A DNA stretch of 64,000 nucleotides from the NCBI RefSeq assembly GCF_000426625.1, contig NZ_KE384548.1, positions 1,026,703-1,090,702 of the forward strand, written 5' to 3'. Numbering within the stretch: the first letter of the stretch is position 1; each line of letters begins with the position of its first letter. The stretch is from Psychrilyobacter atlanticus DSM 19335 (GTDB taxonomy: Bacteria; Fusobacteriota; Fusobacteriia; Fusobacteriales; Fusobacteriaceae). Both the position numbers and the translations under genes were made by a program. Positions 1 through 64,000 of the stretch are shown here, one piece after another. The notes under the pieces are model-generated. The model saw only the letters and a program-made list of their open reading frames with translations, searched no databases and was not told where the DNA came from.

Positions 1-171
1 ATCTCCAAAATCAACAACCATTCCTCTCAGTTGTCCCTCTTGTTTTAATTTTTCACCACATATTTCTGCTATAACTTTCCATCTGTGTCCGTGAATATTT
101 GAACACTTCCCCTGATAACCTGCTAAGAAATGAGCACTGTCAAAACTGTGTTCTCCCTTTAATATATACAT
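1..171 (-). CDS. queD: 6-carboxy-tetrahydropterin synthase (QueD), 5' part only
   Basis: The minus-strand frame from the ATG at 171 runs open to the window edge, giving 57 residues. QueD converts 7,8-dihydroneopterin triphosphate to 6-carboxy-5,6,7,8-tetrahydropterin, the first dedicated step of preQ0/preQ1/queuosine synthesis. Visible signatures are the zinc-ligand region FDSAHFL and the CSNIHGH motif, which fits the CxxxHGH pattern of QueD enzymes (catalytic Cys, two Zn-binding His), followed by VVDFGD. A Shine-Dalgarno (GGAG) lies just upstream, and the gene starts 14 bases after the activase gene, so it is the third gene of that operon. The C-terminal half is outside the window. A PTPS-III-type relative is possible but the Cys motif favours QueD. 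Confidence 0.88.
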   Translation of the reverse strand, partial: MYILKGEHSFDSAHFLAGYQGKCSNIHGHRWKVIAEICGEKLKQEGQLRGMVVDFGD

Positions 172-185
172 ACTTTATTTCTCCT

Positions 186-980
186 CTATATAAATTTTTC
201 TCCATAATAACAACATCCTATAGCTCCATTAAACTGTGGATCCTCTAGGACTTCTACCTCTGTATAATCTGATTTCAGATATTCTACAATAGAACGGTTT
301 TTTGCTACTCCTCCACTGACAACAAGAGTATTCCCTCTAAATTTTGTAAGTAAGGGACGTAATCTGCTGTACATAGAATAATTTATCCCTGCTGCTAACC
401 TGTCCAAAGGTATCCCTTCAGCAATCTTTCCAATCAATTCTGATTCTGAAAAAACAGCACATGTTGAATTAAGTTTTACTGGATCTTTAGAATAATTTGA
501 GAGTGAATCCAAAGGGACCTCTAAAACATTAGCCATATTCTCTAAATATCTCCCACAAGAAGCTGCACACTTATCATTTAGATCTAAATCAGTAGCCAGA
601 CCCTTTTCAATTTTTACAATTTTTACATCCTGTCCCCCAATGTCTAAAAGGATAAAATCTTTTTTTCCTGACTGGGCTAAAGCCCCATATACATGAGCTT
701 TTATCTCATTTATAGGTTTAAACATACTCAGATCTGTATTATTCCGTCCATATCCTGTGGAAACGGCCAGATCCACATCCTCTATTCCTAATTTCTTTAA
801 ATCTACGATTATTTTATTCTGGTATTGGCAATAATCTCTGTAAAAAGATACTGTACTTATCTTCTTTCTCAATACTATTTTTTTTTCTTCTGTAACTATA
901 ATTTTAACTTCTCTGCTGCCTAAATCTATTCCTACTATTTTTTTAGGAGTTATTTTTGTTTTACAGGTAATATCATTCAT
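186..980 (-). CDS. ATP-dependent activase of the BadF/BadG/BcrA/HgdC family
   Basis: 264 residues, an ASKHA-fold ATPase that injects low-potential electrons into a 2-hydroxyacyl-CoA-dehydratase-type partner through a [4Fe-4S] cluster shared by a homodimer. Seen: the phosphate-1 loop GIDLGSREVK (17-26), LLDIGGQDVKIV (111-122), KCAASCGRYL (137-146) and STCAVFSESE (172-181), and VSGGVAKN (221-228). Cys138 and Cys174 match the two cluster ligands of HgdC. Its ATG lies inside the end of the preceding gene (8-base overlap), so the two are translationally coupled, which fits an activase with its own substrate protein. Family assignment is firm. The pathway is not: the downstream queD and upstream riboswitch suggest 7-deazapurine metabolism rather than amino-acid fermentation. 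Confidence 0.92.
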   Translation of the reverse strand: MNDITCKTKITPKKIVGIDLGSREVKIIVTEEKKIVLRKKISTVSFYRDYCQYQNKIIVDLKKLGIEDVDLAVSTGYGRNNTDLSMFKPINEIKAHVYGALAQSGKKDFILLDIGGQDVKIVKIEKGLATDLDLNDKCAASCGRYLENMANVLEVPLDSLSNYSKDPVKLNSTCAVFSESELIGKIAEGIPLDRLAAGINYSMYSRLRPLLTKFRGNTLVVSGGVAKNRSIVEYLKSDYTEVEVLEDPQFNGAIGCCYYGEKFI

Positions 981-2001
981 TAATTATCTCCAATCTGTTT
1001 TTAGCATAATCACGTTGCTTTTTATCCTTTAACATATCTAAAAAAGCTTCTATCCTTAATTTAGTCCTGGCATCTAAAACATTGGATTTATCCCCTTCGA
1101 TTGTTAATATAGGTATATTTAACTCCTGTTTTAAAATTATATCCTCAACTGCACGATGGCAGAATGCCTGGGTATAATGGATAACCGCGTCTAATTTTCT
1201 TTCTTTTATCTGCTTTTTTATATCCTCTAACCTGAAATCTATATCATATGTATATGTATAGTTATAATACTGTTCATATATATCTTTGGATTCCATGGCT
1301 CTTGGAAAAGCAAACTCCCTCTGAACTTCATTGTATATAAACCTTCCGTCTAAGACCTCAACATAATCATGAAGATCTCCCTGCATAGGGGGTATCCCTA
1401 GATATCCCAGCTTTAATCCTTTTTTATCTATAGGTCTTTTATTTATTTCTTCTATCTTTTCATCTAAAAAATTACTGTATCTCTCCACATCTCCGTCAAA
1501 ATCACTGAAACACAGCTGAAGTATATGATTTTCAAAACCTGTTGCCTTCCCCTCTAGAGTCAATGCATCTATGTATTTCGCTTTTTCCCTTATCAGGTTT
1601 AGTCTATCTCTCTGGGACTCTACCTCTTCATAGGATACACCCATATATTTCATAAGTTTATCTAATTCATTTTTTATATCATCTAAAGAGTGGGAGTGGG
1701 GATAACCGAAAGAATGTATTTTTATATTATTTTTTTTAAATATTTCTAAAAGTGTTTTAGTATTAGAGCAATCCCCCTCTGTTACACCCAAAACTTCCTC
1801 TATTCCATTTTCAATGCAGGCACCGTATATTCCCTTAATCCAGGCACACATACTTTTAGGAAATCCGTCCCGTTCTGCTTTTTCTATATATTTTCCATAG
1901 TCTTTGGAAACAACAAAAATATTATTTAAATCTATGGGAGTATACCCTGCTGCTAAAAGTACCTCTATCGGTACGGTAGTTGTTAAACCTATTTTTTTCA
2001 T
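973..2001 (-). CDS. 2-hydroxyacyl-CoA dehydratase D-family protein, possible double-cubane-type reductase
   Basis: 342 residues from the ATG at 2001, chosen because AAGGAAA lies just upstream. A longer reading from 2064 would run backwards through a hairpin repeat and is rejected. The fold family is that of HgdB/BcrB (PF06050). Cysteines in SMCAWIKG, IYGAC, EGDCSNTK, QLCFSDFD and AFCHRA are candidate iron-sulfur ligands. Single-subunit members paired with one activase include YjiM/YjiL-type proteins and the double-cubane cluster proteins, which perform ATP-driven reductions of unknown physiological role. No CoA-transferase or second dehydratase subunit is present, so a classical hydroxyacyl-CoA dehydratase is unlikely. 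The gene is first in an operon with the activase and queD. Substrate unknown. Confidence 0.8.
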   Translation of the reverse strand: MKKIGLTTTVPIEVLLAAGYTPIDLNNIFVVSKDYGKYIEKAERDGFPKSMCAWIKGIYGACIENGIEEVLGVTEGDCSNTKTLLEIFKKNNIKIHSFGYPHSHSLDDIKNELDKLMKYMGVSYEEVESQRDRLNLIREKAKYIDALTLEGKATGFENHILQLCFSDFDGDVERYSNFLDEKIEEINKRPIDKKGLKLGYLGIPPMQGDLHDYVEVLDGRFIYNEVQREFAFPRAMESKDIYEQYYNYTYTYDIDFRLEDIKKQIKERKLDAVIHYTQAFCHRAVEDIILKQELNIPILTIEGDKSNVLDARTKLRIEAFLDMLKDKKQRDYAKNRLEIINE

Positions 2002-2033
2002 TTTTTTCCTTTCATAATTTAAGCAATAAAAAA

Positions 2034-2048
2034 GCAACGTGGCGTTGC
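2034..2048. repeat. Palindrome GCAACG-TGG-CGTTGC in the leader (copy 1)
   Basis: A 6+3+6 base palindrome, followed on the minus strand by a T-run. It lies 33 bases upstream of the dehydratase-family start codon. A near-identical element (GCAACG-TGA-CGTTGC, also flanked by ATCC) sits at 5355-5369 upstream of lrgA. It could be a protein-binding site or a leader hairpin; both copies are 5' of minus-strand operons. Confidence 0.6.
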
Positions 2049-2078
2049 ATCCAGACAAGCACAATTAACTTCTTGCAA

Positions 2079-2107
2079 TTAGTATTTTGGTGATGCCCCT
2101 CCGGGTA
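2079..2107. repeat. Dispersed repeat, copy 1 (TTGGTGATGCCC core)
   Basis: The segment TAGTATTTTGGTGATGCCC followed by CGGGTA recurs in diverged form at 55696-55719 and 55733-55782 (inverted) and at 57889-57948 (direct). No reading frame covers it. It is part of a non-coding repeat family placed in intergenic gaps. Confidence 0.65.
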
Positions 2108-2120
2108 TAAACTTTTAGGT

Positions 2121-2150
2121 AATAAAAAAGAGGATACACACAGTATCCTC
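2121..2150 (-). terminator. Intrinsic terminator in the queD-operon leader
   Basis: GAGGATAC and GTATCCTC form an 8-bp stem with a 5-base loop, and on the minus strand it is followed by six T. No minus-strand gene lies upstream. It therefore most likely terminates the leader that contains the preQ1-type aptamer, that is, a riboswitch expression platform. Confidence 0.82.
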
Positions 2151-2192
2151 CAATAAAATCAAAATAGAACTCTGAAAAATTTCCAGAATTGT

Positions 2193-2235
2193 GTCCTAGT
2201 TTTATTTATAGACAGGATGGTACCAGTGAACTGTC
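2193..2235 (-). ncRNA. Candidate preQ1-I riboswitch aptamer
   Basis: Read on the minus strand, the parts are in the order of the class I preQ1 H-type pseudoknot. P1 is GACAG/CUGUC and the loop starts with UUC. The loop segment CUGG(U) can pair with (A)CUAG in the 3' tail to make P2. UACC precedes the 3' P1 strand, and the A-rich linker is UAUAAAUAAAA. The size (43 nt) fits the class. It precedes a terminator and an operon containing queD, the expected kind of target. Recognition is by eye; no covariance model was run. Confidence 0.72.
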
Positions 2236-2598
2236 TTTATTCAGTTTTGTACTATATATTATCATATTTTCATTTATATTCATAATAAAAAATACTCTGA
2301 AGTCTTTGTAGATTAATTAAAGCCATGTAAACATTAGCTTTTTATTCGTTTTCTTCTTATCTTATGCTCTATAGGTATATTAAAAGTATAAATTTAAATT
2401 TGTTTACACTATTTTTACATTAAATAAACATTGGATTTACATCCTTGGTTTATAATACCTGTATATTAATAGAAAATAATCAAGGAAAAATACCAGCTAT
2501 ACAGTAAAAGATATTGAAAATATAAATTTGTTCTTTGTAAAAAGACTGTAAATATGTCAATTATTGATGATAGAATGGTGAATTTAAGGAGGAGTAAG

Positions 2599-4227
2599 AT
2601 GGGATTAGATATATTTTTTAAAGTTATAGGAGGACTAGGAATCTTTCTATATGGTATGCACCATATGTCAGGTGGAATGCAAAAAATCGCCGGAGCTAAG
2701 ATCAAAAGTATCATTGGTCTGCTGACTAAAAACAGGGTTATAGCTTGTATAGTCGGTGTGGTAGTTACAGCCATGGTCCAGTCATCTTCTGTAAGTACAG
2801 TTATGACTATTGGATTTGTTAACGCTTCACTTATGAGTTTAAAACAGGCATTAGGTGTGATCTTAGGAGCCAACATCGGTACCACTGTTACTGGTTGGAT
2901 CCTGGTACTAAAAATCGGAAAATATGGTTTACCTATGGCAGGAATAGCTGCTATTTTCTACTTATTTGCTAAAAATGAAAAAGTAAAGACTAAAGTTTTA
3001 ACGTTTATGGGATTAGGAATGATCTTCTTTGGATTACAGCTTATGAGTGAAGGATTTAAACCCCTTAGAACTATGCCTTTCTTCATAGAATTATTTCATA
3101 GTTTTGATGCTACCAGCGGTTTTGGTGGAGTAATAGCGGCTGCCCTTGTAGGAGCTTTACTTACAGCCATAGTACAGTCGTCTTCAGCTACTTTAGGTAT
3201 AACAATAGTATTAGCCAGTCAGGGAATGATAAATTCTGAAACAGCAGTTGCTCTAGTCCTAGGAGAAAATGTAGGTACGACAATCACTGCTATGTTAGCT
3301 GCTTTAGGAGCTCGTGCCAATGCAAAGAGAGCAGCAATAGCTCATACGGTTATAAATGTTATAGGTGTAACATGGGTAGTATCTATATTCCCATTCTACC
3401 TTAAATTTTTAGCTAACTTTGTCGATCCTGTATCAAATATTACTAAATATATTGCCACTGCTCATACAATGTTTAACGTAACTAACGTATTATTATTCTT
3501 ACCATTTATAGGTTATATAGCTAAAGTATTGGAAAAAATGATAGTTGAAAAGGCTGAAGTAGTAAAAAAACTTACTCACTTAGATGAAAGAATGCTTGAA
3601 ACTCCTGATGTTGTAGTAGAGCAGACAAAATTAGAGATAAATAAAATGGGAACGGAGATTATCTCATCTTTCAGTGATTTAAAGAAAACATTTATAGATA
3701 ATTTACCTGTAGATTCCAAAGAATTCCAAAATGTATTGGATCTTGAAGACAGGATGGATCTGGTACAAGATGAGATTGCTTCTATAAATTCTAAAGTTCT
3801 TACTCTAGATTTAGAAGCACCAATCATAAAGAAAGCCAGAAAAAATATAGCTATCTCAGATCAATATGAATCTGTTACAGATTATCTAAAAAGAATTGCA
3901 TTTATCCATAAGAGATTATTTGATAATGACCAAAAGCTAAGCAAGAAAAACTTAGAAGAATTGGAAAAAATTCATACTATGACTGTAGATTTCTTTGACT
4001 ATGTAGACACCTCTTATAAGGATGAAAACTATAAAATCTTAGGAGAAGCTACTAAAAGATCTGCCAATATTTCTAATCTGTATAAAGAGATCAGAAGAAA
4101 TCATCTGGATAGAATGGCTGAAACAACTAAATCGCCAGTATTGGTTACAGGATATATGGATATATTAAATCACTATAAAAGATTGAGCGATCACTCTCTG
4201 ACGGTAGTAGAAATATTAAACATATAA
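2599..4227 (+). CDS. Na/Pi cotransporter family protein with C-terminal PhoU-like domain
   Basis: 542 residues from the ATG at 2599, which has AGGAGGAG five bases upstream; an in-frame ATG at 2554 has no such site. Residues 1-315 hold two Na_Pi_cotrans (PF02690) repeats, each with the diagnostic QSSS (MVQSSSVSTVMTIGF and IVQSSSATLGITIVL), and about eight membrane segments. Residues 330-542 are a soluble, helix-rich PhoU-type region probably involved in regulating uptake. The protein would import phosphate with Na+ at the inner membrane. It is monocistronic, divergent from the queD operon and closed by a strong terminator. Close homologues are usually annotated NptA/YjbB-like; the direction of transport cannot be read from sequence. 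Confidence 0.92.
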   Translation: MGLDIFFKVIGGLGIFLYGMHHMSGGMQKIAGAKIKSIIGLLTKNRVIACIVGVVVTAMVQSSSVSTVMTIGFVNASLMSLKQALGVILGANIGTTVTGWILVLKIGKYGLPMAGIAAIFYLFAKNEKVKTKVLTFMGLGMIFFGLQLMSEGFKPLRTMPFFIELFHSFDATSGFGGVIAAALVGALLTAIVQSSSATLGITIVLASQGMINSETAVALVLGENVGTTITAMLAALGARANAKRAAIAHTVINVIGVTWVVSIFPFYLKFLANFVDPVSNITKYIATAHTMFNVTNVLLFLPFIGYIAKVLEKMIVEKAEVVKKLTHLDERMLETPDVVVEQTKLEINKMGTEIISSFSDLKKTFIDNLPVDSKEFQNVLDLEDRMDLVQDEIASINSKVLTLDLEAPIIKKARKNIAISDQYESVTDYLKRIAFIHKRLFDNDQKLSKKNLEELEKIHTMTVDFFDYVDTSYKDENYKILGEATKRSANISNLYKEIRRNHLDRMAETTKSPVLVTGYMDILNHYKRLSDHSLTVVEILNI

Positions 4228-4233
4228 AATCTA

Positions 4234-4266
4234 AAAAAAGATTCCCTTATGGGAATCTTTTTTATT
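4234..4266. terminator. Bidirectional terminator between Na/Pi gene and lrgB
   Basis: AAAAAAGATTCCC pairs with GGGAATCTTTTTT across a TTAT loop, giving T-runs on both strands. It separates convergent genes. Confidence 0.93.
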
Positions 4267-4286
4267 TAATAAATGATAATGTTGTT

Positions 4287-4979
4287 TTAAAATAACACTA
4301 TATATAACAATGGTAAGATGAAAACTGTTAAAACCCCAGCTACTCCAATGGCTAATCCACTCATAGCTCCTTCAGTTTCTCCCATCTCAATAGCTCTAGA
4401 AGTACCTACAGCATGACTTGCAGTCCCAATAGCTATTCCTTTAGCTATTTTATTTTCTATCTTAAAAATCTTACAGATAAATGGTGCTAAAACGGCTCCT
4501 GTTATCCCAGTTATCATAACCATCACTATGGTAATAGGTATAATTCCTTCTACCTGTTTAGATAACTCTATGGCTATAGGAGTTGTCAGTGATTTTGACA
4601 GGGAAGATTTTATAAGACTCAAATCCATCCCCAATACCTTTCCTATAAGGGTGCAGGACAGTATAGATGTCAAAACTCCTACAACAACTCCTCCTAATAT
4701 TGGTATGAAATGCTGTTTCAACAGATCTATTTTTTTATACAGGGGTACCGCTAAAACTACTGTGGCAGGCCCTAAGAAGAAAGAGATCAGGTCTCCTCCT
4801 TTTTTATAAGTTTCCAATGGTATTTTAAAATATAACAATATAGGGATTATAATTATAAGGGCTATTAATATAGGATTCAGAATAGGTAGTTTAAACTTCT
4901 TATAGATCTCCAACCCTATTATATAAGCAGCAATTGTCAGACAGATTCCAAATAAAGGACTGTTTAATAGTTCTATCAT
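4287..4979 (-). CDS. lrgB: LrgB family antiholin-like protein
   Basis: 230 residues, hydrophobic throughout with six or seven predicted membrane segments, matching the usual LrgB/CidB/YohK length. The conserved stretch GTASHAVGTSRAIEMGE (near residues 184-200) is the family signature. LrgB acts with LrgA; the pair modulates murein hydrolase export and cell lysis in Staphylococcus, and relatives transport pyruvate or small metabolites. Its ATG overlaps the lrgA stop in ATGA, so the two are translationally coupled. No dedicated LytSR pair adjoins the operon, although a LytTR regulator lies 4 kb away. Confidence 0.93.
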   Translation of the reverse strand: MIELLNSPLFGICLTIAAYIIGLEIYKKFKLPILNPILIALIIIIPILLYFKIPLETYKKGGDLISFFLGPATVVLAVPLYKKIDLLKQHFIPILGGVVVGVLTSILSCTLIGKVLGMDLSLIKSSLSKSLTTPIAIELSKQVEGIIPITIVMVMITGITGAVLAPFICKIFKIENKIAKGIAIGTASHAVGTSRAIEMGETEGAMSGLAIGVAGVLTVFILPLLYIVLF

Positions 4980-5320
4980 TTTTTCCTCCTATTTATCAGA
5001 TATTGAACTGTAAGACCTGTAGTCACCATGGTAATTATGGTAGTTAATATCATAGTTACTACTATTTTCAATACGTTTCCATTCAGCAGATCTAAAGCGG
5101 AGATAAGTCCTACTCCCGGCGGAATAAAAAATATAGCCAGGTTGAGCAGGATATTATTAGCTCCCTTCTCTACAAAATCTACGTCAATTAATTTTCTTTC
5201 CAGCAAAATAAAGAGTATCAGCATTCCAATGACCGGCCCTGGAAAAGGGAAGTTGATGGATTTACTGATCATCTCTCCTAAGTAAGTTACCATAAATATA
5301 ATGGCATATTGTTTAATCAT
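4976..5320 (-). CDS. lrgA: LrgA/CidA family holin-like protein
   Basis: 114 residues with four membrane helices and the family hallmark FPFPGPVIGMLILFILL (residues 24-40), then FFIPPGVGL. Length is typical for the CidA/LrgA family. It is the first gene of an lrgAB operon, with GAGGTG as ribosome site. Homologues oligomerise in the membrane as holin-like pores or act with LrgB in pyruvate uptake. The promoter region carries a TATAAT box and a palindrome that is also present in front of the queD operon. Confidence 0.93.
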   Translation of the reverse strand: MIKQYAIIFMVTYLGEMISKSINFPFPGPVIGMLILFILLERKLIDVDFVEKGANNILLNLAIFFIPPGVGLISALDLLNGNVLKIVVTMILTTIITMVTTGLTVQYLINRRKK

Positions 5321-5340
5321 GATCTATCACCTCGGGAAGT

Positions 5341-5369
5341 ATTATACCATAAAAGCAACGTGACGTTGC
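5341..5369 (-). promoter_or_regulatory. lrgAB promoter with palindrome copy 2
   Basis: On the minus strand a perfect TATAAT lies at 5346-5341, 20 bases before the lrgA start. The palindrome GCAACG-TCA-CGTTGC (5355-5369) covers the place of the -35 box, for which no good TTGACA is seen. This layout suggests binding by a regulator, though the stem plus TTTT could also be a short leader hairpin. The segment 5370-5586 up to moaC shows no gene. Confidence 0.6.
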
Positions 5370-5586
5370 ATCCAATTAGCTATAAATTTTAAGAGCAGTA
5401 TACCAGAACTTAGCCTTGTCCGCTTCTATAGTTAGAAACTAAAATAGGTGAAACATAAAGTGAGGAAAATCGTATTAAAAAAAGGTATAGTTGGTGTAGA
5501 TTGGCAGCAAAAAAGTTTTTAGATTTATTTTTCTTTCTAGAAATGTTAATATTAGGAGTAAAAAATATATATAATAGGAGTAAAAT

Positions 5587-6063
5587 ATGGGATTTAGTCA
5601 TTTTAAAGATGGAAAAGCTATCATGGTAGATGTAAGTAAAAAAGAGGATACTAGCAGAAAGGCTATAGCCTGCGGGAGTATAGAGGTCAATTCTGAAACT
5701 ATGAATCTCATTGTCAATGGAGGAGTTAAAAAAGGAGATGTTTTAGGAGTAGCCAGAGTTGCTGCCATTATGGCTTCAAAAAAAACTCATGAACTTATTC
5801 CCATGTGTCACCCTCTGCTTCTTACAGGAGCCGACATAGATTTTGAAATAGATCAAAAAAAGTTAATCATATATGCTAAGGGAACTGTTAAAACTACAGG
5901 ACAAACCGGAGTAGAGATGGAAGCTCTTCAGATGGTAAGCACAGCATTATTAACTATTTATGATATGTGTAAAGCCATAGATAAGGAGATGATCATAGGA
6001 AGGATCTATCTAGAAGAAAAAACAGGCGGTAAGAGTGGGAAATTTGTTAATTCTAAGATCTAG
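5587..6063 (+). CDS. moaC: Cyclic pyranopterin monophosphate synthase MoaC
   Basis: 158 residues, the full family length. MoaC turns 3',8-cyclo-GTP into cyclic pyranopterin monophosphate, the second step of molybdenum-cofactor synthesis. Signatures: MVDVSKK (13-19), [21 protein letters not shown] with the catalytic histidines, [11 protein letters not shown] and [11 protein letters not shown] with the active-site Asp and Lys. The ribosome site is a weak AGGAG seven bases upstream. It stands alone, with no moaA, moaE or mog nearby, and is closed by a strong terminator. No Moco riboswitch was recognised in the 260-base upstream gap. Confidence 0.96.
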
Positions 6064-6083
6064 TTTTTTCTAATATATAAATA

Positions 6084-6114
6084 ATCACGGGTATAAGAAG
6101 CTTATACCCGTGAT
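6084..6114. terminator. Terminator between moaC and the convergent VirK gene
   Basis: A 14-bp perfect stem (ATCACGGGTATAAG and its complement) with a 3-base loop, lying between convergent genes. The T-content following it is modest, but the stem is very stable. Confidence 0.85.
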
Positions 6115-6123
6115 TTAAATTAT

Positions 6124-7056
6124 CTATATAAAAGCAACAGTATCTACCTTTTTTTTATTAAAGGTACTCAAAATTGAACCTTCTAATTCATCCAATAAAC
6201 CATACTTTTTCCTATACTGTCCCCTCTTTTTACTTGGAACACTCAGTATATCTTTTTTTTCTAGTTCTTCCGGCAGAATCCAAAGGCCCACCTTTGTTTT
6301 TTCAGCATTTAAAGACTCCCAAAAGTTGTCATAACTAGAGTGGATAGTCCTTTTCTTCTTGTACCTCTTGGCAGTATAGACATGCTGATTATTTCCCACA
6401 CATATCTTATCTATCTTCATCTCCAATGATTTTTCAAGAAAATAAAGTGATTCCATCAGAACTTTTTTAGGAAATATTCCATATAAATTTTTGGTAGCTG
6501 TTTTTATTATACTGTGATCCACACCTCTTGGAGCTCCCTGGAGTCCCCCTATGAATACTCTGAATTTATCATTTTTTCTCTGTAGGCTGAAAGTAAGGGT
6601 AGAAAGGGTTATATTCTCTGAATTGGTCAGGATCAGATTAAATTCTCCCTCCTTGTCATAATGGGGATAGAGAGCTAAATTTATATAAAACATCTCAGAG
6701 TTATTGCCGCAGATATCTCCCAACTGAATCTGTCCCTTTGTATAGAGTGATTTCCTCATCTTTTCAGAAAAATGAGTATCTATAAATTCATAGCTGTCTT
6801 TTATTGTATTTAACTTTTCACTCATTTTAAATGAGCTCGACAGGTAGGGTCTATGCATCTTGCTTACTAAGATAGGATATTGATAGACTGTCGAAGAGAG
6901 ATAATCATGCTTCAAGATAAAATTTGTCAGATTATTTACCCAAGGATAATAAAGAAGAGTTCTCAAGGTAAATCTCATCTTCTTTTTTTGTGTATTGAGC
7001 TGACCTTTTTTACTTCCCTGCTTAATTAATTTAGAATAAAAAAATATGTTTTTCAT
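6124..7056 (-). CDS. VirK/YbjX (DUF535) family protein
   Basis: 310 residues. The conserved DUF535 elements are IGGLQGAPRG (near 168-177), KICVGNNQHVY (about 218-228) and SYDNFWESL (about 241-249), and the overall length fits. Enterobacterial members VirK and YbjX are linked to virulence, envelope protein localisation and resistance to antimicrobial peptides, but no biochemical activity is established. It has no signal peptide or clear membrane segment. A GGAGATC ribosome site precedes the ATG. It is convergent with moaC and its 5' side faces the IS3 insertion. Confidence 0.85.
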   Translation of the reverse strand: MKNIFFYSKLIKQGSKKGQLNTQKKKMRFTLRTLLYYPWVNNLTNFILKHDYLSSTVYQYPILVSKMHRPYLSSSFKMSEKLNTIKDSYEFIDTHFSEKMRKSLYTKGQIQLGDICGNNSEMFYINLALYPHYDKEGEFNLILTNSENITLSTLTFSLQRKNDKFRVFIGGLQGAPRGVDHSIIKTATKNLYGIFPKKVLMESLYFLEKSLEMKIDKICVGNNQHVYTAKRYKKKRTIHSSYDNFWESLNAEKTKVGLWILPEELEKKDILSVPSKKRGQYRKKYGLLDELEGSILSTFNKKKVDTVAFI

Positions 7057-7216
7057 TGTTGATCTCCTTTAATAATTTCAAAATTTGATGATATATTAGA
7101 TATGATAACAATTTTTTCTTAAATATTAAGAGGTACTTCACAAAGTGTATTAAATCATACACGAAAAGATCAATTTTATGAGGGAATAAAAAAAGGCTTA
7201 AGTCTCAATAAACTGT

Positions 7217-7266
7217 AACCATGAAACTGGACACTTGAAAAAAAGTGTTAGTTTCATGGTTTTTTT
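7217..7266 (+). terminator. Intrinsic terminator at the IS left end
   Basis: AACCATGAAACT pairs with AGTTTCATGGTT (7250-7261), with an inner ACACTT/AGTGT stem, followed by a T-run on the plus strand. It stands before orfA and would block transcription entering the IS from outside, a known way of damping transposition. Confidence 0.75.
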
Positions 7267-7305
7267 GATACAATTTTTTAATAAGAGTTTAAAGGGGTGA
7301 ATTAA

Positions 7306-7716
7306 ATGTCTAAAAAAATATTTTCAGATATAGAAGTTACTAAATTATCTAAAAATAAAAATATTTCTAAAGTTTCAAATAAAGCTATTACATATACTTT
7401 TGAATTTAAAAAGAAATTTATTGAGGAATATAAAATGGGAAAGCCTCCGCGTATAATTTTTGAGGAAGCTGGCTTTGATGTGGATATTTTAGGTATGAAA
7501 AGAGTTGAAACTTCCTCTAAACGTTGGAGGAAAGCTTTTAAAGATAATGGTGAACTGGGTTTAATGGATTCCAGGAAAACATCTTCTGGAAGACCTCTGA
7601 AAAGAGAGTTAACAGATTTAGAAAAAATTAAACGTTTAGAAGCACAGATTGAATATTTAAAAATAGAGAATGAATTTTTAAAAAAGTTAGACGAGATCGA
7701 AAGGGGGGATGCTTAA
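7306..7716 (+). CDS. IS3-family OrfA, helix-turn-helix protein
   Basis: 136 residues. The first two thirds resemble a transposase helix-turn-helix unit (EFKKKFIEEYKMGKPPRIIF, then SSKRWRKAFKDNGELGL). The C-terminus is a coiled coil (KIKRLEAQIEYLKIENEFLKK), the leucine-zipper region through which IS3 OrfA and OrfAB dimerise. AAAGGGG lies 10 bases before the ATG. The gene ends at a G-run (7703-7708) just before the stop, the expected place for a -1 frameshift into orfB. Alone, OrfA usually represses or modulates transposition. Confidence 0.92.
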   Translation: MSKKIFSDIEVTKLSKNKNISKVSNKAITYTFEFKKKFIEEYKMGKPPRIIFEEAGFDVDILGMKRVETSSKRWRKAFKDNGELGLMDSRKTSSGRPLKRELTDLEKIKRLEAQIEYLKIENEFLKKLDEIERGDA

Positions 7717-7766
7717 ATAAAACTGAGATTTTTGAAGCTATTAAATTAATAGTTAAAAGATATAAG

Positions 7767-8618
7767 TTGAAATCAAAAATTAAATTTCTATGTTTTCAAG
7801 CGGGGGTTTCCAGGTCTGGTTTTTACAACTATATTAATTCAGAAAAAAATAGAAATAATAAAGAAGCTAAAGATTTAAACTCCAAAAGATTAATTCTAAA
7901 AGCTTTTAATAGAAGAGGTTTTAAGAAGGGCGCCCGAAGTATCAGGATGATTTTAGAGAATGAATTTGATACTATTTTTAATTTGAAAAAAATAAGAAGA
8001 ATTATGAAAAAATACGAAATAATATGTCCTCACAGAAAACCGAACCCCTATAAAAACATAGCTAAAGCAACTAAGGAACATTCGACTGTCCCTAATATAT
8101 TGAAAAGAGAATTTAAACAAGAAGTTCCTAAAAAAGTTCTCCTAACTGATATCAGCTATCTAACTTATGGAATTGGAAAAAGAGCTTATCTTTCAACAAT
8201 AAAAGATGGTAGTACTAATGAAGTATTAGCTCATGAGGTGTCTCATAGTCTTAGTATTGATATTGCTTTAAACACGGTTAAGCGCTTAGTTAAAAGAAAG
8301 TTTAAACTCCATCCAGAGTGCATTATTCATTCGGATCAAGGCTTTCACTATACTAATCCTAAGTTTCAAAGATTAGTGAAATCAAAGAAAATTATCCAAT
8401 CAATGTCGCGAAAAGGTAACTGTTGGGATAATGCTCCTATGGAGTCATTCTTTGGACATATGAAAGATGAAATAAATTTAAAGCCCTTAAAAACATTAGA
8501 TGATGTAAAGAAAGAAGTATCTAAATATATGAATTATTACAATAACCATAGGTATCAATGGAACTTAAAAAAGATGACTCCTGTGCAATACAGAAATCAT
8601 CTTTTAACAGTATCTTAA
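7767..8618 (+). CDS. IS3-family OrfB transposase, DDE integrase core
   Basis: 283 residues from a TTG. The frame is open further upstream, back through the end of orfA, so the natural product is probably the OrfAB fusion made by -1 frameshifting near 7702-7708. An HTH_21-like region is followed by the rve core. The catalytic triad is visible: Asp in LLTDISYLTY, Asp in IIHSDQGFHY, and Glu in APMESFFGHMKDE. KGNCWDNAP, typical of IS3 OrfB, precedes the Glu. The C-terminus NNHRYQWNLKKMTPVQYR is also canonical. No internal stop or frameshift is seen, so it should be functional. Confidence 0.94.
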   Translation: MKSKIKFLCFQAGVSRSGFYNYINSEKNRNNKEAKDLNSKRLILKAFNRRGFKKGARSIRMILENEFDTIFNLKKIRRIMKKYEIICPHRKPNPYKNIAKATKEHSTVPNILKREFKQEVPKKVLLTDISYLTYGIGKRAYLSTIKDGSTNEVLAHEVSHSLSIDIALNTVKRLVKRKFKLHPECIIHSDQGFHYTNPKFQRLVKSKKIIQSMSRKGNCWDNAPMESFFGHMKDEINLKPLKTLDDVKKEVSKYMNYYNNHRYQWNLKKMTPVQYRNHLLTVS

Positions 8619-8684
8619 CCATACCTTTTTTTTAAGTGTCCTTGACAAAGGGTACAGTTTACAACGACTAAAGCCTTTATTCGG

Positions 8685-9344
8685 TTAAATATTTAAGGAA
8701 AATGTTTCAGTAAAAACTAAACTTTCCATTTTTTTTAAAGTTCTCTTTCCAAGGGGAAGAGTCATATTATCATAAAAAACAAGTACTTCTTCTTTAAAAT
8801 CCAGTGATTTAACTTTACTTTTATTGATGATATATCCTCTCTCTACACGAATAAAATTAAGACTCAGTATATTTTCTAATTCTCCCAGAGAGACCTTTGA
8901 AAAATACTCTTCCTTATTAAAAAGAGTAATAATAGACCTTCTCAGGAGTCTGTCATAAGATATATAAGCTATATCCTCTTTTTTTATGAGGGATAGAGAA
9001 GAAGAATTTTCTATCCTCAAATACTCGACACTTTCTTTAAAAAAATCATCTATAACCTTTTCCAACATAATAAAATCTCTTTTGGAGATCATATCGAATA
9101 GAGATTTATTTTTTAGGAGCATCCTAGCTGTTGAAGTCGTTGAATTTCCCATTAAAACCACCGCTTTATTTATAGAGTTCAAATAATTTAATCCACCTTC
9201 TTCAGAAAAGGTTTCATCCAGGATCAAGAGGGAAGTTTCCTTTATTAATTCAGGTGATTTTTTTACATTTAAAAACTCTATTTTTATATTATTACATATA
9301 AGAAGGTAAGTAGAATTACTCACCCAAAGGCCGATTTTGATCAT
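8685..9344 (-). CDS. LytTR-domain transcriptional regulator with a degenerate receiver
   Basis: 219 residues from the second of two nearby ATGs, which is 9 bases from GGAGG; the ATG at 9350 is too close to it. Residues 120-215 form a LytTR DNA-binding domain: EDIAYISYD, the signature FIRVERGYIINKSKVKSLD, and LPLGKRTLKKM. The N-terminal 110 residues have a receiver-like alternation (LLILDETFS, AVVLMGNSTT), but the Asp pocket is not convincing, so signalling may be phosphorylation-independent. It overlaps its upstream membrane partner by 29 bases. LytTR proteins bind pairs of roughly 9-bp direct repeats with a 21-bp period, exactly the pattern found at 11169-11218. Confidence 0.85.
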   Translation of the reverse strand: MIKIGLWVSNSTYLLICNNIKIEFLNVKKSPELIKETSLLILDETFSEEGGLNYLNSINKAVVLMGNSTTSTARMLLKNKSLFDMISKRDFIMLEKVIDDFFKESVEYLRIENSSSLSLIKKEDIAYISYDRLLRRSIITLFNKEEYFSKVSLGELENILSLNFIRVERGYIINKSKVKSLDFKEEVLVFYDNMTLPLGKRTLKKMESLVFTETFSLNI

Positions 9345-11034
9345 GGGCATCCACCTCCTTTATAAGGGTATCTAACTCCTCTAAAAGACTATCTTGAATG
9401 GTTTGTTTGGTCCTCTCATCTGAGATAGAATTATTCAGTATGAGAAGATCTTTTACCTCTATCAATCTGGTTCCTATGGCAAAGTTATCTAAAGAATATT
9501 TTTTTAAATCTATCTCACGGTGATTAATTCTAAGAGCTACTCCAGGAAGTTCATTCATCAGATCCTCTATTGCTTTTCTCTCAAATATTTTAAGTCTGTA
9601 ATAAGGTAATATCTCAAGAGCTATAATACTCTTCTCCTGAGCAATCCCATAAAAAAATATATTTTCCTTAGTACTTTCAATATGTTTAATCCCATCAAAG
9701 TTAACTTTAAGATGGATACTTTTGAGATGAATGATTTTTGAAATTTCATTTTCTATCAAAAATTTTAACTGTGAAATATTCAAAATTTCAGACTCTTTAA
9801 ATAAAATATGATTTAAGGAAAAATGTTGGGATTCCACAGCATTTTTTAAATTGATATAAAGAAGGTCAGTTCCTAGCAATATAATAAGAGCCATAAGGGT
9901 TGATTTAAAATCCCTAGTATAGATAAGATATAGATAGGCTAAAAAAACTATATAATTTACACGACCCATCCACCAAAAAGTTGACCTTAACAATCCGTAT
10001 TCTCTAGAACCTGAAAATACATATGCCTTAAACAATACCAGAATAAATACCGATAGAAATATATATATCTCAACAACACTATCGATCCTTCCATTTTCAA
10101 ATTCATGGAAGGTATAATACCATGTAAATATTGTGGTAAGAAAAGCTACAAAGGAAAAACTTCCTTCATTAAACAATTTAAATTTACGAAATCCCTTTAA
10201 TGGAAACGGCATAGTAGCAATAAATATTATAGTAGATATCATGGGAAATAAAAATTCCCTACTGGAAACAAGAACTATAAAAAACAACATAAATATATTT
10301 GTATTTTTTATGTGTAGCAGGAGATCAAAAACTTTTCCAAAATCCAGAAAAACTAGAGCTCCTAAAAAACCTATTTGGAGAACAAAAAAAAGATTTATGA
10401 GCTTTTTTATGAAGCTCTCAAATGGTATTTTTATCTCTTTAACAACCCATTTCAGCATTGAAAAGCCTAAAAATACTTCAAACAGCAACGATAGTTTATA
10501 TGTAAGTTTCCAGACTTCAAAATCATAATATTTTAACCCGAACATTATAATCCTGAGAGAAATTATGATTAACAGCGACAGAGTCGCTGCTCTGAGAAAT
10601 CTATTTTTTTCTTTATTGATAATGGTTGATGTAAAAAATATAAATATCGTAGATATAAACAACATAGAATATAAAAATATAGATTGTTTTTTATCAAAAT
10701 CTGAAGACTTAAAAAATATCTTTGAAAGTTTTTGATACCCCTCAGTCCGATTGAATTCAATAATTTTTTTCTGGTCTTCATATCCAAGCTCAAGAGTATA
10801 TCTTCCCTTGTCTAACTCAAAAATATAGATATCATCCAAAAAATCTACCATAGGGACATCTATCAAATCATTGTTCTGATCATATATATCAACATCAATT
10901 AGATTATAGATCTCTGGAAGTTTTTCCAAACCGACCTCTAATTTTAGATAATTCCCTGTAGCAGCTGGATGGTATAAAAGTAATATATAGACTAGGGGTA
11001 TAAAAATAAGCCCCAAATATTTTTTTGATTTCAT
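9316..11034 (-). CDS. Membrane sensor-like protein partnered with the LytTR regulator
   Basis: 572 residues. An N-terminal membrane segment or signal (residues 5-24) is followed by about 90 extracytoplasmic residues, then about eight membrane helices (roughly 115-385). The soluble cytoplasmic tail (about 400-572) is rich in ISQLKFLIENEISKI-type helices. The layout resembles 7TMR-type sensors, but no H-box, N-box or G-box of a histidine kinase is recognisable, so it is not a standard LytS kinase. Its stop overlaps the LytTR gene, which implies co-translation and joint function as sensor and regulator. I could not assign a named domain. Confidence 0.6.
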   Translation of the reverse strand: MKSKKYLGLIFIPLVYILLLYHPAATGNYLKLEVGLEKLPEIYNLIDVDIYDQNNDLIDVPMVDFLDDIYIFELDKGRYTLELGYEDQKKIIEFNRTEGYQKLSKIFFKSSDFDKKQSIFLYSMLFISTIFIFFTSTIINKEKNRFLRAATLSLLIIISLRIIMFGLKYYDFEVWKLTYKLSLLFEVFLGFSMLKWVVKEIKIPFESFIKKLINLFFVLQIGFLGALVFLDFGKVFDLLLHIKNTNIFMLFFIVLVSSREFLFPMISTIIFIATMPFPLKGFRKFKLFNEGSFSFVAFLTTIFTWYYTFHEFENGRIDSVVEIYIFLSVFILVLFKAYVFSGSREYGLLRSTFWWMGRVNYIVFLAYLYLIYTRDFKSTLMALIILLGTDLLYINLKNAVESQHFSLNHILFKESEILNISQLKFLIENEISKIIHLKSIHLKVNFDGIKHIESTKENIFFYGIAQEKSIIALEILPYYRLKIFERKAIEDLMNELPGVALRINHREIDLKKYSLDNFAIGTRLIEVKDLLILNNSISDERTKQTIQDSLLEELDTLIKEVDAHDQNRPLGE

Positions 11035-11168
11035 ATTTCCTCCAATAATTTTTTTAGTTTATTATAACATGTATTTTATTGAGATAAAGACTATTTTTAA
11101 CCCCACATACCCTTGCTTACTATTTTTTGTCTCTATTTAATCTTAAAAAAATACTTCTAATGGCAGTC

Positions 11169-11252
11169 TTGTGTATTTTAAAAGTAATATTGTGTATCTT
11201 AATAATATTATTGTGTATGGGATAAATAAAATCATATATTTTATAGTATAAT
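11169..11252 (+). promoter_or_regulatory. Promoter with three 21-bp-spaced TTGTGTAT repeats
   Basis: TTGTGTAT occurs at 11169, 11190 and 11211, each exactly 21 bases after the last (two helical turns). A TATAAT box follows at 11247-11252 and the -35 position is weak, as for an activator-dependent promoter. LytTR regulators (AgrA, ComE) bind direct repeats with this period, and a LytTR gene is the neighbour. The target is the secreted protein at 11287. Confidence 0.8.
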
Positions 11253-11286
11253 TGCCCTATCAAATTATTTTTTAGGAGGAAAATTT

Positions 11287-11850
11287 ATGAAAAGAATTAA
11301 AATTTTATTAGGAATGGTATTCTTACTATCTAGTATGTCATTTGCAACTGGATTTCAATTTAATGTAGCAGGCAAACAGATGCCGGCATCTGAAGATGTC
11401 AGCGGATTAAGACTAAACCTATTTTACGGTAAAACTACCAATATGACTGGTTTGGATATAAACATTTTAGCTTTAGGAGAAACTGATAATTTTACTGGTC
11501 TTCAGTTAAGCCCATTTTCACTTGGAGCTAACAAGGTTAATAACTCATTTAAAGGAGCTGGATTTGGTTTAGTAAATATCCACGGTGGCGAGTCTACAGG
11601 AGCTATTTTTGGATTAGTAAATATGACTCACAATGTAAAAGGTCTTCAATGGGGAGCAGTTAATATCTCTGACGGAAGATCTACAGTTAACCTTGGTTTA
11701 GTTAATATCTCTCAGAGTTCTGCATTTCAAATGGGATTATTTAATATGACCAATGATCTTACAGGGGTACAGTTAGGTCTGATCAACATGGCAAAAACTG
11801 GATTCTTACCAATATTCCCATTCTTTAATATCGATGGAAGAATATTCTAA
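11287..11850 (+). CDS. Secreted LA_2272-type surface repeat protein
   Basis: 187 residues with a clear signal peptide (MKRIKILLGMVFLLSSMSFA, cleavage near 20). The mature part is a series of glycine-rich strands of about 20 residues built around GLxLGLVN: FGLVNIHGG, FGLVNMTHNV, WGAVNISDG, LGLVNISQS, MGLFNMTND and LGLINMAKT. This is the pattern of the LA_2272 surface repeat family known from Leptospira and Fusobacteriota. It probably forms a beta-solenoid-like or outer-membrane-associated structure; function unknown. AGGAGG precedes the ATG, and a strong terminator follows. Upstream LytTR-type repeats suggest control by the adjacent regulator. Confidence 0.82.
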   Translation: MKRIKILLGMVFLLSSMSFATGFQFNVAGKQMPASEDVSGLRLNLFYGKTTNMTGLDINILALGETDNFTGLQLSPFSLGANKVNNSFKGAGFGLVNIHGGESTGAIFGLVNMTHNVKGLQWGAVNISDGRSTVNLGLVNISQSSAFQMGLFNMTNDLTGVQLGLINMAKTGFLPIFPFFNIDGRIF

Positions 11851-11881
11851 TTCTGTATTATAAAATTAAATAGATACATAC

Positions 11882-11912
11882 AGCCTCAAATTTATTTTGA
11901 GGCTTTTATTAT
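11882..11912 (+). terminator. Terminator of the surface repeat gene
   Basis: AGCCTCAAA pairs with TTTGAGGCT, followed by TTTATTATT on the plus strand. Confidence 0.9.
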
Positions 11913-12029
11913 TCCCATATTTTTTTAAATTTCATATATATCAATCAGTAAAAAACATTTCATATCCATTTCTTACTACTATAGTATCAAAATCTAATGG
12001 TTATTTTTTAGAAATGTAAAATATATTAC

Positions 12030-12043
12030 AAAACAATTGTTTT
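12030..12043. promoter_or_regulatory. Possible operator AAAACAATTGTTTT
   Basis: A perfect 14-bp palindrome 45 bases before the DUF969 start, in an otherwise AT-rich promoter region. It may bind the operon's regulator, but palindromes of this composition also arise by chance. Confidence 0.35.
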
Positions 12044-12087
12044 ATTTCCTGTATTCTTTATATAACAAAAAAAGGGGGGATTAATTT

Positions 12088-12765
12088 ATGGTTACAATTA
12101 AACTTATTGGAATTCTTATAATAATTATAGGATTCTTATTAAAACTGGATACTATAGCCGTTGTTATTATTGCAGGAATTACAACAGGCTTAGTTTCGGG
12201 ATTGGATTTTTTTACTATTTTATCTACACTGGGGGAAGCGTTTGTTAAAACTAGATATATGACACTGTTTCTTTTAACTCTTTCAGTTGTAGGAATTTTA
12301 GAAAGAAATGGTTTGAAAGAACGGGCTTCTAAATGTATTGGGGAGATGAAATCTATAACTACGGGAAAGGTACTAACCATGTATATGATTATAAGAACAT
12401 TAGCTGCTGCTTTTTCTGTGAGACTAGGAGGACACGTACAATTTATAAGACCACTTATCTACCCTATGGCGCAAGGGGCAGGAGAAAAGAAAAATGGTGT
12501 TTTATCTGAAGATAAAAACGAAAATATCAAAGGAGTTGCCTGTGCTGTAGAAAATTACGGAAATTTCTATGGACAGAATGTATTTGTAGCCAGTGCAGGA
12601 GTACTTTTAGTAGTAGGAACACTTCAGGAATTAGGAGTCATTGTAACACCATATTCAGTTTCTAAAGCTGCTATTCCAGTTGCCATCATTGGACTAATTT
12701 TTTCTGTAATACAAAATCATATGCTGGAAAAAAAGATAGCTAAAACTGGAGGGGAGAGCAAATGA
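12088..12765 (+). CDS. DUF969 family membrane protein
   Basis: 225 residues, about six membrane segments. Conserved family stretches include TRYMTLFLLTLSVVGILERNGL (positions about 52-73) and RLGGHVQFIRPLIYPMAQGA (about 112-131). DUF969 occurs with DUF979, as here: the next gene overlaps by four bases (ATGA). The pair is frequently linked to pyroglutamyl peptidase or 5-oxoprolinase genes and is regarded as a candidate transporter for 5-oxoproline or pyroglutamyl peptides; that role is inferred from neighbourhood, not proven. A GGGGGGA ribosome site precedes the ATG. Confidence 0.85.
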   Translation: MVTIKLIGILIIIIGFLLKLDTIAVVIIAGITTGLVSGLDFFTILSTLGEAFVKTRYMTLFLLTLSVVGILERNGLKERASKCIGEMKSITTGKVLTMYMIIRTLAAAFSVRLGGHVQFIRPLIYPMAQGAGEKKNGVLSEDKNENIKGVACAVENYGNFYGQNVFVASAGVLLVVGTLQELGVIVTPYSVSKAAIPVAIIGLIFSVIQNHMLEKKIAKTGGESK

Positions 12766-13676
12766 AAAGTATGATTCTTGAAATTATGTATATATTGACA
12801 GGTTTAGTAGCAATAGGTACAGGAATATATGCTCTGACAGACAAGGAACATAAAACAAAATTTGGTACAGGAATATTTTGGATCTTGTTTGGATTAATTT
12901 TTATTGGTGGGAAAAAAATACCACCTCATATTGTCGGAGGACTTTTGGTATTCATGGGAATTCTGACAGCTTTAAACAGGGTAGGAGCAGGTTCACAAAA
13001 GAACTCTTCAGAAGAATATCGAATTGAAAAAAGTAAAACCATAGGAAACATAATATTTTTCCCAGCATTAGCTATTGGAATAGTTGCTTTTGCCATCGCT
13101 CAATTTACTCCTTTAGGAGGATTAGTAGGTTTAGGACTAGGGTCTATCATAGCACTTATTCTCACTCTTATCATAACTAAAGAAAAACCTGAATATGTAG
13201 GATATGACAGCTCTAGGATGCTTCAGCAAATAGGATCTACAGCAATTCTACCACAGCTTTTAGCTGCATTGGGAGCTCTCTTCACTTTAGCAGGTGTAGG
13301 AGATGTTATAGCTGATTTAATGGGCTCAATCGTTCCCCAGGGAAATATTTTAGCAGGTGTGGTAGTCTACTGTCTTGGAATGGCTATCTTTACTATGATC
13401 ATGGGAAATGCTTTTGCTGCTTTTGCTGTTATTACAGCTGGAATAGGGATTCCCTTTGTATTTTCTCAAGGAGCAGATCCGGCTATTGCGGGAATATTAG
13501 GACTTACAGCAGGATATTGTGGAACTCTACTTACCCCAATGGCTGCTAATTTCAACGTAGTTCCTGCAGCAATTATGGATATGAAAAATAAAAATGGTGT
13601 TATCTTAGCTCAGGCACCTGTTGCAATTGCAATGTTGGTAATCCATATTGTACTTATGTATTTTTGGGCATTTTAA
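12762..13676 (+). CDS. DUF979 family membrane protein
   Basis: 304 residues with nine or ten membrane helices. The C-terminal half is the conserved part: MIMGNAFAAFAVITAGIGIPF, GLTAGYCGTLLTPMAANFN and AAIMDMKNKNGVI. The organisation resembles one half of a NhaC/ion-transporter superfamily protein. It starts inside the end of DUF969 and is followed after 11 bases by pcp, so the three are one operon. The likely role is subunit of a DUF969/DUF979 carrier supplying or removing pyroglutamate. Confidence 0.85.
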   Translation: MKSMILEIMYILTGLVAIGTGIYALTDKEHKTKFGTGIFWILFGLIFIGGKKIPPHIVGGLLVFMGILTALNRVGAGSQKNSSEEYRIEKSKTIGNIIFFPALAIGIVAFAIAQFTPLGGLVGLGLGSIIALILTLIITKEKPEYVGYDSSRMLQQIGSTAILPQLLAALGALFTLAGVGDVIADLMGSIVPQGNILAGVVVYCLGMAIFTMIMGNAFAAFAVITAGIGIPFVFSQGADPAIAGILGLTAGYCGTLLTPMAANFNVVPAAIMDMKNKNGVILAQAPVAIAMLVIHIVLMYFWAF

Positions 13677-13687
13677 GGAGGATATAG

Positions 13688-14329
13688 ATGAAGTTATTAA
13701 TTACAGGATTTGATCCATTTGGAAATGAAAGCATAAACCCAGCCTGGGAAGCTGTTAAACTCCTACCATCACAAATCGAAGAAGTAGAAATTATTAAACT
13801 CCAAGTTCCTACGATTTTTAAGGAATCGATAGATGTTCTTTTAGAGGGGATAAAAAAACATAAGCCAGAAGTCGTAATTTGTGTAGGACAAGCAGGGGGA
13901 AGGTACGATATCTCTATAGAAAGAGTGGCTATTAATTTAGATGATGCCAGAATAAAAGATAATAAGGGAAATCAACCCATAGATGAGCCTGTATATTCTG
14001 ATGGAGAGAATGCATATTTTACAACCCTTCCAATAAAAGCAATGGTGGAGGAGATTAAAAAAGTAAATATACCGGCTTCCATTTCCAATACCGCCGGAAC
14101 ATTTGTGTGTAACCATATAATGTATGGTCTACTCTATCATATAAATAAGTTTTCTTCGGCAAAAAAAGGAGGGTTTATCCATGTTCCTTTCATACCTGAG
14201 CAGGTATTAGATAAAAAAAATACACCCTATATGGATCTAAAATCTATTGCTAAAGGGCTGGAAGCTTCCATTAAAGGAATATATGAGAATAATGAAGATT
14301 TAAAGGTAACAGGGGGAACTGAATTCTAA
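13688..14329 (+). CDS. pcp: Pyroglutamyl-peptidase I
   Basis: 213 residues, a cytoplasmic cysteine peptidase (C15) removing N-terminal 5-oxoproline from peptides. All active-site regions are present: [15 protein letters not shown] at the start, [20 protein letters not shown] containing the catalytic Glu, [17 protein letters not shown] with the nucleophilic Cys, and [11 protein letters not shown] with the His. AAGGAGG is seven bases upstream. As last gene of the DUF969-DUF979-pcp operon, it points to use of pyroglutamyl peptides or released 5-oxoproline. Confidence 0.96.
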
Positions 14330-14383
14330 ACTTTTTCATCTTCCAAACAAAGGGTACACTGCTGCTATTTTTCAGACATAATT

Positions 14384-14415
14384 AAAGGAGGAGATTTACA
14401 TAAATCTCCTCCTTT
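14384..14415. terminator. Bidirectional terminator between pcp and SDR gene
   Basis: AAAGGAGGAGATTTA and TAAATCTCCTCCTTT form a 15-bp perfect stem with a 2-base spacer. It overlaps the end of the convergent SDR gene. Confidence 0.9.
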
Positions 14416-15186
14416 TTACATCCCCATTTTTCTGGCTAGAGAATAGTATAATTTTCTGGGTAGAAACTTTACTATGGTATAGAGAATTTTATTGGACAAT
14501 CCTGGAATATAGAGTCCGCCTTTTTTGTTTAAGGATTTCAGTGAAAGCTCTGTTACTTTATCCGAGTCCATCCACCTTACAAGCCACCTGTTTTTAAAGG
14601 TTTCTTCTTTTATATTCAAAGATTTGTGAAAATCACTTCTCGTGAAACCAGGACAGAGAGCCTGGACTCTTATTCCCAAAGGTGAGAGCTCAAGATGAAG
14701 AGATTCTGTGAATGTTGTTATAAATGACTTGGTGGAACTGTAAAGATGATTAAAGGATGTAGGAGCAAAGCCTGCAAGGGAGGAGACATTTATAATATTC
14801 CCATTTTTATTTTTTCTCATATTTCTCGACACAAGGTAAGTAATTTTACAAAATGAATTTATATGTGCTTCTATCATTTCATATTGCTTCTCATAAGTGT
14901 CATCAAAGAATTTTTTTTTATGACCGAAACCCACATTGTTTATTAAAAAATCAAAGGGAACTGTTTCTATTTCTTTTAATAAATTATCCACTTCTTGAGG
15001 TATGGTGAAATCAGCTAAGACCACAGTAACTTTAACGTGGTATTTTTTACGGATATCATAGGCCAATTTCTCTATAACCTCTATACGTCTTCCTGTAATA
15101 TAGAGGTTATAACCCTCCTTCCCAAGTTTTCTCGCAAAGGAGGCTCCTATACCACTGGTGGCTCCTGTTATTAAAGCATTTTTCAT
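14416..15186 (-). CDS. Short-chain dehydrogenase/reductase (DltE-like)
   Basis: 256 residues, a classical SDR. Rossmann motif TGATSGIG (residues 8-15), the NNVG structural motif (84-87), catalytic Ser in INVSSLAGF and Tyr/Lys in YSSTK. It reduces or oxidises a carbonyl or hydroxyl with NAD(P)(H); the Arg pair in ITGRR after the second strand favours NADPH. The C-terminus (YTIVKFLPRKLYYSLARKMGM) is of the type seen in DltE-like enzymes and may touch the membrane. AGGAAGG precedes the ATG. A 48-codon out-of-frame ORF (15316 downward) runs into the start but has no other support. Substrate unknown. Confidence 0.9.
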   Translation of the reverse strand: MKNALITGATSGIGASFARKLGKEGYNLYITGRRIEVIEKLAYDIRKKYHVKVTVVLADFTIPQEVDNLLKEIETVPFDFLINNVGFGHKKKFFDDTYEKQYEMIEAHINSFCKITYLVSRNMRKNKNGNIINVSSLAGFAPTSFNHLYSSTKSFITTFTESLHLELSPLGIRVQALCPGFTRSDFHKSLNIKEETFKNRWLVRWMDSDKVTELSLKSLNKKGGLYIPGLSNKILYTIVKFLPRKLYYSLARKMGM

Positions 15187-15391
15187 TTAAATACCTTCCT
15201 ACTTTTTTTATTTCTTCAGACATGACAGTAAGAATCTTATCAAATTCAAGATAATCCTGTGTTGAAAGAAGTTTCCGTATATAGTTTATATTCCATTTGT
15301 AAATCTCCATTATCAATATTCATAATACCTTACCACAAATAAAGGTCAATTTAATATTTTAAAAATGAGGTTGTAAAAACAAGGTAATCGT

Positions 15392-16081
15392 CTATTTTTT
15401 TTGTATACTCTTTCTATAATTTTTTAATTGAGAGATTGAGAGAACTGTTATAAGTTTTCTTTTTATTATGATCAACTTCTTATCCTGTAATTTCTTCAGA
15501 ATATTTGTAATGCCTATCCTAGAAATGTTCAATGTATTTCCGATATTTTCATGGGTATATCCATAGATCTCTACATCATTTTCTTTATGAGGATTTCTAG
15601 AGATCGCTATTCTGATTAAAAATTCAAGAACTCTCTCTTCATTGATATAAAATTTATTGAAACTCAGTTGAAAAAGAGCCAGGTGATATTTTCTAGACAT
15701 ACTGTGAATAAAATACGAATAGTAATTGGGATTTTTTAAAAGAATCCTATCTACCTGTTCTTTAGTTAGCTTACATATTTTTGAATCGGTAATAAAATGA
15801 AGGGTGTAATTTTCAGAGATATCAGAAAAAATTTCAAATTCGCCTAAAATCTCACCGGGGCTCAGAGTATAAATAAGCTGTTCATCTCCATTTTCTTCTG
15901 AGAGAGAGATCTGAACTTCTCCAGCGACTATAATATACAGAGATTTTACAATATCCAAACAGATGATATTATTTTTATGATACGCAGTGGTTGTTCCATG
16001 AGGAGTTAAAATATTTAAAAAAAAGTCTCTCATATTGTTTTGTTTGCTGAGGTCAAAGATTGCCGAGTATTCTTTATTCAT
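15392..16081 (-). CDS. Crp/Fnr family transcriptional regulator
   Basis: 229 residues from the ATG at 16081, preferred because AAGGAG is 10 bases upstream; a start at 16123 would add 14 lysine-rich residues. The cyclic-nucleotide-binding-like beta-roll spans about 20-125 (YIIVAGEVQISLSEENGDE, LSPGEILGEFEIF). The winged helix-turn-helix spans about 150-225 (GYTHENIGNTLNISRIGITNILKKLQDKKLI). There is no N-terminal Cys cluster, so it is not an oxygen-sensing Fnr, and ligand residues typical of cAMP binding are not clear. It stands alone between the SDR and the HD-GYP gene, with no obvious autoregulatory palindrome. Confidence 0.88.
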   Translation of the reverse strand: MNKEYSAIFDLSKQNNMRDFFLNILTPHGTTTAYHKNNIICLDIVKSLYIIVAGEVQISLSEENGDEQLIYTLSPGEILGEFEIFSDISENYTLHFITDSKICKLTKEQVDRILLKNPNYYSYFIHSMSRKYHLALFQLSFNKFYINEERVLEFLIRIAISRNPHKENDVEIYGYTHENIGNTLNISRIGITNILKKLQDKKLIIIKRKLITVLSISQLKNYRKSIQKK

Positions 16082-16368
16082 TCTATTCTTCTCCTTTTTT
16101 ACTTTAATCTTATAGTTTTTCAATTATATATATTTATTAGTAGAGATTATAGCATATTTTGTATTAATAGTCTTAATTCTGTAGATTAAACCAACTATTC
16201 TTCAGATCTTTTGCTGAGTTACTGATCTAAAGATTAATTTCATAGTATTCTAATCAGAGAAACAAACTATTATAGTTATTTAAAAAATTGAAAATAACCA
16301 TTCAATTATAAACCATTTTTAATTTTTTAATTTTTTTTAATGATAAATTATCTTTATTAAAAGGATAA

Positions 16369-16403
16369 TGTATAATATAATTGGTATAATATTATATTAT
16401 ACA
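16369..16403 (+). promoter_or_regulatory. Inverted repeat in the promoter/leader of the HD-GYP/GGDEF operon
   Basis: TGTATAATATAAT (16369-16381) and its exact complement (16391-16403) flank a 9-base spacer, just before the ribosome site of the HD-GYP gene. Several TATAAT-like boxes lie inside, so it may be both promoter and operator or leader hairpin. The rest of the 16082-16420 gap is AT-rich with no gene. Confidence 0.45.
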
Positions 16404-16420
16404 TTTAAGGAGGAGGGGAT

Positions 16421-17767
16421 ATGAAGTCTAAAGAATCATTAAAAATTGTTATATACTATACATTATTTAGTTTTTTATGGATATTTTTTTCCGACAAACT
16501 ACTTTTTATCCTGACTCAGGATTTGTCGTTATTGCATCTTTTAGGGAATTTTAAAGGGATATTTTTTATTCTTTTAACAGCTTTTTTCTTATTTAAAATG
16601 ATTAAACAAAGTTATTCAAAAATTGAGAATTTAAATGAGCAGCTTCAAAAAACTATTCTGGAATCACAAAATAATCAAAATTTATATATGGAAAAAAACT
16701 TAGAATTGAATAAAGTTAATAATATTATCGATGATTATATGAGTATTTTCTTGAAGATGCTCAGCCCTATCGAATATAAGGATGAATTATTTATTTCAGA
16801 AGTATTTCGAATGGCATTTAAGGTAGCTAAGGAAAGTGATCTGGGAAGTGCCTATATTATTGAAGACGGTAAAGTTAAATTTATTGATACCATAGGATTT
16901 CCCATAGAAGATCTGAGAACAATGCCTACAGATATAAGCCTTTATAAATTTTCAAAGGATGGTGTAGTCTCAAATATAAATAACGAGAGTGAAATTTTGA
17001 AAGAAATCACAAATAAAAATTCATCCTTAACCCAGGCGAAAGAGTCTCTCTATATCGGGATATTTAAAAATGATAAAATTATAGGCGGATTTAATCTGGA
17101 TATAAACATCAATTCCTCCAAACATTATTCCCATGAAACTATAAACAAAATTACGGAGATACACCACCTGTCTAATGGATTTTATAAGATAAAAAAATCC
17201 AGTGACTATAAAGTGATGCTTCAAAATGATATTGTCCAGTCATTTATTACCGCTTTGGAATTTCATGATCACTATACCAAGGGGCATTCTGAATCAGTAG
17301 CTTCATACAGTGTTCAAATAGGAAAATCACTAAATTTGGATGAAAAACAATTGGATGATCTATACTGGGCTGCAGTCATGCATGATATAGGAAAGATAAT
17401 CATCCCCAGTGAAATTTTGAATAAAAAAGATAAATTAAGTGATTCTGAATATAAAATTATCAAAGAGCATTCCCAAATAGGATATGAGATAGTTTCACAG
17501 AGTGATTCTTTAAAGGAGATCTCTGAATATATTTTATACCACCATGAACGTTGGGATGGAAAGGGATATCCCAAAGGCCTCAAGGAAAATGAAATTCCCC
17601 TGTTATCTCAGATTATATCTGTGGCAGATTCGTGGCATGCTATGACATCGCAAAGAGTATATAAAAAACAACTGACCAAAGAGGAAGCTATAGACGAACT
17701 TCTAAAAAACAGGGGTACGCAATTTTCTCCCGTTGTGGTAGATGTATTTATAAAACTCATTGTTTAA
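16421..17767 (+). CDS. Membrane HD-GYP c-di-GMP phosphodiesterase
   Basis: 448 residues. Two membrane helices (about 8-28 and 43-62) are followed by a coiled coil (65-105), a GAF-like sensory region (about 110-255) and an HD-GYP domain (about 265-448). Metal and catalytic motifs are intact: FHDHYTKGHSE, MHDIGKIIIP, KEHSQIGYEI, the diagnostic HHERWDGKGYPKGL, and SVADSWHAMTSQR. It should hydrolyse c-di-GMP. The next gene, 11 bases on, is a GGDEF cyclase, so opposite activities are encoded as a pair and may be tuned against each other. The ribosome site is GGAGGAGGGG. Confidence 0.95.
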   Translation: MKSKESLKIVIYYTLFSFLWIFFSDKLLFILTQDLSLLHLLGNFKGIFFILLTAFFLFKMIKQSYSKIENLNEQLQKTILESQNNQNLYMEKNLELNKVNNIIDDYMSIFLKMLSPIEYKDELFISEVFRMAFKVAKESDLGSAYIIEDGKVKFIDTIGFPIEDLRTMPTDISLYKFSKDGVVSNINNESEILKEITNKNSSLTQAKESLYIGIFKNDKIIGGFNLDININSSKHYSHETINKITEIHHLSNGFYKIKKSSDYKVMLQNDIVQSFITALEFHDHYTKGHSESVASYSVQIGKSLNLDEKQLDDLYWAAVMHDIGKIIIPSEILNKKDKLSDSEYKIIKEHSQIGYEIVSQSDSLKEISEYILYHHERWDGKGYPKGLKENEIPLLSQIISVADSWHAMTSQRVYKKQLTKEEAIDELLKNRGTQFSPVVVDVFIKLIV

Positions 17768-17778
17768 AAGGACAAAAT

Positions 17779-19395
17779 ATGAATATTAAAAAAAAAGTTA
17801 TTAAAATATCGATAATCAGTGCATTAATTCCTATATTATTTTTAGGAGTTTATGGGTATTTTTTAGTTAAAAATAAAATAGATGAAAGTGAGATGGAAAA
17901 AATAGAACTCATGTTTCATTCTCAAAAATCTGAATTTAATTTAATCTTCAATAAATCCAAAGCTTTATTGGATCTGGCTGAAATTATAGTCAATAGCCAT
18001 GATGAATCCAGTGACCACGACAAAAATTTAAACCTTATGCTGAATAATATTGCAGCTGATAATGTGGAAGTCAAGAATATTTTTTGGGGATCGGATAAAG
18101 GAGAGATCCACACATCCAATCTAAATCTTCCAATAGACTATGACCCGAGATCACGGCCCTGGTATATAAATAGTTTAAAATCTAAAAATAATAACTTATC
18201 TACCATAACCTATGAGTTTATGGATGGAAAAAGGGGAACAACTATAACCAAAAAAGTTTACAACAAGGATGGAATTTTTAAGGGTGTTATCGGATTAGAC
18301 CTGAATTTTTGCGGTCTTGAAAAAAAATTAAAAGAGTTTGCATTGGGGAAAAAAGTAACTATATTCATAGTTGATAAATTTGATTCCATTGTTATAGACT
18401 CAGCAAAAAATAATGGAAATCTTTTGCTGATCAGAGAATATATGAAAAATAATTTTCCTGTTAAGTTTTCTAAGGAAAATTATTCTTTGAGGGATATAGC
18501 CCTATCCACAGATATTTCCCGGATAAAGATAGATACTCCTAAGGGAGCCACAATTTTTATTAAAGAATACATTCCAGAGTTAGAGCTTCTTATGATTGGG
18601 GGAATCTACGAACATGAATTGACTGAGACTGCTCATAAAATAATTATTTCCAGTCTCTTATTTACATTATTAGGTTTTTCAATTACCTGGATCATTGTAA
18701 ATAAATTTATCAAAAAATTAGACAGCCACATAAAAATTATAAATACCTTGATAAGAGAGATTTCTCTCGGGAACTATAAAAATGATGAAAAAAAACTTTT
18801 AGAATTTATATCCGAAGATTCAGAGTTGAATACAATAAGAAAAGAGATTGAAGCGCTTCAGATCAGTATAGAAAAAAGAGAGATCAACCTAAAAAATAGC
18901 GCTTTGATTGACTGTCTTACAGGTGTGTATAACAGGAAAGGGCTGGAACTTTTTTTGACAAAAGCAAAGGAGAAGTGGTACCTATTCGATGATTACAGTT
19001 TCTCCATAATAATATTTGATATAGATAATTTCAAAAAAATAAATGATACCTATGGTCACATATTTGGAGACAAAGTTTTAAAGTCAATCTGTAAAAAATT
19101 TATAGAAAATATTGATGAAAATGATCATATATCCAGATATGGAGGGGAAGAATTTATAATCCTTCTCCACAATATGAATCGCAAGGAAGGATTTAAAGTA
19201 GCCAATAAATTAAAAAAATTAGTAGAAAAGATAGATTTTATATCTCCTATCGATACAAAAGAAATAGTAAAAATAACTGTAAGCGGCGGTGTCGCCGAAT
19301 ATCAAAAGGACCTAGATATAGAGGAGCTTATAAAAAAAGCAGATATGATGCTATATAAGGCTAAAAATAGTGGTAAAAATAAAGTTATGTGTTAG
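17779..19395 (+). CDS. Cache-domain diguanylate cyclase (GGDEF)
   Basis: 538 residues. An N-terminal helix (about 7-29) and a second (about 285-310) enclose a periplasmic Cache-type sensor with RSRPWYINSLK and VIGLDLNFCGL, features of dCache domains binding small ligands. A short linker leads to the GGDEF domain (about 370-538): DCLTGVYNRKGLE, IIFDIDNFKKINDTYGH, and the active-site RYGGEEFIIL. The inhibitory I-site is absent: at the RxxD position there is DEND, so product feedback inhibition is not expected. Co-transcribed with the preceding phosphodiesterase. Confidence 0.95.
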   Translation: MNIKKKVIKISIISALIPILFLGVYGYFLVKNKIDESEMEKIELMFHSQKSEFNLIFNKSKALLDLAEIIVNSHDESSDHDKNLNLMLNNIAADNVEVKNIFWGSDKGEIHTSNLNLPIDYDPRSRPWYINSLKSKNNNLSTITYEFMDGKRGTTITKKVYNKDGIFKGVIGLDLNFCGLEKKLKEFALGKKVTIFIVDKFDSIVIDSAKNNGNLLLIREYMKNNFPVKFSKENYSLRDIALSTDISRIKIDTPKGATIFIKEYIPELELLMIGGIYEHELTETAHKIIISSLLFTLLGFSITWIIVNKFIKKLDSHIKIINTLIREISLGNYKNDEKKLLEFISEDSELNTIRKEIEALQISIEKREINLKNSALIDCLTGVYNRKGLELFLTKAKEKWYLFDDYSFSIIIFDIDNFKKINDTYGHIFGDKVLKSICKKFIENIDENDHISRYGGEEFIILLHNMNRKEGFKVANKLKKLVEKIDFISPIDTKEIVKITVSGGVAEYQKDLDIEELIKKADMMLYKAKNSGKNKVMC

Positions 19396-19463
19396 TCCCA
19401 AAAAGAATATTAAAACAATTTAAACAAACCTGTAATTTTTACTGAAGTTACTTTAAATAAAAT

Positions 19464-19498
19464 AAAAATAGATATCTAATTAGATATCTATTTTTTTA
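19464..19498. terminator. Bidirectional terminator after the GGDEF gene
   Basis: AAAAATAGATATCTAA is followed directly by its complement TTAGATATCTATTTTT, with T-runs on both strands. It separates convergent genes. Confidence 0.9.
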
Positions 19499-19509
19499 TT
19501 CTAAATCTT

Positions 19510-19998
19510 CTACAGAACCTTCTCCATCTCATACCACACAGCTCCTCCATGGGTAGAGGCTGAAACTCCTATCTTCTTATACCCCATCCTCTCATACATT
19601 CCCATAAGGTTTTCCTTGCAGAGTAGAAGAACCTTCTCCTTTCCCATCTTCTTAGATATTTCGACGAATTCTTTCATCATTATCTTGGCTATTCCTTTTT
19701 TTTGATGGACAGGATCCACAGCTACTGAAAAAACAACTATATTTTTCCCACCATGTTCATGACCGATTAGCCCCTTAAATTCTTCATCTGTTATATCTTC
19801 CTGATTTGTTGAGCCGCTATTTATATGAGCTACTATCTCCCCATCTAATTCTCCCACTATAAATCCTTCAGAAAATTTTCTTAACCTTATTTCTATATTT
19901 TCTTTACAGGCTGCTTCCTCCTCTGGAAATGTTTTCCCTTCCAAGATAAAACAAGCTTCAATATCTTCTAACCTTCCATTTCTTATCTTCAATTCCAT
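19510..19998 (-). CDS. GNAT family N-acetyltransferase
   Basis: 162 residues, one GNAT domain. The acetyl-CoA-binding motif A is visible as VFSVAVDPVHQKKGIAKIMMKEF (residues about 88-110; Q/RxxGxA type), and motif B as CKENLMGMYERMGYKKIG. Acceptor substrate unknown; the length suits small-molecule or arylalkylamine-type acetyltransferases. Ribosome site AGGAGGAT lies upstream. Monocistronic, between a terminator and a pseudogene region. Confidence 0.9.
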   Translation of the reverse strand: MELKIRNGRLEDIEACFILEGKTFPEEEAACKENIEIRLRKFSEGFIVGELDGEIVAHINSGSTNQEDITDEEFKGLIGHEHGGKNIVVFSVAVDPVHQKKGIAKIMMKEFVEISKKMGKEKVLLLCKENLMGMYERMGYKKIGVSASTHGGAVWYEMEKVL

Positions 19999-20092
19999 CT
20001 TATCCTCCTGCTATATTTTTTTAATAAAATTATAGCATATTTCATATCAAAAAAATCTTAAATATTTTCACCTAAATTTCTTAATAACCATT

Positions 20093-20333
20093 TTATCGCT
20101 CTTTATTTTTCTTCCAAGAAAATATCACCCCTATATTCATAACCTTTACTTTCTTATTATTTAATTTTTCATATTGATATTTAGGCAACCCCGGTAGTGC
20201 ATCACCAAGCTTAAAAGTTCCCCAATGACCTGGGATCATAAACTCTGTCCCCAGATCCTCAACAACAGATATAAACGTTCCAAGCATTCCTATAAATGGA
20301 ACAATGATATCCAAAAACCATATAAAGAGGAGA
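20093..20333 (-). pseudogene. Chimeric remnant: lactate permease fragment joined to MBL-hydrolase C-terminus
   Basis: The 73-residue frame starting at 20314 has two unrelated halves. Residues 2-16 (DIIVPFIGMLGTFIS) match IFIAPFVGMLGTFIS of the intact L-lactate permease just upstream, at the DNA level too. Residues 20-42 (LGTEFMIPGHWGTFKLGDALPGL) resemble the C-terminal end of a UlaG-type metallo-beta-lactamase-fold hydrolase. The junction lacks both parents' remaining domains and no good ribosome site is present. It is best read as a deletion scar joining two decayed genes. Confidence 0.7.
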
Positions 20334-20356
20334 GCTTTTAAATTCTCCTCTATTTT
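20326..20356. terminator. Hairpin next to the chimeric remnant
   Basis: AGAGGAGA and TCTCCTCT form an 8-bp stem with a 10-base loop, with T-rich sequence on the plus side and a weaker T-run on the minus side. It is probably an old terminator. Confidence 0.55.
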
Positions 20357-20368
20357 CTATTAGTTATT

Positions 20369-20536
20369 TCAATTCTCTTTGATTTTTAGTTCGAATTTAT
20401 TCTTATATTTATGGTAAAATTTAATTTCTTCTAAAGTAACCGCAATAGGACTTAGATATATTTTTTCTTTTACCTCCAAATATCTCTTCCTAAGACCAAC
20501 TTGTTTATTTTTTTCAAACTTATTACATTTTCTCAT
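20369..20536 (-). CDS. Possible 55-residue ORF of unknown nature
   Basis: A minus-strand frame from ATG at 20536 to TGA at 20369 encodes a lysine-rich 55-residue peptide containing YLSPIAVTLEEIKFYHKY. Codon use looks like real coding sequence, but no Shine-Dalgarno is seen. It lies in a decayed region between the permease gene and the chimeric remnant, and may be the tail of a lost gene. Confidence 0.3.
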   Translation of the reverse strand: MRKCNKFEKNKQVGLRKRYLEVKEKIYLSPIAVTLEEIKFYHKYKNKFELKIKEN

Positions 20537-20645
20537 ATTACATCAGAGTATTTACTAGTAGATTTTTTCAATAATCCCCATCTCCTTGATTTTCCATATA
20601 TTTTTTTTAGTATAAAACAAATATGAAACTCAATTAATTATGTAT

Positions 20646-22229
20646 TTAACTAAAAGCAAAAGCTACAATACCTATACCTAATGAGTAGAAAATACTAGGT
20701 ATAAATACCTTCCTGATTACTATCCCTTCTTTACCAGAAAGTCCAACAACAGTGCAAGCTGCTACAACTACATTAACACAAATTATATGGCCTACTCCTG
20801 CTCCAAGAGTTTGCTCTGCAAGTATTAGTGTAGGGTTTAAATTTATGATATTTGCCACATCATGTTGAATAGCACCAAAGGTAAGATTTGATACTGTACC
20901 ACTTCCAGAGATAAATGTTCCGAGCATTCCTACAAATGGAGCAATAAAGATCCAGGATTCTGAAAATGAAGAACTCATTGCAGTGGCTATATATTGTGGC
21001 ATAGACATATAACCAGTAGCGTTGATCCAGGAATTTGAAAATATCTGTACTAATGCTAATGTAGAAAATAAGATCAATGTAGTATTTTTTACTTGTCCAA
21101 ATGAAGTGAAACAAGCTTTTTTTAATGAATTAAAATTTGAGTTCTGAATAAATATAGTTAAAAATGCAACTAGTATTAATACTGTTCCTGGAGAATATAG
21201 TAGGGGCCATTTATCTGAAATTTGTTCAAATCCCATTATATTTTTCCAAGAAAGGTCTATAGCTGTAGTTGTAAAATTTTTGATAACTGGAAATATTCTA
21301 GTAGCTAGCAGAGTAATAACTACAAGGATGTATGGAATCCAAGCTTTAAATAGCGACATCTCTTTATTAGGATTTATTTCCTCTACTTTCATATCTTCAT
21401 CTAAAGCTTCTGTCCACACGTGCTTAGGAATTAAAAACTTCATCTTACAAGTGATTGTAGCTACAAAAAGTCCAGTAATAGAAGCAAGGATAGAGATAAA
21501 TTCAGGACCTACAAAGTTTGCGTATAAGTATGCAGAGAGTGTATAGACTAGACCGATAAAGATAGACCAAGGGGTCATTTCAAGAATAGATTTAATTTTG
21601 TTCTTTTTACCAAAGGATAATACCAATACGACTACAAGTAATAATGGCATAAAGGTTGCAAGAAAGATATCTAATTTAGTAATTAATATTGCAATACTAT
21701 CGAGATCTTTCGGTGCTAACTCTGAAATATTGCTAAGGCCTACAAAAATTGGAGTTCCCACAGCTCCAAATGGAACAGGGGTACTATTTGCAATAAGTAC
21801 TAATATAGCTGCAGTTAGTGGTTGAAATCCTAAGGCCACCATTAAAGCACCAACAACAGCAACAGGAGCACCAAACCCAGAAACTCCTTCTAAGAGAGCA
21901 CCAAATAAAAATGCCAGTATTATAGCTAAGATTCTCATATCTTCAGAAAGAGCTCGAAACCCCTTGTTTAACCTTGTGATGGCACCTGTATTTTTCAACA
22001 TATTTAAAAGAACCATAGCGCCAAATAATATGAGAAGTATCGTCAGTGCTTTATGGATACCCTGAAGTGATGAAGCAACCAGAACTTTAGACTCCATACC
22101 CCAAATAAAATAAGCACCTAAAAGTAAGATTACATAACTTAATGCCATTCCCTTTTTAGCTGACATCTTTAAGATAACTAAAAATAATAAGGGAAAGACC
22201 ACTGCAATAAGGGCTGTAAATAATAACAT
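20646..22229 (-). CDS. lctP: L-lactate permease
   Basis: 527 residues from ATG 22229, which has AAAGGAGG upstream; the longer frame to 22274 is rejected. LctP/LldP family (PF02652), about 13 membrane helices. Conserved stretches are LEGVSGFGAPVAVVGALM, STPVPFGAVGTPIFVGL and PFVGMLGTFISGSGTVSNLTFG. It imports lactate with H+ (or glycolate). It is last in the lct cluster, separated from lctD by a terminator, so it may have its own or read-through transcription. A second, decayed permease fragment lies 300 bases downstream. Confidence 0.95.
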   Translation of the reverse strand: MLLFTALIAVVFPLLFLVILKMSAKKGMALSYVILLLGAYFIWGMESKVLVASSLQGIHKALTILLILFGAMVLLNMLKNTGAITRLNKGFRALSEDMRILAIILAFLFGALLEGVSGFGAPVAVVGALMVALGFQPLTAAILVLIANSTPVPFGAVGTPIFVGLSNISELAPKDLDSIAILITKLDIFLATFMPLLLVVVLVLSFGKKNKIKSILEMTPWSIFIGLVYTLSAYLYANFVGPEFISILASITGLFVATITCKMKFLIPKHVWTEALDEDMKVEEINPNKEMSLFKAWIPYILVVITLLATRIFPVIKNFTTTAIDLSWKNIMGFEQISDKWPLLYSPGTVLILVAFLTIFIQNSNFNSLKKACFTSFGQVKNTTLILFSTLALVQIFSNSWINATGYMSMPQYIATAMSSSFSESWIFIAPFVGMLGTFISGSGTVSNLTFGAIQHDVANIINLNPTLILAEQTLGAGVGHIICVNVVVAACTVVGLSGKEGIVIRKVFIPSIFYSLGIGIVAFAFS

Positions 22230-22261
22230 ATTTGCCTCCTTTTTATAAAAAATTCTATAAA

Positions 22262-22298
22262 AAAATACTCCCATCTATAGATGGTGATGGGAGTATTT
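22262..22298 (-). terminator. Terminator between lctD and lctP
   Basis: AAATACTCCCATC pairs with GATGGGAGTATTT on the minus strand, followed by TTTTT. It may reduce lctP expression relative to lctBCD. Confidence 0.88.
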
Positions 22299-22342
22299 AT
22301 GTTAGATAGTAAAACCTTTGATTAAAAGGGTTACTACTGATT

Positions 22343-23749
22343 CTATTGACAAACCTTTCCAGGATTTAAAATATTTTTGGGATCAAAAGATTTTTTTATA
22401 CCTACCATTAAATTCAGGTGGCCTCCATTATACTGATCGAACATATATTTCTTCTTGGCAAATCCAATCCCATGTTCTCCAGATACTAATCCTCCTAATT
22501 CCAAAGATTTATCATACATTCTTTTAAAGACATCCTCTCTTTTTTTAGTCCATAATTCCATATCCATATTATCTTTACAGATATAAACATGCAGATTTCC
22601 ATCTCCAGCATGACCAAAACTAGGTATTCTTATATCAAACTCTTTAGCTAAAACTTTTGTATATTTAATAAATTCTGCTACATTATTTCTAGGAACAACA
22701 ACATCACACTCATCCATTTCATCGGTCGATCCATGTATAGCTTCTAAAAATGCTCCTCTAGCAGACCAAACAGCTTCCTTCCTTTCCTCTGTATCTACTA
22801 AGTAAGCATCCAAAGCCCCTATTTCTAAACACAGGTCAGCTACTTTTTCATAGTCTTTTTCTACCTGTTCCTTTGAGTTTCCATCAAAAGTTAACAAAAG
22901 ATAGGAATCACTGGATTTATCTGGAAATACTTTCCCTAGATATTCCTCTGCAGCAAAAATTACTTCCCTCTGTAAAAATTCAATGGCTGTAGGTATGGCT
23001 TTAGATTTAATAATACTCGGGACTGCATCGATAGCAGTATTCAGCTCCTCAAATGGAACCAACAAACTTATGGTATGTTTAGGAAGAGGGATTAATTTTA
23101 AAATCACCTTTGTGATAATTCCCAAAGTCCCTTCGGAACCTATGATTAGATCTTTAATACTATAACCGGAAGAGTTTTTTACAACTTTCCCTCCCAATTC
23201 AATAATTTCTCCAGTGGGAAGAACTACTTCTAACCCCCTTACATAATCTCTAGTTACACCATATTTTACAGCTCTCATTCCTCCTGCATTGGTACTTATA
23301 TTCCCTCCAATTGTTGCACTTTTTTCCCCTGGATCTGGAGGATAGAAAAAATCATGTTCTTCTACATATTTACTGATCTCCATAAGTAATACTCCAGGCT
23401 CTAATGTCAGAGTTAAGTTTTCCTCATCCAATTCCAAGATCTTATTCATTCCTGTAGTCTCGATAACTATTCCTCCAAAGAGGGGAACACATGCTCCTAC
23501 AAGTCCTGTTCCTGATCCTCTGGCAGTTACAGGAATATGATTTTTATAGGCATATTTCATAATATCTGAGATTTCTTTAGTGGTATAAGCTTTTACCAAT
23601 ATATCCGGCATTTTTTCTATTCCACCTAATTCATCGTGGGAATAATCTGGGTTGATCTCATCTTTAAAGAGTACCCTTTCTGTATCTCCAATTATTATTT
23701 TTATATTTTCGAAATCATTCATGTCTATCTCTTTATATTTATTCTGCAT
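22343..23749 (-). CDS. lctD: FAD-linked D/L-lactate dehydrogenase subunit (LctD)
   Basis: 468 residues, GlcD family. The FAD-binding PCMH domain spans about 40-220 ([59 protein letters not shown]). The C-terminal FAD-oxidase domain follows, with [13 protein letters not shown] and [16 protein letters not shown]. Together with the EtfAB-like proteins encoded just upstream it would form the electron-confurcating lactate dehydrogenase known from Acetobacterium woodii, oxidising lactate with NAD+ at the expense of reduced ferredoxin. The neighbouring permease and FadR-type regulator agree. A glycolate oxidase role is the alternative. Confidence 0.92.
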
Positions 23750-23762
23750 CTTAGTCCTCCAT

Positions 23763-24965
23763 TTAAAAAGTAATTTTTCTGTCTTTTTTTATTTCTTCTG
23801 TCAATTTTGGAATGACCTTATATAAATCTCCTACAATCCCATAATGTGCCACATCAAATATTGAGGCCTGTTCATCTGTGTTTACAGCAACTATTGTTTC
23901 GGCTCCATTCATCCCAGCAGTAAACTGAACTGCTCCATGGATTCCAAATGCAAATAATAATCTTGGTTTTACAGTCCTTCCACTAAGCCCAACCTGTAAT
24001 TTATTACTCATCCATCCGCATTCGATAAGAGGTCTAGTACAAGCTATTTTCCCATCTACAAGATCTGCAAACTCTTGAATCATCTCAATATCTTCCTCTT
24101 TTTTTATCCCTCTTCCTATGGCAATAATTACCTCAGCATCAGCTATAGATACTTCTTTATCTTTTTTTACTACGTCTAAAACTTGAATTTTTGAATTTAA
24201 TTTCTTTATATCGATCTTATGATCTATTATTTCCCCACTTTTTTCTACCGTTCTTTCAGGAGCATCAAATATCTTAGCTCTCACTGTACATAATTGAGGT
24301 CTATGTCTTTCTGTAACTATTTGTGCCATTATATTCCCACCAAATGCCGGCCTTATCTGTACCAAGTCTGTATTATCTTTCATCTTTAAGATAGTACAAT
24401 CTGCAGTAAGCCCCGTTCTAAATCTTGCAGCTACTCTAGGAGCTAAAGATCTTCCTAATGTTGTAGCTCCTACCAATATGGAAGATGGCTTTTTCTTTTC
24501 AATATAATCAGCAAACACCTCTGTATAATTTTGAACTTTAAAATGCTCCAATTCTTTATAATCGTAGATATGAATTTGATCTACTCCATAATGCTCTAAT
24601 TCTTCTGCTATTTTTTTTACATTTGAACCAATTAAGATCGCCTGAACTGGATGACTGATTATTTCAGCTAATTCCCTGGCTTTACCTATCAATTCTAAAG
24701 ATACTGGATTTATTACGCCATTAAAATGATCTATATAAACAGTTATTCCATTCCATAACTTCTTATTCACACTTGTTACAGTTTCATCTTCTACAAATTC
24801 AATAGTTCCATTACCATTTTTAACACAAAGTTTACACATCTTACATCCAGAATTTATATGTGTCTGACCATCCTGTTCTTCGATTGCATTAAAGGGACAT
24901 AGGTCTATCAATTCCATCATTTTTTTATGATTTATTTTATCGTGATTTATAACTAATTTAGCCAT
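23763..24965 (-). CDS. lctC: Electron transfer flavoprotein alpha subunit with N-terminal ferredoxin domain (LctC)
   Basis: 400 residues. The first 65 hold a [4Fe-4S] ferredoxin-like module (LCPFNAI, then [13 protein letters not shown]), characteristic of the Etf alpha subunits of electron-confurcating lactate dehydrogenases. The EtfA domain follows, with FAD-binding elements [47 protein letters not shown] and [25 protein letters not shown]. It follows EtfB by 9 bases and precedes lctD by 13, a tight operon. It should carry electrons between ferredoxin, FAD and the dehydrogenase. Confidence 0.93.
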
Positions 24966-24974
24966 TTTAACCTC

Positions 24975-25757
24975 CTAGATAATTTTTCTTCCTCTCAATT
25001 TATCAAATAATTCAACCGCAGCTCCGTCCCCTGAAAACATCTCTTTATCTGCATTTTTAGGAGGATTAAATATTCTTTCTACCTGGGTCGGCGACCCATT
25101 TAACCCATATTTTTTTTCATCTTTATCATCTAAATCATCAAAAGTTAAAACTTTTATTTCCCTGGTAGCTGTATCTAGTTTATTTTTATAGGATGGTAGT
25201 CTAGGGGAATATATTCCCTTTTCTACAGTTATTAAACATGGATAACCAATAGTCTGTATCTCTATAGTTTCACCCATATCTGCTTCTACAGTTAGACTTT
25301 CTGAGGTTACTTCTAATATTTTACTTATATTTGAAATATGAGGGATGGATAAATATTCTGCCATCTCTGGTCCTACTTGAGCGGTGTCCCCATCGGTAGT
25401 TTGTTTTCCGCAGATTATTAGATCTATCTCACCCATTGCTTTTAGCCCTTGGGCTAGAGCATAAGATGTTGCTAACACATCGGCTCCGGCAAACTTCCTG
25501 TCAGAAAGTAATACACCTGTATCTACTCCCATAGAAAATGATTCTTTAATCACAGCTTTTGCCTGTGGGGGCCCCATAGATAGGACTCCTATTTCACTAC
25601 TGACTTGATTTTTTATTTGAAATGCAGATTCTAAAGCATAAAGATCGTATGGATTTATCTTTGAATCAACACCATCTCTTAACAGTACTCCTGTAACCGG
25701 ATCAACTTGAACATTAGTACCTCCAGGCACTTGTTTTATACAAACGGCAATTTTCAT
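24975..25757 (-). CDS. lctB: Electron transfer flavoprotein beta subunit (LctB)
   Basis: 260 residues from ATG 25757 with AAGGAGG upstream; the frame extends to 25793 through the operator and is not the real start. EtfB signatures: [51 protein letters not shown] and the FAD/NAD-binding [22 protein letters not shown]. In confurcating complexes this subunit carries the bifurcating FAD and binds NAD. It is first gene of lctBCD, directly behind a 17-bp palindromic operator. Confidence 0.94.
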
Positions 25758-25778
25758 ATATATCCTCCTTGTATTTTG

Positions 25779-25795
25779 AATTGGTATGACCAATT
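25779..25795 (-). promoter_or_regulatory. Operator AATTGGTATGACCAATT before lctB
   Basis: A perfect 7+3+7 palindrome 22 bases before the lctB start, of the TGGT-N3-ACCA type bound by FadR-subfamily GntR regulators such as LldR and PdhR. The FadR-type gene at 26115 is the obvious candidate binder, probably repressing until lactate is present. The remaining gap 25796-26080 is AT-rich without a gene. Confidence 0.88.
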
Positions 25796-26080
25796 TTTTT
25801 TATAAAAATTAAAAACAAATAATCACAATTTGCTTCCTTTAAAAGGTTACTTTACGATCCACTATTATGTCAATAAAGTTATTTTTTTATTTAAATACCT
25901 TTACCAAATACAAACACTTATATTATGAAAATCCTATTTTTTTGTTTTCCTTACATGTTTTTTAGACCTATTTTAATATAAATAAAATAATTTGTATGAA
26001 AACAGAAAAATTAATTTAAATTTGGACATTGATTATAATTTATACGTAAATTATTTTTTTCACATTATTTTATAAAAAAA

Positions 26081-26100
26081 AACACCTCTACAAAGATGTT
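26081..26100 (-). terminator. Terminator of the GntR-family gene
   Basis: On the minus strand AACATCT pairs with AGGTGTT across six bases, followed by nine or more T. It separates the regulator from the lct operon. Confidence 0.75.
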
Positions 26101-26114
26101 TTTCTTTTTAATAT

Positions 26115-26795
26115 TTAATTTAAATTTGGCAGACTTTTCTCTATATTATCAAAATGAATGCTTAAACTATTTTTTAATCCTTCTTCATCTCTATCTTTCA
26201 GGGCTTCTAAAATCATCTTATGATCCAAGTCTATTTTTTCCTTCCCAAATTTTTCTAAAACCATATCTCTAGAAGCTATTATTGATTCTTCCAACAGTTC
26301 AGATATAGCAGAAATAATTGTAGTCATTAAAATATTTTTAGAAAAAGACATCATTAAAAGGTGAAAATCTCTGTCTAAATCGGCCAATTTTTCAATATCA
26401 TTACAACTTAACATCTTCTCATAAATTTTTTCAACCTGCTCTATCTCCTCTGAAGTTACCCTCTTAACCATGAATTCCACATTAGAAAGTTCCAGCATCT
26501 TTCTGAGTTCGATAACGTCTTTTATTTTCCCCTTTTGCAATTCAAAAGCCAGAGATAATGGGTTACACAGCATATTTTTAAAGTCATTGGTGATATAGTT
26601 TCCCCCGCCTCTTTTACTTTCAATTAAACCAATTATTTCCAATATTTTGATCCCTTCCCTCACAGATGACCTCCCAATATTTAAATTTTCAGCCAGGGTA
26701 CGTTCGGGGTATATCTGGGATCCATTTTTTAAATTGCCTGATTTTATTTCCTGTTTTATATGTTTTATTAACTTATGAAATTTTCTTTCCTCCAT
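26115..26795 (-). CDS. FadR-subfamily GntR regulator, probable lactate-responsive repressor
   Basis: 226 residues. Winged helix-turn-helix at about 8-72 (IYPERTLAENLNIGRSSVREGIKILEIIGLIESKRGGGNYI) and an FCD ligand-binding domain at about 80-220 (VIELRKMLELSNVEFMV, DLDRDFHLLMMSFSKN, LDHKMILEALKDRD), whose Asp/His residues bind a metal and a carboxylate ligand. It lies directly upstream of lctBCD-lctP with the same orientation, but has its own terminator. A FadR-type operator at 25779-25795 is the likely target. Analogous to LctA of Acetobacterium and LldR of E. coli. Confidence 0.9.
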   Translation of the reverse strand: MEERKFHKLIKHIKQEIKSGNLKNGSQIYPERTLAENLNIGRSSVREGIKILEIIGLIESKRGGGNYITNDFKNMLCNPLSLAFELQKGKIKDVIELRKMLELSNVEFMVKRVTSEEIEQVEKIYEKMLSCNDIEKLADLDRDFHLLMMSFSKNILMTTIISAISELLEESIIASRDMVLEKFGKEKIDLDHKMILEALKDRDEEGLKNSLSIHFDNIEKSLPNLN

Positions 26796-26925
26796 CTCTC
26801 TCTCCCTTATCTGCCTCTTTTATTTTCTTTAGTTATTTTATCAACCTTTATAAAAAAAGACAACTTTTAAAAAATAATGAGCTGTCTATATATAAGAAGA
26901 AAAATGAAGAGTTCTAGATCCCACC

Positions 26926-26962
26926 AAAAAATCTCACTATTCTATTAATAGTGAGATTTTTT
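26926..26962. terminator. Terminator after the periplasmic-sensor HD-GYP gene
   Basis: AAAAAATCTCACTAT and ATAGTGAGATTTTTT form a strong stem with T-runs on both strands, between the GntR promoter region and the end of the HD-GYP gene. Confidence 0.9.
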
Positions 26963-27011
26963 TTAGTTTATATTTTCATAATTTTTTTATTCCATTAAAG
27001 ATAGAATTATT

Positions 27012-29195
27012 TTAATTTCCCTCAAAAATTCTTTCAAAATATCTATGTTTTTTTATAAAAATTTTAACTATTCTAGGGTCAAAATGTTTACCGCTTTCAG
27101 ATCTTATTATCTCTACTGATTTTTCATGAGTGAAGGCTTTTTTATAAACCCGTTCCTGTCGTAAGGCGTCGTATACATCTGCTAAAGCCACTATTCTGGC
27201 TTCGATTGGGATTTCTTCCCCCTTTAGTCCTTTCCCATATCCCAAACCATTCCATTTTTCATGGTGATATCTGACTATATTTAAGGCTACTGGACTAATT
27301 CCCAGATCCTTCATGAGATTATACCCTATTTCCACATGATTTTTCATTGTCTCAAATTCTTCCTCAGTCAGCTTTCCGGGCTTTTTTAATATGCTATCAG
27401 ATATCCCTATCTTCCCCACATCATGAAGTGAAGCATATAACCCGACTTCATTTACAAAAGAGTTTGACATTTTAAGTTCTTCAGCCAATAATTCTGAATA
27501 TTGATTTAACCGCTTTATGTGTGCCCCGGTGTCTTCATCATTAAATGTATTGGCATTTTCCAAAGTCTCAACCAGACCAATAGTTAATTTTTTTAATTTC
27601 AAAGAAGTGTTTTTAAACTTTCTTAAATGATTATAAACAAAACTTAGCAGAAAAATCGAAATTACTGAGATAATTATGGAAAGTTTATAATCTTTTGCTA
27701 TTTCTATTTTCTTTATAAAAAATTTATTTTTTTCCTCTTTTATCCTATAAGAAAATTCATTGTTTAATGAATTTATTAAAAAATAAAGGACTTTATCTTT
27801 TTTAGGTATTCCAAAACTTAATTCTAACTTATCCTGAATGGTTCCTGCAACTTGAAGATTCTTTGCACTATATAGTTTTGAAAAATAATCTATTTGCTGT
27901 AATTCTCCTATTAAAATATCCGCTTTTTTAGAACTTACCGCTGCCAATACCTGTTCTATATTTTTAAATCTTATTAAGTTCCCCCCTAACCCTTTATACA
28001 AAAGATATTTTTCGATAAAAGAATCTTTTACTACAGCAATTCGATATTTTTTTAGGTTATCAAAATATGGAACGTAGCCTTCATCACTACTGCTAAAGAT
28101 CAATAACGGCATCTGGGTGTAGGGTTCGGTTATAAGTATCTCTTCATTTTCAGGTATCAATTCTTCCCCATTGACACTCAATATAAATGGGTCTATGTCA
28201 AAATCAGAATCTGTATCTTCTCTTTCAAATTCTATTTTTAACCCTAATATTTTATCAATTTCATAGAAATAGTTATTTAAAAATCCTTCAGGAACTTTGT
28301 TTCCATTAATATAATAAAGCTGTGGAAACTCTTCAAAGGAAGGGAGTAATACTTTTATTTTTTTTCTCTTCTTAATATATTTTTCTATTTCAGCAGATAT
28401 TTCCAGCTTATTTTTTGTATAACTCAACGTTTCCTCGTGAAAAAACTTCATCGTTAAGTCTTTATTATTAAAAATTCTCTCTACTATATCTAGCAGCGGC
28501 TGAAACTCTGCCTTTCCTCCAGTATAATAACCTGTTTTAATAATTTTTGAAAAATAATTTAATTTTACATTATTATTTGGATTTTTGACTAAATATTTTA
28601 AAGCCTCCTGATAATCTTCGATATAGATATCTGCTTCCTTAGACAGGATCGCTTCTACAGCTTCTTTTTGATTTGGTTTAGATATCAGTGTAATTAGATT
28701 CCCGTATTTTTTTATAATTTTATTTTTTATCTGATCTCCCTCTTCATAGACAATTTTTTTCCCAAAATTATCTTCTTTAAAATCGATGGAAGGATAATCT
28801 TTCCTGGTAATTGCAACTCCATCTAGCTCAATAGGCATATCTATATATTTGTACTCTTTATTATTTCTTTTATAATCTTCTACCCCCATTACTATATCAG
28901 GAATTCCTAAATCTACAGAACACTCAAATACTTCAGTATCTTCATTGATTATTTGAAAACTCAATCCTGTATTTTCTTCCAATAATTTAATTATATTAGG
29001 AAAAAAACCCTTTCTTTTCCCCTCTGAATCATAATTTAATATCCCCCTGTCTTTATCCAAATAAATCGTTATAGTTTTATTTTTATGTGCTGAAATCCAT
29101 TCTTTTTCATCTTTGTTAAATTGAAGGTTTAAACCCTCTATCCCATAGATAGAAACATTCAATAAAATAAAAATTGAAAATAATAACTTATACAT
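27012..29195 (-). CDS. HD-GYP protein with tandem periplasmic solute-binding domains
   Basis: 727 residues. A signal or anchor (MYKLLFSIFILLNVSIYGIEG) is followed by two SBP_bac_3-like domains (about 30-250 and 275-500), a membrane helix (about 512-530) and a cytoplasmic HD-GYP domain (about 545-720). The HD motif LHDVGKIGIS is intact, but the signature is HHEKWNGLGYGKGL: Asn replaces the usual Asp and Gly replaces the Pro of GYP. Activity may be altered, or the protein may sense c-di-GMP. It is preceded by a c-di-GMP-I riboswitch and terminator, so its synthesis should respond to the molecule it degrades. The periplasmic ligands may be amino acids. Confidence 0.9.
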   Translation of the reverse strand: MYKLLFSIFILLNVSIYGIEGLNLQFNKDEKEWISAHKNKTITIYLDKDRGILNYDSEGKRKGFFPNIIKLLEENTGLSFQIINEDTEVFECSVDLGIPDIVMGVEDYKRNNKEYKYIDMPIELDGVAITRKDYPSIDFKEDNFGKKIVYEEGDQIKNKIIKKYGNLITLISKPNQKEAVEAILSKEADIYIEDYQEALKYLVKNPNNNVKLNYFSKIIKTGYYTGGKAEFQPLLDIVERIFNNKDLTMKFFHEETLSYTKNKLEISAEIEKYIKKRKKIKVLLPSFEEFPQLYYINGNKVPEGFLNNYFYEIDKILGLKIEFEREDTDSDFDIDPFILSVNGEELIPENEEILITEPYTQMPLLIFSSSDEGYVPYFDNLKKYRIAVVKDSFIEKYLLYKGLGGNLIRFKNIEQVLAAVSSKKADILIGELQQIDYFSKLYSAKNLQVAGTIQDKLELSFGIPKKDKVLYFLINSLNNEFSYRIKEEKNKFFIKKIEIAKDYKLSIIISVISIFLLSFVYNHLRKFKNTSLKLKKLTIGLVETLENANTFNDEDTGAHIKRLNQYSELLAEELKMSNSFVNEVGLYASLHDVGKIGISDSILKKPGKLTEEEFETMKNHVEIGYNLMKDLGISPVALNIVRYHHEKWNGLGYGKGLKGEEIPIEARIVALADVYDALRQERVYKKAFTHEKSVEIIRSESGKHFDPRIVKIFIKKHRYFERIFEGN

Positions 29196-29302
29196 AACTC
29201 CTCCATCTTTTTCATATATTTATTTTTTCTTCATTGCTAACGCTTTCAGCAGCTTAAATTTTGTAAAGTTGAAAGTGTTTTATTTTTCATTAAAATTAAG
29301 TA

Positions 29303-29346
29303 AATAAAAAAGAGGCTACATTGTAATCATACAAATAGCATCTCTC
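29303..29346 (-). terminator. Expression-platform terminator of the c-di-GMP riboswitch
   Basis: On the minus strand AGAGATGCTATTTGT pairs imperfectly with ACAATGTAGCCTCT, followed by TTTTTTATTT. It sits 11 bases after the aptamer and about 110 bases before the HD-GYP start codon, so it controls read-through. Confidence 0.85.
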
Positions 29347-29356
29347 TAAAAAAGTT

Positions 29357-29432
29357 GTGGCAACTGGCTGTCATATCTTAATAGACTTAGACCCTTTAGT
29401 TTTGCGTCACAAAATTTCTCCTGTTTTGCCTT
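29357..29432 (-). ncRNA. c-di-GMP-I (GEMM) riboswitch
   Basis: Minus-strand RNA shows the class I landmarks in order: GGCAAA at the 5' side, a GAGAAA-capped helix, GACGCAAA, AAAGGGUCUA, a variable P1a-type hairpin, and the 3' hallmark ACAGCCAGUUGCC. The closing helix pairs GGCAA with UUGCC. A terminator and an HD-GYP gene follow. Recognition is by conserved blocks; it is one of the clearest RNA features in the window. The rest of the 29196-29668 gap holds no gene. Confidence 0.94.
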
Positions 29433-29588
29433 TTTCAGAATTATTCTTTTAGTTATATTCTTTTATTCTTAAACAAAATATTATAACTTTATCTTCATAA
29501 TAACAAAATAAAATAAAAACTTCAAATTATCCTATAAAAAGTAAGATAATGATAGGCTTTTTAAAAAACTAACTAGAATTAAGAAAAT

Positions 29589-29620
29589 AAGAGAGATAAT
29601 CAATTAAGATTATCTCTCTT
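29589..29620 (-). terminator. Terminator of the patatin-like gene
   Basis: AGAGAGATAATC and GATTATCTCTCT form a 12-bp stem; the minus strand continues TATTTTC. Confidence 0.8.
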
Positions 29621-29668
29621 GTTTCCTTAACAAATTTATATTTCAATTAAATACTTTTCTAATACCTT

Positions 29669-30511
29669 TTAGTCATTTAAAAATAATTGGATCTCCTCTG
29701 CTTTTTTTACAACTTTTTCATAACCTTCATTATAACTCTTATTTAATTTTTCAAAATCTCTGGTTAATATGGAAATATTACTATCGGGTCTTATTAGATA
29801 TGCAATTCCTTTTTCTTCTAATTTTTCCAACTCTTCCAGAGTTTTATTATATTTTTCATGCCTCTTCTTTAAAATTTCAATCAAATTAGGATACTCTTTA
29901 TAAACTACAGATGAAGCATTGAGATACCATGGTGATCTTTCAACATATCCTTTTGGACGAGTTAAAACAATCAATAATTTTTTATTCCCATCCAGTAGAG
30001 CTTTCTTATACGGAATTGGATCGGACACTCCTCCATCAATATAGTAGTTGTCCCTGATTTTTACAAAATCTGTTAATCCAGGATAGGCACAGGATGCTTT
30101 TAAAGTTTTTTCGAAACAATTTATTTTATTTTTTTCAAAATAGTGAGGCCGGCCAGTCTCAACATTTGTTGCTACAGATAAAAATCTTTTAGTACTCTTA
30201 TTGAAAGCACAGTAATCAAAAGGGTTTTTAAATTTATTCATCATAATAAAAACAAAATCTGAATGCAGGATACTCTCATTGGTAAAGATCCTTTTCATAT
30301 CAAAAAAATCATCGCTAAGCATGCATTCTATCAGCACTTCTTTGTTCCAACACCTTTGATTAGTTATATATGAGGCCCCTGTATAAGCTCCCATAGAAAC
30401 ACCTATAACATAGGGTAGATGAATATCTTTTTCTAAAAAAGCATCTAAAACACCTGATCTAAAAATTCCTCTCATACCTCCACCCTCGAGGATTAAAGCA
30501 CTATTTCCCAT
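29669..30511 (-). CDS. Patatin-like phospholipase
   Basis: 280 residues, bacterial patatin family (PF01734, RssA/YjjU-like). The oxyanion loop is LEGGGMRGIFRSG (9-21), the nucleophile Ser is in GVSMGA (38-43), and the catalytic Asp in YYIDGGVSDP (about 153-162). It should hydrolyse acyl esters of lipids in the cytoplasm or at the inner membrane. No signal peptide. YjjU-type members of about this length share the RSPWYLNASSVVYKEYPNL region seen here. Monocistronic, ribosome site GGAGGGAT. Confidence 0.92.
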   Translation of the reverse strand: MGNSALILEGGGMRGIFRSGVLDAFLEKDIHLPYVIGVSMGAYTGASYITNQRCWNKEVLIECMLSDDFFDMKRIFTNESILHSDFVFIMMNKFKNPFDYCAFNKSTKRFLSVATNVETGRPHYFEKNKINCFEKTLKASCAYPGLTDFVKIRDNYYIDGGVSDPIPYKKALLDGNKKLLIVLTRPKGYVERSPWYLNASSVVYKEYPNLIEILKKRHEKYNKTLEELEKLEEKGIAYLIRPDSNISILTRDFEKLNKSYNEGYEKVVKKAEEIQLFLND

Positions 30512-30741
30512 ATTTATCCCTCCATAAATAACAACTATTAAATATAATATATAATTATTTTTTGATTTCTTTTTATAAATCTATTTTTAAGTCTCTAGTA
30601 TAACCAAAACTACCAAGACAAATCAAATTATATTTTATAATTATTTCTTCTTCTAAAGAATTCTTTCCTAATATTAGAAGACCTATCATATTTTTATTTT
30701 TATAACCTAAGAATATCATCTAAACTTTTTTGTGTATAGTG

Positions 30742-30771
30742 GTTTCCGTTTAGTTATATAGTTTCATTTAG
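30742..30771 (+). promoter_or_regulatory. Paired GTTTC..TTTAG repeats before the HxlR gene
   Basis: GTTTCCGTTTAG (30742) and GTTTCATTTAG (30761) are direct repeats 19 bases apart, about 70 bases before the HxlR start. They may be autoregulatory sites. The rest of 30512-30839 is AT-rich, without a gene. Confidence 0.4.
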
Positions 30772-30839
30772 GAAAGTATTGATTCTTTATTCTCTCTGTA
30801 ATATAATTAATATAAAGAAAGAAACTGGAGGAGATAAAC

Positions 30840-31151
30840 ATGGATAAAATATATTCAAAAGGATGTAGAATAGAGGAAACACTTAAAATTTTAGGAAATA
30901 AATGGACATTTCTAATAATTAAAAACCTTATGGGAGATAAGCTGAGATTTAACGAGTTGTTACATCTTTTAAACGGCATAAGTCCAAAAACATTAACTGA
31001 AAGGTTAAGAAGTTTAGAAAAAGAAGGAATAATTACAAGGAAGATATACCCTGAAATTCCTCCTAAAGTAGAATATAAACTGACACCTAAAGGTGATGAC
31101 TTAAAAATTATTCTAGATACTTTAAATCAGTGGGGAAAAAAATATATTTAG
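30840..31151 (+). CDS. HxlR family transcriptional regulator
   Basis: 103 residues, a single winged helix. Family landmarks: CRIEETLKILGNKWTFLIIKNLM (residues 9-31), LRFNELLHLLNGISPKTLTERLRSLEKEGIITRKIYPEIPPKVEYKLTPKG. Cys9 stands where HxlR, YodB and HypR relatives have the redox- or electrophile-sensing cysteine, so sensing of quinones, aldehydes or disulfide stress is plausible. No divergent target gene; the nearest downstream genes (MocR regulator, EamA exporter) are in the same direction. Ribosome site GGAGGAG. Confidence 0.92.
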   Translation: MDKIYSKGCRIEETLKILGNKWTFLIIKNLMGDKLRFNELLHLLNGISPKTLTERLRSLEKEGIITRKIYPEIPPKVEYKLTPKGDDLKIILDTLNQWGKKYI

Positions 31152-31237
31152 ATCTATTATTTTAATTAAATCATTATTGATGGCTTAAACAGACATTTAA
31201 AATTATATTTAGCTGAAAATATCTAGGAGGAATTTTT

Positions 31238-32641
31238 ATGATTATAAATTGGAAACCAAATAAATTAATTAAAATACCGCTTCATATTCAAATTTTAAAT
31301 TATTTTAAAAAGATGATAACAACTGGACAATGGGTTAATGGAGAAAGGCTTCCTTCCCAGAGAGAGTTAGCTACAATATTCAATGTTAATCGAAGTACTA
31401 TTTCAACAGTGATAGAAGAATTAAAATTTAAAGGATATATAGCAACAAATGGAAAAGCAGGAACTTTTATCTCTGCCAATAACCTCAAAAATTTATTATA
31501 TAACAATAAATATATGATTGATAATATGTTAAAAACAGGAATTTTAAAAAGAAATAACGAAATCTATAGGGAGATAGAAAATTTAGGTTCTAAAAATATG
31601 ATCAATTTAGGACAAGGTGCCCTGGATAAAACACTCTATCCTAAAAAAAAGATGAAAAATTTACTATCTGAAGTCATGAATGAAATGGATGAATTACCTT
31701 ATGGTAATAAAGAGGGAGAACCTGAACTTATATTTCAGATAGAAAAAATCATGAAAAATCTATCGGTTGATATGGATAAAAATAAAATATTAATTGTCTC
31801 TGGAGCAACTCAAGGTTTATTCATTGTGGTCTTCGGTCTTCTTTCAAGGGGAAGTATAATAAAAACAAAATTACCATCCTATGTTAAATCTCTAGAAGTA
31901 TTCAATGCTGCAGGACTAAAAATCGATAAATTAAGTAAAAAAATAAATAATCCAAGTGTTATCTATACAATCCCTACTTTTCATAATCCAACTGGAAAAG
32001 TAATGAATTCAGTAGAGAGGGAAATTTTTATAAATAAATATGCCAGCCAAAATCCAATTATTGAGGACGATGTTTTCAGGGATCTTTGGTATGAAGAGGA
32101 ACCTCCTCAACCTTTAAAATCTTATCAGGGAGAAAATATAATCTATATCAATAGTTTTTCTAAAACAATCTCTCCAGGGTTAGGAGTAGGGTGGATTTGT
32201 GCCGACAGTTATATAATCGATAAACTCAGCGAGATAAAACATCAAATTGATTCAGGCACCTCAATTATCAATCAAAAATTAGCGGCAAAATGGTTGGAAT
32301 CAAATGAATACAATAACAACATTAAACATCTCAGAAAAAATTTGAAAATCCGCCGTGATCTGGTTGAATCCATATTAAATAGAGATTTTTCTGAAATATT
32401 TAGCTGGAAAAAACCAAGTGGTGGTTATTTTTTCTGGCTTAAATCAAAAGATAGAATTAAGGGATTGAAAATCTTTAAACATGCCTTAAAGAATGGATTA
32501 ATTATCTATCCTGGAGATATGTATGGGGATAATAATTCCTATAAAATAAGAATTGCCTTTTCCAAAGAAGCTGAAGAAAACATTGAAAAAGGAATGCAGA
32601 TACTACTGAAAACCATGAATGAATTAAAATATGGTTTGTAA
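31238..32641 (+). CDS. MocR/PdxR-type regulator (GntR HTH fused to aminotransferase)
   Basis: 467 residues. GntR winged helix at about 15-80 (GERLPSQRELATIFNVNRSTISTVIEELKFKGYI), then a fold-type I aminotransferase domain (about 100-465). The PLP-binding lysine is in INSFSKTISPGLGVGW, and TIPTFHNPTGKVM and EDDVFRDLWYE are the other cofactor regions. MocR proteins use PLP, or PLP bound to an amino compound, to switch transcription, often of PLP, GABA or taurine genes. Here a permease of the EamA family follows after 140 bases and could be the regulated gene. A terminator lies between them. Confidence 0.93.
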   Translation: MIINWKPNKLIKIPLHIQILNYFKKMITTGQWVNGERLPSQRELATIFNVNRSTISTVIEELKFKGYIATNGKAGTFISANNLKNLLYNNKYMIDNMLKTGILKRNNEIYREIENLGSKNMINLGQGALDKTLYPKKKMKNLLSEVMNEMDELPYGNKEGEPELIFQIEKIMKNLSVDMDKNKILIVSGATQGLFIVVFGLLSRGSIIKTKLPSYVKSLEVFNAAGLKIDKLSKKINNPSVIYTIPTFHNPTGKVMNSVEREIFINKYASQNPIIEDDVFRDLWYEEEPPQPLKSYQGENIIYINSFSKTISPGLGVGWICADSYIIDKLSEIKHQIDSGTSIINQKLAAKWLESNEYNNNIKHLRKNLKIRRDLVESILNRDFSEIFSWKKPSGGYFFWLKSKDRIKGLKIFKHALKNGLIIYPGDMYGDNNSYKIRIAFSKEAEENIEKGMQILLKTMNELKYGL

Positions 32642-32659
32642 AAAAATTTAAATTAGAAG

Positions 32660-32704
32660 AGTTTCATCTTGAACTTCTACAGTTTTCTGGTGAAACTTTT
32701 TTTA
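32660..32704 (+). terminator. Terminator after the MocR gene
   Basis: AGTTTCA and TGAAACT pair across a long loop and are followed by TTTTTTT. Confidence 0.65.
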
Positions 32705-32782
32705 ATTCTATTTATTTTTATAGCCTAAAGTTTAAAATTATGGTATAGTACGCCTAAATATATAGTTTAGGGGGAGTAAGAT

Positions 32783-33631
32783 ATGAATATAGGATATCTA
32801 TTGATGATATCATCAATGATTATATGGGGAAGTGTTGGAATATTTGTACGATATATTGATCAACCTCCAGAGGTTATCGTTTTTTTTAGAGTATTTATAG
32901 CATTTGTAGTCTTGGGAGGTTTAAAATTTACAAAAAAGAAAGATAATAGTGATAAGAAATTATCCTTGAAAGAATATTTAATCCTTTCTATGAGTGGATT
33001 ATTTATTGCTCTCAACTGGTTTTTCTTTTTTCGGGCAATCAAAGTTACAACTATAGCTTCCGCAACAATGAGTTACTATGTAGCTCCCGTTATCGTAACT
33101 GTGCTTTCTGTTTTCCTATTGAAGGAAAGTATCAATAAAAAAACTTTAATTGCTGTTGGATTAAGTTTTTCAGGAATAATTTTAATGACCTTGATGGGTT
33201 CTCAAAAAGGCAGTAATTTTAACATAGTAGGTGTTGGATATGGATTGATCGCAGCATTTTTTTATGCTTTAGTTACAATCAGTGTAAAAAAATTAAAAGA
33301 TGTTCCATCCCACAAGATCAGTTTATTTCAAATGGGAATCTCCTCATTGATTTTTTTACCCGTAATCAGACATATGAATACATTTAATCTCAGATCTCTG
33401 ACTTTAATGATTATAGTCGGAGTTATCCATACGTGTATAGCTTTAAACCTTTATTTTGAAGGAATAAAGAGGATAAAAGTTCAGCATGTAGGAGTTTTAT
33501 CCTATATAGATCCATTGGGAGCTGTTATATTAGGAGGCCTATTTTTTAATGAAATGCCGGGAATCTCAACAATTATAGGTGGGGGAATGATCTTATCTGC
33601 AACTTATATAATTTTAAAAAGAAAAGGGTAA
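32783..33631 (+). CDS. EamA/DMT family exporter
   Basis: 282 residues, ten membrane helices in two EamA repeats (about 5-135 and 150-280), e.g. SSMIIWGSVGIFVRYI, TTIASATMSYYVAPVIVTVLSVFLLKE and VGVLSYIDPLGAVILGGLFFNE. Drug/metabolite transporter superfamily; members usually export amino acids or other metabolites. The preceding MocR-type regulator suggests an amino-compound or PLP-linked substrate. Ribosome site GGGGGAG seven bases upstream of ATG, and a terminator after the gene. Confidence 0.92.
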   Translation: MNIGYLLMISSMIIWGSVGIFVRYIDQPPEVIVFFRVFIAFVVLGGLKFTKKKDNSDKKLSLKEYLILSMSGLFIALNWFFFFRAIKVTTIASATMSYYVAPVIVTVLSVFLLKESINKKTLIAVGLSFSGIILMTLMGSQKGSNFNIVGVGYGLIAAFFYALVTISVKKLKDVPSHKISLFQMGISSLIFLPVIRHMNTFNLRSLTLMIIVGVIHTCIALNLYFEGIKRIKVQHVGVLSYIDPLGAVILGGLFFNEMPGISTIIGGGMILSATYIILKRKG

Positions 33632-33681
33632 GATCAAAGGAAGCATCCCGATTCCTTTAAAAAATATTTTGATCCAGTAAA

Positions 33682-33706
33682 AAAGAGAGCTGTTACAGCT
33701 CTCTTT
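33682..33706. terminator. Terminator after the EamA gene
   Basis: AAAGAGAGCTG and CAGCTCTCTTT form an 11-bp stem. It is followed by two near-identical copies of an AT-rich ATATATTTATTCATTT unit (33707-33745). Confidence 0.88.
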
Positions 33707-33742
33707 ATATATATTTATTCATTTATATATATATTTATTCAT

Positions 33743-34258
33743 TTATTTTTGTAAAAAAATCATTCCTTCTGTATCGTACCCCAATCTTCTGGCTGTATTT
33801 AAATATTCTTCCACTAATTGCTCCGACATCTCTGCCTCTCTTCTCCTCAATACCCACAAATATTTACTTCTACCTCCTCCAACTAAAGCATACCTATAGT
33901 CCTCATCCACATAAAGAACATTATAACTTCCATAAAACGGTCTGAAAAAAGACACCTTTAATCTCCCTGATTGAGGAGTTTCTTTTATATATCCCTTACT
34001 CATCTTCCATTTTTGTTTTTCCTCACTCCACCCCCTATTGACAGCTATAATCTTATTCCCTTCTTTGGAATAATTAGCTGTTACCTTTGTTAATCCTCTC
34101 TCAAATTTATTGTCTGTCCTGGCGACTTCAACCCATTCACCCAGGTATTTTTCAAGAGAAAACTCTTCCAACGAATGATCTCTTAAATCTACCTCTTTTT
34201 TATTACTACAGGCAGACAACAAAGTTAATATAAATATAATTATTATTAATTTATGCAT
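33743..34258 (-). CDS. Lipocalin family lipoprotein (Blc-like)
   Basis: 171 residues. Lipoprotein signal with lipobox LLSAC (Cys17), then the bacterial lipocalin fold: GEWVEVARTDNKFERGL (the GxW motif), VNRGWSEEKQKWKMSKGYI, GRLKVSFFRPFYGSYNVLYVD, YALVGGGRSKYLWVLRR and the C-terminal helix. Blc of E. coli binds lysophospholipids and fatty acids and is anchored in the outer membrane. Gram-negative-type envelope storage or repair of membrane lipid is the likely role. Ribosome site GGAGGAAG. Confidence 0.93.
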   Translation of the reverse strand: MHKLIIIIFILTLLSACSNKKEVDLRDHSLEEFSLEKYLGEWVEVARTDNKFERGLTKVTANYSKEGNKIIAVNRGWSEEKQKWKMSKGYIKETPQSGRLKVSFFRPFYGSYNVLYVDEDYRYALVGGGRSKYLWVLRRREAEMSEQLVEEYLNTARRLGYDTEGMIFLQK

Positions 34259-34426
34259 AACTTCCTCCTTTTTTTTGTTCCCAAGGTATACAAATATTAA
34301 ATAAATTTAAATGCATCACCAATTTTATTACCTAATACCTCTTACTCTATTTTCCCTTCAATTAAGAAATCAAAATATGTGCACTATTTTTTTATATTAA
34401 ATAACTCATATTTTATCTATCAAAAT

Positions 34427-36385
34427 TTATAGTTCTACTCTGTTTCTCCCATTTTCTTTGGCTTTATAAAGCATCTTATCTGCCATATTTATAAGTATTT
34501 CTATATTATCTCCAACTTTTGGAATCAGAGAAGCTCCTCCTAGACTGATTGTAACTTTTTTCCCATGTTTTGATTTAATATGCTCTATATTTAAATTTGT
34601 AATATTTTTTATTATAGTTTCAGAAACTACTTCAGCCCCCTCTAAGTCAGTGTCATAAAGAAGAATTATAAACTCCTCTCCCCCATAGCGGCCAACGATA
34701 TCCAGAGGTCTCTTACATGAACTTTTTAAGGTCTTAGCAATTTTTCTTAAACATTCATCTCCAGCCTGATGGCCATAATAGTCGTTATAAAGCTTAAATT
34801 TATCGACATCTCCCATTATGATAGAAACTTTTTTTTTATACCTGATGGCTTCCTTCCAATTTTTAATGGATAACTCATTAAACCCACGTCTATTATAAAT
34901 CTTTGTAAGGGTGTCTATTATTGAAAGAGTTTTTAATTCCTCCATTACCTTTTTTAAACTTGTAATATCCTGCACTACTCCGATTATACCGGTTTTTTCT
35001 CCGTCCAAATCTTTAAATATCGATTTATGAAATATTACATCCCTTTCGTAGCCAACCATTTTATTTATAAGTTTTCTTTCATATAACTGAGCTTTTCCTG
35101 TTTTCATAAGTTCCTCATCGGCCCTGTGATACATGTCTGCTCTATCCTTTGGAAATATATCGTATACAGTTTTCCCCTGCAATTCTTCTTTTCTTATCCC
35201 AATATATTTGGCATAGGTTTCATTGCACCCTAAATATCTGTACTCTTCATCCTTAAAATAAACAGGTTCAGGAATTGTATCCAATAAAGTTTCAAGAAAA
35301 GAAACCTTCTCCTTTAAGATCCTTTTTCGCTCTAATACTATCTCCCCCATCTCTAGAAATTTATCTGCCAACTTTTCTATCTCCGATATATTATATTTTT
35401 TCTTTTCCGGTAACTCTTCATTGGAGACCTTCTCGGCTATTTTTTTCAATTTTTTTATATCATTCAAGATTTTTTTTACTATGAAGTAAACAGTAGATAT
35501 CATTAGCAGGGTGAATAATCCCAATATCAAAATTATATATTTATAAAAATCCCAGATAAAAATAAATTTTCTGCCCTCTTCCTCTATAAAGATAGTAGTC
35601 CATCCAGTTTTTCTTATCTTTAAATAATTTTCTATTGTATCATCGAATATCTCTTTTTTTATCAAATCCACTTGACTATTACCCATATTTTTCTTCATGA
35701 AGATATATTTGTATCTTAGGGCATTTTTCCTTTCGGTGCTCATCTCTCCTACATTATAAAAAATAGCATTTCCATCATTATCCAAAATAAACATTTTACT
35801 ACCGCTATTCTTAGCAAGCTTATTAAAAATTTTGCTGAAACTTTTCAAAGTTATATTAGCAACTAAAATATTTTTATCGAATCTTTTTGCCACCATAATT
35901 TGTTCTTTTCCATTTCTAGAATAAAATTCAAACTCCGACCATGAGGCTTTTTTTTCATTCACGGCTCTTTCTATAAATTTAAAATTAGACATGTCATCCC
36001 CTGCATCTTCTCCTACAGAAGAGTGTTTGATGACACCATTTAAATCCAATATATCCAGTTTCTCTACTCCTTCAAAATTTTTCCTCCATACCTTTAAATA
36101 GTTATTTTTTTCTTCTTCTTTCAGCTCTTCCCTTGAAAGAACTCTATTGGTTTGATCTAATATATGCTCATAATCTTCAAAAAAATGATCTATCATTATT
36201 TCTACCATTGTATTTCTTCTGAGTATAGTTTTTTTTATACTGGCTGCTGATATGGACAGCACCAGCCAATTTACTAAAAACATAGGAAGAATAACCATTA
36301 AAATAAGTTTATATAATAAAAGATGCTTTATGCTTGTAATTTTCAAAAAAAACCTCCCATCAAATATTAATTTAAAAAGTCTCAC
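34427..36385 (-). CDS. Membrane diguanylate cyclase with sensor, PAS and GGDEF domains
   Basis: 652 residues. A membrane helix (about 27-50), an extracytoplasmic Cache-like sensor (50-280, with WSEFEFYSRNGKEQIMVAKRF), a second helix (about 285-310), a HAMP-like linker, a PAS domain (about 360-470, VYFKDEEYRYLGCNETYAKYIGI) and a GGDEF domain (490-652). The cyclase site is RYGGEEFIIL and the inhibitory I-site RxxD is present as RPLD, so feedback control is expected. The preceding gene, 10 bases upstream, encodes a periplasmic binding protein that could deliver a ligand to the sensor. Confidence 0.95.
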   Translation of the reverse strand: MRLFKLIFDGRFFLKITSIKHLLLYKLILMVILPMFLVNWLVLSISAASIKKTILRRNTMVEIMIDHFFEDYEHILDQTNRVLSREELKEEEKNNYLKVWRKNFEGVEKLDILDLNGVIKHSSVGEDAGDDMSNFKFIERAVNEKKASWSEFEFYSRNGKEQIMVAKRFDKNILVANITLKSFSKIFNKLAKNSGSKMFILDNDGNAIFYNVGEMSTERKNALRYKYIFMKKNMGNSQVDLIKKEIFDDTIENYLKIRKTGWTTIFIEEEGRKFIFIWDFYKYIILILGLFTLLMISTVYFIVKKILNDIKKLKKIAEKVSNEELPEKKKYNISEIEKLADKFLEMGEIVLERKRILKEKVSFLETLLDTIPEPVYFKDEEYRYLGCNETYAKYIGIRKEELQGKTVYDIFPKDRADMYHRADEELMKTGKAQLYERKLINKMVGYERDVIFHKSIFKDLDGEKTGIIGVVQDITSLKKVMEELKTLSIIDTLTKIYNRRGFNELSIKNWKEAIRYKKKVSIIMGDVDKFKLYNDYYGHQAGDECLRKIAKTLKSSCKRPLDIVGRYGGEEFIILLYDTDLEGAEVVSETIIKNITNLNIEHIKSKHGKKVTISLGGASLIPKVGDNIEILINMADKMLYKAKENGRNRVEL

Positions 36386-36395
36386 TCAAAACTTA

Positions 36396-37520
36396 TTATT
36401 TTCCCAGTTCAATTTTTTTAAATTTTTTATTTTTTATCTGAAATATATAAAGTTCTTTCTCCCGGTCACCATACTTGTCAAATTTTCCAGGCTGGAGAAA
36501 GAATTTATTTGATCCAGGCGATAAAATTTCTATTTTTAATTCCTTACTGCTCATACCTTTATACCTCTTGAGAGCCCCCGACAAAATATTCATACTCTCA
36601 TACCCAAAAAGAGCAGAGGGACTGATATTTTTATTAAAATTTTTCAGATATTTGTTTTTAAATTTTTGAAACTCTTCTCCTGAAAAATTTTCATCGTAAT
36701 CAGTTATAAAGTATGTACCCTCAATGTATTTACCTCCATAGACTATAAAATCTTTGTGAAATCCCCAGTCAGAAGAGATGATGGGTATATTAGTATCCAG
36801 CTTCCTTATATTTTTAACTGTCTCTGCAGCATCTAGGGGACTTTCAATTAACAATACTCCTCCTATTTCATCTTCTATACTAGGAAAATAAGACTCCAAT
36901 AGATCATTTTTAGTTTTAATATAGAAATTATTCATATTATCTTTATCTGTTAAAAAATTTTTCAGATATCCTTTTTTAAATGAAGATGCATAACTTTTAT
37001 TTTCATCGCTATAAATTATTAAAACTTTTTTCATATGAAAGTGTTCTTTGGATATTTTTGCTGTTAATTCTGCAATTTTTTCATCTGAACTAATCAGCCT
37101 TATAAAGTAATCATCTATTCCTGAAAGCTCAGTAGTTGTAACTGTAGGACTTATTATCAACACCTCCCTTTCATCTCCTATTTTATTTATAGCCAGAGCC
37201 ATCTTAGATGTCAGAGGACCTATTATGGCCGCTACTTTTTTATCTATAAGTTCATGTGCGGCTTTTTTGGCAGACTCTTCGTCGTGCTTATCATCCCTTA
37301 TTATGAGATTGATCTTTGGCTCATAAAATTTCTGCTTTCTGTTAAAATCTTCAGCAGCCATAACTACGCCGTTTAATACATCGACTCCATGATCTGAATA
37401 TAATCCTGACAAAGTGCTAATAACACCTATGTTTATACTTTTTTTATTTTTAAATACAGCTCCTAAAATTAATACTATTATTAAAATAATTATCGTTAAA
37501 ACACAATATATCTTTTTCAT
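36396..37520 (-). CDS. Leucine-type periplasmic binding protein, probable cyclase partner
   Basis: 374 residues. N-terminal membrane anchor or uncleaved signal (residues 5-25, no lipobox), then a type I periplasmic binding fold of the Peripla_BP_6 (LivJ) family: NIGVISTLSGLYSDHGVDVLNGVVMA, AAIIGPLTSKMALAINKIG, VLIISPTVTTTELSG, FGYESMNILSGALKR. No ABC permease or ATPase genes are near. It is co-transcribed with the diguanylate cyclase, so a signalling rather than uptake role is likely, comparable to receptor-coupled binding proteins. Confidence 0.87.
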   Translation of the reverse strand: MKKIYCVLTIIILIIVLILGAVFKNKKSINIGVISTLSGLYSDHGVDVLNGVVMAAEDFNRKQKFYEPKINLIIRDDKHDEESAKKAAHELIDKKVAAIIGPLTSKMALAINKIGDEREVLIISPTVTTTELSGIDDYFIRLISSDEKIAELTAKISKEHFHMKKVLIIYSDENKSYASSFKKGYLKNFLTDKDNMNNFYIKTKNDLLESYFPSIEDEIGGVLLIESPLDAAETVKNIRKLDTNIPIISSDWGFHKDFIVYGGKYIEGTYFITDYDENFSGEEFQKFKNKYLKNFNKNISPSALFGYESMNILSGALKRYKGMSSKELKIEILSPGSNKFFLQPGKFDKYGDREKELYIFQIKNKKFKKIELGK

Positions 37521-37624
37521 TAAAATCTCCCTAGACTACATTTTTTTTATTTAATATTTATAAACTACTACATATATCTACCACTTAAACAATAAATTCC
37601 CTTCATAAACATCCAGATCTAACC

Positions 37625-37678
37625 TTGACTTTTCTTTTTTTTAGTTGTAATATCTTTCATATCCCCCCCTAGGGGATA
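37625..37678 (+). promoter_or_regulatory. MATE promoter with CsoR-family operator
   Basis: A strong promoter (TTGACT at 37625, 17-base spacer, TAATAT at 37648) is followed by TATCCCCCCCTAGGGGATA (37660-37678), a GC tract inside an inverted repeat with TA edges. This is the operator style of CsoR/RcnR/FrmR repressors, and it covers the expected start site. The CsoR-family gene lies downstream at 39173. Confidence 0.82.
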
Positions 37679-37701
37679 CAAAAGAATGATGGAGGCTTTT
37701 T

Positions 37702-39078
37702 ATGAAAGAAAAATTACAGTCTGTTAAAATAATCATCGCTTTAGCTGTCCCCGCTATCCTTGAAAATACCATGCAGATATCTGTAGGATTTATAGATACA
37801 TTTTTTATCGGTAAAATTGGTACTGAAGCACTGGCAGGGGTCAGTGCTTCCAATAGTATTATGAATATATATATATCTTTTTTCCTGGCTGTCAGTGTGG
37901 GATGCAGTGCATTGATGACCAGAAATATAGGAATGAAAGATTATAAAAACACCAATCATATCCTCCACCAATCTATAAATTTAGCTGTAGGAATAGGTCT
38001 TCTCAGCGGATTGATTAATATAATTTTTGGTAAATCTCTCCTCTCCTTATTGGGTTTGAGTTCCAATGTTATTAAAATTACCCTGCCTTATTTTTGGGCT
38101 GTGGCCGTTCCCGGAGTTTTAATCTCCCTTTCTATGATCTTGTCCAGTGCATTGAGAAGTAACAAAGATACCAAAACTCCTATGAAAGTTGGATTTATTG
38201 TAAATATTTTAAATACCGTTCTTAACTATTTTCTTATCTTCGGCTTAGGGAACTGGAGTGGGTTAGGTCTTTTAGGAGCCGGAATAGCTACAACTATTGC
38301 CAGAGGAGTGGGAGTTATCCTCCTATGGAAATCCTTAACAGTTTCTAAAAAGAGTAATACCGATAGATCATCACCCAATATTTTTTTAAAACAAAATAAA
38401 TTATTTAAACTGAACTGGGAGACTATAAAAGATATAAGTACTATAAGTATTCCTGCTGCAATGGAAAAATTAATTATGCGGACAGGACAGCTGCTGTATA
38501 TATCTATGATCATCTCCATAAGTGAAGCTACCTATGCCGCCCATAATATTGCCGGAGTTATCGAATCTTTTACCTACCTTCCTGCTATGGGATTTGGAGT
38601 TGTAGCTGCTACTTTAGTAGGGCAGCAGCTTGGAGAAGGTGATATAAAATCCGCAAAAGAATCCGGTATCATATGCTATATACTGGCAGTAATTTTTATG
38701 AGCATTGCAGGGGTTCTAATTTTTATTTTTGCTCCCTATCTTACCAACATCTTCTCTGAAGATCCCAATATTATCAGAGACGGTTCAAAAGCCTTGAGAA
38801 TAATTGCATTTGTTCAGCCTGCTTTAGCCGCAACCTTTGTTATCACTTCAGCACTTCAGGGAGCCGGGGATACTAAATATCCCATGTACATAACATTTAT
38901 TGGGATATGGTTTATCAGAGTAGCCGGAATATACATCCTTGGTATAAAATTAAATATGGGAATTACAGGAGTATGGCTGGCTATAGCTGCTGACATAGTC
39001 CTACGGGGTGCCCTTCTCCTACTGAGGTTTATCAAAGTCAAACCTTTAACCGAAACCGATATCAACTACATAAAATAG
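37702..39078 (+). CDS. MATE family efflux transporter
   Basis: 458 residues, twelve membrane helices in two bundles of six. Conserved features include LAVPAILENTMQISVGFIDTFFIGKIG at the start, AAHNIAGVIESFTYLPAMGFGVVAATLVGQQLGEG, and LQGAGDTKYPMYITFIGIWFIRV. MATE proteins export cationic drugs or toxic metabolites with Na+ or H+. The GC-tract operator in its promoter and the CsoR-family gene 94 bases downstream suggest control by metal, sulfide/persulfide or aldehyde stress, unusual for this family. Ribosome site GGAGG seven bases before ATG. Confidence 0.93.
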   Translation: MKEKLQSVKIIIALAVPAILENTMQISVGFIDTFFIGKIGTEALAGVSASNSIMNIYISFFLAVSVGCSALMTRNIGMKDYKNTNHILHQSINLAVGIGLLSGLINIIFGKSLLSLLGLSSNVIKITLPYFWAVAVPGVLISLSMILSSALRSNKDTKTPMKVGFIVNILNTVLNYFLIFGLGNWSGLGLLGAGIATTIARGVGVILLWKSLTVSKKSNTDRSSPNIFLKQNKLFKLNWETIKDISTISIPAAMEKLIMRTGQLLYISMIISISEATYAAHNIAGVIESFTYLPAMGFGVVAATLVGQQLGEGDIKSAKESGIICYILAVIFMSIAGVLIFIFAPYLTNIFSEDPNIIRDGSKALRIIAFVQPALAATFVITSALQGAGDTKYPMYITFIGIWFIRVAGIYILGIKLNMGITGVWLAIAADIVLRGALLLLRFIKVKPLTETDINYIK

Positions 39079-39172
39079 TTGTAAGTTTATAATAATCATT
39101 GTATATTAAAATAAGAGTTCTATAGATTTGTAGCCGGATACACTATTATTTTATAAGAAAGGAGTGATTTAA

Positions 39173-39439
39173 ATGGGAAGTCATCCTAATCAAAAACAAA
39201 TGATCAATAGATTTTCTAGAATTATCGGTCATACTGAAGCTATCAAAAGAATGATCAGCGAAGAAAAAGAGTGTGAAGATATACTGATACAGATCGCAGC
39301 TGTTCGTTCGGCTCTTAATAATGCAGGAAAGATTATATTAAAGGAACACATCAGCCACTGCACAGTAGATGCTGTAAAAAATAATGATTCTGAAGCATTG
39401 AATAAATTAAATAAAGCAATCGATAAATTTATGAAATAA
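39173..39439 (+). CDS. CsoR/RcnR/FrmR family repressor
   Basis: 88 residues, an all-helical DUF156 protein. Ligand residues are Cys34 (KECEDI), His59 and Cys63 (HISHC), the W-X-Y pattern of Cu(I)-type CsoR, and there are histidines near the N-terminus (His4, His20) as in RcnR/FrmR. It binds GC-tract operators and is released by metal or electrophile. The likely operator is 37660-37678 in front of the MATE gene, with which it probably forms an operon. Ligand (copper, nickel/cobalt, formaldehyde) cannot be decided. AAAGGAG precedes the ATG. Confidence 0.92.
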   Translation: MGSHPNQKQMINRFSRIIGHTEAIKRMISEEKECEDILIQIAAVRSALNNAGKIILKEHISHCTVDAVKNNDSEALNKLNKAIDKFMK

Positions 39440-39660
39440 ATTTTCGATTCTGAGAAGAGAACTCTAAAAGGTTCTTTTTTTATTTACTCCTCAATATAAC
39501 TTAATTTTTTTATTTAGACTATTTATTTATAACTTTATCGTTTTTTGATCTATTTCTTTAATCTTCACAATTATTTCACATTAAAAGGTTAAAGTATGTT
39601 AAAATAAATTAATAAATTAATTTTTTTTAATAATCGATTGAATAATACGGAGGTATAGGT

Positions 39661-39843
39661 ATGAAAAAAATAATATTAGGTATGATGTTGGTAATGGGAT
39701 CACTATCTTTTGCCACTGATAATGATACAAATAAGGTTTCTGATGGTTTGAAAAATGAAAAATCTCAGGATCAAGATTTGGAAAAATCAGTAAAAATCAG
39801 TAATATCTTTGATAATTATAAGCCATTAAACACAAACAGCTAA
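39661..39843 (+). CDS. Small secreted protein of unknown function
   Basis: 60 residues. A typical signal peptide (MKKIILGMMLVMGSLSFA, cleavage about 18) is followed by about 42 highly charged, Asp/Asn/Lys-rich residues with no cysteine and no recognised domain. It has its own ribosome site (GGAGG) and a terminator follows at 39930. The signal peptide closely resembles that of the surface repeat protein at 11287. A periplasmic peptide is the simplest reading. Confidence 0.65.
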   Translation: MKKIILGMMLVMGSLSFATDNDTNKVSDGLKNEKSQDQDLEKSVKISNIFDNYKPLNTNS

Positions 39844-39929
39844 TAATCATTTATATGATTCCAGAAAATAAAAAAATTCCCACGATCTCCCTACTACAAA
39901 ACTTAAGATTTTTTATTTTTTTACAAAAT

Positions 39930-39976
39930 TAAAAACAAGAGTGATTTTTTCATAAAAATCTCCTCTTGTTTTTTTT
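39930..39976 (+). terminator. Terminator of the small secreted protein gene
   Basis: AAAACAAGAG and CTCTTGTTTT form the base of a hairpin with an inner GATTTTT/AAAAATC stem, followed by a T-run. Confidence 0.88.
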
Positions 39977-40119
39977 AATATCCATCACTCAGCTATAATA
40001 TACCTATAGACTCAATTTACCTAAATAAATTGAAAAAATTATATCTTCAGGGTCTATAAAAAGGATTAAATATGGTATATACTCTAGATTGAATAATTTT
40101 AATTTTGGAGGAGTTAACT

Positions 40120-40824
40120 ATGAATATAGATGTAATATTTTCTGCCAATGAAGTAACAAAAGACAGAGTAGAGGGAAAAATAGTTGTGGTAATTGATGTT
40201 TTAAGAGCTACCAGTGTTATGCTTACAGCCATGAACAATGGGGCTGTAGAAATAAGACCATTTAAAGAGATCAATAAACTGATCTCTTATACCAAAGATC
40301 TCAAAGGGATCTTAAGATGCGGAGAGAGAAATGGGACTAAGATAGTTGGTTTTGACCTGGGGAACTCACCCCTGGAATATAAATCTGAAATAGTTCATGG
40401 AAAAATTATCTGTATGACTACTTCAAATGGGACAAACGCACTGGTTAACAGCAGTTATGGTAAGAAAATTTTCATAGGGAGTTTTTTTAATCTGGATCTA
40501 CTCTGCAAAAAAATAAATGAAATAGGTGAGGATTTAGTAATCGTTTGTGCCGGAACCAACGGTGAATTTTCTTTGGATGATTCCCTATGTGCAGGGGAAA
40601 TAGTTAAAAGGTTGGAATATAGAACCCTCAGTGATAGTGCCAGAGCGATGTATATGATAGCTTCTATCCCTGGGACTCTAAAAGATAAATTAAAAGAAAC
40701 AAAACACTATAACTTTTTAAAAGAATTAGGAGAAGTAAAAGATTTAGAAAACTGTTTTTCCGTAGATAGTCAGAACATCATCTTAGAATACAGAGACGGT
40801 ATCATAAAGAAGTATGAGGAATAA
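40120..40824 (+). CDS. comB: ComB family 2-phosphosulfolactate phosphatase
   Basis: 234 residues from the ATG at 40120, preceded by TTGGAGGAG. ComB hydrolyses 2-phosphosulfolactate to sulfolactate, a step of coenzyme M synthesis in methanogens; many bacteria carry the gene without coenzyme M, with unknown or sulfolactate-related roles. Conserved ComB blocks: KIVVVIDVLRATSVMLTAMNNGA, CGERNGTKIVGFDLGNSPLEY, MTTSNGTNALV and ICAGTNGEFSLDDSLCAGEI-like VIVCAGTNGEFSLDD. No other sulfolactate genes are visible. It lies 73 bases before, and in the same direction as, the unknown cluster. Confidence 0.9.
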   Translation: MNIDVIFSANEVTKDRVEGKIVVVIDVLRATSVMLTAMNNGAVEIRPFKEINKLISYTKDLKGILRCGERNGTKIVGFDLGNSPLEYKSEIVHGKIICMTTSNGTNALVNSSYGKKIFIGSFFNLDLLCKKINEIGEDLVIVCAGTNGEFSLDDSLCAGEIVKRLEYRTLSDSARAMYMIASIPGTLKDKLKETKHYNFLKELGEVKDLENCFSVDSQNIILEYRDGIIKKYEE

Positions 40825-40897
40825 TCAAATAAAATTTCAAATATCGATGAAAAAATTGAGACATAAATACTTAGATAAATATAGGGGTGGAGGAGTT

Positions 40898-41800
40898 ATG
40901 AAAAAAATATTGGAAGAAAACAGGGTAGTTGTAGACATAAAAAACGAAGAGGAGTTATTAAACACGGCAGATCTGATGATAGATATGTTAAGGGACAGGG
41001 AAACTGTAAAAAAAATAAGTGAGTATAATGAGGAAGTAGAAGGTTTCATCCTTCAATTTGGTAATAAAATTCAGGATGAGTTTATAGAGTGGACCCTGGA
41101 AGATATAGAAAAGGAGTTAGACTTTGAATTTTATGAAGAGGATATTAATGAAAGCTACCTGACATATTTATTCGCTCTAGGAGAGATAGATGGCGGGAAG
41201 GAAAAGATATTGGAGATACTGGATACAATTATATCAGATGAAGAACTCTCTCATATGTATGAAAATGAGTTTATCTATATACATGAAACTCCTTTCTATG
41301 TATTATCCAATCTCTATCCAGAATATTCATATTACCTTGGAACTATTGTAAACGAGATGCCATTAACAGTGAAAGATCACTGGTATTTAGAGCTGGGCAG
41401 TGAAACTATTCAAAAAATGGATAAAGATATAAATTCACTGAAATTATTTTCCCACCTTTTTGCCAGTCATTGCATAATTGAACTATTTGAAGAGGAGTAC
41501 GAAGAACTTGGAGAAGAATTAGCAGGTGCAATAATAGAGGACGAAACTAACTATAAGTTATTTATCGAAAATTTCAGTGCCAGAATATTTGATAATCACC
41601 TGAAAAGTGATGAATCTGACCTTAAGACCTATGTAGAAACCTTTATAGAGGAGAGAAATCAACATGTAGAACAACTTATAGAAGATGAATTAGAGATAGA
41701 TAATACAAAAGAATTAATGAATAGGATAGAGGTCCATGAAATCTTAGAAAAGATTCAGTGGGTAAAGGCAGCGAGAAAAAATATGGAAAGAAACAATTAA
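40898..41800 (+). CDS. Acidic protein, member 1 of the YWDDEHA-type cluster
   Basis: 300 residues from ATG 40898 (GGAGGAG eight bases upstream); the longer frame from 40814 overlaps comB and lacks a ribosome site. Very acidic, predicted mostly helical, no signal peptide or membrane segment. Its centre (about 95-165) aligns by eye with the module of the larger neighbours: ESYLTYLFALGEIDGGKEKILEILD, then FYVLSNLYPEYSYYLG, corresponding to IYGFVRLYPEYTYLLG in the 964-residue protein. The WDDEHA part is not retained. I recognise no named domain; it may be a truncated paralogue or a partner protein. Confidence 0.7.
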   Translation: MKKILEENRVVVDIKNEEELLNTADLMIDMLRDRETVKKISEYNEEVEGFILQFGNKIQDEFIEWTLEDIEKELDFEFYEEDINESYLTYLFALGEIDGGKEKILEILDTIISDEELSHMYENEFIYIHETPFYVLSNLYPEYSYYLGTIVNEMPLTVKDHWYLELGSETIQKMDKDINSLKLFSHLFASHCIIELFEEEYEELGEELAGAIIEDETNYKLFIENFSARIFDNHLKSDESDLKTYVETFIEERNQHVEQLIEDELEIDNTKELMNRIEVHEILEKIQWVKAARKNMERNN

Positions 41801-41905
41801 AATTAATGAGATCGAATAAAAGAGATCAATATAAAATATCAGAATAACATTAAAAATTATGAAAGATCATATTTTTTTAACTGTATCGATCTACTGGGAG
41901 GCAGT

Positions 41906-42790
41906 ATGCATAGGATAGTTTTAGACATGGGAAAAAATGAAATTGACAGGTATAGGAAAGCTGCTATAGAGTTAATAACTCTCATAAGAACCTTTAGAAA
42001 AAAATCCCTAAAAGAATTTAAACTAAAAATAGAAACAAGTACAGGAGAACCACTGGATATTTCCCATTTAAAAAGCAGAGGTCTATATGATGATTACAGT
42101 AACCATTGGAAAACTCACGGTTCCGAATTTATATTTATATTAAAATTAATAGAGCTGAATATGGAAGACAGGGCCAGTGATATAGGATGGGAGATAGTAA
42201 AAGTAGCTCAAAGTGTTCAAACTCCTGATTTTCTATTTGTAGAAACTGGATATACTTTTGGACTGGATATCCTATATGCTGTTGCCGGAACCTATCCAAA
42301 TTGGACGAAATTATTTAACGACTTCCTACAAGAAAGCTGGGACTCCAGCCTGGTTCCCCCATACTCAAATATGATGGAGGATCTCATTGAAAAAAACCAG
42401 GAGAAAAAACCAAGAGCATGGGTTAAATCTTATGGAATTTTCGGATTTGCCAGTGATTTTGTAGCAGGTATAAATATCAGTCTGACTCCACCTAGACTTA
42501 ATCGAAAAGCTGAGATAGGGAGCTATATAGGGTGTGTCTATACTCTGGCCGATAATTTATTTAAAGACAACTCTCAAACTCTCAATATATTTGTAGGTGT
42601 AGAGGTAAAAGATTTTGAAGGAAGGGTAGTCCATACAGATAGATGGCCGGATATAGCTTTCAAAGGGAGAAACAATAGTTCTTGCTTTGTGGCAGAGGAA
42701 GGGGAATTATTTGAAGGGCATTGGAAGTTTACAGTTACACACAACGGGAAGGAACTGTATGAACAGACCATCCCTGTTATGGTAATGTAA
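41906..42790 (+). CDS. Unknown protein, member 2 of the YWDDEHA-type cluster
   Basis: 294 residues, ribosome site GGGAGG. No signal peptide. The stretch about 70-150 (SEFIFILKLIELNMEDRASDIG, then LDILYAVAGTYPNWTKLFNDFLQESWDSS) follows the order of the shared module, with ESWDSS at the place of PYWDDEHA. The last 100 residues look like a beta sandwich (IFVGVEVKDFEGRVVH, GELFEGHWKFTVTHNGKELYEQTIPV), different from the other members. Soluble cytoplasmic protein; function unknown. It lies 105 bases after member 1 and 33 before member 3, in one operon. Confidence 0.7.
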   Translation: MHRIVLDMGKNEIDRYRKAAIELITLIRTFRKKSLKEFKLKIETSTGEPLDISHLKSRGLYDDYSNHWKTHGSEFIFILKLIELNMEDRASDIGWEIVKVAQSVQTPDFLFVETGYTFGLDILYAVAGTYPNWTKLFNDFLQESWDSSLVPPYSNMMEDLIEKNQEKKPRAWVKSYGIFGFASDFVAGINISLTPPRLNRKAEIGSYIGCVYTLADNLFKDNSQTLNIFVGVEVKDFEGRVVHTDRWPDIAFKGRNNSSCFVAEEGELFEGHWKFTVTHNGKELYEQTIPVMVM

Positions 42791-42823
42791 AAATTATGAT
42801 AATTAAATATAATAGGAGTTTTT

Positions 42824-45718
42824 ATGATAGAAATTCAAGTAGATAGAGATGGTATAGCCAGCATTAAAAATGCATTGATAGAATATGCAGGGACAATAAA
42901 AAATAGAGAAGCTCTTAACAGCGATGGATATGGAGGATGTTTAAACCTGTCCTTCGTAGGAATAGATGGCAGCAAATTAAGAGTAGAGACGATAAGCTCT
43001 GAAAAGGTTCTCAAGGCCTTTGAGGGATATTGGATGTATTCTTATGGAGGAACTACCAATGAGGAGATATTTTTTGCTATAGCTATGGAGTATGATGAGC
43101 TAAAAGATTTTATCTTAGAAGTCTTCAAGGAGATAATCGATTATGCTAGGGAAGTAAACGATACAAGTGAGCTATGGAGTGATGATGATAATAACCTTAT
43201 TGGATTGGGAAGCATCTATGGGTTTGTTAGATTATACCCGGAATATACCTATTTGCTCGGTCTTTATCTAATCCCTTATTGGGACGATGAACACGCCCCA
43301 TTTGCAATCCATGCAATCCAAGATTTAACTATGAACATGGGAATATCCAGAGATACATTAAAATTATTTTGTTATTCAGATAACTATGAAATAAGAAATC
43401 AAATTTTTAATAATATGACTACTTGGTTCAGGGAAAATAAAGATGAATATGAATGGTTTAAAGAAACCTTGAAGGAACGATTTAGGGAATATCCATTTTT
43501 ACCACGACATAGTGATGACGAAGAAGTGGAGCACCCAGTGGATGAATTTTATCTGAGTTTAATCAGTGATAGATTTGATTATGAAACCTATGAAGATGGT
43601 GAAACTACTAATTTTTCTGATTTTTTCGTCTATGACAATGGGGATGTAGAAGCTGGTGCCTTAGAAACAGAGATCTTAGAGACTACAGAGAAACCACTAA
43701 TTTATATAGCAAAGAAGAAAGAGGCAATGAAAAAAAACAGTATCAACCCGATAATAGCCTGGGAAAACTTCATAATAAATGAGTTTAAATTTGGTGTAGA
43801 GATTTGGAGCTATATTATCTCTGACGGGGACAGAGATATCCTAAGATCAACAAATGATCTATATAGTAAGGATCTATATGAACTTATCCATAATTCTGAC
43901 TATCCTGTAAAAAAGTATATTCCCAGCTGGTGCCAAAATACAAAAGATTTATGGGAGAATTTAGATGATTTCACTGAAAAAGTCTTTACCAAATTTATGT
44001 ATACCTATACCCAGGTCTATGGCGATATTATCCTCAGGCTCACTGATTTTTTATTTGAGTTATTCGACAGAAGACCCTTTGAGGAAAATTTTATCGATGA
44101 ACTAATCGATGAATACGAAGTTACAGATAACGAAACTTTGCAAGAGAGATACCCTGTTCCTATAGAACTCTTGTTAAAAAAGAATATAAAAAATTATATA
44201 AAAAGATCCAGAACACCCTATAGAGGTGAAATTTTAGCAGTAGCCAGCCTAATAGAGAAGATCAGGGAAAGCAATGAACGGTTAGTTATTACAACCTTTG
44301 AAGAAATCTTGGAAGGGAAAGTAATTGATAAAATAGAGGTAGAAGAATTATTTGAGGGTTCAGAATATAATCCAAAGATTACATTAAAGCCTCAGAAGAC
44401 TGCTAAATTAATAGTTTTATTAGCTGATATTCTAAAAACAGACTTCAAAAAAGACAGAGATGATGGATTAACTAAATTCAGTAGAGATCTTCTGGAGGAT
44501 AATCTAATAAAAATATTTGTAGAAGGTTTAGAAGAAAATTTAAATTATAACCACGATAAAGAGATCTGGTCTGAGATCCAAGAAGGAATAGAGAAAGGCA
44601 AAAAAAATTCATGGGACAAATATGGAAAAATCTTACAAAAAGATGAAGATAATAACTTTGCCGGATCAAATTTTAACGTCTATGAAAGCAGGGAAGTAGG
44701 ACAGAAGATACTCCAATCTATATATCTTTTAGCTGGAGAAGGAATCGAACTAAAGGAGAAATACAAACTTATCCTTAATTTCTTTATGGATGGAAACCCT
44801 GTAAAAAGCATTAACGCCATAAGTAAATTATATAGAGGTAGATATAACAGCGATGAGATCTTTGATGGAATGGATTCCTTTGTAGACAAACTTAAAAAGA
44901 TCGGAATAAGTAAAGTCCACATACTGGCCTGGCAGGGGTATTTTTACAATGAAGAATGTAGTAAGCAGAGTCAACAAGATTTTTTGGATAGATTGGTCAG
45001 AGAAAATATGGATCTTTTAGAAGAGGTTCTTTCCTATCTATATGAAGAGATCCGATTTGCATACTATAAACTTCTCAAAAAACTTCACCCTGAATTAGAT
45101 TTTATTACAAAAATTTTATTTGATACCCTCAAAGAATTCACGCTCCTAAATATTGTGGTTATCCCTGAAAAAGAGTGTGATAATCAATCGATAGAACTTA
45201 AAAAATCTCAAATATCTGAAGATATAGGGAGATACTTTCAAGGAAAATCTGATTTTAAAGTGGTAGAACCTCATATAAATTCTATGAAGGAGGAGTATTT
45301 TTTTGAAACTAGGAGTCACTATACCATTGCAGATGCATTTTTAGATATGGACAGCCAATTAAGAAAAAGATTTTTAAATTTTTATCTCAGAACCAAGTCC
45401 GATATGTATAAGGTAATCTTTTCAAGACGATATGATAATGCGGTATTAAAGGAGATTGTAGCCCTTGTAATAGATCTAAACCTTCCATTGGAGCCTGTAC
45501 TGGCTGAATTTATTGAAGATCAAAACCCAGAATCTATAAGGTTATTAATCCAGAACCTTGATATAATCGAAACTATAAGATCCTATCCAGATAAAAAAAG
45601 GTTGGAAGCCGTTAATGTTTTAACGAAGGACAGATATTTTAGAAAATATCTAAAACATTTTGAAAACGACAAGTCTAGAAGGATCAAGGATTTAGTTAAA
45701 GATTATTTTAGATATTAG
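42824..45718 (+). CDS. Large unknown protein, member 3 of the YWDDEHA-type cluster
   Basis: 964 residues, no signal or membrane segments, acidic and helix-rich like a HEAT/ARM solenoid. The N-terminal quarter carries the shared module: EEIFFAIAMEYDELKDFILEV, DYAREVNDTSELWSDD, FVRLYPEYTYLLGLYLIPYWDDEHA (to about residue 155), then DEYEWFKETLKERF. EKPLIYIAKK follows near 300. The C-terminus ends in basic-acidic helices (HFENDKSRRIKDLVKDYFRY) that match the end of the 1073-residue paralogue. Size recalls YehI/MolR-type proteins but no WGR or other named domain was seen. The next gene starts 11 bases on, so it is probably co-translated. Arginine codons are almost all AGA/AGG. Confidence 0.75.
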   Translation: MIEIQVDRDGIASIKNALIEYAGTIKNREALNSDGYGGCLNLSFVGIDGSKLRVETISSEKVLKAFEGYWMYSYGGTTNEEIFFAIAMEYDELKDFILEVFKEIIDYAREVNDTSELWSDDDNNLIGLGSIYGFVRLYPEYTYLLGLYLIPYWDDEHAPFAIHAIQDLTMNMGISRDTLKLFCYSDNYEIRNQIFNNMTTWFRENKDEYEWFKETLKERFREYPFLPRHSDDEEVEHPVDEFYLSLISDRFDYETYEDGETTNFSDFFVYDNGDVEAGALETEILETTEKPLIYIAKKKEAMKKNSINPIIAWENFIINEFKFGVEIWSYIISDGDRDILRSTNDLYSKDLYELIHNSDYPVKKYIPSWCQNTKDLWENLDDFTEKVFTKFMYTYTQVYGDIILRLTDFLFELFDRRPFEENFIDELIDEYEVTDNETLQERYPVPIELLLKKNIKNYIKRSRTPYRGEILAVASLIEKIRESNERLVITTFEEILEGKVIDKIEVEELFEGSEYNPKITLKPQKTAKLIVLLADILKTDFKKDRDDGLTKFSRDLLEDNLIKIFVEGLEENLNYNHDKEIWSEIQEGIEKGKKNSWDKYGKILQKDEDNNFAGSNFNVYESREVGQKILQSIYLLAGEGIELKEKYKLILNFFMDGNPVKSINAISKLYRGRYNSDEIFDGMDSFVDKLKKIGISKVHILAWQGYFYNEECSKQSQQDFLDRLVRENMDLLEEVLSYLYEEIRFAYYKLLKKLHPELDFITKILFDTLKEFTLLNIVVIPEKECDNQSIELKKSQISEDIGRYFQGKSDFKVVEPHINSMKEEYFFETRSHYTIADAFLDMDSQLRKRFLNFYLRTKSDMYKVIFSRRYDNAVLKEIVALVIDLNLPLEPVLAEFIEDQNPESIRLLIQNLDIIETIRSYPDKKRLEAVNVLTKDRYFRKYLKHFENDKSRRIKDLVKDYFRY

Positions 45719-45729
45719 GAGGAAGGAGC

Positions 45730-47484
45730 ATGAAAAAATTATTGATAATAATGTTCTTATGGTCACTTAGTATATTTGGGAAAGTTCATCCCAATATTTC
45801 TTTGAAATATCTTCAGGGAAATAAAAAAGATTCCTTTCTTGGAGATATGATAGAAATTGATGATAGTGAACTCCGATTTGAAAAAAGAGATGGCAGGTAT
45901 AACATCTTTATCTATGACAATACTGGCAGAAAAAGTCCTATAGATTCCTTTGAGGAAGAGAGGGAGATTTTAAGTGTATTTTTCCATGAGATCAGCGGAG
46001 ATACTCTCAAAGAAATATTTATGATCACCAGATATAAAGATAAATATGAGATCTACTCCTACGGTGTAAGTTACGATCGTTTTTCCTATTTTTTTGGAAG
46101 TTTAAACAGGTTAAATAACCTTTTAAATAACCACTTTAAAAACACTAAAAATTTAAATGCTTCTATGGTAAAAAAAGAATTAAAAGGGAAAGTTCCACTA
46201 GATTATGGCAGCCTGGAATTTTGGCCGACAGATAAAGACAGTTTCTATAAGGGGATAGATCTTTTAAAAGGAGAATTTTTAGGTTATTATGATCACAGTG
46301 GAAATAAGGTGAAATCTTCTGATAAAGCAGATTATTATCTCAGAAGGTACAGGGATAATATTTATGGAAAGTTTGAAAAAGTCGAATCTTTCTCATTGAC
46401 ATCGATATTTGAAGGCCGAGAGACAGATCAGCCTCCATATTATGTGAAACAAGGGAAATATAGATCCTCATATGGTGAGGGCTATGAAGAAGGATCCTAT
46501 ATCGATGATACAAAGCATGGCAACTGGGAAACTATTGAAAGGATGTATCATACCTATGGAAGATATGATATGGGAGAGAAAACTGGACAGTGGTGGCTCA
46601 ATGGCTATAAGGGAAAATTCGTCAATGACTTAAAAGAAGGACTGTGGATAAGGGAAGGTGGCACAGAGGAAGAACTCTATGCAGAAGGAAAATTAAAGGA
46701 AAGTCGGACCTACGATCAGGAGAGTAAGGAATTGACAGAAGAAACTATCTATAATGGAAATGGAAGCTATATAACCAAGGAATATTTAGGCCCCGCAGTC
46801 ATAAAAAAAAGTACCAGAAGCAGTGAAGGAAAATATAGAATAGAGGAATATAACCCCAATGGAAAACTGATTTATCTGACGAAAAATGACGGTGCAAGGA
46901 TAAAAATAGATTCCTATAAACACAGTCAGCCTAAAAGTCTTTATGAATCCACTGAATGGGATAATCTGGAGTATTTGGGGGAATTAAAAGGTTATGGACA
47001 GATAGCTTTTTCCCATGCCTATCTCCTGAAAAATAGTGAAAACGTCAATGCTTATAGAGCAAGAATCTATAAAAAAAATCTGGGGGAAAAAGAGATTTTC
47101 TTTATGGCAGTAAAAAAAGATAGAAGCAGATATTATTGGATCCGTGAAATTTTTGAAGGTCATATGACAGAGGGAAAATTCCCTTCTAACATTGTAAGGG
47201 AAGGGAAAAACGAATTATTTACCCGTGGAGAAAACATTATAGAAACCGGTAATTATAAAAACAATAAATTAAGTGGAGCAATGCTGAACTACAGCTCCGG
47301 CAGGGTCTATCAGGAGATAAATTTTGACCAGGGAAAATGGCACGGAACATATAAAGAATATGATCAGGATGGAAATTTGATAGCACACTCTAAATATGAG
47401 ATGGGTAAAAAAGTAGAAGAAATTAAAGACATCGATATAGACGCTGCCGTCAATGAATTTTTTAGAAATTTGATTTATGAATAA
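45730..47484 (+). CDS. Exported MORN/YwqK-like repeat protein
   Basis: 584 residues. Signal peptide MKKLLIIMFLWSLSIFGKVHP, then a first part without recognised domain and a repeat region. Repeats of the YwqK/MORN-variant type, about 20 residues with aromatic, Gly and Gly-x-W/Y positions, include DTKHGNWETIERMYHTYGRYD, GEKTGQWWLNGYKGKFVNDLKEGLWI, and near the end YSSGRVYQEINFDQGKWHGTYKEYDQDGNLIAH. YwqK-like proteins are labelled antitoxins by analogy, but many are envelope proteins without toxin partner. It sits between two large paralogues, so it may be the extracytoplasmic part of the same system. Ribosome site AGGAGGAAGGAG. Confidence 0.8.
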   Translation: MKKLLIIMFLWSLSIFGKVHPNISLKYLQGNKKDSFLGDMIEIDDSELRFEKRDGRYNIFIYDNTGRKSPIDSFEEEREILSVFFHEISGDTLKEIFMITRYKDKYEIYSYGVSYDRFSYFFGSLNRLNNLLNNHFKNTKNLNASMVKKELKGKVPLDYGSLEFWPTDKDSFYKGIDLLKGEFLGYYDHSGNKVKSSDKADYYLRRYRDNIYGKFEKVESFSLTSIFEGRETDQPPYYVKQGKYRSSYGEGYEEGSYIDDTKHGNWETIERMYHTYGRYDMGEKTGQWWLNGYKGKFVNDLKEGLWIREGGTEEELYAEGKLKESRTYDQESKELTEETIYNGNGSYITKEYLGPAVIKKSTRSSEGKYRIEEYNPNGKLIYLTKNDGARIKIDSYKHSQPKSLYESTEWDNLEYLGELKGYGQIAFSHAYLLKNSENVNAYRARIYKKNLGEKEIFFMAVKKDRSRYYWIREIFEGHMTEGKFPSNIVREGKNELFTRGENIIETGNYKNNKLSGAMLNYSSGRVYQEINFDQGKWHGTYKEYDQDGNLIAHSKYEMGKKVEEIKDIDIDAAVNEFFRNLIYE

Positions 47485-47523
47485 AGACAGTCTAGATAAA
47501 ATAAACTATAAAGCGGGGGAAAA

Positions 47524-50500
47524 ATGAACCAATTTGACAAATCAATAAAAATAAAAATAGAATTAGGCAATATAGAATCTATTAGAGCTGGACTACAAGA
47601 ATATCAGTTATTACTTCAAAATAAAAAAGCATTTGTTAATAGACAGTTTAATGTAGAGTTCGTTAAGATTATAGGAGATAAATATTTAAGACTTCAAATA
47701 GGAGATACTAAAAATATAAAATTTTTAAAAGAATCTTTGGATCTAGGACAAGAAGGGGGATCTCACCTTTATCCTGACTTCATAGAAGAAGATGAGGAAT
47801 CATATGTATCGGAACCAATATTTATTTCTATAGCTCTTGAATATCCAGAACTAAAAGATGAAGTTGTCCGTACAGCAGAAGCTATTGTAGATTATAGTCG
47901 CTATATGAACGATACCAGCCATATGTGGGTAGATGATATGAGGGTCTTTGGTATTGAAGCTCTCTATATTCTAGCTCGAACCGATATTAAATATGCATAT
48001 TTAGTATCTCAGTTTTTTATCTCTTATTGGGATGATGAACACGCCACAGGTTATGAGGGATACCTCTTTAGCTTATTAGAGCGTTATGGTTGGAGACGTG
48101 ATTTAATCAAAGCATATATATATTGTGATAATCAGCAGTTTCGTTATGGAATGATACGTATAGAAACATGGCCATGGGATGATAATGAATATACTGTTAA
48201 AGAATGCGAATCCCTCGGCAAATACCTTAAAGAAAACCTAGATGAGTATGAATGGTTTAAAAATGAGATTTTTAGACGTTTTGAAACTACTCCAATGATA
48301 TTTAATTCTGATTATGATCTAGATGAGTTAAATCCAGTGGTAGAATTATTTTCTACTTTATCTTCTTCAATGGAAGACTATGAAACAGGTTATGAAGACA
48401 CCAGAGACAGATTATATAAACATTTTATCTTTGATACTTTAGAGAATGAAGCTATGGATCTTCAAGATAAAATAGCTGAAAAGGTAGAGAAACCATTAGT
48501 GTGCTATTCAGAAAATGATACAAAAGAAAACGAGGAACAACTTATTCTAGAGAAGCACTCTAGGCAATCTTTAAGTGAAGACTTTAATGATCTTAAAGTT
48601 TTTATATTGGCATTTCCAAATGGAGATGCATTATGGAATTATATTGAAACTGGGAAAAATGAAGGTAGTCTAACTACACTAAAAGAAATAAATTTGTTTT
48701 CTTTAGCGAAAGAGAAGGCTCCAGGTTTCTATCTTCAAATAAAATGGATGATTAATAATTTTGATGGTTATACAAACCATGAAATTGCTGAGGAGTTGGA
48801 AGAACTTTTATCAGGCGTGGCAGCTTACCTTCTAGATGAGGAGAGCAAAGAAGTTATACATGAAAATGGCATGATCACTGAAATTACAATAAGGTCTGAA
48901 AAGTCAGAAAATATATCTCAGGGAAAAAATCAGTTTCTACGTATCCTGGATGTATTTTATAGATCACTGGGAGAAATTACACTCACTTCTATGTATGAGT
49001 TCTTAACTGAAGAAGATACTTCTATAATTAGCCATAAAGAATTTTATAAACGATTCAGCCCAAACTCGCAAATTGACGACAACCAAGAGGACTCAAGGAA
49101 GTTACTTGAGCAGAGAAAATTACTTCACATTAAGTTTAGTGGTGAATTAGAGCGTGGGGCATTTTCCTTTGCTGATAAAGTTTTAGAGTTAGATCGGGAT
49201 GCGTATGATTGTTCAAGCTGGGATAGAAAAGATATAGGTTCTATTTGTCTGGCAGCTTATATGCTTCATAGGGATAGCGAGCAATTTATTTATGACAATT
49301 ATACCAAGGGATTAATAAACTATATGGAAGAGGGCCCTTGGGAGATTATTTTTAAAGATCTCTTAGAATATCTAGATGAAAAAAAGATCAGTGCAGAGGA
49401 AAAAGAGAAGATTCAAAACTTCTTTACTTCTCCAGTACAAATGACAATTAATCAAGAGGATATTCTCAATATATTAAAAAAATCTCTCTATCGTGAGGAA
49501 TGTTTTCGTGGAGATTTAACCTTCAATAAATTTAGCCAGCATCAGCCGTCCTATTCAGTATTTCGTTTTAGAGATCGTTTTCAACCTGCTATTTTATCTT
49601 TATTTTATTTACATAATCTAAGGTCCCCTTTGGGTATGCAGGCTAATCGTATCTGGAAGCTTCTAGTGGCGTTAGCTCCTCAACGAGTTATCCGCCTAGT
49701 ATCAAAACCTTTTTCAGAGGAGTATCATACTACAACTTTTTCTGATATGGATAAGGAAGATAAATTTTATAGTTCTATAGAGCGTGCTAAAATTCCTAAG
49801 GAACAAATATATGCTTTTCAAATGGTTCAAAACCAAGATACACATAAAATTAGTAATCCATGTGAAGTAAAAGAATACCTACAATGGCTAGATCTGTACA
49901 ATGAAATTGATGATGAAGATTGTGGAATGATAGGTGCCGCTCGAAAAAATAAAGCTATAGCTCTTGAAAAAGGATTATATTATATAAACGAAGCAAATCG
50001 TATCCGATTTTTTCATGATCTTTCTCTACGCCATCCACGTTTTGTATTTAAGCAAGATGAAACTTTTTCCCGTTGTTTAAAGATTTTTATACAATTAAAT
50101 TGGATGGGGGATAATATAGTTGAACTGGTTAATTTTCATGAAGATTTATTAGCTTATATTTTAGACGGCGGGGATTACCTAAAAATCTCCAATAACTTTA
50201 AAAAATATATTAGGACGTCATCTCTGAGTGTCGGTTCAGATGAACATACCATGAGCTCTTTAGGTCAATTTTTCTGGTTACTGAGTGAAGAATCCCAAGG
50301 TCGTTTGGCAACTTTATTACTTAATCACAGTACAAGATGCTTTAAAATCTTAGAACATGGTTTATTTTTATCTTATCAAGATATCCAGATAAGGGAAGGA
50401 AAGATGACTCTTGAAGATCGTTTAGCAACTTCCATTGAAGGGATTTTTGATGAAGAACTAACAGATTTAAAGAATGAACTTTATACACACTTATACAATA

Positions 50501-50745
50501 GAGTACGACCTTTAAATATTGAATCGAAAAAAATATTACACTTTGCCATAAGATCCAATACACTGTCATTTAATAATTATTTGTTAGAATTGGCACGTTC
50601 ACAAGAACTTAATGAGTTGATAGGAGACCTCGACACTGAGGACTCTATCTATTTAATCAACCTATTCAAAGTTCAAAATGATGCCGAAAAACTGCTGGTT
50701 CCTTTTAAGAATAGTAAATTTAGAAAAATCCGTGACTTGATATAA
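47524..50745 (+). CDS. Large unknown protein, member 4 of the YWDDEHA-type cluster
   Basis: 1073 residues, soluble, acidic. Clear paralogue of the 964-residue protein: EPIFISIALEYPELKDEVV, DYSRYMNDTSHMWVDD, AYLVSQFFISYWDDEHATG (about residue 160-178), ENLDEYEWFKNEIFRRF, EKPLVCYSEN, and a matching C-terminus FKNSKFRKIRDLI. The middle 600 residues differ. Codon use is unlike the neighbours: by my reading about half of its arginines are CGT/CGA/CGC/CGG, against about one in eight in the 964-residue paralogue. That points to separate acquisition rather than recent local duplication. Ribosome site GCGGGGGA. Function unknown; no catalytic motif recognised. Confidence 0.75.
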   Translation: MNQFDKSIKIKIELGNIESIRAGLQEYQLLLQNKKAFVNRQFNVEFVKIIGDKYLRLQIGDTKNIKFLKESLDLGQEGGSHLYPDFIEEDEESYVSEPIFISIALEYPELKDEVVRTAEAIVDYSRYMNDTSHMWVDDMRVFGIEALYILARTDIKYAYLVSQFFISYWDDEHATGYEGYLFSLLERYGWRRDLIKAYIYCDNQQFRYGMIRIETWPWDDNEYTVKECESLGKYLKENLDEYEWFKNEIFRRFETTPMIFNSDYDLDELNPVVELFSTLSSSMEDYETGYEDTRDRLYKHFIFDTLENEAMDLQDKIAEKVEKPLVCYSENDTKENEEQLILEKHSRQSLSEDFNDLKVFILAFPNGDALWNYIETGKNEGSLTTLKEINLFSLAKEKAPGFYLQIKWMINNFDGYTNHEIAEELEELLSGVAAYLLDEESKEVIHENGMITEITIRSEKSENISQGKNQFLRILDVFYRSLGEITLTSMYEFLTEEDTSIISHKEFYKRFSPNSQIDDNQEDSRKLLEQRKLLHIKFSGELERGAFSFADKVLELDRDAYDCSSWDRKDIGSICLAAYMLHRDSEQFIYDNYTKGLINYMEEGPWEIIFKDLLEYLDEKKISAEEKEKIQNFFTSPVQMTINQEDILNILKKSLYREECFRGDLTFNKFSQHQPSYSVFRFRDRFQPAILSLFYLHNLRSPLGMQANRIWKLLVALAPQRVIRLVSKPFSEEYHTTTFSDMDKEDKFYSSIERAKIPKEQIYAFQMVQNQDTHKISNPCEVKEYLQWLDLYNEIDDEDCGMIGAARKNKAIALEKGLYYINEANRIRFFHDLSLRHPRFVFKQDETFSRCLKIFIQLNWMGDNIVELVNFHEDLLAYILDGGDYLKISNNFKKYIRTSSLSVGSDEHTMSSLGQFFWLLSEESQGRLATLLLNHSTRCFKILEHGLFLSYQDIQIREGKMTLEDRLATSIEGIFDEELTDLKNELYTHLYNRVRPLNIESKKILHFAIRSNTLSFNNYLLELARSQELNELIGDLDTEDSIYLINLFKVQNDAEKLLVPFKNSKFRKIRDLI

Positions 50746-50845
50746 AAACTAAGAATAGTTAAAGTTTGAATAAATGTAATCTACAAAATTGGAAACTATA
50801 TAGATATGAATATAGAAAAAATAGAAGGGATAGGAGAATCAAATA

Positions 50846-51445
50846 ATGAAGAAAATTATATTAATTATTATAATATTTTTAGGGTTTAATAATATTATTT
50901 TAGCAGACAGCCCTATAACTTCTACTAACTTTAGTGAAGCTTATGAAGACATTTTTATAGTTCAAAGGGCGTCAGAAGCTACATATTTGACAGAAGAATT
51001 AATAGAATATCTGGATAACCCTAATAATCCTATAGATGTAAAAGTCGCACTAATCAATGAATTGGGATGGGACAATGAAAATCAAGATAATTATAGTTTA
51101 TTTTTTAAATATCTTATGATGAAATATCATTATAAAGATTTTAATGAGCTAGTTTCTAAAGCTTCGGGAGATATACTTATTTCACTGGCTTATTTAAAAG
51201 CTATGGATGATTATTTCAATGTCAAAAGTTCCGCTTTATTAGCAGAAATTGCAGTAAAGAAAAAAGAATATAGTTACACTATAAATATTATTTATGGATT
51301 AATAATGGGTCAAAAGTTCATGGATGAAGACTGGAGTAAGATTAATCTAATAACAAGTTCTGTAGATAAAAATAGACATTTAAAGAGAGATATGAGAGAG
51401 GATGCTATTAAAATTATTTTTAAATACATGAATATATATAATTAA
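50846..51445 (+). CDS. Exported protein of unknown function
   Basis: 199 residues. Signal peptide MKKIILIIIIFLGFNNIILADS, mature part of about 178 residues that is helical and acidic, with VALINELGWDNENQDNYSLFFKYLMMKYH and ISLAYLKAMDDYFNV suggesting TPR- or HEAT-like helices. No cysteines. It lies 100 bases after the 1073-residue protein in the same direction and is probably part of the cluster. A weak GGAG ribosome site is present. No family recognised. Confidence 0.7.
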   Translation: MKKIILIIIIFLGFNNIILADSPITSTNFSEAYEDIFIVQRASEATYLTEELIEYLDNPNNPIDVKVALINELGWDNENQDNYSLFFKYLMMKYHYKDFNELVSKASGDILISLAYLKAMDDYFNVKSSALLAEIAVKKKEYSYTINIIYGLIMGQKFMDEDWSKINLITSSVDKNRHLKRDMREDAIKIIFKYMNIYN

Positions 51446-51490
51446 TTCAGTTGCAGCATATAGAAAAAAATTTAATAAAGGGGGTTAAGA

Positions 51491-51703
51491 ATGGGAAAAA
51501 TAATAGTAATACTATTTCTAATAGCGTTAATAGGAGGTTATCTCTGCTTGTCAGCTTATAAGAATGATGATAAATTCTTTAATTTACCCCACCAGAAAAG
51601 AACAGTGGATATTTTTGGAAGGAAAGTAGCCAGATTATTTTACTTTGGATTTGGATTTGCCATAATTGTTGTTACTTCAATATTTATTGTTAAGATAGCG
51701 TAA
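51491..51703 (+). CDS. Small two-helix membrane protein
   Basis: 70 residues with an N-terminal helix (MGKIIVILFLIALIGGYLCLSAY) and a C-terminal helix (FYFGFGFAIIVVTSIFIVKIA), separated by about 22 polar residues (DDKFFNLPHQKRTVDIFGRK). AAAGGGGG precedes the ATG. It closes the 40-51.7 kb gene run before a strong terminator. Function unknown. Confidence 0.65.
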   Translation: MGKIIVILFLIALIGGYLCLSAYKNDDKFFNLPHQKRTVDIFGRKVARLFYFGFGFAIIVVTSIFIVKIA

Positions 51704-51737
51704 AATATTTGATGTTTACGCCTAAATCTTAATTATT

Positions 51738-51784
51738 AAACTAGTCAGGCTTTTAGAATATTTCTTCTAAAAGCCTGACTAGTT
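51738..51784. terminator. Strong bidirectional terminator closing the unknown cluster
   Basis: A 21-bp perfect stem (AAACTAGTCAGGCTTTTAGAA and complement at 51764-51784) with a 5-base loop, between convergent operons. Confidence 0.92.
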
Positions 51785-51816
51785 TTAATATTATGATTCT
51801 CTTCCTGTATCTATAT

Positions 51817-52110
51817 TTAATCCCCCTCCCACGTAATTAAACTCCCTCCGATAAAATGTCTTATGAGATTAAAAAAATTACGGAGATATAAAGGAAGGGG
51901 AGCTAGCTCCACTTCATAAAATTTATATTTTTGATTTTCAACTATTCCTAGATCGATATTTGAAAGTTCCAACTCTTTCTCTATATGGCCAACAATACTT
52001 TTCCCAGAAATATTTTCACGTAAGATGACTATTTTTTTTATAAAAAAACCGCCTCTGAAGCAGAGTAATTTTAAACTTTCTTTTTTATTTAAAATAGCAT
52101 ATCCCGTCAT
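51817..52110 (-). CDS. Small conserved-looking protein, unknown
   Basis: 97 residues with GGAG eight bases before the ATG. No signal peptide; alternating basic and hydrophobic segments (GGFFIKKIVILREN, KYKFYEVELAPLPLYLRNFFNLIRHFIGG). The C-terminal part could be a short amphipathic or membrane-associated helix. Third gene of the PAP2 operon (31 bases after the phosphatase gene). No family recognised. Confidence 0.6.
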   Translation of the reverse strand: MTGYAILNKKESLKLLCFRGGFFIKKIVILRENISGKSIVGHIEKELELSNIDLGIVENQKYKFYEVELAPLPLYLRNFFNLIRHFIGGSLITWEGD

Positions 52111-52141
52111 AATTTTATCTCCTTTTCTGTAAATTTTCTAA

Positions 52142-52987
52142 TTAATTTGTATTCATAGAAGAAAGGTTCTTTTCCTTGTTTATCTCATATATTGTCTTGG
52201 CAACCAAAACTCCTAAAAATGCAGCTGAGATCATATCACTCAACCAATGTCTTGTCCCGTATATACGGGCTCCACTCAAGACTACAGAATAAACTATGGC
52301 CAAGCTTCTGATCACTTTATTTTTATATCCATAATAAAATGAAAACGCTACCGCTACAGATACAATTCCATGTCCCGAAGGAAGACTGGCACTGGAACTA
52401 TGAAATGGATTTACACTTCCATTCCCGTTAAACCATGAAGCCCAGTTAAAAAACTGATATGGGAGCATATTGACATCCGGCCTCAACCTGGAAATTATAT
52501 ATTTTAATAAATTTACTAATATTCCAGAGGCTATGACGCTGACCACTGCATTTTTGGAAACCTTTATTAATTTTTTATTTCCCAGCAGACTTCCTATCAA
52601 AAGAATTACTACCACTGAAGCTCCTGCTACATCTCCATCCCCCTGATCAGCCAAGAATCTTTCATATTTTGAATATTTTTCCTTGTTTATATTTTCTACT
52701 TTTATTTTCTTTTTTAACTCAGCTATCTCCTCCGAACTGGCAGTTCTTGCTCCATTTTCTATTCCCTCTAGAGTTTTAGCATAATATTTATTGGAAAACT
52801 TACTGGCTACAGGAAGATCCAAATAAACTATACTAAATACAGTTAATATTATTCCTATTATCGCTGCCTTTTTGTATTTTATAAGATTTTTATAAAATGC
52901 CCCTATAAAACCTTTCAAATAACCTTCCCTTAAAATTTCCAATGCTATTAGGATTATTATTATTACCATCAATGTTTCTTTATTCAT
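52142..52987 (-). CDS. PAP2 superfamily phosphatase
   Basis: 281 residues, about six membrane helices. The three acid-phosphatase motifs are present: KYIISRLRP (KxxxxxxRP), SLPSGHGIVS (PSGH) and GARIYGTRHWLSD (RxxxxxHxxxD). Members dephosphorylate phosphatidate, phosphatidylglycerol phosphate or undecaprenyl pyrophosphate on the periplasmic face. The N-terminal segment EGYLKGFIGAFYKN resembles the 46-residue protein encoded just upstream. The operon promoter carries a putative response-regulator site shared with the adjacent two-component genes, so envelope-stress control is likely. Confidence 0.92.
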   Translation of the reverse strand: MNKETLMVIIIILIALEILREGYLKGFIGAFYKNLIKYKKAAIIGIILTVFSIVYLDLPVASKFSNKYYAKTLEGIENGARTASSEEIAELKKKIKVENINKEKYSKYERFLADQGDGDVAGASVVVILLIGSLLGNKKLIKVSKNAVVSVIASGILVNLLKYIISRLRPDVNMLPYQFFNWASWFNGNGSVNPFHSSSASLPSGHGIVSVAVAFSFYYGYKNKVIRSLAIVYSVVLSGARIYGTRHWLSDMISAAFLGVLVAKTIYEINKEKNLSSMNTN

Positions 52988-53011
52988 AACCTCTCTCCTT
53001 TATAGATATAT

Positions 53012-53152
53012 TTAATAATACATCTTATGTTTTTTATACCTCATCATAATTTTAAAAACCATATCCATAAATCCTTCTACAGATCCCTTGAGATACCCCT
53101 TTAAATAACCCTCTCCTAAAACTTTTATCCCCATAAAAAATTTCTTACTCAT
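53012..53152 (-). CDS. 46-residue protein sharing an EGYLKG motif with the PAP2 protein
   Basis: Frame from ATG 53152 to TAA 53012, with GTGAGG four bases before the start. The peptide is basic (KVLGEGYLKGYLKGSVEGFMDMV, ending in RYKKHKMYY) and likely amphipathic. Its EGYLKG segment also appears near residue 21 of the phosphatase encoded 24 bases downstream (REGYLKGFIGAF). It is first gene after the putative operator and promoter at 53289-53326. A regulatory or membrane-binding small protein is possible. Confidence 0.6.
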   Translation of the reverse strand: MSKKFFMGIKVLGEGYLKGYLKGSVEGFMDMVFKIMMRYKKHKMYY

Positions 53153-53288
53153 AGACCTCACCCTCTCACTTTTTAATTTTTTCTATACGGTATAGGTGCC
53201 TTATTCCCGTCCTAAAATTTTTAGTATATTTTTTTCTTATCCTAACCTCTTAAAAAACAAATTTTTAACAAGCTGTCTTAGAATATAA

Positions 53289-53326
53289 ATTATAGTAACC
53301 TGCATTAATGAAAGTTTGATGAAAAA
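53289..53326 (-). promoter_or_regulatory. PAP2 operon promoter with OmpR-type direct repeat
   Basis: On the minus strand TTCATC-N5-TTCATT (inside 53326-53305) forms a tandem repeat with 11-bp period, overlapping the -35 position of a perfect TATAAT at 53294-53289. OmpR/PhoB-family regulators bind such repeats. A near-identical copy lies before the histidine kinase gene (55447-55468). Confidence 0.78.
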
Positions 53327-53347
53327 TTTATATTTTTTATCTTTTAT

Positions 53348-54019
53348 CTATTTCTTATTATCTTTAAAGATATACCCGACGCCCCTTATAGATGAGATCA
53401 ATGGTCTTTCTAATTTTAATTTTTTTCTCATATTCTTTATACAGGCATCCACAATACTCAGGTTCCCTTCAAAGTCATATCCCCATACAGATTCTACAAT
53501 TTTTTCTCTGGACAGAACCATCTCTTTATTCAAGAAAAAATATTCAATTAAGTTATATTCTTTTTTACTCAAAGATACTATTTTCCCTCTGACAGTTATT
53601 TCCTTTGAATCTCTCTTCAAACTGATCTCCCCGTATGTTTCAAACCCGTCTGTAAGGTAGTGACTTTTATTTCGCAAGGTTACCCTTATCCTGGCAAAGA
53701 GTTCTTCAATTTCAAAGGGTTTAGTGATATAGTCATCAGCTCCTATATCGAGTAACTGTATCTTTGAGATCAGACTATTTTTTGCTGTGAGCACAATTAT
53801 AGGTATATCAGACTCCTCCCTGATTTTTTTACAGAGATCTTCCCCTGATATATTTGGAATCATAAGATCTAAAAGCATTATATTAAAAAAATTATTTTTC
53901 ACTTTTTCTAAAGCACTTTTACCCTCAAAGGCCAGCTCCACTTTATACCCTTCTCTTAAAAATTCTATCTCTAAAAACTTACTTATTCTTTTATCATCTT
54001 CTACTATTAATATTTTCAA
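53348..54019 (-). CDS. OmpR/PhoB family response regulator
   Basis: 223 residues. Receiver domain 1-115: acidic pocket VEDDKR, phospho-acceptor Asp in IMLLDLMIPNISGED, Thr in IVLTAKNSL, Lys in YITKPFEIEELFARI. The winged-helix Trans_reg_C domain spans about 125-220 (SLKKEYNLIEYFFLNKEMVLSREKIVESVWGYDFEGNLSIVDACIKNMRKKL, ISSIRGVGYIFK). It follows the kinase gene by 15 bases, so the pair is one operon. Likely binding sites are the direct repeats at 55447 (autoregulation) and 53305 (PAP2 operon). Confidence 0.95.
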   Translation of the reverse strand: MKILIVEDDKRISKFLEIEFLREGYKVELAFEGKSALEKVKNNFFNIMLLDLMIPNISGEDLCKKIREESDIPIIVLTAKNSLISKIQLLDIGADDYITKPFEIEELFARIRVTLRNKSHYLTDGFETYGEISLKRDSKEITVRGKIVSLSKKEYNLIEYFFLNKEMVLSREKIVESVWGYDFEGNLSIVDACIKNMRKKLKLERPLISSIRGVGYIFKDNKK

Positions 54020-54034
54020 TTTTTCCTCCTGATA

Positions 54035-55357
54035 TCACTTGTTAAAATATAGTTTTGAAATAACTCCTGCTCTCTCTTTATTTTTTATCTCTACCTGGAA
54101 ACCAAGCTGTTTTGAGATCACCTTTACTATAGATAACCCCAGTCCATGACCTTCAATATCATTATTTCGAGATTGATCCTCCCTATAAAATCTGTCAAAG
54201 ATCCTATTTAAATTTTCTTCCTCAATATGTTCCCCATCATTTGAAATAGATAAAAATCCTGCATTTATTTTAATTTCTACCTTTTTATTGTCTCCATATT
54301 TAATGGCGTTTTCTATCAAATTAAGAAGTAATAGCTTTATTAAAACTTTATCTGTGGATATTTCACCGTCTCCCTCTATCACAAGTTCGCTCTCAGGGTA
54401 TTTGATCAATAATTTCATGTAGATCTCCCTTACTAATTTTTTCAAATCTAGGGTTTCCAATGTTAGTTCTATATCATTCTGGACCAAAAATAATAGTTTT
54501 TCAATGAGTTGTGTACTTTCATTGATAGTATTAGATATCACTCCTACATATTCTTTTATAACATCTTTATCCCCATCGTCTATGGCCCATCGTTCCAACA
54601 TCCCTGTATAACCCTTCATCACTGTAAGGGGAGTTTTCATCTCATGGGATGCACTGTGGATAAAATCCATCTGCTGGTTTTTTTGATCATTTAATCTTAT
54701 GAGCATATTGTTGGTGGCATTGATTATATTTTTATTCTCCTCATAATAACTATCCTTACTTTCTATCAGTTTAAAACTTTCTCCGTATATGTCCAGGCTA
54801 TTAAATTCTTCTTCTATATTTTTAATCTGAGAGATCATATGTTTATAAAAATATTTATAAAGAAATAAAACTGTCAGATTCAATAAGATAAAAACCACTG
54901 TAAATATTAAAAATATATCCACAACAAATTCAATATTATCCTCTAAATTTTTAACGACAGTTACCTGAACTGAGTTGTTCTCCTCATCATAGATAACATC
55001 GTTATAGATATAATATTTATAAAGTCCATAAATGGTCACCTTATCCCTTGCAGGAAGATCCTCGAAGACTGTATCTCCTTTTTTTAAATTAAAATCCTTA
55101 TTTTTTATAATGATGGAAAGGTTTTTAAATCCTGGGACTTCACCCAATGCATCTTCAACCTTTTCCCTCAAATCCAATTCATCCGGATCAGATATCTCTT
55201 TTTTTAAAAAATCAACTATAATCTGAACTTCTTTTTTCCCATTTTTTTTGCTGTGGTTCCAGCTGAACATGGTTATCTGAATAAATACAGCTAAGATCAC
55301 TGCTATAATTATAAAATATGATTTTTTCAAATCTTTGCTTATATATTTTTTTTTCAT
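54035..55357 (-). CDS. Sensor histidine kinase
   Basis: 440 residues. Membrane helices at about 13-32 and 150-170 frame a periplasmic sensor of about 115 residues. The HisKA domain contains the phospho-acceptor His in FIHSASHEMKTPLTVMKGYTGML. The HATPase domain has LIENAIKYGD (N box), LSISNDGEHI (G1), FDRFYRED (F box) and GHGLGLSIVKVI (G2). All catalytic motifs are intact. It partners the downstream response regulator. The input is unknown; the regulated PAP2 operon suggests envelope or lipid stress. An 11-bp-period repeat 90 bases upstream suggests autoregulation. Confidence 0.95.
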   Translation of the reverse strand: MKKKYISKDLKKSYFIIIAVILAVFIQITMFSWNHSKKNGKKEVQIIVDFLKKEISDPDELDLREKVEDALGEVPGFKNLSIIIKNKDFNLKKGDTVFEDLPARDKVTIYGLYKYYIYNDVIYDEENNSVQVTVVKNLEDNIEFVVDIFLIFTVVFILLNLTVLFLYKYFYKHMISQIKNIEEEFNSLDIYGESFKLIESKDSYYEENKNIINATNNMLIRLNDQKNQQMDFIHSASHEMKTPLTVMKGYTGMLERWAIDDGDKDVIKEYVGVISNTINESTQLIEKLLFLVQNDIELTLETLDLKKLVREIYMKLLIKYPESELVIEGDGEISTDKVLIKLLLLNLIENAIKYGDNKKVEIKINAGFLSISNDGEHIEEENLNRIFDRFYREDQSRNNDIEGHGLGLSIVKVISKQLGFQVEIKNKERAGVISKLYFNK

Positions 55358-55446
55358 CCTCTTCCCCCGCTTTTTCCTATCTATAATTAATAATTATTGA
55401 ACTTTTTTATAATTTAATTCTTTTCCTTCTACTAAGATACTACCAT

Positions 55447-55468
55447 TTAATGAAAGTTTGAAGAAAAA
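55447..55468 (-). promoter_or_regulatory. OmpR-type direct repeat before the kinase operon
   Basis: The minus-strand sequence TTCTTC-N5-TTCATT has the same layout as 53305-53326; 21 of 22 bases agree by eye. A TATCTT-like -10 box lies about 10 bases downstream. Confidence 0.75.
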
Positions 55469-56180
55469 ATAAATTATTCTCTACCTTATTCAATCATTAT
55501 TTTTATCATCCTTCCTCTTAACATATAATTTTTATCATTTAATTTTTGTTTAAGATTGTTAAAAATCAAAATCCTTACACTGAGCTCACTAAGGAAAAAC
55601 TCGAAAGTGCACTAAGAGAACCTTCTTCTTTTTACCCTTGACGCAGACTAGGTTCTGACTTTAACCAATCCATAGCACACAGATCTCTCTCGAGACTATC
55701 CGATATGGGCATCACCAATATCTCTACTCGCAAGGGGTATCACCAAAATGCTATTAGTTTACTATATAAACATAGGATTTTGAGATAAAGTTTATTCCAT
55801 AAACTAAGAATATTGTGGACACAGAAGCCCCTTTGAATTACACAGATTAAAACATTTTTTATTGGTTAGAATCTTAAAGCGAAGTTTATAGTCGTTCCGC
55901 TCCATCAGTATTGTTTCTACAACAACGATCGTGTATTACTTATTAAGACAATTATAAACTTCCGGCTCTTTTTGGATACTTATTTCTAGCTGCAGAGAAA
56001 AAGTATCTCGCTCCTTTAGGAGTGAAATAGTCTTTTTATTATGAACCCGTATCAAAGACGGAAACTTTGGGACCTTATTTTTGACACAGATCTAAAAATC
56101 TCAACGTAGAGATCACAGAGATTCACTGAGGATTTCTTTCTTATCTTTTGATTCCAAAATTTATAGTCATTCAAAAATGT
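55469..56180. repeat. Repeat-rich non-coding island A
   Basis: About 700 bases with no credible ORF. It holds inverted copies of the TTGGTGATGCCC repeat at 55696-55719 and 55733-55782. Phrases such as CACTGAGCTCACTAAGG (55580), CACTAAGAGAACC and CACAGAGATTCACTGAGG (near 56118) recall the 'CTCTGTG/CACTGAG' type of non-coding repeat seen in many bacterial genomes. The segment 55573-55622 is similar to 57689-57739 in island B. No tRNA or rRNA seen. Confidence 0.65.
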
Positions 56181-56207
56181 AAAAAGGCACTCCTAAGAGT
56201 GCCTTTT
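56181..56207 (-). terminator. Terminator of the Na+/H+ antiporter-type gene
   Basis: AAAAAGGCACTC and GAGTGCCTTTTT form a 12-bp stem with a 4-base loop and T-runs on both strands. Confidence 0.9.
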
Positions 56208-56248
56208 TATACTAAAACTTCATTGATTTTTCCTTTAAAATTCACACA

Positions 56249-57553
56249 CTAAAATACCATTGCTCCAATTACACCAAATATTACAAGGGGTATATTAAAG
56301 TGCAGGAAAGTCGGGACACATGTATCCCAGATATGATCATGCTGGTTATCTGCATTAAGACCGGCAGTAGGACCTAATGTACTATCGGAAGCAGGAGATC
56401 CTGCATCACCAAGTGCTGCTGCTGTCCCTATAAGTATAGCAGTTGCAAGGGGGCTAAATCCTAATTTTAAACAGAGAGGTACATAGATAACTGCAATAAT
56501 AGGGATTGTACCAAAGGAAGTTCCGATTCCCATGGTGATGATCAGCCCCAGGATAATCATTATAAGGGAAGCAAAAAATTTACTTTCTCCTACAATTCCT
56601 GCTGTCACGTCAACCAAGGCCTGTACTCCTCCAGTTTCTCTGATTACCGCTCCATAACCTGAGGCAACCAGCATCACAAATGCAATAAATCCCATCATAT
56701 GTATCCCATTGTTGGTTATATCATTGAGACTCTTCCACTTTATCGCCCCAAAGGTTACCATGATTCCCAAACCTACAATTGCACCTAGAGGAAGCGAACC
56801 TATCGTTAATTGAATAACCAAGGCTGTCCCTGCTCCAACTAAGGCAGCAAAATGTGATCTTGTAAATTTAATATCTTCATCTTCACTAAGATCAGGTTCA
56901 GTAAATTCGACCTCTTCGTATTCCCGGGGTTTTCGATAACTGATAAATATTGCAACCAAAACACCAACTATCATTCCTATAGCCGGGAATGCCATCCCTT
57001 TCCAGATTATTGATTTAGAAATCTCCATTCCATTTGCCGTCATCTGATCAGCAATAATCCCGTGAAAGATCAGTCCAAATCCTACTGGCAGAGCAATATA
57101 AGGGGTTTTAAGACCAAAGGTAAGAGCACAAGCTACTCCCCTTCTATCAATTTTTAATATATTCATAATTTTTAATAATGAAGGTATAAGAATTGGTATA
57201 AAAGCAATATGAACCGGTATAAGATTCTGGGATAAGCAGCTGATGGCTGCAATAATAATTAGCAACACATATCTTTTCCCTTTTATTGTCTTGGCAATTT
57301 TTTTAGATAATAGCGTAGCCAGTCCGGTCTCATGAATTGCTGTAGCCAAAGCTCCAAGCAAGATATAACTCAGTGCAGTTTCAGCGTTTCCTCCCATCCC
57401 TCCTACTAAAATATTCATAACTTCATTTAGAGGGATACCCGATAGAATCCCTCCAAATAATGCAGCTATAATGAGAGATAATATGACATTCAGGTTCAAT
57501 AGACATAAAACACTCATCAAGATAACTGATAATAAAACTGGGTTTGTTAACAT
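56249..57553 (-). CDS. Na+/H+ antiporter family transporter (YuiF-like)
   Basis: 434 residues from ATG 57553, with AAAGGAGGA nine bases upstream; an ATG at 57586 would place the ribosome site inside the gene. About eleven membrane helices. An N-terminal Na_H_antiport_2 region (PVLLSVILMSVLCLLNLNVILSLI) and the NhaC-like core ISCLSQNLIPVHIAFIPILIPSLL, ITMGIGTSFGTIPIIAVIYVPL and LGDAGSPASDSTLGPTAGLNADNQHDHIWDT. The last block is typical of YuiF-type proteins, for which amino-acid (histidine) transport has been proposed. It is isolated between two repeat-rich non-coding islands. Confidence 0.88.
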   Translation of the reverse strand: MLTNPVLLSVILMSVLCLLNLNVILSLIIAALFGGILSGIPLNEVMNILVGGMGGNAETALSYILLGALATAIHETGLATLLSKKIAKTIKGKRYVLLIIIAAISCLSQNLIPVHIAFIPILIPSLLKIMNILKIDRRGVACALTFGLKTPYIALPVGFGLIFHGIIADQMTANGMEISKSIIWKGMAFPAIGMIVGVLVAIFISYRKPREYEEVEFTEPDLSEDEDIKFTRSHFAALVGAGTALVIQLTIGSLPLGAIVGLGIMVTFGAIKWKSLNDITNNGIHMMGFIAFVMLVASGYGAVIRETGGVQALVDVTAGIVGESKFFASLIMIILGLIITMGIGTSFGTIPIIAVIYVPLCLKLGFSPLATAILIGTAAALGDAGSPASDSTLGPTAGLNADNQHDHIWDTCVPTFLHFNIPLVIFGVIGAMVF

Positions 57554-57654
57554 AAAATTTGTTCCTCCTTTTTTCTTTGCTTCCATATGGTAACATAAAG
57601 ATAATATAGATATACCATATATCTGCTACATGAAATGATATACTATTACCTAAA

Positions 57655-57950
57655 AAAATACAACCTTAAAGCAAATTTTTAAGCCAAACCTCTACACTAA
57701 GCTCACAAAGAAAAAGAAGAGAGTACACTAAGAAGATCTTTTTTTACCACTAATCTATATTAATTTATCAGAAGTTAAACCTATCAACTCAGAGATTAGA
57801 TTAGAGTTTCTCAGTGCACTATTTTTTCTCGGTAAACCTCCGTGTCCAAGGTTTAAATCTGTGATCATCAGAGAATCTTCCGTGTTCACAAAATCCTATG
57901 TTTACAGAGTAAACTACTAGCATTTTGGTGATGCCCACATCGGGTAGTGC
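57655..57950. repeat. Repeat-rich non-coding island B
   Basis: No credible ORF between the antiporter start and 58182. The segment 57889-57948 is an inverted relative of 55733-55782: CAAAATCCTATGTTTA, AGTAAACTA, then TAGCATTTTGGTGATGCCC. 57689-57739 is a direct relative of 55573-55622. CACTAAG/CTCAGTG phrases recur. Islands A and B thus share segments in both orientations around one gene. Confidence 0.65.
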
Positions 57951-58053
57951 AATAACATGAGTGATATCCTTAAAGCTCAAACTATAACCTAGTTTATCTA
58001 TTGGTACTATTGAGATTTAGAGGCAAGAAATAGATTTGTCCATGAGAAACACT

Positions 58054-58096
58054 AAAGGTCCACCTCATGAACTAATCGTCCATCTGGTGGACCTTT
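58054..58096. terminator. Large hairpin with T-run
   Basis: AAAGGTCCACC and GGTGGACCTTT form an 11-bp stem with a 21-base loop, followed by TTTTT on the plus strand. No plus-strand gene precedes it, so it may belong to the repeat island or end a non-coding transcript. Confidence 0.55.
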
Positions 58097-58182
58097 TTAA
58101 GCTTTAAAAAGGTATTAAATTACAGTAAAAAATCCTCCCAAAGAGACAACTTGTCTCCTCAACAGACGTTTCTATTAATATT

Positions 58183-58374
58183 TTAGTAGAAAAAATAAAA
58201 TAATGCAGCCATACCCAAAAGTCCCGCTATAAGTATAAATAATAGGGGAACTGTTTTTTTATAAAGATTCATTACTAAAAAGAATATCTCCTTATTTGTA
58301 ATAGTTTCCCTGTTAAAATCTATATTTTTCTTTTCTCCATCAGTGAATTCACTATATTTTTTTAATTTTTTCAT
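58183..58374 (-). CDS. Small membrane protein at the end of the opp operon
   Basis: 63 residues: a charged first half (MKKLKKYSEFTDGEKKNIDFN) and one or two hydrophobic segments (TVPLLFILIAGLLGMAALFYFFY). AAGGGAA precedes the ATG; it starts 22 bases after oppF in the same direction. Unknown family. Presence at the operon end suggests an accessory of the transporter, but this is only neighbourhood. Confidence 0.6.
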   Translation of the reverse strand: MKKLKKYSEFTDGEKKNIDFNRETITNKEIFFLVMNLYKKTVPLLFILIAGLLGMAALFYFFY

Positions 58375-58396
58375 ATCATTCCCTTATTTTTAAAAA

Positions 58397-59362
58397 TTAA
58401 TCTGTCTTATAACAGGCTATAAAATGTCCATCTCTAACTTCAACCATAACAGATTCTGTGTCTCTCTTCTTTGGATCTCTGTCATCGATCTTATAACCAG
58501 CTGGTATCTTTACCCATTCTGGTGTTTTTTCACTTGTATAGTTCTTTGTATTCTTTCTTGGATGGGACTTAGGTATGGCAGATAATAATTTTTTCGTATA
58601 AAAATGAACTGGTGATTCAAATAATTTATTTGTTTCTGCTAATTCCACTATCCTTCCAAAATACATTACTGCTATCCTATCAGAGATATGTTTTACAACT
58701 GATAGATCGTGGGTTATAAAAAGATATGTAAGCTCCTCTTCTTTTTGAAGGTCCTTCAACAAATTTATTACTTTTGCTTGTACCGAAACATCCAGGGCTG
58801 ATACAGATTCATCACAGACAATAAATTTTGGATTTAGAGCTAATGCCCTAGCAATTCCAATCCTTTGTCTTTGTCCACCACTAAATTCATGGGGATATCT
58901 AGTCAAATGGTTGGGATCTACCCCACATCTACTGGCCGTTCCTCTTATATGATCATATAATTCATTCTTTTTCTTCATCTTATGAAATTTTACAGCTTCT
59001 CCAATGGTCTGTTCTACAGTCAATCTTGGGTTCAATGAAGAATAAGGATCTTGAAAAATTATTTGCATCTCCTTTCTGAGTTCATTCATCTTTCCCTTAC
59101 TTGCATCGTGAATATTTGTCCCATTATAAAAAACTTCTCCACCACTTTTTTCATATAGGTTCATAAGTGTTCTTCCAAGGGTAGATTTTCCACATCCAGA
59201 TTCTCCTACAAGTCCTAGAGTTTCCCCTTTTTTTATATTGAATGAAACTCCATCTACAGCTTTTACATGATCTACAGTTCTTCTCAATACACCTTTTTTT
59301 ATCGGGTAGTATTTTTTTAAATCCTGTACTTCTATTAAGTTTACTCCTAAATTCTCATTCAT
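58397..59362 (-). CDS. oppF: Oligopeptide ABC transporter ATPase OppF
   Basis: 321 residues. Walker A GESGCGKST (53-61), Q loop QIIFQDPYSSLNPR, signature FSGGQRQRIGIARAL, Walker B KFIVCDESVSALD and the His switch FITHDLSVVKHI. The C-terminal oligo_HPY extension (HFYTKKLLSAIPKSHP) identifies the Opp/Dpp class. The start codon overlaps the oppD stop by one base (TAATG). With OppD it drives peptide import. Confidence 0.95.
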   Translation of the reverse strand: MNENLGVNLIEVQDLKKYYPIKKGVLRRTVDHVKAVDGVSFNIKKGETLGLVGESGCGKSTLGRTLMNLYEKSGGEVFYNGTNIHDASKGKMNELRKEMQIIFQDPYSSLNPRLTVEQTIGEAVKFHKMKKKNELYDHIRGTASRCGVDPNHLTRYPHEFSGGQRQRIGIARALALNPKFIVCDESVSALDVSVQAKVINLLKDLQKEEELTYLFITHDLSVVKHISDRIAVMYFGRIVELAETNKLFESPVHFYTKKLLSAIPKSHPRKNTKNYTSEKTPEWVKIPAGYKIDDRDPKKRDTESVMVEVRDGHFIACYKTD

Positions 59363-60327
59363 TAATCAACCTCTTTTTTTAGATGGACTCTCAGCTCTCT
59401 ATTTTCTAGTGTTATCATCTGGGTATCATCCTCATAATAAATTTCATCTGTAATTTCATAGTTTCCACCTCTATCAATTGCTATAGGATGTCCGATTTTC
59501 TCTGGCATAGAATACAGTTCATCACTGTCAGTATCTATACTCGGCATAGAATTCATAAGCCCAACTGTATATGGATGGATAGGATTATCAAATAGATCAT
59601 CGATTGTAGCTATTTCCATAACTCTTCCTCTATACATAACTACTACCCTATCTGCTACTTCTGCGATTACTCCTAGATCGTGAGTTATAAATATAGTAGA
59701 AGTTTTAAACTCCTCCTTTATATCCTTTAATAATTTTAGGATCTCTGCCTGAATGGTAACGTCTAGAGCTGTAGTGGGTTCATCTGCAATAAGTAGTTTT
59801 GGTTCACACAAAAGTGCCATAGCTATTACTACCCTCTGCCTTTGTCCCCCACTCAAATTATGTGGATATCCATTATAAACTCTTTCTGGTCCTGCTATTC
59901 CTACTTTTTCCAGCATTCCTATGGCTTTTGCTTTGGCATCTTTTTTTGATAATTTTTGATGAAAAAATAGTACCTCTGTAAGCTGATCTCCAATAGTTAA
60001 TACAGGATTTAGAGATGTCATAGGCTCTTGAAAGATAACTGACATATCACTTCCCCTCATATTTCTCAACTTATCAGGATCCATAGAAAATAAATTATCT
60101 CCTTGAAATCTTATCTCTCCTCCTTCTACAAACCCTGGAGGCATAGGAACAATCCCCATTATTGCCATGGTGGTAACACTTTTTCCACTTCCAGATTCAC
60201 CTACTATTCCTAGAGTTTCACCTTCATACATATCAAAACTAACACCATCTACAGCTTTTACTATAGATTTATCCTCTTCTAGTCTAAAATAAAACTTTAA
60301 ATCATCTATTTCTAATATTTTTTTCAT
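59362..60327 (-). CDS. oppD: Oligopeptide ABC transporter ATPase OppD
   Basis: 321 residues. Walker A GESGSGKSV (43-51), Q loop VIFQEPMTSLNPVL, signature LSGGQRQRVVIAMAL, Walker B KLLIADEPTTALD, His switch FITHDLGVIAEV, and an oligo_HPY tail (HPYTVGLMNSMPSID). Follows oppC by 12 bases. Forms the heterodimeric ATPase with OppF. Confidence 0.95.
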   Translation of the reverse strand: MKKILEIDDLKFYFRLEEDKSIVKAVDGVSFDMYEGETLGIVGESGSGKSVTTMAIMGIVPMPPGFVEGGEIRFQGDNLFSMDPDKLRNMRGSDMSVIFQEPMTSLNPVLTIGDQLTEVLFFHQKLSKKDAKAKAIGMLEKVGIAGPERVYNGYPHNLSGGQRQRVVIAMALLCEPKLLIADEPTTALDVTIQAEILKLLKDIKEEFKTSTIFITHDLGVIAEVADRVVVMYRGRVMEIATIDDLFDNPIHPYTVGLMNSMPSIDTDSDELYSMPEKIGHPIAIDRGGNYEITDEIYYEDDTQMITLENRELRVHLKKEVD

Positions 60328-60339
60328 GAATCAACCTCA

Positions 60340-61218
60340 TTATTTGGATTTTGGATCAAGAGCATATCTTAGACCTGCTCCTACTAAATTAAAGCACATT
60401 ACTGTAATAAATATAGCTACTCCTGGAGTCATCCATATCCACCAATAATTCTGAATTGTGTAGATTGACCTAGCTCCATTTATCATATTGCCCCATGTAG
60501 CTGCTGTAGGAGAAACTAATCCTAAGAAGGATAACATTGACTCACTTAATATTGCCCCTGCCATTCCCAATGTAATCGAAATAATTAGATATGATATTGT
60601 ATTAGGTACCAAATGTACAAATATTTTTCTGGCATCGCTAAGTCCCAATGCCTTTGTAGCCAACATAAATTCTTGTTCCCGGAGGGTTAAAAGTTGTCCC
60701 CTTATCTGTCTTGCGATTCCTGTCCATCCAACAATTCCCAAAACCATCATAATCATATAGATATTAGGTCCTGTAATAGCTATCAGAGTAATCAGTAGTA
60801 CCATTACCGGCAATACATTAATTACCTCGATAATTCTCATGATCGCATTATCTATTGCTCCTCCATAATAACCCGCTGCTCCACCCATTATTATTCCCAA
60901 TGTAGTAGATATACTCACTGCTACCAGACCTATTGTCAACGAAATTCTACTACCATATAAGAGTCTGATAAAAATATCTCTTCCAGATTCATCGGTTCCC
61001 AAAATATGATTTCCTCCTGGTGAAAATGGTGACCCATTTATAAGTACATCCATATCTATATCATCGGGACCTATTCCAAGACCCTTTGATATCAAAGGTG
61101 TTAATAATGCAAGAAGTGCAATACACCCCAATAAAATTAGTGCTGCCAGTGCTATTCTATCTCTTTTAAATCTCTTCAGCATAATCGCTAAAGGAGATTT
61201 TGATCTATTATCCATCAT
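60340..61218 (-). CDS. oppC: Oligopeptide ABC transporter permease OppC
   Basis: 292 residues with an N-terminal OppC_N segment (MLKRFKRDRIALAALILLG) and a BPD_transp_1 domain. HILGTDESGRDIFIRLLYGSRISL and the EAA coupling loop ALGLSDARKIFVHLVPNTI are typical. About six membrane helices. Two ATGs (61218 and 61215) are equally plausible. Lies 16 bases after oppB. Confidence 0.94.
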   Translation of the reverse strand: MMDNRSKSPLAIMLKRFKRDRIALAALILLGCIALLALLTPLISKGLGIGPDDIDMDVLINGSPFSPGGNHILGTDESGRDIFIRLLYGSRISLTIGLVAVSISTTLGIIMGGAAGYYGGAIDNAIMRIIEVINVLPVMVLLITLIAITGPNIYMIMMVLGIVGWTGIARQIRGQLLTLREQEFMLATKALGLSDARKIFVHLVPNTISYLIISITLGMAGAILSESMLSFLGLVSPTAATWGNMINGARSIYTIQNYWWIWMTPGVAIFITVMCFNLVGAGLRYALDPKSK

Positions 61219-61234
61219 CTCTCTCCCTTATTAT

Positions 61235-62197
61235 TTAATCTAACTTTACTCTAGGATCTACAATACCATAAACAATGTCCGAGATTAAATATCCCAATAA
61301 CATCAATGTGGCAAAGAATATATTGCTTGCCATAATAAGGGGGTAGTCTCTAAAGGTTACTGCTCCCAAGGCTATAGTTCCCATTCCAGGCCAGGCAAAC
61401 ATACTCTCGATAATGATACTTCCTCCAAAGAGTCCTCCTAATATTCCTGAAAACATAGTTACTATAGGGATCAATGTATTCCTAAAGGCATGTTTATAAA
61501 TAACTGTTCTCTGAGGAAGTCCTTTGGCTCTGGCTGTTCTTACATAGTCTTGACTGAGTACATTTAACATAAATGATCTGACAAACATAACCATCCCTGC
61601 TATTCCAGTACTTACCATAACGATAAGAGGTAGAGCTGCATGACGTAGGAGGTCAAAGAAATATGCCACTCCTGTGAATCCTGCTCCAGGTGTTACCATC
61701 CCAGAAAATGGAAATAACCCAAAATCCATAGCTAATTTTTTTATTACCAACAATGCTATAAAAAATGATGGACATGATATTCCTGCTAAAGTTATTAACC
61801 CGATGGCCTTGTCGATATGTGTATTATGTTTCACAGCTGAAATAACCCCCAATGGTATAGCAATCATATTTGATATTATAATTGCTGGAACTGCCAGGGT
61901 AAAACTGTTCCACATATAGGTCTTTATAACTTCTACAGTTGGTTTACTGTACTGGATTGAGTACCCCATATCTCCATGGAGTGCTGCCCATAGCCAATAA
62001 AAATATCTCTTATATACCGGCTGGTCTAATCCATATTGTGCCCGCAATTTTGCCATCATTGCGTCGGTCATATTTGGATCCATCTGACTTCCCACAGGAT
62101 CCCCAGGTGCAAATGCAAATATTGTATATATCATAGCTGACATGACAAACAATACAAATACTGATACTATGACTCTTCTAATTATGTACTTTAACAT
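61235..62197 (-). CDS. oppB: Oligopeptide ABC transporter permease OppB
   Basis: 320 residues from ATG 62197 behind GGGGGAG; the frame extends to a TTG at 62209 that would include the ribosome site. Starts MLKYIIRRVIVSVFVLFVMS, with the OppB hallmark FAPGDPVGSQ, six membrane helices and the EAA loop RTARAKGLPQRTVIYKHAFRNTLIPIVT. Ends SDIVYGIVDPRVKLD. The first permease gene, 88 bases after the binding protein gene. Confidence 0.94.
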   Translation of the reverse strand: MLKYIIRRVIVSVFVLFVMSAMIYTIFAFAPGDPVGSQMDPNMTDAMMAKLRAQYGLDQPVYKRYFYWLWAALHGDMGYSIQYSKPTVEVIKTYMWNSFTLAVPAIIISNMIAIPLGVISAVKHNTHIDKAIGLITLAGISCPSFFIALLVIKKLAMDFGLFPFSGMVTPGAGFTGVAYFFDLLRHAALPLIVMVSTGIAGMVMFVRSFMLNVLSQDYVRTARAKGLPQRTVIYKHAFRNTLIPIVTMFSGILGGLFGGSIIIESMFAWPGMGTIALGAVTFRDYPLIMASNIFFATLMLLGYLISDIVYGIVDPRVKLD

Positions 62198-62285
62198 CTT
62201 CTCCCCCAATGTTTAAATTTATTCTCTGATAGAGGGGATCGAAAAAATCTCCCCTATCAATATTATTTTTAAGTAGTATAAAGTT

Positions 62286-63980
62286 CTATCTTTCGAGTTT
62301 AACTGTATTATCCATAACTGCCTCTCCAATAGTCATGTCGTTCATATAATCCAGTCCGCTTATCCTTTTGTTGATTCCCTCTACCCCTGTAGGACTTACC
62401 AAGAAGATATACGGCAGATCCTCATTTATTTGCTTTATAAGTTTGTCGTAGATTGGAGCTCTCTCTTCAGGATTATTTTTAGCTAGTCCTTCCACAGACA
62501 ATTCATCTACAATACTATTGGAATACCCCACAAAGTTATTAGATCCACCTGTTTTAAAGGTATTAGATTGATCTGGATCTGCAATTGTAGACCACGCTAA
62601 CATTATGGTGTCAAATTTAGGTTCTTTACTATCGATGTCTTTAACCATGGCATTGAAATCCACCAACTGAATATCTACATCTACACCAATCTCTTTCCAG
62701 TTTTGTTTTATTAGAGCTATCAATGTTTTACCAGTAGAACTTTGTCCTGATGATGCTGCTGTTTCAAGAACAAATGCTAACTTTTCCCCGTCCTTATATC
62801 TAAATCCATCATTTCCTGTCTTCCACCCATCATCTTCCAACATCTTCTTAGCCTTTTCAGGATTATAAGCATAGTCATTTACGTTTTTAGAGCTGGCCCA
62901 ATGCTGGGGAACTAAAGGTTGATTTACTACTTTTGCATAGCCTTCCAAAACTTTATCTGCATAGAGTTCCCTGTTTAACCCATAAGCCAGAGCCTGCCTT
63001 ACCGACTTATCCTTAAATTTATCCTTTCTCAGGTTAAATCCAATATATGAATATTTGGCTGGTGGAGTATTTTGGAAGTTAACCAGGTTATTTGAGGATG
63101 CCAGCTCCTTTTCCTTACTCTTTCTGCCAGGAAGACTTGCTATATCTAGATCTCCAGTTCCTAAAGCTGGAGATACAGAGTCACTAGGGATATATCTGAT
63201 TACTATTTTTTGAACCTCTGAAGGTCCCTGGTGGAAATCTGTAAACCTATCTAGGACAACATATTCCCCCGGTTTATATTCGGTTAATTTATATGGTCCC
63301 GATCCTAATGGAGTTTCATTTTTAGTTAAAAATTCAGTTTTATAATTTTCCGGTTTATCATATTCATAGTAGTGTTTAGGCATTATCCTGGACACAAAGT
63401 TATTAAGGGATCTGGCATTGGCTTCTGTCATATTAAAAATAACTGTATATTTATCCGGAGTTTCAATCCCGCTTATATATCTCACTTTCCCATCTGCTAC
63501 CTCTTGGAACCCCTTTATAGAAGCTGAGGCAAAGGATGACCTTCCATCATACTCAGGTCTTGCATATAGACTGTAGGTAAACTTTACATCTTCAGATGTA
63601 AGTTCTACCCCATCTTGAAATTTAACACCCTTTTTTATATGAAAAATATACTGCATTTTCTCGGGTTTATATTCATAATTTTCTACCAGACTTCCAGGCT
63701 TAAATTTAAAATCATTTCCATAACTTAACATTGTTTCAAAGATATAGCTATTTACCTTAGAATCATAGGCTGTAGATGATAGAGATGGATTGAACTTTCC
63801 CTCAAATTTAGCTGTTATGGCTAAATTAATAGTTCCACCCCTTTTTTTAGCTGGATTTTCAACTTTTTTCTCTATAGCTGTGCTGGAAACTGCCTTTGTC
63901 TCACCCTTTGTTTTTTCGTTGTCTTGACCGCATGCAAGTAAGGCTAAGACCATGGTACTTAGTAATAATATTTTTTTCAT
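62286..63980 (-). CDS. oppA: Oligopeptide-binding lipoprotein (SBP_bac_5)
   Basis: 564 residues, a family 5 extracellular solute-binding protein. Lipoprotein signal with lipobox LALLAC (Cys17), then GGTINLAIT, YIFHIKKGVKFQDGVELTSEDVKFTYSL, GSGPYKLTEYKPGEYVVL and RQALAYGLNREL, all family landmarks. Length fits oligopeptide (Opp/AppA-like) binding proteins. It is first of oppABCDF; its promoter is largely outside the window, with only the ribosome site (GGGAGG) visible. Confidence 0.94.
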   Translation of the reverse strand: MKKILLLSTMVLALLACGQDNEKTKGETKAVSSTAIEKKVENPAKKRGGTINLAITAKFEGKFNPSLSSTAYDSKVNSYIFETMLSYGNDFKFKPGSLVENYEYKPEKMQYIFHIKKGVKFQDGVELTSEDVKFTYSLYARPEYDGRSSFASASIKGFQEVADGKVRYISGIETPDKYTVIFNMTEANARSLNNFVSRIMPKHYYEYDKPENYKTEFLTKNETPLGSGPYKLTEYKPGEYVVLDRFTDFHQGPSEVQKIVIRYIPSDSVSPALGTGDLDIASLPGRKSKEKELASSNNLVNFQNTPPAKYSYIGFNLRKDKFKDKSVRQALAYGLNRELYADKVLEGYAKVVNQPLVPQHWASSKNVNDYAYNPEKAKKMLEDDGWKTGNDGFRYKDGEKLAFVLETAASSGQSSTGKTLIALIKQNWKEIGVDVDIQLVDFNAMVKDIDSKEPKFDTIMLAWSTIADPDQSNTFKTGGSNNFVGYSNSIVDELSVEGLAKNNPEERAPIYDKLIKQINEDLPYIFLVSPTGVEGINKRISGLDYMNDMTIGEAVMDNTVKLER

Positions 63981-64000
63981 TTTTACCTCCCTAGTAAAAT

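Follow-up and report, generated by a model that had tools for sequence, protein, structure and literature searches.

Systems related to the locus

QueF, the NADPH-dependent preQ0 reductase (PF14489, TIGR03139) in the synthesis of the tRNA base queuosine, is the only enzyme known whose physiological reaction turns a nitrile into a primary amine. It has the GTP cyclohydrolase I fold and uses NADPH, in part as described in PMC11625349. The gene pair described here, from Psychrilyobacter atlanticus DSM 19335, encodes the proteins P0001 and P0002 and resembles QueF in its proposed reaction and in its place in the pathway, in the operon and behind the leader RNA. Unlike the pair, QueF pairs NADPH with the cyclohydrolase fold, and the two systems are unrelated in sequence.

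Three other systems resemble the pair in fold. The double-cubane cluster protein (DCCP) and its reductase (6eno, 7yyl; NF040772) gave the best PDB sequence match and a fold match of Z about 30, and here too a single large-subunit gene stands beside one activase gene. However, DCCPs share ten Cys columns versus three in the pair, and P0001 scores far below the NF040772 cut-off. According to parts of PMC11971306, DCCPs reduce acetylene, hydrazine and azide, so small triple-bond or nitrogen substrates are within the reach of the superfamily. Class I benzoyl-CoA reductase (BzdNO, MbdON) is similar in fold (Z up to 31.3) and in ATP-driven activation, and the three-Cys [4Fe-4S] pattern of BzdO, as given in those same parts (PMC11971306), resembles that of P0001. 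Unlike the pair, which has one large-subunit gene and no link to CoA, this enzyme combines two distinct large subunits, of which one carries a double cubane, and acts on CoA esters. The 2-hydroxyacyl-CoA dehydratases (HadBC, HgdAB; activator HgdC or HadI) also share the fold, and the activase P0002 is closest to 1hux; in contrast to the pair, they are heterodimers that act on CoA esters with no net redox change.

Organization of the operon

The window, by which we mean the whole 64,000-nucleotide stretch that was analysed, holds the beginning of the operon on its minus strand. In the 5'-to-3' direction the order is an RNA motif, a terminator, an HGD-D-family gene, an HgdC-type activase gene and queD, followed beyond the window by queE and queC. 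P0001 (positions 973 to 2001, minus strand; 342 amino acids plus stop) is a candidate for the catalytic subunit of a preQ0 reductase, on the basis of its profile matches, its fold and the conserved Cys52, Cys78 and Cys281. P0002 (186 to 980, minus strand; 264 amino acids plus stop) was assigned as an HgdC-type ATP-dependent activase from profile matches and a cysteine alignment. The two genes overlap by 8 bases (973-980), and a gap of 14 bases (172-185) separates P0002 from queD, the first 57 codons of which lie inside the window (1 to 171, minus strand). Gene order, overlap and gap are all as reported in the first-pass annotation. The TTG at 2064 had been listed as the start of P0001; this is doubtful because the conserved protein begins at the ATG at 2001, which is probably the true start. 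The complete queD (G000:C3; L002 9455-9874) encodes 139 amino acids and is followed in the neighbouring genome sequence by queE (L002 8695-9372) and queC (L002 7940-8617).

Profile analysis matched P0001 to HGD-D (PF06050; 138.7 bits against a cut-off of 28.4) and P0002 to both BcrAD_BadFG (116.9 bits against 31.5) and the acyl-CoA dehydratase activase model TIGR00241 (160.6 bits against 125.4). The third gene is QueD (TIGR03367; 90.1 bits against 89.25), and queE and queC were assigned by TIGR03963 and TIGR00364. Neither P0001 nor P0002 matched the QueF models PF14489 and TIGR03139. Following the operon past queD thus added queE and queC, and it revealed what the first-pass annotation had not seen: no queF was found in the operon, from the window through queC in the adjoining genome sequence. 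The operon contains one HGD-D gene, compared with two different subunits in class I benzoyl-CoA reductase and 2-hydroxyacyl-CoA dehydratase.

The leader RNA

A preQ1-I aptamer had been proposed ahead of the pair. The Rfam model RF00522 did not match the window at the gathering threshold, nor positions 1900-2600 at E values up to 10; it likewise gave no match in 20 Clostridia loci (gathering threshold) and none beside the pair in fusobacterial loci. The motif was, however, recovered by comparison. Model R1 was built from alignment A4, which comprises 42 distinct motif copies and leaves out the window, the fusobacterial loci and L166. It matched the window at 2236-2193 (minus strand) with 58.3 bits (E 2.9e-13), and the next-best window site scored 14.4 bits. 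The majority form of the motif is GACAG-UUC-variable-CCAUC-CUGUC-UAUAAACAAAACUAGG. The regular expression used for it fixes GACAG, CTGTC and AAAAC[TC]A, so these columns are invariant in A4 by construction, a property that R1 inherits. The expression matched 134 times in 2.18 Mb of fetched loci, which overlap, so that the matches are not independent, and the reversed sequences gave 0 matches.

Type I preQ1-I aptamers are described, in section 4 of PMC11625349, as H-type pseudoknots with UU after the 5' strand of P1, UC before its 3' strand and an A-rich tail with a conserved C. Both the window copy and A4 have the UU, the UC and the C in the 3' tail. These features and the comparative model, despite the RF00522 misses, make it likely that the leader binds preQ1. 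The earlier placement of the pair inside a queuosine operon under a preQ1-type leader stands, with queD, queE and queC following and the leader motif identified by comparison.

The terminator that had been noted between aptamer and first gene was recovered by a terminator scan at 2151-2129 (minus strand), where it would form the expression platform. The scan also detected a second terminator-like hairpin directly before the first gene (2048-2034, minus strand), and a hairpin like it is present in leaders from the same genus. On both strands of positions 1900-2600 there were 3 terminator-like sites against 0.3 expected. Among motif copies generally, all 77 were followed by such a hairpin within 160 nt, compared with 94 of 385 random stretches from the same loci.

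A profile search of genome contigs was carried out, and the best 80 of 101 P0001 relatives were kept. In 76 of these 80 loci the pair was preceded by the motif at a distance below 700 nt; two of the four loci without it have 132 and 0 bases upstream. Only four other copies occurred in the 80 loci, all before separate queD operons. At L213, which precedes queD-queE-folE-queC in a QueF genome, the stem is altered yet still pairs (GACTG/CAGTC). Twelve divergent members (L195-L206) had neither a detectable leader motif nor an RF00522 match, and this counts against the function proposed below.

Fold and conserved cysteines of the two proteins

A PDB profile search with P0001 returned DCCP as the best match (E 3e-14) and also HadC (1e-5). 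The AlphaFold model of P0001, made from 50 sequences (pLDDT 88.5), matched subunits of benzoyl-CoA reductase, DCCP and dehydratase with Z scores of 26-31 over 311-326 residues, and the next rows fell below Z 7. Cys52, Cys78 and Cys281 are present in 50 of 50 pair proteins in alignment A3, and Cys62 is present in 48. The HGD-D fold together with these three putative cluster cysteines places P0001 in the benzoyl-CoA reductase/2-hydroxyacyl-CoA dehydratase/DCCP superfamily.

P0001 scored 53.7 bits against the DCCP model NF040772, the cut-off of which is 350, and the genome encodes a separate true DCCP (535 bits). A double-cubane cluster in P0001, at first assumed from the NF040772 match, was rejected on comparison of the first 25 of the 50 A3 sequences with six DCCP paralogues, one from the same genome. 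The paralogues share ten Cys columns and the pair proteins keep exactly three, so a second cubane is not expected. BzdNO employs six cysteines for its [8Fe-9S] cluster and three for the catalytic [4Fe-4S]-OH2 cluster, and loss of a sub-cluster is proposed there to have made space for the substrate (parts of PMC11971306). By analogy, a single open [4Fe-4S] cluster is expected in P0001, and preQ0 would fill the space freed in this way.

P0002 is closest to 1hux (E 8.6e-37). Its Cys138 and Cys174 are invariant in 9 sequences and align with the cysteines of 1hux that we take to be the cluster ligands in HgdC. The two cysteines and the above-cut-off TIGR00241 match identify it as an HgdC-type activase.

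The open step in the queuosine pathway

A search of the P. atlanticus genome for QueF (PF14489) gave no match; the same search was positive in 8 of 14 control genomes, including Escherichia coli and Bacillus subtilis. QueH (C2:1118788) and QueA (C2:308292) are both encoded, and QueG is absent from the genome. It had been asked whether the genome lacks queG and queH, and this is so for queG but not for queH. Since QueH and QueA are present and QueF is absent, the gap in the pathway is the conversion of preQ0 to preQ1 and not the reduction of epoxyqueuosine. Reduction of a 7-deazapurine, one of the roles offered by the first-pass annotation, is the best of them, and the lack of queF in both operon and genome points to the exact step. 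The standard pathway is thus incomplete here, and related operons of two phyla retain the pair.

Genomic linkage of the pair

In all 80 loci (the best 80 of 101 relatives), an activase gene lies 3' of the P0001 relative on the same strand, with no second subunit between them. Looking up to 500 nt further, the first gene recognised was queD in 48 of these loci, queC in 14 and QPTR in 3. queD was farther away in 5, and none of the three was seen in 10, of which 6 have a QueT-like ORF next. Pfam confirmed QueT in L134, L160 and, behind queC, L130. Four of the 80 loci (L106, L123, L158 and L169) have no queuosine gene in view, which also counts against the proposed function; three of them keep the leader motif. 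The L169 sequence ends shortly past the activase gene. A 636-amino-acid frame in G194 was suspected to be a fusion of both genes and was discarded, as a stop separates them.

No QueF was found in any of the 80 neighbourhoods. Both the pair and QueF occur alongside queDE(folE)C and alongside the importer QueT. Relatives that carry QueF (L087, L090, L091, L209 and L210) are arranged as queD-queE-folE-queC-queF behind the same leader motif, and G339 (L212) has motif-QueT-queF, the counterpart of motif-pair-QueT elsewhere. That the pair and queF stand in for each other in these two separate contexts is the strongest indication of a shared function. G103 has the pair and QueT and neither QueC nor QueF, as expected if QueT imports preQ0.

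Mutual exclusion of the pair and QueF

In the genome counts that follow, the pair was scored by its HGD-D protein, which an activase gene adjoins in all loci viewed (the 80 above and 30 of 30 in a 30-locus set). Of 61 Fusobacteriales genomes, 14 encode a P0001-like protein (E below 1e-100), 5 a true QueF (4 more had weak matches under the cut-off) and 18 QueC (E below 1e-50). The 18 QueC-bearing genomes comprise 5 with QueF, 12 with the pair, 0 with both and 1 (G013) with neither. G013 is a draft genome that also lacks QueA. Both pair genomes that lack QueC are drafts as well, 81% and 70% complete.

An evenly drawn sample of 382 Clostridia genomes, each at least 95% complete, gave the same picture: QueF was present in 46, QueC in 63 and the pair protein in 32. 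QueC-bearing genomes divided into 32 with QueF, 30 with the pair, 0 with both and 1 (G301) with neither (Fisher p 3.6e-17 for exclusion, a value that ignores the relatedness of the genomes). The pair occurred in 2 of the 305 genomes having neither QueC nor QueF. QueF and the pair exclude each other: they were found together in 0 of 46 QueF-bearing Clostridia and 0 of 5 QueF-bearing Fusobacteriales. That G013 and G301 have QueC and neither system is an observation against the proposal. QueF was also absent from 50 of 50 named pair-bearing genomes, mostly isolates, which are a subset of the 80 loci (best 80 of 101) and of which 9 are also in the Clostridia sample; the single match reaching the cut-off there was FolE. 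Apparent QueF proteins in the pair genomes L173-L175 were FolE instead, and the one in L176 (21 bits, under the cut-off) matched none of the reference proteins.

In a QueC tree with 81 rows (rows below 170 amino acids or with stops were dropped), well-supported branches carry at least 3 switches of the QueF/pair label, so QueF and the pair were exchanged more than once. The bootstrap is unsettled and some long branches meet, and the label changes are used only as a lower bound.

Proposed function and alternative explanations

The absence of QueF, the exclusion, the linkage, the leader motif, the predicted fold and the Cys pattern together make it highly probable that the pair is the preQ0 reductase, a non-homologous stand-in for QueF. 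By analogy with its superfamily, the reaction would be an ATP-driven four-electron reduction of the nitrile at an iron-sulfur cluster. P0002 would form a dimer sharing one [4Fe-4S] cluster, hydrolyse ATP and drive single low-potential electrons into P0001. In P0001, Cys52, Cys78 and Cys281 would ligate a single [4Fe-4S] cluster and leave one iron open, and the nitrile of preQ0 would occupy the site taken by the second cubane in the double-cubane relatives. One-electron steps, four electrons in total, would convert the nitrile to the aminomethyl group of preQ1, which would pass on to TGT, QueA and QueH and repress the operon through the leader. The substrate, electron path, cluster type, oligomeric state, stoichiometry and leader ligand in this scheme are those that we infer. 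Four electrons from an ATP-driven donor would be costly compared with the NADPH route of QueF, which speaks against the scheme.

The pair might instead have another job in the use of queuosine precursors, such as salvage of a different precursor, with a third protein reducing preQ0. Some pair members adjoin importers only, and the salvage role raised earlier survives insofar as some pair operons carry a precursor importer in place of queDEC. We consider this unlikely: every pair genome would have to encode an additional reductase that has escaped notice, and a separate salvage function would not predict the absence of the pair from 46 QueF-bearing Clostridia and 5 Fusobacteriales. A slightly less probable idea is that the pair reduces preQ0 only once TGT has inserted it into tRNA, giving preQ1-tRNA. 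The same exclusion with QueF would be expected, and TGT is present in all 32 pair-bearing Clostridia (and in 367 of the 382). However, the leader is of the type that recognises preQ1 as the free base, so a free preQ1 pool is expected, and QueF operons are under the same leader.

That the pair is an epoxyqueuosine reductase, as the first-pass annotation had also suggested, would fit a genome without QueG, but it is very improbable and was rejected, as QueH is present. QueH is also found in 12 of 14 pair-bearing Fusobacteriales (the other two genomes are 62% and 93% complete); 4 of 5 QueF-bearing Fusobacteriales relatives carry it too, and the fifth has QueG. Finally, an ordinary acyl-CoA dehydratase pair in the operon by chance, as the Pfam names of both genes would have it, can hardly be credited given the single HGD-D gene in place of two, the linkage kept across two phyla, the preQ1-type leader and the QueF exclusion.

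If the pair is indeed a preQ0 reductase, it adds a four-electron reduction to the benzoyl-CoA-reductase superfamily, assigns a physiological role to a group whose present annotation is dehydratase and closes a pathway hole in many anaerobes. We think it probable that it represents a second, unrelated nitrile-to-amine reductase, ATP driven, in which each subunit carries a single three-cysteine [4Fe-4S] cluster but no double cubane, and that Clostridia and Fusobacteria making preQ0 in the absence of QueF usually have it as their preQ1 synthase; they would then be queuosine producers and not auxotrophs. The signature for genome-based queuosine auxotrophy calls in Table 1 of PMC6593275 requires QueF; calls made by that table would then be wrong for pair-bearing bacteria. 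The superfamily and the pathway step are each known. In the open-licence literature we found no report that joins the two by linking the pair to the QueF step, and one may exist elsewhere.

The P. atlanticus genome also encodes, away from this operon, a queuosine precursor transporter (TIGR00697, 175.2 bits), which lies downstream of a sub-threshold RF00522 match.

Leader motifs of the pair operons and the Rfam preQ1-I model

The preQ1-I-like leader that precedes the operon of the HGD-D-family protein and its HgdC-type activase (window 2193-2236, minus strand) is widespread, being found also at 76 of the 80 loci examined (the best 80 of the 101 relatives from the profile scan). At four loci (L114, L149, L157 and L168), the pair lies approximately 2 to 8 kb from the queD operon, and the pair and the queD operon each have a separate copy of the motif. 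The Rfam preQ1-I model (RF00522) did not match the leader of the pair operons at the Rfam cutoff, and at an E value of 0.5 it still left the leader unmatched in 15 fusobacterial loci. A whole branch of preQ1-I-like leaders thus seems to lie beyond this family model.

Exceptional genomes and other loci

In one compared genome (G301), genes for QueC, QueE and QueT are present, all divergent (L219), and both QueF and the pair were absent at the search thresholds applied. It is possible that this genome uses a third solution or puts preQ0 to other use.

The relative G020 carries an extra HGD-D gene copy (L082, 4927-6072). Downstream of it, the activase match covers the first 52 residues only, and neither a leader motif nor queuosine genes were seen around it; this copy is perhaps a decaying duplicate.

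The P. atlanticus genome also encodes a true double-cubane reductase, at a place separate from the pair (L026, 1516-2679, minus strand; contig C2 near 1561514; NF040772, 535 bits).

Elsewhere in the window, a c-di-GMP-I riboswitch (29356-29440, minus strand; RF01051, 77.9 bits) is closely followed by a 727-amino-acid open reading frame (29195-27012, minus strand), the C-terminal part of which contains a stretch, HDVGKIG, that by eye is HD-GYP-like.

Follow-up and report, generated by a model that had tools for sequence, protein, structure and literature searches.

The locus of the LytTR regulator and its neighbours

The 64,000-nucleotide stretch of Psychrilyobacter atlanticus DSM 19335 DNA analysed here (the window) carries a LytTR-type regulator gene that overlaps the gene of a large membrane protein and lies next to a divergent surface-protein gene, raising the question of whether the pair is a sensor kinase with its response regulator or a different kind of membrane-to-DNA control. 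The regulator gene (8685..9350, minus strand) encodes a 221-aa protein with a LytTR domain well above the curated cut-off (PF04397, 6.3e-12, 46 bits vs 22.6), and the membrane partner gene (9316..11034, minus strand) encodes a 572-aa protein with no match in Pfam or NCBIfam. The 3' end of the membrane gene and the start of the regulator gene overlap by 35 bp (9316..9350, minus strand), which suggests translational coupling; the overlap is shorter in the genomes G007 and G011. Divergent from this operon is the presumed target (11287..11850, plus strand), encoding a 187-aa surface protein of the VC2662 family (NF047437, 4.1e-52) with LA_2272 surface repeats and a signal peptide assigned by eye. 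About 10 VC2662-family matches were found in the source genome, some in tandem, including paralogues at G000:C3:939445, 423729 and 382931.

A gene of the DUF535 (VirK/YbjX) family (6124..7056, minus strand; PF04393, 1.4e-73) lies beyond the regulator gene and, judging from gene order, also accompanies the pair in G007, G011 and G041 (the locus L081 likewise has a DUF535 gene, PF04393, 2.6e-75). Since it directly follows the regulator gene in G007 and G011, the IS3-type element between the two genes in the window (7306-8618; HTH_Tnp_2 orfA and rve integrase orfB) looks like an insertion specific to the source genome. In addition, the LytTR gene has an LrgA-family gene (PF03788, 4976-5320) about 3.4 kb away, which is also near the pair in G007. 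The lrgAB genes are controlled by LytSR systems elsewhere; as a target here the LrgA neighbour was rejected, with no TTGTG repeats seen in 5300-5600.

A pseudo-receiver joined to a LytTR domain

The Pfam search of the regulator returned LytTR as its sole match, and the AlphaFold model (pLDDT 86) revealed a (beta-alpha)5 receiver fold (approximately residues 3-108) followed by the LytTR DNA-binding domain (approximately 110-210). VIA-align comparison of the model gave a Z of 13 to the LytTR domain of AgrA and Z values of up to 10.8 to REC domains, and the top Foldseek match was full-length ComE. The regulator thus resembles ComE and AgrA in its LytTR fold, and ComE in the domain order of the full-length protein, but differs from both in active-site residues, partner protein and box sequence.

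The earlier note on this DNA had held that the regulator lacks a convincing phospho-acceptor, a detail that calls for correction. An Asp is present at the phospho-acceptor position (D45, codon 9216..9218, minus strand, placed by alignment); it is invariant in an alignment of 15 homologues and in the model comes immediately behind strand beta3. K90 has the place expected in a receiver, after beta5, and is kept in the window clade, whereas Lys at this position is not conserved across the wider family. The remaining residues, judged by eye against the canonical regulator that this genome encodes at L138, depart from the receiver pattern: V-S-N follows beta1 in place of the acidic pair, and Gly occupies the Thr/Ser position after beta4. 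Bacterial pseudo-receivers are defined as receiver folds without some of the five active-site residues (PMC12632262), and the modelled N-terminus of the regulator, having neither acidic pair nor Thr/Ser, is classed as a pseudo-receiver by this definition. Most studied pseudo-receivers are orphans (PMC12632262), whereas the one in the window is genetically coupled to a membrane partner.

A membrane partner with no detectable kinase core

Searches of the membrane partner against Pfam, NCBIfam and PDB profiles gave no match and detected no kinase core, and Foldseek with its model returned nothing below E 0.001. The same Pfam search applied to the canonical LytSR pair of this genome (L138) recovered 5TM-LYT, GAF, His_kinase and HATPase_c, together with the receiver of the partner, so the absence of kinase domains from the window pair is informative. 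The earlier description of the partner as free of kinase motifs is therefore borne out, and the catalytic core whose discovery was to count against the proposal was searched for in this protein and not detected.

The model of the membrane partner is of low confidence (pLDDT 62), and the domain parts read from it comprise an N-terminal anchor helix, a periplasmic beta-sandwich (residues 29-109), about eight membrane helices (112-416), a cytoplasmic alpha/beta domain (420-512) and two C-terminal helices. The order of secondary-structure elements suggests that the cytoplasmic domain may be GAF-like. A multi-pass sensor, a GAF-like cytoplasmic part and an overlap with a receiver-LytTR gene are also features of LytS/LytTR two-component systems (BtsSR, LytSR), but 5TM-LYT and the His_kinase (DHp) and HATPase_c domains of such sensors were undetected in 9316-11034, and the receiver active site, with Asp and Lys kept, is degenerate. 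The pair is thus, as had been proposed, not a standard LytSR pair.

Three predicted operator boxes before the surface-protein gene

Three copies of TTGTGTAT, predicted to be operator boxes, lie on the plus strand at 11169..11176, 11190..11197 and 11211..11218, at an exact 21-bp pitch upstream of the VC2662-family gene, in agreement with the earlier reading of LytTR-like spacing before a surface gene. LytTR-binding repeats are typically 9 bp long with spacers of 11-13 bp and stand 4-11 bp upstream of the -35 element (PMC6193735), and the pitch of the window boxes equals that of such repeats. An inferred -10 hexamer of the target gene (TATAAT, 11247..11252, plus strand) begins 36 bp downstream of the first base of box 3, and no good -35 hexamer was found 16-18 bp upstream of it. 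From the end of box 3 to the -35 position the distance is about 5 bp, which, together with the lack of a good -35 there, fits activation.

In the 3.54-Mb source genome, zero-mismatch TTGTGTAT-N13-TTGTGTAT pairs were found in the window only. In the congener G007, all three boxes are intact and identical, and conservation extends to the start codon, in contrast to the diverged spacer on the side of the membrane gene; the partner proteins of the two genomes are 86-91% identical. The exact triple, its uniqueness in the genome and the conserved footprint in G007 rule out chance as the origin of the boxes. The genome search that had been suggested for defining a regulon accordingly recovered the window pairs as unique and yielded no further members in the source genome: with up to 3 mismatches the matches were at background (44 and 44 vs 50 and 46 for the reversed pattern), and by coordinates none lay just upstream of another VC2662 paralogue, leaving the window copy as the only one of these paralogues with boxes.

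Operator-like repeats in other genomes

Searches of 61 Fusobacteriaceae genomes for triple TTGTG at 21-bp pitch gave 8 matches in five genomes, compared with 2 for the reversed control, and all five triple-bearing genomes encode related LytTR genes. All eight triples precede genes whose products are probably exported, namely VC2662-family proteins (two), a secreted-protein operon (three), outer membrane protein (OMP) barrels (two) and a weakly metalloprotease-like protein (one). A two-box form, TTTGTGY-N14-TTTGTGY, adds sites in G017, before a YadA-head adhesin gene; in G041, before an OMP and DUF535 unit divergent from the pair; in G058, before an omptin gene 4 kb from the pair; and in G011, before the membrane gene itself, where a -10 is absent at the usual distance. 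Because matches to the two-box form also occur within coding sequence and in genomes that lack an evident pair, a doublet by itself carries little weight. A second match at G000:C2:989222 (also in G007, G002 and G004) falls inside a ribosomal-protein-like reading frame and was dismissed as chance.

Counted from the first base of the last box, the best -10 of most operator promoters begins at a distance of 34-36 bp; this rule is broken by the metalloprotease-like and omptin promoters. For the -10 spacing, the summed score of seven non-redundant promoters was 27.0, vs 23.4 for the 99.9th percentile of shuffles. For the other subfamilies of the pair, 21-bp repeats upstream of the membrane gene gave no clear signal save at L081 and L092. 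In a further group of genomes, where the pair adjoins a subtilase autotransporter gene (checked at L092), three boxes of A(A/T)GTA type can be read at 21-bp pitch, and triple AAGTA/ATGTA occurs in L129, L132, L133 and L134 with shuffle counts of 1-3/2000, which overstate the support because the pattern was tuned by eye. A weak triple-like match was also noted at L008.

Related pairs in the Fusobacteriaceae

Profile searches detected relatives of the regulator in 30 of the 61 genomes, and among 20 homologous loci sampled, 17 have a membrane-protein gene immediately before the LytTR gene (one of the 17 being cut by a contig end). The membrane/LytTR system is therefore not a one-off, and related pairs are common in the sampled Fusobacteriaceae genomes. 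Within the genus of the window, the pair was found in 2 of 8 genomes, which tells against the reading preferred below, though several of the eight are incomplete. Single-sequence comparison divided the membrane proteins into three groups, which hhalign connected with probabilities of 95.8 over 426 columns (window group to largest group) and 94.8 (largest to third group), values that membrane composition may inflate.

Pairs adjoin genes for a subtilase autotransporter (L089, L092), a TraT lipoprotein (L083) or an OMP with DUF535, and other pairs adjoin amino-acid transport or metabolism genes, so that not every pair serves to control the surface. At L077, L078 and L079, the region preceding the membrane gene also contains a conserved stretch (CTTACCCTTGAAAC...AAGTGCCCCGACGTCTAGAAAT) that genomes share, which is possibly a structured RNA.

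Alternative explanations

A close precedent is the LytTR Regulatory System (LRS), exemplified by HdrRM and BrsRM of Streptococcus mutans, in which a membrane protein without a kinase domain accompanies a LytTR regulator and direct repeats at 21-bp pitch stand just upstream of the -35 (PMC6193735). All of these features recur in the window and would fit a plain LRS, with a membrane protein that does no more than inhibit and a regulator that drives the operon encoding it. Such a system has a regulator without a receiver domain, a regulator gene that precedes the membrane gene, and repeats with positive autoregulation at its own promoter, whereas the regulator here has a receiver fold, of pseudo-receiver type, and the membrane gene comes first in the window and its relatives, an order also known from Bacteroides LRS-like operons (PMC6193735). 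Moreover, the three window boxes face the divergent surface-protein gene and not the operon (in G011 the repeats do precede the membrane gene), and the partner is a large protein with predicted periplasmic and GAF-like domains and no family match, DUF3021 and DUF2154 included. A plain LRS is accordingly very doubtful. The same genome also harbours an LRS-like locus (L137:1512-2987), in which a short LytTR protein (163 aa) is followed by two small membrane-protein genes, one of them DUF3159/IspA-like; the window system is a third kind in this genome, beside L137 and the canonical LytSR pair L138.

The retention of D45 and K90 leaves room for an undetected phosphorylation route, through which the locus would act as a cryptic two-component system: acetyl phosphate or a kinase from another locus would phosphorylate D45, and the membrane protein would be an auxiliary sensor that modulates the reaction. 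The invariance of D45 in the 15 homologues, the conservation of K90 in the window clade and the presence of a LytS-type kinase in the source genome are in its favour, but the lack of the acidic metal-binding pair and of Thr/Ser, the lack of conservation of the Lys in the wider family and the coupling of a dedicated membrane partner in most loci make it unlikely. It would also be conceivable that the boxes serve another regulator (a canonical LytR-type protein, a short LytTR protein or an unrelated factor) with the pair a mere neighbour, given that the source genome encodes two further LytTR proteins; this, too, is improbable, as boxes occur at or near pairs in the window, G007, G041 and G011 and within 15 kb of them in G058, G054 and G056, and the canonical LytTR type is present in G028, a genome without boxes.

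A proposed phosphate-free switch for outer-surface proteins

The reading preferred here, to which we assign a probability of roughly 60%, is that the pair is a kinase-less sensor with a pseudo-receiver-LytTR regulator that works by contact, with no phosphate, and activates the surface-protein gene via the three boxes. With its membrane helices and its beta-sandwich in the periplasm, the membrane protein would read a state of the envelope, and its GAF-like cytoplasmic part would control the LytTR protein by contact with the pseudo-receiver and with no phosphotransfer, by either inhibition or stimulation. Once freed or activated, the LytTR protein could bind the three boxes, spaced by 21 bp, from one face of the DNA and bring RNA polymerase to a promoter with a -10 and no good -35, turning on the surface-protein gene. 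The computation establishes the genes, the lack of a detectable kinase, the pseudo-receiver fold, the boxes with their conservation and the repeated occurrence of pair and operator at exported-protein genes; the binding to the boxes, the contact between the two proteins, the activation at the promoter and the nature of the signal are inferred. Direct membrane-to-DNA control of this kind is plausible by analogy, since LytTR Regulatory Systems show that a LytTR activator can be under the control of a membrane protein that has no kinase domain (PMC6193735).

Extended to the family, the proposal would be that a phosphate-free class of sensor/pseudo-receiver-LytTR pairs governs outer-surface proteins (adhesins, omptin, autotransporter proteases and OMPs) across the Fusobacteriaceae via three-box 21-bp operators, with the box sequence drifting while the pitch and the -10 spacing are kept. 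This wider reading is advanced tentatively, at a little under even odds.

A literature search on Fusobacterium and LytTR, with most subscription papers outside its coverage, returned no study of the window system, and the membrane/LytTR pair with its sites before outer-surface genes points to an undescribed way of setting the surface of the Fusobacterium family. How pseudo-receivers switch without phosphate has been described as unknown (PMC12632262); as the pseudo-receiver here has one genetically linked membrane partner and a defined putative operator, the system makes that question directly testable. If the regulon is true, surface adhesins and proteases of the Fusobacteriaceae would be under a common control system.

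Follow-up and report, generated by a model that had tools for sequence, protein, structure and literature searches.

A patchily distributed family of giant solenoid proteins with a YWDDEHA module and interchangeable ends

Introduction

Giant HEAT-like solenoid proteins have been described in the MolR/YehI (DUF4132) group, which includes the E. coli gene set yehI-L-M-P-Q with its DUF4132, MoxR, YehM, vWA and SWIM components. Polyimmunity loci and proteins featuring SUKH, ankyrin, LRR and HEAT domains are likewise on record (PMC3482391), as are the MoxR-vWA ternary conflict systems, in which MoxR AAA+ and vWA proteins are associated with solenoid third components (PMC7159879). Domain swapping is a typical theme of conflict systems (PMC7159879, PMC3482391). 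At the level of overall architecture, the PDB holds numerous alpha-solenoids of the karyopherin/HEAT type.

Here we analyse a run of seven genes within a 64,000-nucleotide stretch of the Psychrilyobacter atlanticus DSM 19335 genome (the window) and compare it with these systems. In common with MolR/YehI, it encodes giant HEAT-like solenoids; relatives of these occur in the same Vibrionaceae genomes as DUF4132 proteins, are linked to genes of this system in one genome (G172), in Flammeovirga and in two clostridia, and have a core in common with clostridial DUF4132 proteins. In contrast to MolR/YehI, the window proteins are without a DUF4132 domain, the window genome is without DUF4132 or DUF5682, and there is no detectable similarity to YehI itself. 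The repeat-domain proteins with swappable ends are reminiscent of polyimmunity loci, and a second locus of a congener contains SUKH, ankyrin, DUF1963 and MORN/DUF4241 fusions, whereas the window cluster contains neither a toxin nor a recognised immunity family and its very large proteins are conserved across phyla. The MoxR-vWA ternary systems resemble the family in the MoxR AAA+/vWA association seen in some genomes, in the solenoid components and in the swapped domains, yet the module family is not named among the classes described in PMC7159879 (VMAP, iSTAND and others), and MolR, DUF4132, WGR and SWIM are absent from its text. The karyopherin/HEAT proteins share only the overall helical solenoid architecture of the largest window protein, P0005, whose N-terminal cap has no counterpart among them.

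Results

The run occupies positions 40898-51703 and consists of seven co-directional ORFs of 300, 294, 964, 584, 1073, 199 and 70 aa on the plus strand; checking the ORFs bore out the coordinates and lengths given for these genes in the initial annotation. It opens with P0001 (40898-41800), an acidic, helical, genus-specific protein, which is followed by P0002 (41906-42790), P0003 (42824-45718), P0004 (45730-47484), P0005 (47524-50745), P0006 (50846-51445) and a gene for a membrane protein of 70 aa with two helices (51491-51703), and it is closed by a strong terminator-like hairpin of 20 pairs on the same strand (51739-51784). Signal-like N-terminal segments are found in P0004, which also has weak MORN_2/YwqK-like repeats, and in P0006, a helical protein that is again specific to the genus. 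P0002, P0003 and P0005 are presumably cytoplasmic, as inspection by eye revealed no signal or membrane segment. The run is preceded, at a distance of 73 bases, by a 2-phosphosulfolactate phosphatase-like gene (40105-40824), which has the same position in the congener and may be co-transcribed with the run.

The congener (G007) retains the gene order of the cluster except for P0005, and dN/dS values of 0.07-0.21 across the five cluster genes compared between the two genomes indicate purifying selection. P0005 is absent from the congener as a single gene, P0004 and P0006 lying there 50 bases apart (L008 8680-8731, compared with 47484-50846 in the window), and P0005 is therefore dispensable for keeping the rest of the run. 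The gene for the 70-aa membrane protein is conserved in the congener (L008 ~7760-7970), with ATA in place of the ATG of the window, which would be either a start loss or a non-standard start. At the cluster boundary lies a PAP2-type phosphatase of 281 aa in the window (52142-52987), which is truncated to 220 aa in the congener (L008 6841-7503) and has a different end there.

Four proteins of the run had been proposed to share one module, and comparison of the sequences upholds this for P0003 and P0005 and, in reduced form, for P0002. The N-terminal ~330 residues of P0003 and P0005 are alike at 32% identity (BLAST E 1e-36), the module itself comprising ~300 residues (residues 2-293 of P0003, 42827-43702; residues ~8-326 of P0005, 47545-48501). 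The common stretch includes DTSxxWxDD and YWDDEHA as well as ENxDEYEWFK and EKPL, two matches that had been pointed out before. A further match claimed for the C-termini of the two large proteins is too weak in the pairwise comparison (E 0.37), but the family consensus does end in the same motif, DKSRKVRDxV. P0002 carries a shortened module (residues ~5-165, 41918-42400), which hhalign detects with a probability of 96.9% and a score of 74, compared with at most 22 in 100 shuffles, and the text at the motif reads ESWDSSLVP rather than YWDDEHA. The C-terminal part of P0002 is a DUF3859-like domain (residues ~174-293, 42425-42784; hhalign 94%, score 46.5 compared with at most 20 in shuffles), and P0002 is, to judge from this composition, a miniature version of the type B proteins described below. 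The fourth proposed member, P0001, is marginal against shuffled controls and is not counted here: it has only LYPEYxYxLG in common with the module, the hhalign probability is 36% with a score of 33 where the best shuffle reaches 29, and nothing above shuffles is found by hmmsearch. Profile comparison of P0001 with the first gene of a clostridial operon likewise revealed no link.

Scans of the window proteins place the module in no Pfam, NCBIfam or PADLOC family, PADLOC gives no match for nine proteins, relatives included, and searches of PDB sequences with P0002 and P0005 return no match. The module family is thus new with respect to Pfam, NCBIfam and PADLOC; the initial annotation had likewise known of no described counterpart for the set as a whole. 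AlphaFold models full-length P0005 (pLDDT 85) as an alpha/beta-helical cap, followed by a long helical solenoid, for which Foldseek against the PDB gives only generic HEAT/karyopherin solenoid matches with TM ≤0.15 and none better than E 1e-3. The module alone is modelled with a pLDDT of 92 and a pTM of 0.93, and Foldseek finds no significant match to this model in either of the two libraries searched, the PDB and a viral library. As a confident model without a structural match in these two libraries, the module looks like a new domain fold. E97, N129, D130, W135, W169, D170, E172, H173, D202 and R207 are highly conserved in the module, and nine polar positions (E97, N129, D130, D170, E172, H173, D202, R207 and R252) are kept in 38-43 of 44 non-redundant sequences, a pattern that would be compatible with a metal- or ligand-binding site.

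A search of genomes with a profile of the module had been suggested at the outset; with the module alignment as query against 85,000 species genomes, it identified at least 29 loci with full-length relatives. The hosts include Clostridium, Oceanirhabdus, Tenacibaculum, Myroides, Mesonia, Flammeovirga, Fulvivirga, Ancylomarina, a spirochaete and Desulfoluna, with many further relatives in marine Gammaproteobacteria, and at least six phyla are represented (Fusobacteriota, Bacteroidota, Spirochaetota, Bacillota, Thermodesulfobacteriota and that of the Gammaproteobacteria). The module tree splits with good support into two clades. Type A comprises P0005, lone gammaproteobacterial genes encoding ~1190 aa and the first genes of A-B tandems; type B comprises P0003, the congener protein P0008 and the second genes of the tandems. 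Such tandems are found in Myroides, Mesonia, Flammeovirga, Fulvivirga, Ancylomarina and a spirochaete, and the whole-length identity of P0005 to the A members of five of them is 39-43%, with 29% for Flammeovirga. Relatives usually occur alone or paired, type A often as a lone gene. Most type B proteins have DUF3859 as their C-terminal end, P0003 being without it. One Vibrionaceae genome encodes, immediately upstream of a type A gene, a separate protein of 569 aa whose end is DUF3859-like. In the literature searched, we found no paper that names DUF3859.

The family is patchily present: carriers make up 2 of 98 Fusobacteriota, 26 of 197 Vibrionaceae and, in the class that includes Myroides, a single one of 295 genomes. 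Together with the mixing of phyla in the tree, this distribution suggests horizontal transfer. Searches of IMG/VR and of phages gave no relatives, and on plasmids there are only two weak matches, both on large Vibrionaceae replicons, on which grounds we rejected the idea of a phage or plasmid cargo family.

Downstream of the module, the ~300-residue middle solenoid of the family (in P0005 a shared core at residues ~536-861, 49129-50106, which is followed by a HEAT-like C-terminus; in P0003 a solenoid that follows the module) shares homology with the N-terminal region of two sets of clostridial proteins, those with DUF1963 at the end (hhalign E 8e-16) and HEAT proteins with DUF4132 at the end (E 2.7e-10, score 95 compared with at most 28 for shuffled sequences). 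Profile comparison detected no similarity of the core to E. coli YehI, and no homology was found between the solenoid and the L075 protein. The ends found on proteins with the core or the module are DUF3859, DUF4241, DUF1963 and DUF4132, in addition to the LRR and MORN repeats of P0008. The core homology, the DUF3859 and DUF4241 ends of type B and the LRR/MORN/DUF4241 composition of P0008 lead to the picture of a constant core with interchangeable ends, a form of domain swapping that may be read as a conflict-system trait.

The lead offered in the initial annotation towards MolR/YehI and HEAT-repeat adaptors proved a good one, not only through the core homology to clostridial DUF4132 proteins, but also through co-occurrence and physical linkage. 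Among 197 Vibrionaceae genomes, 8 contain both the module and DUF4132, 18 the module alone, 2 DUF4132 alone and 169 neither; the module is thus present in 8 of the 10 genomes with DUF4132 compared with 18 of the 187 others (Fisher p 1.2e-6, phylogeny not corrected for). Counting the eight joint genomes as only five gives a p of 2.8e-4, the number of DUF4132 genomes being small. In G172, a type A gene has a DUF4132 gene on one side and a MoxR-DUF5682-vWA run on the other, a gene set of the same kind as E. coli yehI-L-M-P. In Flammeovirga, the A-B tandem is preceded by a complete SWIM-DUF5691-MoxR-DUF5682-vWA run (L095 5830-13442), whose end is 4.6 kb away and separated from the tandem by three genes of the opposite strand, and in two clostridia a DUF4132 gene lies within the operon. 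The association is partial: genome searches found neither DUF4132 nor DUF5682 in the window's own genome or the congener, P0001-P0006 show no match to Pfam DUF4132 (PF13569), MoxR, DUF5682 and vWA are not among the window genes scanned, and 18 of the 26 Vibrionaceae module carriers are without DUF4132. The link to the chaperone is therefore not obligatory. When 129 neighbours of module genes were scanned against Pfam, no partner or immunity family proved enriched, and PADLOC gave few, scattered matches on the same set. Papers on DUF5682 or DUF5691 were not found in the literature searched.

The interleaved exported proteins had been proposed as parts of a multi-component cytoplasm-to-envelope system, a view that the searches do not support for a fixed, general system. 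Among the 98 members of the phylum searched, P0001 and P0006 occur only in the window genome and one congener, relatives of P0004 are present in genomes without the module, and in other genomes the module genes are single or form A-B pairs, with no exported partners. Co-occurrence of the exported proteins with the module was checked, and none of P0001, P0004 and P0006 was found near module genes elsewhere. The resemblance of P0004 to MORN/YwqK proteins is weak, its MORN_2 match scoring 18.7 bits against a Pfam cut-off of 29.6. The confinement of P0001 and P0006 to two genomes and the absence of linkage for P0004 identify the exported proteins as local additions, for which a local functional link with the module genes is possible in this genus.

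Discussion

As the best explanation, held tentatively and with somewhat less than even confidence, we propose that the A and B proteins are giant cytoplasmic solenoid adaptors with a cap and swappable ends, probably related to biological conflict. P0005 (type A) and P0003 (type B) would then form the core of the cluster as a pair of very large cytoplasmic alpha-solenoids. Both start with the YWDDEHA cap and continue into the solenoid core, and most type B proteins end in a DUF3859 beta domain. The DUF3859 domain that P0003 lacks is probably provided in trans by the small P0002. We infer that A and B cooperate as an adaptor or scaffold, in which the cap and the swappable end would recognise a protein or ligand, and that the pair acts as a receptor presenting this target to another component. 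That partner may, in some hosts, be the yeh-type MoxR-vWA AAA+ chaperone; for this genus, where that chaperone is missing, it would be something else, possibly the lineage-specific neighbours. As module carriers tend to have a MoxR-vWA-type chaperone, the proteins are probably conflict-system adaptors rather than a fixed export machine, and the biological setting would most likely be conflict (defence or immunity) rather than housekeeping. Arguing against the conflict and adaptor reading, most neighbourhoods contain no conserved partner and PADLOC matches are few. No toxin gene adjoins the window cluster.

A rival possibility is a polyimmunity locus that neutralises incoming polymorphic toxins, with the module as an immunity-type domain. 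It draws on the congener, whose type B protein P0008 combines the module with LRR, MORN_2 and DUF4241 and lies, at a second, polyimmunity-like locus (L009 57-11430), beside two SUKH genes, DUF1963 and two ankyrin genes, and on the weak likeness of the 70-aa window protein to Imm17 (sub-cut-off, E 0.012). In the window itself, however, the Pfam scan shows a run without a toxin, SUKH or other recognised immunity gene, and none of the immunity families that would make up a tandem array (SUKH, SuFu, Imm) has a significant match there, such an array being seen only at the other locus of the congener. Moreover, proteins of 1000-1400 aa with full-length conservation across phyla do not resemble immunity proteins of the small, fast-evolving kind, and most relatives stand alone with no immunity family enriched alongside, which makes this explanation unlikely. 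The nine conserved polar residues of the cap, from E97 to R252, could alternatively form the active or metal site of a new enzyme with the solenoid as a mere scaffold, an idea that we consider quite improbable, given that Foldseek matches no known enzyme fold and that P0002 is without most of these residues. Lastly, a cytoplasm-to-envelope machine, in which P0004, P0006 and the 70-aa protein are essential envelope parts, would account for seven co-directional, tightly spaced and terminator-closed genes whose order, except for P0005, is kept in the congener; it is nonetheless very improbable in view of the two-genome confinement of P0006 and P0001 and the independence of P0004 from the module in other genomes.

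Extending the adaptor reading, the A-B pair with its new cap might be the recognition core of an undescribed modular class of conflict system, in which cap and solenoid are constant and DUF3859, DUF4241, DUF1963, DUF4132 or MORN ends are interchangeable. It could serve as an alternative substrate receptor of the yeh-type MoxR-vWA chaperone in some hosts and act with lineage-specific envelope partners in others, such as this genus; we regard this broader proposal as doubtful. A large family in at least six phyla with what looks like a new domain fold, missing from the libraries searched, would become annotatable, and its link to yehI-L-M-P-Q opens a way into an E. coli gene set on whose function we found no paper in the literature searched. 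If the conflict reading is true, the family adds a modular solenoid class to the defence and immunity systems of bacteria.

The PADLOC candidate model PDC-S05 matches two of the 129 neighbouring genes scanned. At L072 8720-11864 and L073 386-3565, relatives of ~800-820 aa are encoded that have the middle solenoid and no recognisable module, and they are followed by a conserved ~235-aa gene outside recognised families. In the genome of the Desulfoluna locus L027 (G158), a type B protein of 1494 aa (L070 7300-11784) carries DUF3859 and then a sub-cut-off DUF4241.
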